A DNA stretch of 12,433 nt from Candidatus Poribacteria bacterium. Lineage in GTDB: Bacteria > Poribacteria > DTPJ01 > WJIO01. Numbering within the stretch: position 1 is the first letter of the stretch; each line of letters opens with the position of its first letter. The stretch covers positions 1 through 12,433 of the forward strand of contig WJIO01000189.1 of NCBI GenBank assembly GCA_014730235.1. The letters are read 5' to 3'. Below the pieces are notes generated by a model. The model was given only the letters and a program-made list of their open reading frames with translations, was not told where the DNA came from and ran no database searches. Positions 1 through 12,433 of the stretch are shown one piece after another. A program made the position numbers and the translations under genes.

Positions 1-139
1 CGATTACATAAATTACATTGACGTTATTGACGCTAATAATAAAATATGTTAGTATTTCAGTATAAGCAAGCTTAGACTAATATCAAATAATGAATATTGA
101 TATTTCTAAAACTAACTAAAACCAGATGTTGCAGTGCTT
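1..139. other. AT-rich non-coding stretch, nothing recognised
   Basis: I see no gene, RNA or convincing regulatory site here. The sequence is very AT-rich with frequent stops in all frames. It may be the downstream flank of a gene lying left of the window. Together with the element copy that follows, it makes up the 368-base gene-free left end. Confidence 0.6.
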
Positions 140-311
140 AAAAGAAATACTAGCAAATGAAAATGCTATCAGGCTGTCATTCCTGCTTCAAGCTTTTTGA
201 AAAAGCTTGAAGCAGGAATGACATAGAACTATATTCTTTGAGCATTTTCATCTGTTTCTTCATGCTGAATCCTTATAAACATTGGTTTTAGAGATTTTTT
301 AGAATTCTCAG
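140..311 (-). repeat. Palindromic dispersed element, copy 1 (inverted relative to copy 3)
   Basis: Read on the minus strand, bases 311 down to 212 match 9511-9610 at 95 of 100 positions without a gap, counted by eye. The match runs from CTGAGAATTC into the central palindrome. Beyond the palindrome (about 175 down to 140) similarity to copy 3 continues but is much weaker, so the distal boundary is approximate. No open reading frame lies inside, so this looks like a non-autonomous, MITE-like element. Its identity as a transposable element is inferred from copy number and structure; I cannot see target-site duplications or a matching transposase. Confidence 0.75.
176..222. repeat. Perfect 23-bp inverted repeat, core of element copy 1
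   Basis: The left arm (176-198) and right arm (200-222) are perfectly complementary around the single base G199. The outer 11 bp, GTCATTCCTGC, are the same as in copies 2 and 3. The inner 12 bp are unique to this copy, so the palindrome core differs in length between copies. An outer pair, ATGAAAATGCT at 157-167 with its complement at 241-251, could extend the structure. There is no T-run directly after it, so it does not look like a normal intrinsic terminator. Confidence 0.9.
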
Positions 312-368
312 GAATAAAAATGTATACCTTTATGAAGACTTTATCGTTATATAAAAGAGGAGGCATAA

Positions 369-1124
369 ATGACAAAGAGAATATTTCTGTTTATTCTACT
401 TTTTTTTGCTTTTACAGCGTTGATTAACATAAATACGGTAGAATCCCAGGAACCCCAGCTTATAGCCCGTTGGCCTATGGACGAAAACAGTGGAGATCTT
501 ATTCAGGATGTTGTTAGCGATAATGATGGAGAACTTTTAGGAGGTAAATGGGTTCCAGCCAAGTTTGGAAGTGGAATTCAATTTGATAAATCAAAAAGAC
601 AATATGTTAATATACCTAAAGCTCCTGAATTGGAACCAGATACACCGTTGACAGTTATGGTTTGGGTTAATGTTGACTCAGCGGCTGGACGACAGGAGGT
701 TTTCTGCTATGGTGATTCTTATGTTATATTGATTAATCACGGTGTCTTTAAAACCTACATTCATCAGGGAGGTGCTTTTCCCCGGGCCCCGGGAGACACT
801 CCGGTTGAAGTCAATAGATGGTATTTTCTTGCAATGACTTATGATCTGGAAGACCTTAAACTTTATGTTAATGGTGAACTTGATGGAGAAGCAAAATTAC
901 CCGGCAGTATTGATTATCTCGGTTTAGATTTACGGTTTGGTAATAATCCAGCCGCACCTGCTGAAGCCTGGGAAATTACAGGAATAGTAGATGAAGTTGA
1001 GATATGGACTACAGCAATGACAGAAGAACAGATTATGCAGGCATATCAAAATCCTCTCGCGTTTTTAGCTGTAAAGCCAGCAGGCAAAACAGCAGTTAAA
1101 TGGGGAGATTTAAAAAACCGTTAA
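369..1124 (+). CDS. Secreted LamG/concanavalin A-like domain protein
   Basis: The product is 251 residues with an N-terminal signal peptide: K3-R4, a hydrophobic stretch at about 5-19, and probable cleavage near residue 26. It is then a single LamG-like jelly-roll domain from about residue 31 to 228. Typical family landmarks are ARWPMDE near the start, GKFGSGIQF-like residues at 64-72 (here AKFGSGIQF), the W-Y-F-L-A-M-T-Y strand and LYVNGELDGE, and IVDEVEIW near the end. These domains usually bind carbohydrate or protein at the cell surface; no catalytic residues are visible. The last 20 residues (AVKPAGKTAVKWGDLK) form a tail I associate with Poribacteria-type LamG proteins. The start is well supported by GAGGAGG ending at 363, five bases before ATG. 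The gene stands alone: the next gene has its own promoter. Confidence 0.88.
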   Translation: MTKRIFLFILLFFAFTALININTVESQEPQLIARWPMDENSGDLIQDVVSDNDGELLGGKWVPAKFGSGIQFDKSKRQYVNIPKAPELEPDTPLTVMVWVNVDSAAGRQEVFCYGDSYVILINHGVFKTYIHQGGAFPRAPGDTPVEVNRWYFLAMTYDLEDLKLYVNGELDGEAKLPGSIDYLGLDLRFGNNPAAPAEAWEITGIVDEVEIWTTAMTEEQIMQAYQNPLAFLAVKPAGKTAVKWGDLKNR

Positions 1125-1141
1125 AGTATCTAATCATTATC

Positions 1142-1170
1142 TTGATAAATGCATGGTAGTATGATATTAT
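1142..1170 (+). promoter_or_regulatory. Sigma-70-type promoter with extended -10 for the repeat-protein gene
   Basis: TTGATA at 1142-1147 and TATTAT at 1165-1170 are separated by exactly 17 bases. A TG at 1162-1163, one base before the -10 box, makes an extended -10. It lies between the LamG stop codon (1124) and the next start (1212), with room for a leader of about 35 bases. This suggests independent transcription of the 410-residue protein. It is a consensus match only. Confidence 0.6.
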
Positions 1171-1211
1171 TTAGTTTATAAGCAATTATCTGCAGGAAGG
1201 AGGACTTATAC

Positions 1212-2444
1212 ATGCCAGCTCCGACAAAAATATATTTTTCACAAATAGCCGTAGGTTGGGAAGACTGGGTACAGGTAGTCAATGTCAGTAACGAAACGGC
1301 TAATGTTATAGCCGTAGCAAGAAACGCTAACGGTCAAACAGTATGGTCTCAGGATGCAAGGCTTAGACCCTATCAAGCATGGACAGTATCCGCTGATACT
1401 GTTAACGTAGCCGCCACATTGGTCATATCAAGCGATAAACCAATAGTTGGAGAGCGACACTGCCATAGTAAAACAGAAGTGCTTAATTTCCCCGGTGCTT
1501 CGCCTGAAGGTATGACAGTGGGAAGGAGATTATTCTTTCCAGAGATATATACCGGCGGAAGCGACTGGTTTCAGATTATGAATGTAGGTGAACAACCCGC
1601 AAATATAAATGCAATTGTACGACATAAAAATGGACGTATTCATAGACAGTTTGGAAAACAGAAACTGCCCTCCCTGGGATGGTGGAATTTTACTGATAGA
1701 GAGATGGGGAATATAACAGGTACAATAGAATTAATGTGTACACAGCCATGCGTTGGTGAAAGGCATCTTCATTATACTAAAGGTCATCTGGGTTCCGCCG
1801 TCGGTCAATTAGGACAGGTTTTGGATAAACCTACTACCAGACTGTTTTTCCCGGAACTGTCAGAAGTATGGAATGATTGGGTGCAAATAGTCAACGTCAG
1901 CAACGAAAAAGCAAAAGTTAACGCAGTGGCCAGGGATCAAAGCGGAAAAACAGTATGGTCTCAGGAAGCCACTCTTAACCCATTCCATGCTTGGAATCCA
2001 AGTGTTGAAAGCATAAAGGGAAATACTTCAGTTACTGTTACCAGCGACAAACATATCGTAGGTGAACGTCATGACCATCGAGAGACTCAGGTGCTGAATT
2101 TCCCCGGTGCATCACTGGAGATGCGAACAGCAGGCAGAAGGTTATTTTTCCCGGAAACTTATGCCGGCGGTCTGGACTGGTTCAGGTTTATGAATGTCGG
2201 TGATGCTGGATGTAGGGTAAGTATAATCTCCCGGGATAGAGAAGGGAATGTAAAAAATCAGCTTAATAGTCCCAATATTCCATCTATGGGATATTGGATT
2301 GTAACAGACAAAGAAATCCGAAATGTAACCGGCACTCTGGAGGCTATGTGTACTCAACCTACAGTCGGTGAAAGACACCTACATTATGATGCAAACGTAC
2401 ACAAGGGAGTTGCTGTTGGTCAATTTGGGCAGGTTATTGATTAG
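1212..2444 (+). CDS. Four-module ABAB repeat protein with periodic GERHxH motif, function unknown
   Basis: I do not recognise a named family. The 410-residue product consists almost entirely of four beta-rich modules: A1 about 6-98, B1 about 105-204, A2 about 209-301, B2 about 309-410. Each has an early D-W-(V/F) segment followed by an N-V turn (DW at 18, 118, 222, 322) and a late V-G-E-R-H-x-H motif. The G of GERHxH falls at 80, 182, 284 and 386, exactly 102 residues apart. A1 resembles A2 most (19 of 27 residues identical at 21-47 versus 225-251, and both end LNFPGAS). B1 resembles B2 (VTDKE/FTDRE, MCTQP, GERHLHY, VGQxGQV). The layout recalls bacterial surface beta-sandwich repeats that end each unit in an SDxPIV-like strand. 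There is no signal peptide, yet the start is firm: GGAAGGAGG at 1195-1203, eight bases before ATG. The paired histidines might bind metal; that is inference. Confidence 0.85.
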   Translation: MPAPTKIYFSQIAVGWEDWVQVVNVSNETANVIAVARNANGQTVWSQDARLRPYQAWTVSADTVNVAATLVISSDKPIVGERHCHSKTEVLNFPGASPEGMTVGRRLFFPEIYTGGSDWFQIMNVGEQPANINAIVRHKNGRIHRQFGKQKLPSLGWWNFTDREMGNITGTIELMCTQPCVGERHLHYTKGHLGSAVGQLGQVLDKPTTRLFFPELSEVWNDWVQIVNVSNEKAKVNAVARDQSGKTVWSQEATLNPFHAWNPSVESIKGNTSVTVTSDKHIVGERHDHRETQVLNFPGASLEMRTAGRRLFFPETYAGGLDWFRFMNVGDAGCRVSIISRDREGNVKNQLNSPNIPSMGYWIVTDKEIRNVTGTLEAMCTQPTVGERHLHYDANVHKGVAVGQFGQVID

Positions 2445-2471
2445 ATGCTGGTAAGTTTCTCCTTCTTCTAT

Positions 2472-2507
2472 AAGGGCACGCGTTAACGCGTGCCCTTCTG
2501 GCTTTTT
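2472..2507. terminator. Bidirectional intrinsic terminator between convergent genes
   Basis: Bases 2472-2497 form a perfect 13+13 palindrome whose GC-rich stem is GGGCACGCG. A T-run (2503-2507) follows on the plus strand after CTGGC. On the minus strand the stem is followed by a short A/T-rich tract (TATAGAAG) rather than a clean U-run, so the leftward direction is less certain. It lies 28 bases after the repeat-protein stop and 43 bases from the end of the convergent zinc-ribbon gene. Confidence 0.85.
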
Positions 2508-2539
2508 AATTACCGATTAAACTACAAAAGTCAAATAAA

Positions 2540-2755
2540 TTATAATTCCTGGTGACAAACAGGACATGCCTCACCAGAAGATGTAAGGCCTACAAACTTA
2601 TTTAACTCTCTCAGATCCATTTCCGCCTTGCAGTTCTTGTGCGGACAGCGGACAAAGTATTCGCCGCTTCCACGTGGTATTATCTTGTAGCTGGATTTTT
2701 TGGTTATATATTTTTTGGGTTCTCCACTGTTTGAATCTGATAATATTCTCGCCAT
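2540..2755 (-). CDS. Small zinc-ribbon-like protein
   Basis: The 71-residue product has a basic N-terminal half and two cysteine pairs typical of a zinc ribbon: C37-PHKN-C42 and C64-PV-C67, with H39 and H68 as possible extra ligands. Its substrate or partner is unknown. It could bind nucleic acid or act as a regulatory adaptor, but nothing in the sequence decides this. It lies 33 bases downstream of the matrixin/TPR gene on the same strand, so the two probably share a transcript. The start at 2755 is forced: an in-frame TAA lies two codons upstream and the next methionine is at residue 46. The Shine-Dalgarno is unusually far away (see the hairpin entry). The overlapping frame starting at 2792 sits at the end of the upstream gene and lacks the cysteine pattern, so I leave it out. 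Confidence 0.75.
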   Translation of the reverse strand: MARILSDSNSGEPKKYITKKSSYKIIPRGSGEYFVRCPHKNCKAEMDLRELNKFVGLTSSGEACPVCHQEL

Positions 2756-2786
2756 AAGTTAAACGGTTGTAAAACCGTCCTCCTCC
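2753..2786 (-). promoter_or_regulatory. Shine-Dalgarno separated from ATG by a hairpin
   Basis: On the minus strand the order is GGAGGAGG (2786-2779), then a 16-base stem-loop (2778-2763; ACGGTT and AACCGT arms, four-base loop), then seven bases, then the ATG (2755-2753). Linear spacing is 23 bases, too long for efficient initiation, but folding the stem-loop leaves an effective spacing of seven. Phage T4 gene 25 is a known precedent for such hairpin-shortened spacing. The stem is only 6 bp, so its stability is moderate. Confidence 0.5.
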
Positions 2787-2788
2787 TT

Positions 2789-4507
2789 TCAATTTGAGGT
2801 TCCCTCGGTTTCCAAACCAAGTTCGTTGCTCTTTGTGTTAATTCTATGAGAACGCCGACGTTGCCTGATAAAATAAAGCATTAACATGCAAACGATCATG
2901 GAAATAAGAGTAAGCATAATAGCAGTCTTTGCCTTTTTTATCTGAGATCGTTTTTTTACCATATTCAAACCCATTAAAGCTTCCTGGGATTCTGGATCCA
3001 GTTCCAAAGTTCTTTGGAATTGAATTTTTGCATCATGGTATAAACCCTTTTCAAAAAATGCAAAACCAAGATTTCTGTTGGCGTTAACGTTATTGGTATC
3101 CATATTTAATACAGTCTTATAATAACTTATAGCCTCTTCTAACATGCCGTATTCATGTTTGTGTCTACCCAGACCAAAAGTGGCAGATTCCAGGTTTTTC
3201 CTGGCTTCCCAGAAATTGGGATCCCATTTTAATGCCTCTTCACACAAGTTTATACATTCTTCCCAATTTTCCTTTTTTATCTCTTCTGCCCCCAGATTAT
3301 TCAGGCAACTTGCTATATTTGACTTAGCAGCCTCAAATTCTGGATCAAGCTCCATAGATATTTTATACTGTTTTATTGCATCATTATATTGTCCCTTAGC
3401 ATCATAGGCCGTACCAATATCATAATTCAGCACCCGGGAGTCAGGGAATAAATCAAGAGCACTTTTCAGTATGACTATGGCTTTATCAAGTTCGTTATTA
3501 TCTATTAGTTCTGATGCCCATAAATGATAAGCTGCAAGGTTATTTATTCGTGCAACATGGAATTCTTTATCCATATCCAGGGCTTTACGAAAATATTCGA
3601 CAGCTTCATGGTATTTATCCTGTCTTAGATACAAAAGACCAATGGTGGTATAAAGCCCCGGAGAAGGTTCAAATGTAACTTCTCTTTCAAAATAATCTAT
3701 AGCCTTGTTATACATCCCCTCTTTCTGGAATATTCTACCAAGTCTATGGACAGCTTTTAACATATCTGGAGATATTTTCAAAACATCCATTAGTTCTTTT
3801 ACAGCTAATTCATCATCTCCTTTATCCGCATATACCATACCTAACCATAATCTTGAATGAATATTTCTTGGCTCTCTGGCTATATCTATCTTGAGCTGTT
3901 TTATAGCCGTATCATGATATGGTGAATTAACAGTTGATGACAAAAGCCTAATCAGTGTGTTTTTGTCCCTTCGGGTTGGGTTGAGAGCTTTGGATTTAGG
4001 ATACATTATATCATTGGGATCTAAACTATGGCCCCACAGACCAATAGAATGACCTATTTCATGAAGTAAAACAACTCTCATTTCCTTATGCAAAGAACTT
4101 CGCAGAGAAGGTTTTCCCTGTAAAAGTATATATATTTCCACATAAAAACCACCGGATTCAGATTCAACCAGACCCGCTTCTCCCAGAGGATCAGTGCTCA
4201 TATATGTTAGCTGATCAGTCCAGTATACTCTTATATCAGATTCTTCTGATTCCATTTTAACAAATTCCAGAAATCCTTCAGAACACCCCGCCCATTGCTC
4301 CAGTGCATATTCTACATCACCGATATAGGCATGTTTCATCCTTTCGGGTACAGGAGGAGAAGCTATGTATACAGAAATGGTTTTTTGGGGAAAGCGTTTA
4401 ATTCTTCCATCCGAGGCCATGGTAATCCTGTGGAAGTAATCGTTTCCATAACTTACAGAGCAATAAAGTGAAAATATAATTAATATAAAGAATAAAATTT
4501 TTTTCAT
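2789..4507 (-). CDS. Matrixin-type zinc metalloprotease with TPR array and C-terminal membrane anchor
   Basis: The 572-residue product begins with a signal peptide (about 1-21). A compact metzincin protease domain follows (about 40-190) with the zinc motif HEIGHSIGLWGH at 149-160 (H149, E150 catalytic, H153, H160) and a Met-turn at M168 (DIMYP). The third histidine is one residue later than in the classical HExxHxxGxxH. The LWGHS form is a variant I recall from bacterial matrixin-like proteins, so activity is plausible. About eight TPR units fill residues 197-515, for example D-x-A-I-x-Y-(F/Y) cores ending in DPE or DPN. A single hydrophobic segment at about 528-547 is followed by RQRRRSHR, which would leave a short cytoplasmic tail and put the protease and TPRs outside the cytoplasmic membrane. 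GAGGAC at 4519-4514 gives a sound ribosome site. Substrate unknown; TPRs may recruit partners. Confidence 0.88.
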   Translation of the reverse strand: MKKILFFILIIFSLYCSVSYGNDYFHRITMASDGRIKRFPQKTISVYIASPPVPERMKHAYIGDVEYALEQWAGCSEGFLEFVKMESEESDIRVYWTDQLTYMSTDPLGEAGLVESESGGFYVEIYILLQGKPSLRSSLHKEMRVVLLHEIGHSIGLWGHSLDPNDIMYPKSKALNPTRRDKNTLIRLLSSTVNSPYHDTAIKQLKIDIAREPRNIHSRLWLGMVYADKGDDELAVKELMDVLKISPDMLKAVHRLGRIFQKEGMYNKAIDYFEREVTFEPSPGLYTTIGLLYLRQDKYHEAVEYFRKALDMDKEFHVARINNLAAYHLWASELIDNNELDKAIVILKSALDLFPDSRVLNYDIGTAYDAKGQYNDAIKQYKISMELDPEFEAAKSNIASCLNNLGAEEIKKENWEECINLCEEALKWDPNFWEARKNLESATFGLGRHKHEYGMLEEAISYYKTVLNMDTNNVNANRNLGFAFFEKGLYHDAKIQFQRTLELDPESQEALMGLNMVKKRSQIKKAKTAIMLTLISMIVCMLMLYFIRQRRRSHRINTKSNELGLETEGTSN

Positions 4508-4562
4508 TTAGATGTCCTCGCTTTTACTTGATATGCGTTGAGAACGTGCGAACTTAATATAT

Positions 4563-4591
4563 AATATATAACATTTTTTTAAATACGGCAA
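4563..4591 (-). promoter_or_regulatory. Candidate promoter for the matrixin/TPR operon
   Basis: Reading leftward, TTGCCG (4591-4586) and TATATT (4568-4563) are separated by 17 bases. The site lies about 55 bases upstream of the ATG at 4507. The -35 matches consensus at four of six positions and the -10 at five of six. The region is very AT-rich, so chance matches are easy. Confidence 0.35.
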
Positions 4592-4623
4592 GAAAATTAC
4601 GGAAGAAACTATCCTGAAATAGA

Positions 4624-4652
4624 TTGACAAAGGCAACAACTGTATGTAAACT
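4624..4652 (+). promoter_or_regulatory. Candidate rightward promoter upstream of the photolyase remnant and ispE
   Basis: A perfect TTGACA at 4624-4629 is followed after 17 bases by TAAACT at 4647-4652, four of six to the -10 consensus. It diverges from the leftward candidate promoter. Transcription from here would cross element copy 2 and the photolyase remnant before reaching ispE, which has no nearer promoter that I can see. Confidence 0.35.
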
Positions 4653-4697
4653 ACTATATGTAATCGTTAAAAAATATATGGCTCTCCCGGGTTCAGT

Positions 4698-4752
4698 GTG
4701 GTTATAATTGAAAATTTTCTCAACTCGTCATTCCTGCTTTCGCAGGAATGAC
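4698..4752 (-). repeat. Palindromic dispersed element, copy 2 (partial)
   Basis: Read on the minus strand, these 55 bases match 9600-9654 at 49 positions without gaps. They cover the palindrome and the whole right flank ending in TTATAACCAC. The left flank present in copies 1 and 3 is missing. The palindrome core is 4727-4737 paired with 4742-4752 (11-bp arms, loop TTTC). An additional pair, AACTCGT (4722-4728) and ACGAGTT (4790-4796), encloses the region up to the photolyase remnant. Confidence 0.75.
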
Positions 4753-4790
4753 ATTATAAACCGGTTGTTTACTGGATGAGTCGTGACTAA

Positions 4791-5069
4791 CGAGTTAAAG
4801 ATAACTGGGCCTTAATATATGCCCGAAAAATTCTGGAATGGACAGAAACACCTGAAAAAGCTATAGAAATAGCTATATACCTCAACGATAAATACGAATT
4901 GGACGGCCGTGATCCCAATGGTTATAATGGTGCTGCATGGTCAATAGGTGTAGTTCATGATCGGGCATGGGCAGAAAATCCGGTTTTTGGTAAAATAAGG
5001 TGTGTTAGTTATAAAGGCTGCAAATCAAAATTTGACGTGGACGAATATATCAACCAGTGGCTGAGATAA
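4791..5069 (+). pseudogene. phr: C-terminal remnant of a class II DNA photolyase
   Basis: From an in-frame stop at 4788-4790 the frame reads without interruption to a TAA at 5067-5069, giving about 92 codons. The translation has the C-terminal signature of class II CPD photolyases: ARKILEWT, then [18 protein letters not shown], then [30 protein letters not shown]. The intact enzyme is about 450-480 residues and uses FAD and light to repair cyclobutane pyrimidine dimers. Here the photolyase homology domain and most of the FAD domain, about 370 residues, are missing, and no ATG or GTG start exists in the remnant. The break lies just right of element copy 2. The preserved frame and motifs suggest recent truncation. 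The remnant's stop is one base before the ispE ATG, which suggests ispE was once translationally coupled to it. Confidence 0.85.
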
Positions 5070-5070
5070 A

Positions 5071-5949
5071 ATGGAGCAATTAACCCTAAAGGCAAATGCC
5101 AAGATAAACCTTTTTCTGGAAGTATTGGATAAAAGACCCGACGGTTATCACAATATAGAAACTGTGTTTCAATCAATAGATCTGTATGATATTATTCAAT
5201 TGACTGTTAATAACAAAAAATCTATATTCCTGGACAGCAATAACCCGGGAATACCCATGGATTCCACAAACATAGCATATAAAGCAGCACAGTTATTAAT
5301 TGATGAAACCAGAGGTAATTGGGGAATTCATATACATATAGAAAAGCTTATTCCAATTGGTGCTGGTCTTGCCGGAGGTAGTGCTGATGCTGCTGCTGTT
5401 CTGGTGGGTCTGAATGAGCTTCTGGATTTAAATTATACAACCCATGAATTAATGAAATTGGGAAACAGGATAGGATCGGATGTTCCTTTTTGCATACTGG
5501 GTGGTACAGCTTTAGGTCATGATAGAGGAGATAAAATTACGCCTTTGAATCCGTTCCATGGCGTTCCTCTGGTGTTAGCCAATCCCGGATTCCAGGTCTC
5601 TACGGCATGGGCATACAATAATCTTGGCAATTTGGGGTTGACTAGAAAAAGAAAAAGTGCTAATATACTGGTGAATAAATTGTGCCAAAAAGATATAATT
5701 GGTGTGTCCGGAGAAATGTATAACGTATTTGAGGACGTTGTTATGAAAAAATATCCTCAAGTGCGATTATTAAAAGATAATATCAGCGGATGCGATACTT
5801 TAGGTGCAATGATGACTGGCAGCGGGCCAACGGTTTTTGCCCTGGCGCGCAATGTATCTAGCGCAGAAAATATTCGCGGTCAAATTAATAGGCTTGTGGA
5901 TTTTTGCATTGCCACGAAAACTTCCAATGTCTCAATCGTCAAAAAATGA
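5071..5949 (+). CDS. ispE: 4-diphosphocytidyl-2-C-methyl-D-erythritol kinase
   Basis: This cytoplasmic GHMP kinase phosphorylates the 2-hydroxyl of CDP-methylerythritol with ATP in the MEP pathway to IPP and DMAPP. The 292-residue length is normal for the family. Visible motifs are KINLFLEV with K11, RPDGYH at 22-27, the glycine-rich ATP loop IGAGLAGGSADAAA at 96-109, GSDVPF with the catalytic aspartate D137, and the C-terminal GHMP motif MTGSGPTVFAL. The ATG overlaps nothing but sits one base after the photolyase-remnant stop, and no strong Shine-Dalgarno precedes it. The stop codon is immediately followed by the first base of tRNA-Gln, so the two must share a transcript. From memory, ispE followed by tRNA-Gln is also seen in other bacteria, often before prs; prs is not here. 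Confidence 0.97.
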   Translation: MEQLTLKANAKINLFLEVLDKRPDGYHNIETVFQSIDLYDIIQLTVNNKKSIFLDSNNPGIPMDSTNIAYKAAQLLIDETRGNWGIHIHIEKLIPIGAGLAGGSADAAAVLVGLNELLDLNYTTHELMKLGNRIGSDVPFCILGGTALGHDRGDKITPLNPFHGVPLVLANPGFQVSTAWAYNNLGNLGLTRKRKSANILVNKLCQKDIIGVSGEMYNVFEDVVMKKYPQVRLLKDNISGCDTLGAMMTGSGPTVFALARNVSSAENIRGQINRLVDFCIATKTSNVSIVKK

Positions 5950-6021
5950 TGGGGAGTCGCCAAGCGGTAAGGCATCGGCCTTTGGAGCCGACATTCGTAG
6001 GTTCGAATCCTGCCTCCCCAG
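5950..6021 (+). tRNA. tRNA-Gln (anticodon TTG)
   Basis: The 72-base cloverleaf folds cleanly. The acceptor stem is TGGGGAG with CTCCCCA, the D-stem GCC/GGC, and the anticodon stem TCGGC/GCCGA with loop CTTTGGA, placing TTG at positions 34-36. The T-arm is GTAGG-TTCGAAT-CCTGC with one T-G wobble. The discriminator base is G (6021). The CCA end is not encoded, so a CCA-adding enzyme must supply it. It starts directly after the ispE stop codon with no spacer, so RNase P processing would cut exactly behind that stop. Confidence 0.96.
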
Positions 6022-6135
6022 CTTTCAGGTTTTCTCAATAAATTTCTCCCGCCTCAATTTTTCTACTATATTAAAACTTATTACTAAAGCTTCTTATTTT
6101 ATTTTTCATGGAATAGGTCAGGTGAAGCCTTGTTG

Positions 6136-8631
6136 ATGAAAAAAACTATATATAGTATATTTATTCTCTTTATCATATTAAGTCTTTCAGATTGTTCTTC
6201 TTCAGCGGGTATTATACTTTTTTATGATGATTTTTCATCTTATGACCCGGGTTCTGACGGTTTTCCTATGTGGATAGCCCGTTCAGGTGAATGGGAGGTT
6301 ACAGAAGAGGGCTATAAAGGAACAGACTGTGAAGAAACCGGATACATATGTCATGGAGTTACTACAGGTAGAAAAGAATGGTCTGATTATTCCCTATCCC
6401 TTGAGCTTAAAATCATTTCACAAGGTTCTGACTGGCGGGATGGTCCCTGGATAAGTTTTCGCCATGCTGATTCAAAAAATACCTATACTGTCGGATTCTA
6501 CGATAGATTATCAGCTCTTCATAAAATTTCCAGAGGTGTCTCCACCGGTGATGGTTCAGCCTTGACCCAGAGCAATAAAACCATAAAAGATAACGAATGG
6601 CATAATCTGAGAATTAATATAAAAGATACACAGATAGCTGTAATACTCGATGGCAATACAATCATGCGGGTAAATGATAAGGAATGGAATGATACCCCCC
6701 CTGTTGAAGCCGGTGGTATATCCCTCTGTGCCCGGAAATATCCCGAATCCGAAGGTAATACTGTGGTGGTTTTCAGGAATGTAAAGGTAGAGTCTATAGG
6801 TAAAGCGTCAGACCTGATGAAATACACTATGGAAGACGCAAAAGCAGCAGCAGGGGATATAATTAGTGGAAATATAAAGGTAAGTCCTCTGGATTTCCTG
6901 AAAAAACGCAGTAATCGACGTTATACAAAAGTTCCTCGCAAGGTACTTGCTTTCTATTATACATGGTATGGAAGACCTGAAAATCACGGTAATTGGGTAC
7001 ATTGGGGTAAAGTTAATCCCAAAGCCCATGACATTTCCGCTTCAACTCATTATCCCGCTTTGGGCGCTTATGATTCCCACGATCCGGAAATTATTAACAA
7101 GCATATACAGATGGCCAAAGATAATGGCATAGATGGCTTCATATGCACATGGTGGGGACAGGGAACATTCGATGACAATGCCTTCAAAAAAGTTTTGGAA
7201 AGGGCAAAAGAAAATAACTTTAAGGTTTCTTTATACTGGGAAACTGCCCCGGGTAAGGCCAGGGCAAAGATCACAAAAGCGGTGGACGATTTAGTATATA
7301 TATTAGAAAAATATGGCTCTAATCCTGCGTTCCTTAAAGTCGAAGGAAAACCCGTTATATTCATATACGGTAGGGTAATGGCCCAGGTGTCAATGGACGA
7401 ATGGCCGGAAATTATTAGCATGACCCGTAGGCTTTATGGAAGCGATTTTGTTCTTATTGCAGACGGCTATAAGGAAAGCTATGCCCGGATGTTTGATGGA
7501 ATTCATACATACAACATATGTTCATGGGTGCAGAAAAAGACCCCTGATGAATTACGAAAACTTAGCGAGCAGTCTTTTAATAACGCTGTTAAAATTGCCA
7601 AGAAAAATGCCAGAATATCATGTATTACTATAATCCCAGGATATGATGATACAAAAATCAGGATGCCAGGAATTAAAGCAGAGCGCATGGATGGTAAAAC
7701 CTACAGCATTTTATGGGAAGAAGCTATTGCCACTGACCCCGATTGGATATTGATTACATCCTGGAATGAATGGCACGAAGGTTCAGAGATAGAACCCAGT
7801 TGGGAACATGGCGATAAATATCTCAAAATAACAGGTGAATACGCTTCTGAATTTAAAGAAACCCAGTACAGCCAGGTTGTAATTCCGGAAACAAAATACC
7901 AATTGTCACCTGACAAAATAGAATCTCTTAAAAATCTATATGAAGGTAAAACAATAGCCATATTACCGGACTTCAGCAGTGAAGCTGTTTTCTGGCTTGC
8001 CAATATGGATTTTAATCTGAAAGAACTTAAGTGGGAAGACCTGCTTGATTCTGAAAATTTTAATGCTGAAAAATATCCTATTTTAGTATATGCCTCTGGA
8101 GAGAGATATACCCAAACTCTTCGGGATAAAGGTGATATTGATAAAGCAATTATCAGGTATCAAAAACAGGGAGGTATGTTAATGGCCCTTGCATCTCTGC
8201 CTTTTCCCTTCTTTTATAATCAGGATGGTGTAGCATCAGGATCTGCCAAAAGGTTTGGTTTTACTATAGAGGGTGGATGGGAAAACCCACCAGACGATGT
8301 AAACCTGACATTTAAAATAAATACAGATATTTTAACCAGTTTGCCTTCTTCGGTTCCTTTCCCTGAATCAGGTGATCTCCGCTGGAGACCGAGTTCCATA
8401 TCAAACACCCAGGAAGGCGACATTTACATTCCATTAGCTACATTATTAGACGATAATGGTAAAAGTTATGGTGATGGAATCGTTTATGTTGAACACAAGG
8501 TATCGGAACCCAAGAATGGAAAAAACATTTATGCCTGGATGAGAATGATGGATATTCTCGACACAGAATACGTTCTCTATGAGTTATTCCATCTGGCTGG
8601 TGAGAAAATTACTCATACTGAGACACGTTAG
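6136..8631 (+). CDS. GH99-like glycosidase lipoprotein with N-terminal jelly-roll and C-terminal amidotransferase-like domain
   Basis: The 831-residue product has three parts. First, a signal sequence ending in LSLSDC (C20) looks like a lipobox, although D before the cysteine is atypical. A LamG/DUF1080-like jelly-roll spans about 28-220 (DDFSSYDPG, WHNLRINI, VILDGN). The central domain, about 268-575, is GH99-like (endo-alpha-mannanase/mannosidase type): FYYTWYG at 273-279, DGFICTWWG, and SWNEWHEGSEIEPS with E545 and E548. These glutamates have the three-residue spacing of the known GH99 catalytic pair. The C-terminal part, about 594-831, resembles the inactive glutamine-amidotransferase-like domains attached to some glycosidases (QGGMLMALASLPFPFFYN). 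The likely job is surface cleavage of alpha-mannose-type glycans, substrate inferred. Two TTG codons directly precede the ATG (6130, 6133); GGTGA at 6121-6125 fits either, and ATG is preferred. It is followed 22 bases later by a second lipoprotein gene. Confidence 0.85.
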   Translation: MKKTIYSIFILFIILSLSDCSSSAGIILFYDDFSSYDPGSDGFPMWIARSGEWEVTEEGYKGTDCEETGYICHGVTTGRKEWSDYSLSLELKIISQGSDWRDGPWISFRHADSKNTYTVGFYDRLSALHKISRGVSTGDGSALTQSNKTIKDNEWHNLRINIKDTQIAVILDGNTIMRVNDKEWNDTPPVEAGGISLCARKYPESEGNTVVVFRNVKVESIGKASDLMKYTMEDAKAAAGDIISGNIKVSPLDFLKKRSNRRYTKVPRKVLAFYYTWYGRPENHGNWVHWGKVNPKAHDISASTHYPALGAYDSHDPEIINKHIQMAKDNGIDGFICTWWGQGTFDDNAFKKVLERAKENNFKVSLYWETAPGKARAKITKAVDDLVYILEKYGSNPAFLKVEGKPVIFIYGRVMAQVSMDEWPEIISMTRRLYGSDFVLIADGYKESYARMFDGIHTYNICSWVQKKTPDELRKLSEQSFNNAVKIAKKNARISCITIIPGYDDTKIRMPGIKAERMDGKTYSILWEEAIATDPDWILITSWNEWHEGSEIEPSWEHGDKYLKITGEYASEFKETQYSQVVIPETKYQLSPDKIESLKNLYEGKTIAILPDFSSEAVFWLANMDFNLKELKWEDLLDSENFNAEKYPILVYASGERYTQTLRDKGDIDKAIIRYQKQGGMLMALASLPFPFFYNQDGVASGSAKRFGFTIEGGWENPPDDVNLTFKINTDILTSLPSSVPFPESGDLRWRPSSISNTQEGDIYIPLATLLDDNGKSYGDGIVYVEHKVSEPKNGKNIYAWMRMMDILDTEYVLYELFHLAGEKITHTETR

Positions 8632-8653
8632 AAAGGAGAGAAAAGGCAAAGAT

Positions 8654-9505
8654 ATGTATAGGAATAAATGGTTGATATGTTTGGCAATTTTTGGCATAAT
8701 TTCTATGTGTTTGACCGCCTGTGAAAAAGAAGATAATCAAGCGAACAAAGCCCCTGAAGCTGCCCATCGAACTCAAAAGCATAAATATATAATGGGTGAA
8801 GATGGAGTGCCTATGGTTGAGATTCCAGCCGGCAGTTTTCAAATGGGTAGTAATAACGGCGATCCTGATGAAAAACCTGTGCATACAGTATATTTGGATA
8901 CCTACTATATTGATGTATATGAAGTAAGTAATAAGCTGTATAAGAAATTCATTGACGATACGGGTCATAGAAAACCCAAATTCTGGGATGATGCTAAATT
9001 CAACCTTCCGGGATATCCTGTAGTGGGTGTTACATGGGAAGATGCAAAGGCCTATGCTGAATGGGCAGGAAAGCGACTTCCAACAGAAGCCGAATGGGAA
9101 AAAGCGGCTCGCGGCGGTTTAGTTCGGGAAAAATATCCATGGGGATATGGAATAAACCATGATAAGGCCAATTATCAGGGAACAGGAAGTAAAGATACAT
9201 GGTCTTATACTGCACCGATAGGAAGCTTTGAACCTAATGGATACGGATTATACCATGTTGCCGGTAACGTCTGGGAATGGTGTTCTGATTGGTACAGCCC
9301 GACATATTATGCTAATTCACCCAGACAAAATCCAAAAGGCCCTGATAGCGGCAAAGGTAGAATACTAAGAGGTGGAGGATGGTCAAGTTTTCCACCTGAT
9401 CTGCGTGTGTCTGAAAGGTTTTTCTCCGCCTCCGCCCCTGAGGATAAATTCGGATTCCGATGTGCTAAAGATGCTCCAAAGGCACAAGAGGAGCAAACAC
9501 AATAG
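8654..9505 (+). CDS. SUMF1/FGE-sulfatase-fold lipoprotein lacking the catalytic cysteine pair
   Basis: The 283-residue product starts with a lipoprotein signal peptide ending in LTAC (C23), so the protein should be membrane-anchored outside the cytoplasm. A complete SUMF1-type domain spans about 52-272: MVEIPAGSFQMGS, VHTVYLDTYYIDVYEVSN, GKRLPTEAEWEKAARGG, PWG, GNVWEWCSDWY, ILRGGGW and FGFRCA. Between RGGGW and FGFRC, where true formylglycine-generating enzymes carry the copper-binding cysteine pair, there is none, so sulfatase activation is not expected. Related proteins without these cysteines have diverse or unknown roles, including ligand binding. The start at 8654 is chosen because AAAAGG at 8641-8646 lies seven bases upstream and it yields the signal peptide; the longer frame from 8579 overlaps the glycosidase gene. 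The 22-base gap to that gene suggests an operon. Confidence 0.88.
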   Translation: MYRNKWLICLAIFGIISMCLTACEKEDNQANKAPEAAHRTQKHKYIMGEDGVPMVEIPAGSFQMGSNNGDPDEKPVHTVYLDTYYIDVYEVSNKLYKKFIDDTGHRKPKFWDDAKFNLPGYPVVGVTWEDAKAYAEWAGKRLPTEAEWEKAARGGLVREKYPWGYGINHDKANYQGTGSKDTWSYTAPIGSFEPNGYGLYHVAGNVWEWCSDWYSPTYYANSPRQNPKGPDSGKGRILRGGGWSSFPPDLRVSERFFSASAPEDKFGFRCAKDAPKAQEEQTQ

Positions 9506-9510
9506 TTTTT

Positions 9511-9655
9511 CTGAGAATTCTAAAAAATCTCTAAAACCAATGTTTATAAGAATTTAGCATGAAGAAGCAGATAAAAATGCTCAAAAAATATAGTTCTATG
9601 TCATTCCTGCAAATACAGGAATGACAAGCTGAGAGAATTTTCAATTATAACCACA
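9511..9655 (+). repeat. Palindromic dispersed element, copy 3 (full length)
   Basis: This copy joins the two halves seen separately elsewhere: 9511-9610 matches copy 1 (inverted, 95 of 100) and 9600-9654 matches copy 2 (inverted, 49 of 55). The central palindrome is GTCATTCCTG (9600-9609) paired with 9616-9625, loop of six. It begins five bases after the SUMF1 stop codon and ends about 50 bases before tyrA. There is no T-run after the hairpin, so termination is doubtful. No ORF lies inside. Confidence 0.8.
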
Positions 9656-9705
9656 ATTTTTATTCAAAGTTCTATAGTTTGATATAGTTGTCAACAGGAA
9701 AATGG

Positions 9706-10605
9706 ATGGGTATATTTAAAAGTATAGATAATTTTGTTATCATCGGTGTTGGATTGATAGGGGGTTCTGTTGGTCTTGGTCTGAAAAAAGCTGGTTATGC
9801 GGGAAAGATAACAGGATTAGGCAGGAGATGGAGTTCCCTGAATAACGCTATTGAAATGGGCGCTGTAGATTCTGCAACCCTTGATTTTAACGAAGCTTTA
9901 AGAAATGCAGATATGGTTCTGGTCAGCACTCCTGTAGATATAATCCCATCAATGGTAATCAAAGCGGCAGAATACACACCTGATGAATGTATAATTACTG
10001 ATGCAGGAAGTACAAAGGCCTTTATAGTATCTGAGGTAAAATCATCAATATTAAATGCAGGTCGCTTTATAGGCGCTCATCCCATGGCCGGTTCTCATAA
10101 ATCTGGAGTTACGGCTTCCTGTACTGATTTATTTCATAATTCCCGCTGTATAATTACACCAACCGATTCAACTCCCCCCCCAAATATGGATACCGTCATA
10201 GAGATGTGGAAAATGCTGGGGGCACAGACCGAAATTATGTCACCAGAAGAACATGATTTCCTGATCGCTGCAGCCAGTCATCTACCCCATGTAACAGCCT
10301 GTGCGTTGACAAGGGTTGTTTCAGCAATAGAAAACTCAAAGGGAAAAGCCATTGACTTTGCCGCTACAGGATTTGCTGACACCACAAGAATCGCCGCCGG
10401 TTCACCGGAAATATGGGCGGGTATACTCCAGCAAAACTCAGTCATGGTATCACAAATGCTGGAAAAAATAGAAAAAGAACTTGCCAGTATACGAAAAAAC
10501 CTGGATTCTGGTGACTTAGATGCCATATATGAAATCCTGCAAAACGCCCGGAAAATAAGGAATAATATCAAAACAAAAAATGTCAAATATGATAAAGATG
10601 CATAA
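9706..10605 (+). CDS. tyrA: Prephenate (or arogenate) dehydrogenase
   Basis: This enzyme oxidatively decarboxylates prephenate (or arogenate) in tyrosine biosynthesis. The 299-residue length fits the monofunctional family. Visible motifs are the Rossmann loop GVGLIGGS at 14-21, STPVDIIP, TDAGSTK at 99-104, HPMAGS at 125-130, and SHLPH at 191-195 with the active-site histidine region, then GFADTTRIAAGSPEIW at 222-237. After the second beta strand the sequence reads GLGRR with no acidic residue; this suggests NADP preference, as in the SRR of cyanobacterial arogenate dehydrogenases, but that is inference. ATG at 9706 is chosen over an upstream TTG at 9688 because AGGAA (9696-9700) lies five bases before it and the Rossmann fold starts at once. 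There is no chorismate mutase or ACT domain. The 3' end overlaps birA by 23 bp, convergently. Confidence 0.94.
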   Translation: MGIFKSIDNFVIIGVGLIGGSVGLGLKKAGYAGKITGLGRRWSSLNNAIEMGAVDSATLDFNEALRNADMVLVSTPVDIIPSMVIKAAEYTPDECIITDAGSTKAFIVSEVKSSILNAGRFIGAHPMAGSHKSGVTASCTDLFHNSRCIITPTDSTPPPNMDTVIEMWKMLGAQTEIMSPEEHDFLIAAASHLPHVTACALTRVVSAIENSKGKAIDFAATGFADTTRIAAGSPEIWAGILQQNSVMVSQMLEKIEKELASIRKNLDSGDLDAIYEILQNARKIRNNIKTKNVKYDKDA

Positions 10606-11389
10606 CCCTCTCCGCGGTAAAACGCTTTACCTGATTTTCATCCAACCTCACAAGCAAAGCCCCGGTCTGATCAAAATCCACAGCTAAACCATGAAATATC
10701 CGCTTTGGTAAAACAACCTTAACCCGACTTCCTATAGTGGATGAAAGATTTTTCCACTCCTGCATCAATTCATAATTTTCTCGATTCATAAGGCTTAAAT
10801 AACGCCGCTCAAGCTGTCTCAGGATTTCCTGGAGCAGAATTATTCTTGAGACAGTTTCTCCCTTTTCCATGCTTAATGAAGTAGCAAAATCCCTTATCTC
10901 ATCGGGAAATCTATTTTCAGGTATATTCACAGTAACACCTATACCAAGAACCACATAGCTTATTTTCTTCCCCTGAGTTCTGGCTTCAGTAAGAATTCCT
11001 GAAACTTTCTTTTTATCAATTACCAAATCATTGGGCCACTTTATCTTTGCTGTTATACCTGTTACATATTTAATACTAACAGCTACAGCGCTGGCTGCCA
11101 TGAGGGTTAATATACTGGCTTCAGTAATATTAATTTGGGGTCTCAGGATAATAGACATAAGTATACTGGTTCCCATTGGTGCGATCCACCGGCGTTCTCT
11201 TCTACCTCGTCCTTTAGTCTGGTTTTCAGCCACAACTATTGTGCCCTCAGATGCACCATCCTGAGCCAATTTCGTAGCAATATCATTGGTGGAACTGGTT
11301 TTGGAATAGCAGTATATTCTATTGCCCAGTATATTTGTATCCAGTCCGTTTTTGATTTCGTCAGAGACCATTAAATCCAGTTTTTCCAT
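10583..11389 (-). CDS. birA: Biotin--[acetyl-CoA-carboxylase] ligase, monofunctional type
   Basis: This cytoplasmic enzyme makes biotinyl-AMP and transfers biotin to a lysine of biotin-dependent carboxylases. The 268-residue product contains TSSTND at 31-36, the biotinyl-AMP loop KGRGRRERRW at 59-68, KWPNDL at 117-122, VSGILTE, and GIGVTVN at 149-155 (usually GIGINVN). A small C-terminal domain follows from about 220. It lacks the N-terminal helix-turn-helix of E. coli BirA, so it should not repress biotin genes. The start at 11389 is chosen over one 15 codons upstream (11434) because its ATG overlaps the TAA of the M24 peptidase gene by one base (TAATG), the usual sign of translational coupling; the extra 15 residues would lie inside that gene and have no family match. 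No biotin gene is visible nearby. Confidence 0.93.
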   Translation of the reverse strand: MEKLDLMVSDEIKNGLDTNILGNRIYCYSKTSSTNDIATKLAQDGASEGTIVVAENQTKGRGRRERRWIAPMGTSILMSIILRPQINITEASILTLMAASAVAVSIKYVTGITAKIKWPNDLVIDKKKVSGILTEARTQGKKISYVVLGIGVTVNIPENRFPDEIRDFATSLSMEKGETVSRIILLQEILRQLERRYLSLMNRENYELMQEWKNLSSTIGSRVKVVLPKRIFHGLAVDFDQTGALLVRLDENQVKRFTAERVMHLYHI

Positions 11390-12433
11390 TATATCAGGTA
11401 AAACTCCGTCTGCCGTCCATCTACAGGCCTGCATCCGCTTTCTGTAAATACAACATCTTCCTCCATAGCCATGCGCACCTGCTGGTTATTCCATTCTTCT
11501 ACATTATCGGTGACGGATAACTCCATAGTAAAAGCGTTATTATAATGGAGTTCCACGTCGCCTCGACCTTCGCAGTTTTCCTGCTCCCAAGGTAATCCTA
11601 TCAATGGCCCGGGTTCGTGGAGAAAATAGCCAAGTGAATGGGAATAAACCCTGGGATTTGGTACACCCTCTTCTCTGGCCCTGGTCAATATATTGTTAAG
11701 CATTTGATTTCCGGTAAGGCCAAGCTGGAATTCGCTCATGAAAATATCCTGTAGCCTATTTGCTTCTGACATAAGCCTTTTCATACCTTCCGGTACTTCA
11801 GTTTCATCTTCCTGTAATACATACGCCCACTCTTGATGATCTGTGTTAAGGCGCATGTAAGTAATACCAACATCTGAGCGAATAAAATCACCGGGACGAA
11901 TAACCTGATCGTCAGGGCCATATATCTCTCGCATTTTGTTACTACGAATTATTCCGAAATACGGCCTGAAGGACACGTCCAAACCTAATTCAGCTATCCT
12001 TTGCCAGTAATACCATTCCAGATCTTTCTTTGTTGTAACTCCCGGCACAATTGCTTTGCGGCTGTAACATTCAGCGAGAACATGATGGGCCACATTCACA
12101 ATATGGTCAAAAAGCAGAACTTCCTCGTTAGTAAGTGTGGCCAGCCATCTTGTGGCAGCTTTTTCAGCCGATACCAGGCGTTTCTGGTATCTTTTCGGTA
12201 GTATATCTATAAGCTGGTTATAAAGGTTATATGTCAAACCTCCTGCCGCCCATTCTATTGAACCTATGTTTATACCAATATTTTTTGGTTTACGATCCTG
12301 AATAGCCTTTTTTAGTAATTCCCATTGTTCCGATGGTATTTGGCCTGTATAGGGGCGATCAAACAGATTATGTGTGTTTGTTCTTGAGATATTAATACGC
12401 TCTATTCCCTTAGACTCCCCTCTATCATAGAAC
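11389..12433 (-). CDS. M24 family metallopeptidase (Xaa-Pro aminopeptidase-like), 5' end beyond window
   Basis: The frame is open from the right edge to a TAA at 11391-11389, giving 347 visible residues; the true start lies outside. A TTG at 12237 is inside the gene, since the frame continues upstream as FYDRGESKGIERINISR, typical of the creatinase-like N-terminal domain. The C-terminal pita-bread domain (about visible residue 100 onward) has all five expected metal ligands: D187 (SDVGI), D198 (NTDHQEW), H265 (YSHSLG), E304 (FTMELS) and E330 (FTESG), plus HEPGP. It is thus probably an active dinuclear peptidase or a related creatinase-fold hydrolase. The spacer between the two aspartates (GITYMRLNTD) lacks the usual Gly-Tyr-x-Ser/Ala-Asp pattern, so the substrate may differ from X-Pro peptides. 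It is translationally coupled to birA downstream. Confidence 0.85.
   Translation of the reverse strand, partial: FYDRGESKGIERINISRTNTHNLFDRPYTGQIPSEQWELLKKAIQDRKPKNIGINIGSIEWAAGGLTYNLYNQLIDILPKRYQKRLVSAEKAATRWLATLTNEEVLLFDHIVNVAHHVLAECYSRKAIVPGVTTKKDLEWYYWQRIAELGLDVSFRPYFGIIRSNKMREIYGPDDQVIRPGDFIRSDVGITYMRLNTDHQEWAYVLQEDETEVPEGMKRLMSEANRLQDIFMSEFQLGLTGNQMLNNILTRAREEGVPNPRVYSHSLGYFLHEPGPLIGLPWEQENCEGRGDVELHYNNAFTMELSVTDNVEEWNNQQVRMAMEEDVVFTESGCRPVDGRQTEFYLI

Follow-up and report, generated by a model that had tools for sequence, protein, structure and literature searches.

A Putative Divergent Relative of the ASRAH Superfamily in Poribacteria, Built of Two or Four Beta-Sandwich Modules with a GERHxH Motif

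In Poribacteria, we have found a family of proteins made of two or four tandem modules and characterized by a GERHxH motif, which we treat as a divergent relative of the ASRAH superfamily, new within or beside it and distinct from the ASRT family proper. The window analyzed here is a whole contig of 12,433 bases from a Poribacteria genome of 5.53 Mb, and it encodes a four-module member of this family. On balance, we consider it probable that this protein is a cytoplasmic single-chain pseudo-tetramer of ASRAH-type modules which binds a small metabolite. The ASRAH superfamily, described in 2009 by De Souza, Iyer and Aravind, consists of beta-sandwiches with a cleft that probably binds sugars, a role deduced from context, and is found as cytoplasmic solo homotetramers, secreted dyads and secreted tetrads fused to an amidase; the solo proteins are intracellular and have been proposed to be sugar sensors (PMC2739507). 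The superfamily is thus already known, the novel parts being the family, its GERHxH motif and the lineage-wise grouping of the tetrad halves.

A Leaderless Protein of Four Alternating Modules

The 410-residue open reading frame confirms the regularity pointed out in the earlier note made from the sequence alone: GERHxH begins at residues 80, 182, 284 and 386, with a period of exactly 102 residues, this exact spacing being peculiar to the window protein (the period in its relatives is ~101–108). The proposed ABAB order holds as well, modules A1 and A2 being 51.0% and B1 and B2 54.8% identical while A–B pairs share 23.5–28.9%, and, in a tree of 42 modules, a single branch separates all the A modules from the rest (SH-aLRT 100). 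Preservation of the glutamate and of both histidines extends to the family: the E-R-H residues are invariant in each of the four modules of all 39 four-module relatives, and the last histidine is kept in 39, 39, 33 and 38 of these 39 sequences in modules 1 to 4, respectively. The reported absence of a signal peptide is equally borne out, the frame above the ATG being open for only 10 codons without a start codon; an in-frame stop immediately precedes the methionine in several relatives, and a leader, sought in all the relatives read, was found in none of them. Regarding expression signals (Table 1), the ribosome site is indeed a strong Shine-Dalgarno-like stretch. The extended -10 promoter stands in part: the TG-bearing element is present, but the promoter scan overall gave 4 sites versus 3.5 in shuffles, i.e., no excess.

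Table 1. Features of the window and of two loci in relatives (positions refer to the window unless a locus is named).
Feature	Position	Strand	Remarks
Palindromic, MITE-like repeat	150..270		24-nt perfect arms 175–198/200–223; outer inverted arms 154–167/241–254
Promoter-like element	1142..1170	+	TTGATA-17-TATTAT, TG ahead of the -10; a match to the consensus, which does not by itself indicate function
Strong Shine-Dalgarno-like stretch	1196..1204	+	GGAAGGAGG, upstream of the ATG at 1212; read from sequence
Four-module (ABAB) ASRT-like protein	1212..2444	+	410 aa, ATG start, no signal peptide; from ORF, repeat, relatives and fold match
Module A1, residues 1–100	1212..1511	+	GERHCH at residues 80–85; strands from predicted models
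Module B1, residues 101–204	1512..1823	+	GERHLH at residues 182–187; match to 1nc7 chain D, Z 12.7
Module A2, residues 205–304	1824..2123	+	GERHDH at residues 284–289; module comparison
Module B2, residues 305–410	2124..2441	+	GERHLH at residues 386–391; module comparison
Strong terminator-like hairpin	2472..2497	+	AAGGGCACGCGTTAACGCGTGCCCTT, 3' of the tetrad gene; found by sequence scan
Small protein, probably a zinc ribbon	2540..2755	-	71 aa, CxxxxC and CxxC pairs, no clear family
Matrixin-TPR fusion protein	2789..4507	-	Matrixin-type metallopeptidase domain (HEIGHSIGLWGHS), TPR repeats and C-terminal hydrophobic segment
AhpD-like gene with in-frame TGA	L050 7577–8146		Also at L012, L014, L015, L017, L022, L024–L027, L029–L032, L055, L058 and L060
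Apparent AhpD-like remnant	L019 2720–2912		Frame end only, between tetrad and dehydrogenase genes

Searched with an AB-pair profile, the family is present in 76 of 84 Poribacteria genomes, and no clear member was found among 302 genomes of other phyla, in which the sole match was weak and partial (E 3.7e-4) and lay in a large protein; the genome concerned also encodes a DUF5719-type protein. A pattern scan over 84,980 species, which picks up close relatives only, returned two loci, both in Poribacteria. Tetrads of ~408–417 residues (39 sequences) and dyads of 203–211 residues (6 sequences) both occur in this phylum, with several copies of the family in one genome (G001). No Pfam, NCBIfam or PHROG model matched the family, PADLOC and PDB sequence searches gave nothing credible, and searches of plasmids, phages and viral contigs returned nothing. 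A canonical ASRT domain is found in 65 of the 84 Poribacteria genomes, at the C-terminus of a ~240–260-residue protein (L067–L076, L082–L096) whose N-terminal part is an extra region of no recognized kind; it is absent from the window's own genome, and the eight Poribacteria genomes without the GERHxH family also lack it.

Fold and Place in the ASRAH Superfamily

Modeled by AlphaFold2 from a six-row alignment with moderate confidence (pLDDT 74), the AB pair superimposes on TM1070 (1nc7 chain D) with Z 12.7 and an rmsd of 2.0 Å over 100 of 117 residues, and on four ASRT entries with Z 9.8–10.0, the next unrelated entry standing at Z 7.3. Foldseek retrieved 1nc7 with probability 1.00 from two separate predicted models, and, even with the full-length model as query, it assigned single modules to TM1070 (1nc7) and ASRT; that model derives from a three-row alignment and is too weak (pLDDT 58.6) to judge module packing. 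Bicupin-like matches (HutD, KduI; Z 6–7) were set aside as the usual background for unmatched models. At the profile level, the search with single modules that had been suggested as a check led to the free-standing ASRTs: in hhalign, a profile of 159 modules aligned with a template of four free-standing ASRTs at 87.5% (E 3.6e-6, score 37.0) over 84 collinear columns, the IV-x-(Q/E) strand included, while 200 column-shuffled controls did not exceed 22.1 and reversed sequences gave 9.2. Against the Poribacteria ASRTs alone, hhalign gave no signal, which we ascribe to the shallowness of this template (Neff 1.7). With hmmsearch, the module profile reached 1.5e-6 for secreted ASRAH-type proteins of another phylum and at best 0.009 for free-standing ASRTs, and in this small set both outrank nearly all unrelated ORFs.

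ASRAH proteins are further recognized by their topology, with strands 2, 5, 7 and 8 in one sheet and the ligand cleft along strand 2, by an asparagine ending strand 2, which is a nearly absolute hallmark, and by a tryptophan at the start of strand 1, which is well conserved though not absolute (PMC2739507). In the poribacterial family, the predicted models show an eight-stranded sandwich of TM1070/ASRT topology, the strand-2 asparagine (N24, N124, N228 and N328) is kept in all four modules of 39/39 tetrads, and the tetrads and dyads correspond to arrangements described for ASRAH. The strand-1 tryptophan is replaced by leucine or isoleucine followed by an invariant tyrosine or phenylalanine (Y8, F9). 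PF07100 (ASRT) matches neither the window protein, nor its genome, nor three aligned relatives, and the strand-2 ligand signature SHEshChhN is absent, its place being held by WxDWVQVVN in A modules and DWFQIMN or DWFRFMN in B modules. It is because the asparagine is kept and the tryptophan is not, and because PF07100 and SHExxC both failed, that we speak of a divergent relative. PF18986 (DUF5719), considered as a parent family, gave no match, the genome itself holding only a weak one on another contig. The earlier view that no described family has this motif hence gives way to the ASRAH (ASRT) superfamily, matched by fold and profile (PMC2739507), although the GERHxH family itself is new.

With the ASRT family (PF07100; Anabaena sensory rhodopsin transducer, 2II7; Thermotoga TM1070, 1NC7), the GERHxH family has in common the beta-sandwich fold, as judged from the predicted model (Z 12.7 and ~10), the asparagine after strand 2 and the nature of a leaderless, probably cytoplasmic protein. 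In contrast, ASRT assembles one module into a homotetramer whereas the poribacterial tetrads carry four modules per chain, and the SHExxC and VQHxRLD segments of ASRT stand against DWxxxxN and GERHxH. Compared by description only, the amidase-fused tetrads of Chloroflexi (Roseiflexus and relatives) likewise contain four ASRAH modules per chain, but they are secreted and bear an N-acetylmuramoyl-L-alanine amidase which the poribacterial family does not have (PMC2739507). The secreted dyads of actinobacteria also have two modules in tandem but, unlike the poribacterial family, they carry a lipoprotein signal and are extended at both the N- and the C-terminus (PMC2739507); DUF5719 (PF18986) may correspond to these same proteins. 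Large proteins of a genome from another phylum (G239; L062, L064, L066 and L099) end in several ASRAH/DUF5719-like modules and bridge, in sequence, the secreted ASRAH families and the GERHxH family.

History of the Dyads and Tetrads

The earlier note had proposed a two-step history, with divergence of A and B modules followed by duplication of the pair. The order of these events stands: since a single branch sets the A modules apart among the 42 sampled, the A/B split is older than the pair duplication. What does not stand is a pair duplication that occurred once and was inherited undisturbed by all tetrads. Indeed, in a tree of AB halves, the N and C halves of the tetrads group lineage by lineage with dyads branching alongside, the label N requires 4 changes, and forcing all N halves into one group lowers the log-likelihood by 144 and is rejected (p-AU 9e-73). 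Either three or more separate fusions would have turned AB into ABAB, or concerted evolution would have homogenized the two halves again and again. The 50–55% identity between the halves of the window protein argues against a recent homogenization. It seems that tetrads arose from dyads by doubling on several occasions.

Genomic Context

A short-chain dehydrogenase gene follows the tetrad gene on the same strand in 31 genomes, all from poribacterial family f3, the two genes being separated by 3 bases at one locus (L003). At 17 loci, an AhpD-like, peroxidase-related gene lies between them, with an in-frame TGA (UGA) at the second cysteine of its CxYC motif in 17/17 cases and a frame that stays open and conserved past the TGA; its product is thus likely a selenoprotein, as far as can be read from the gene. 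The apparent remnant listed in Table 1 suggests that the AhpD-like gene has been lost in some genomes. A pterin dehydratase gene is usually found upstream of the f3 tetrad gene, in divergent orientation. At the loci read from other poribacterial families, the window's own among them, the dehydrogenase gene does not accompany the tetrad gene, nor does it in the genome of the window. The operon-like context in f3 fits a cytoplasmic metabolic role.

In the window, the neighbors of the tetrad gene encode a LamG protein, the small cysteine-rich protein, the matrixin-TPR protein and house-keeping functions, and no synteny with them is conserved at the relatives' loci fetched, except for one FGE-sulfatase-type match near L010. 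The palindromic element at the beginning of the window has ~40 copies in the genome, many of them 93–99% identical.

Proposed Function

The location of this protein had been considered a puzzle. It is none, because free-standing ASRTs are cytoplasmic and the relatives' operons contain a cytoplasmic-type dehydrogenase. The beta-sandwich half of the earlier idea of surface beta-sandwiches agrees with the predicted fold, whereas a cytoplasmic reading is preferred to a surface one. That the protein would be exported without a leader or displayed at the surface, as an adhesin or polysaccharide binder resembling the secreted ASRAH proteins, is very improbable: of the three ASRAH families described, two are secreted (PMC2739507), and the adjoining LamG protein opens with a signal-peptide-like stretch, but all the relatives read are leaderless, the LamG gene is absent at every relative's locus fetched, and the f3 cluster points to the cytoplasm.

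The gene product would hence be a soluble cytoplasmic protein of four ASRAH-type beta-sandwich modules. Free-standing ASRTs are homotetramers in which the subunit interface partly walls the ligand cleft; in Poribacteria, two diverged modules, A and B, would have been joined in a dyad, and two such dyads in an ABAB tetrad, which yields a single-chain pseudo-tetramer whose packing we infer. Each module would possess a cleft on the sheet of strands 2, 5, 7 and 8. GERHxH is predicted to form strand 7, in the same sheet as strand 2, whose ASRT counterpart (SHExxC) touches the ligand, and it takes the place of the conserved IVVQHxRLDxRQ segment of ASRT. Since the glutamate and the two histidines alternate along the predicted strand, they are expected on one face, with the arginine on the opposite one. 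A repeated functional site in the modules is plausible, one ligand site per module being the simplest reading. The most likely function would be the binding of a small polar metabolite, i.e., a sugar or a sugar-like compound, a metal being possible, with a putative modulation of a partner enzyme for which the short-chain dehydrogenase of the f3 operon is the obvious candidate.

The conservation of the motif may be read otherwise. GERHxH strands might be structural and join neighboring modules at the pseudo-tetramer interface without any ligand, as might be envisaged from the TM1070 cleft, to whose walls the dimer interface contributes (PMC2739507), and from a motif equally kept in all four modules while other positions diverge. 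We regard this as rather unlikely, since an invariant glutamate, arginine and two histidines point to a site more than to an interface; moreover, the counterpart strand of ASRT is also highly conserved, with a different sequence (VVQHxRLDxRQ). Alternatively, each module might be a metal site, the E-x-H-x-H of strand 7 coordinating Zn, Fe or Cu by itself or together with an adjacent module, so that the protein would store metal or carry out metal-dependent redox chemistry. The invariance of E-R-H in 39/39 sequences, with a second histidine nearly so, and the predicted shared face of the three side chains favor this proposal, and the f3 operon, with its conserved-UGA AhpD-like gene and its dehydrogenase, is compatible with redox work. 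Nevertheless, PMC2739507 describes no solved ASRT-family relative as a metal protein, an arginine sits within the motif, and the second histidine is glutamine or arginine in 6/39 copies of module 3, so that a metal site seems to us unlikely. The present data accommodate a sugar-like metabolite, a metal and an interface role for GERHxH alike.

A bolder and less probable proposal can be put forward tentatively: the family might be a phylum-specific fourth branch of ASRAH, in which a dyad sensor was made into a single-chain pseudo-tetramer several times independently. Each module would have a novel E-x-H-x-H site for a ligand or a metal, and the protein would sense metabolites or redox state in the cytoplasm on behalf of an operon containing a dehydrogenase and a selenoprotein.

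Outlook

ASRT-type proteins have been proposed to be free-standing sensors of small molecules which act through contact with enzymes, and even with a light sensor. The present family adds to them a nearly phylum-wide group in which every module has a strikingly conserved polar motif and whose tree agrees with repeated fusion of dyads into tetrads. The tetrad offers a tractable single-chain protein for studying the ligand of the cleft and the need for four modules.
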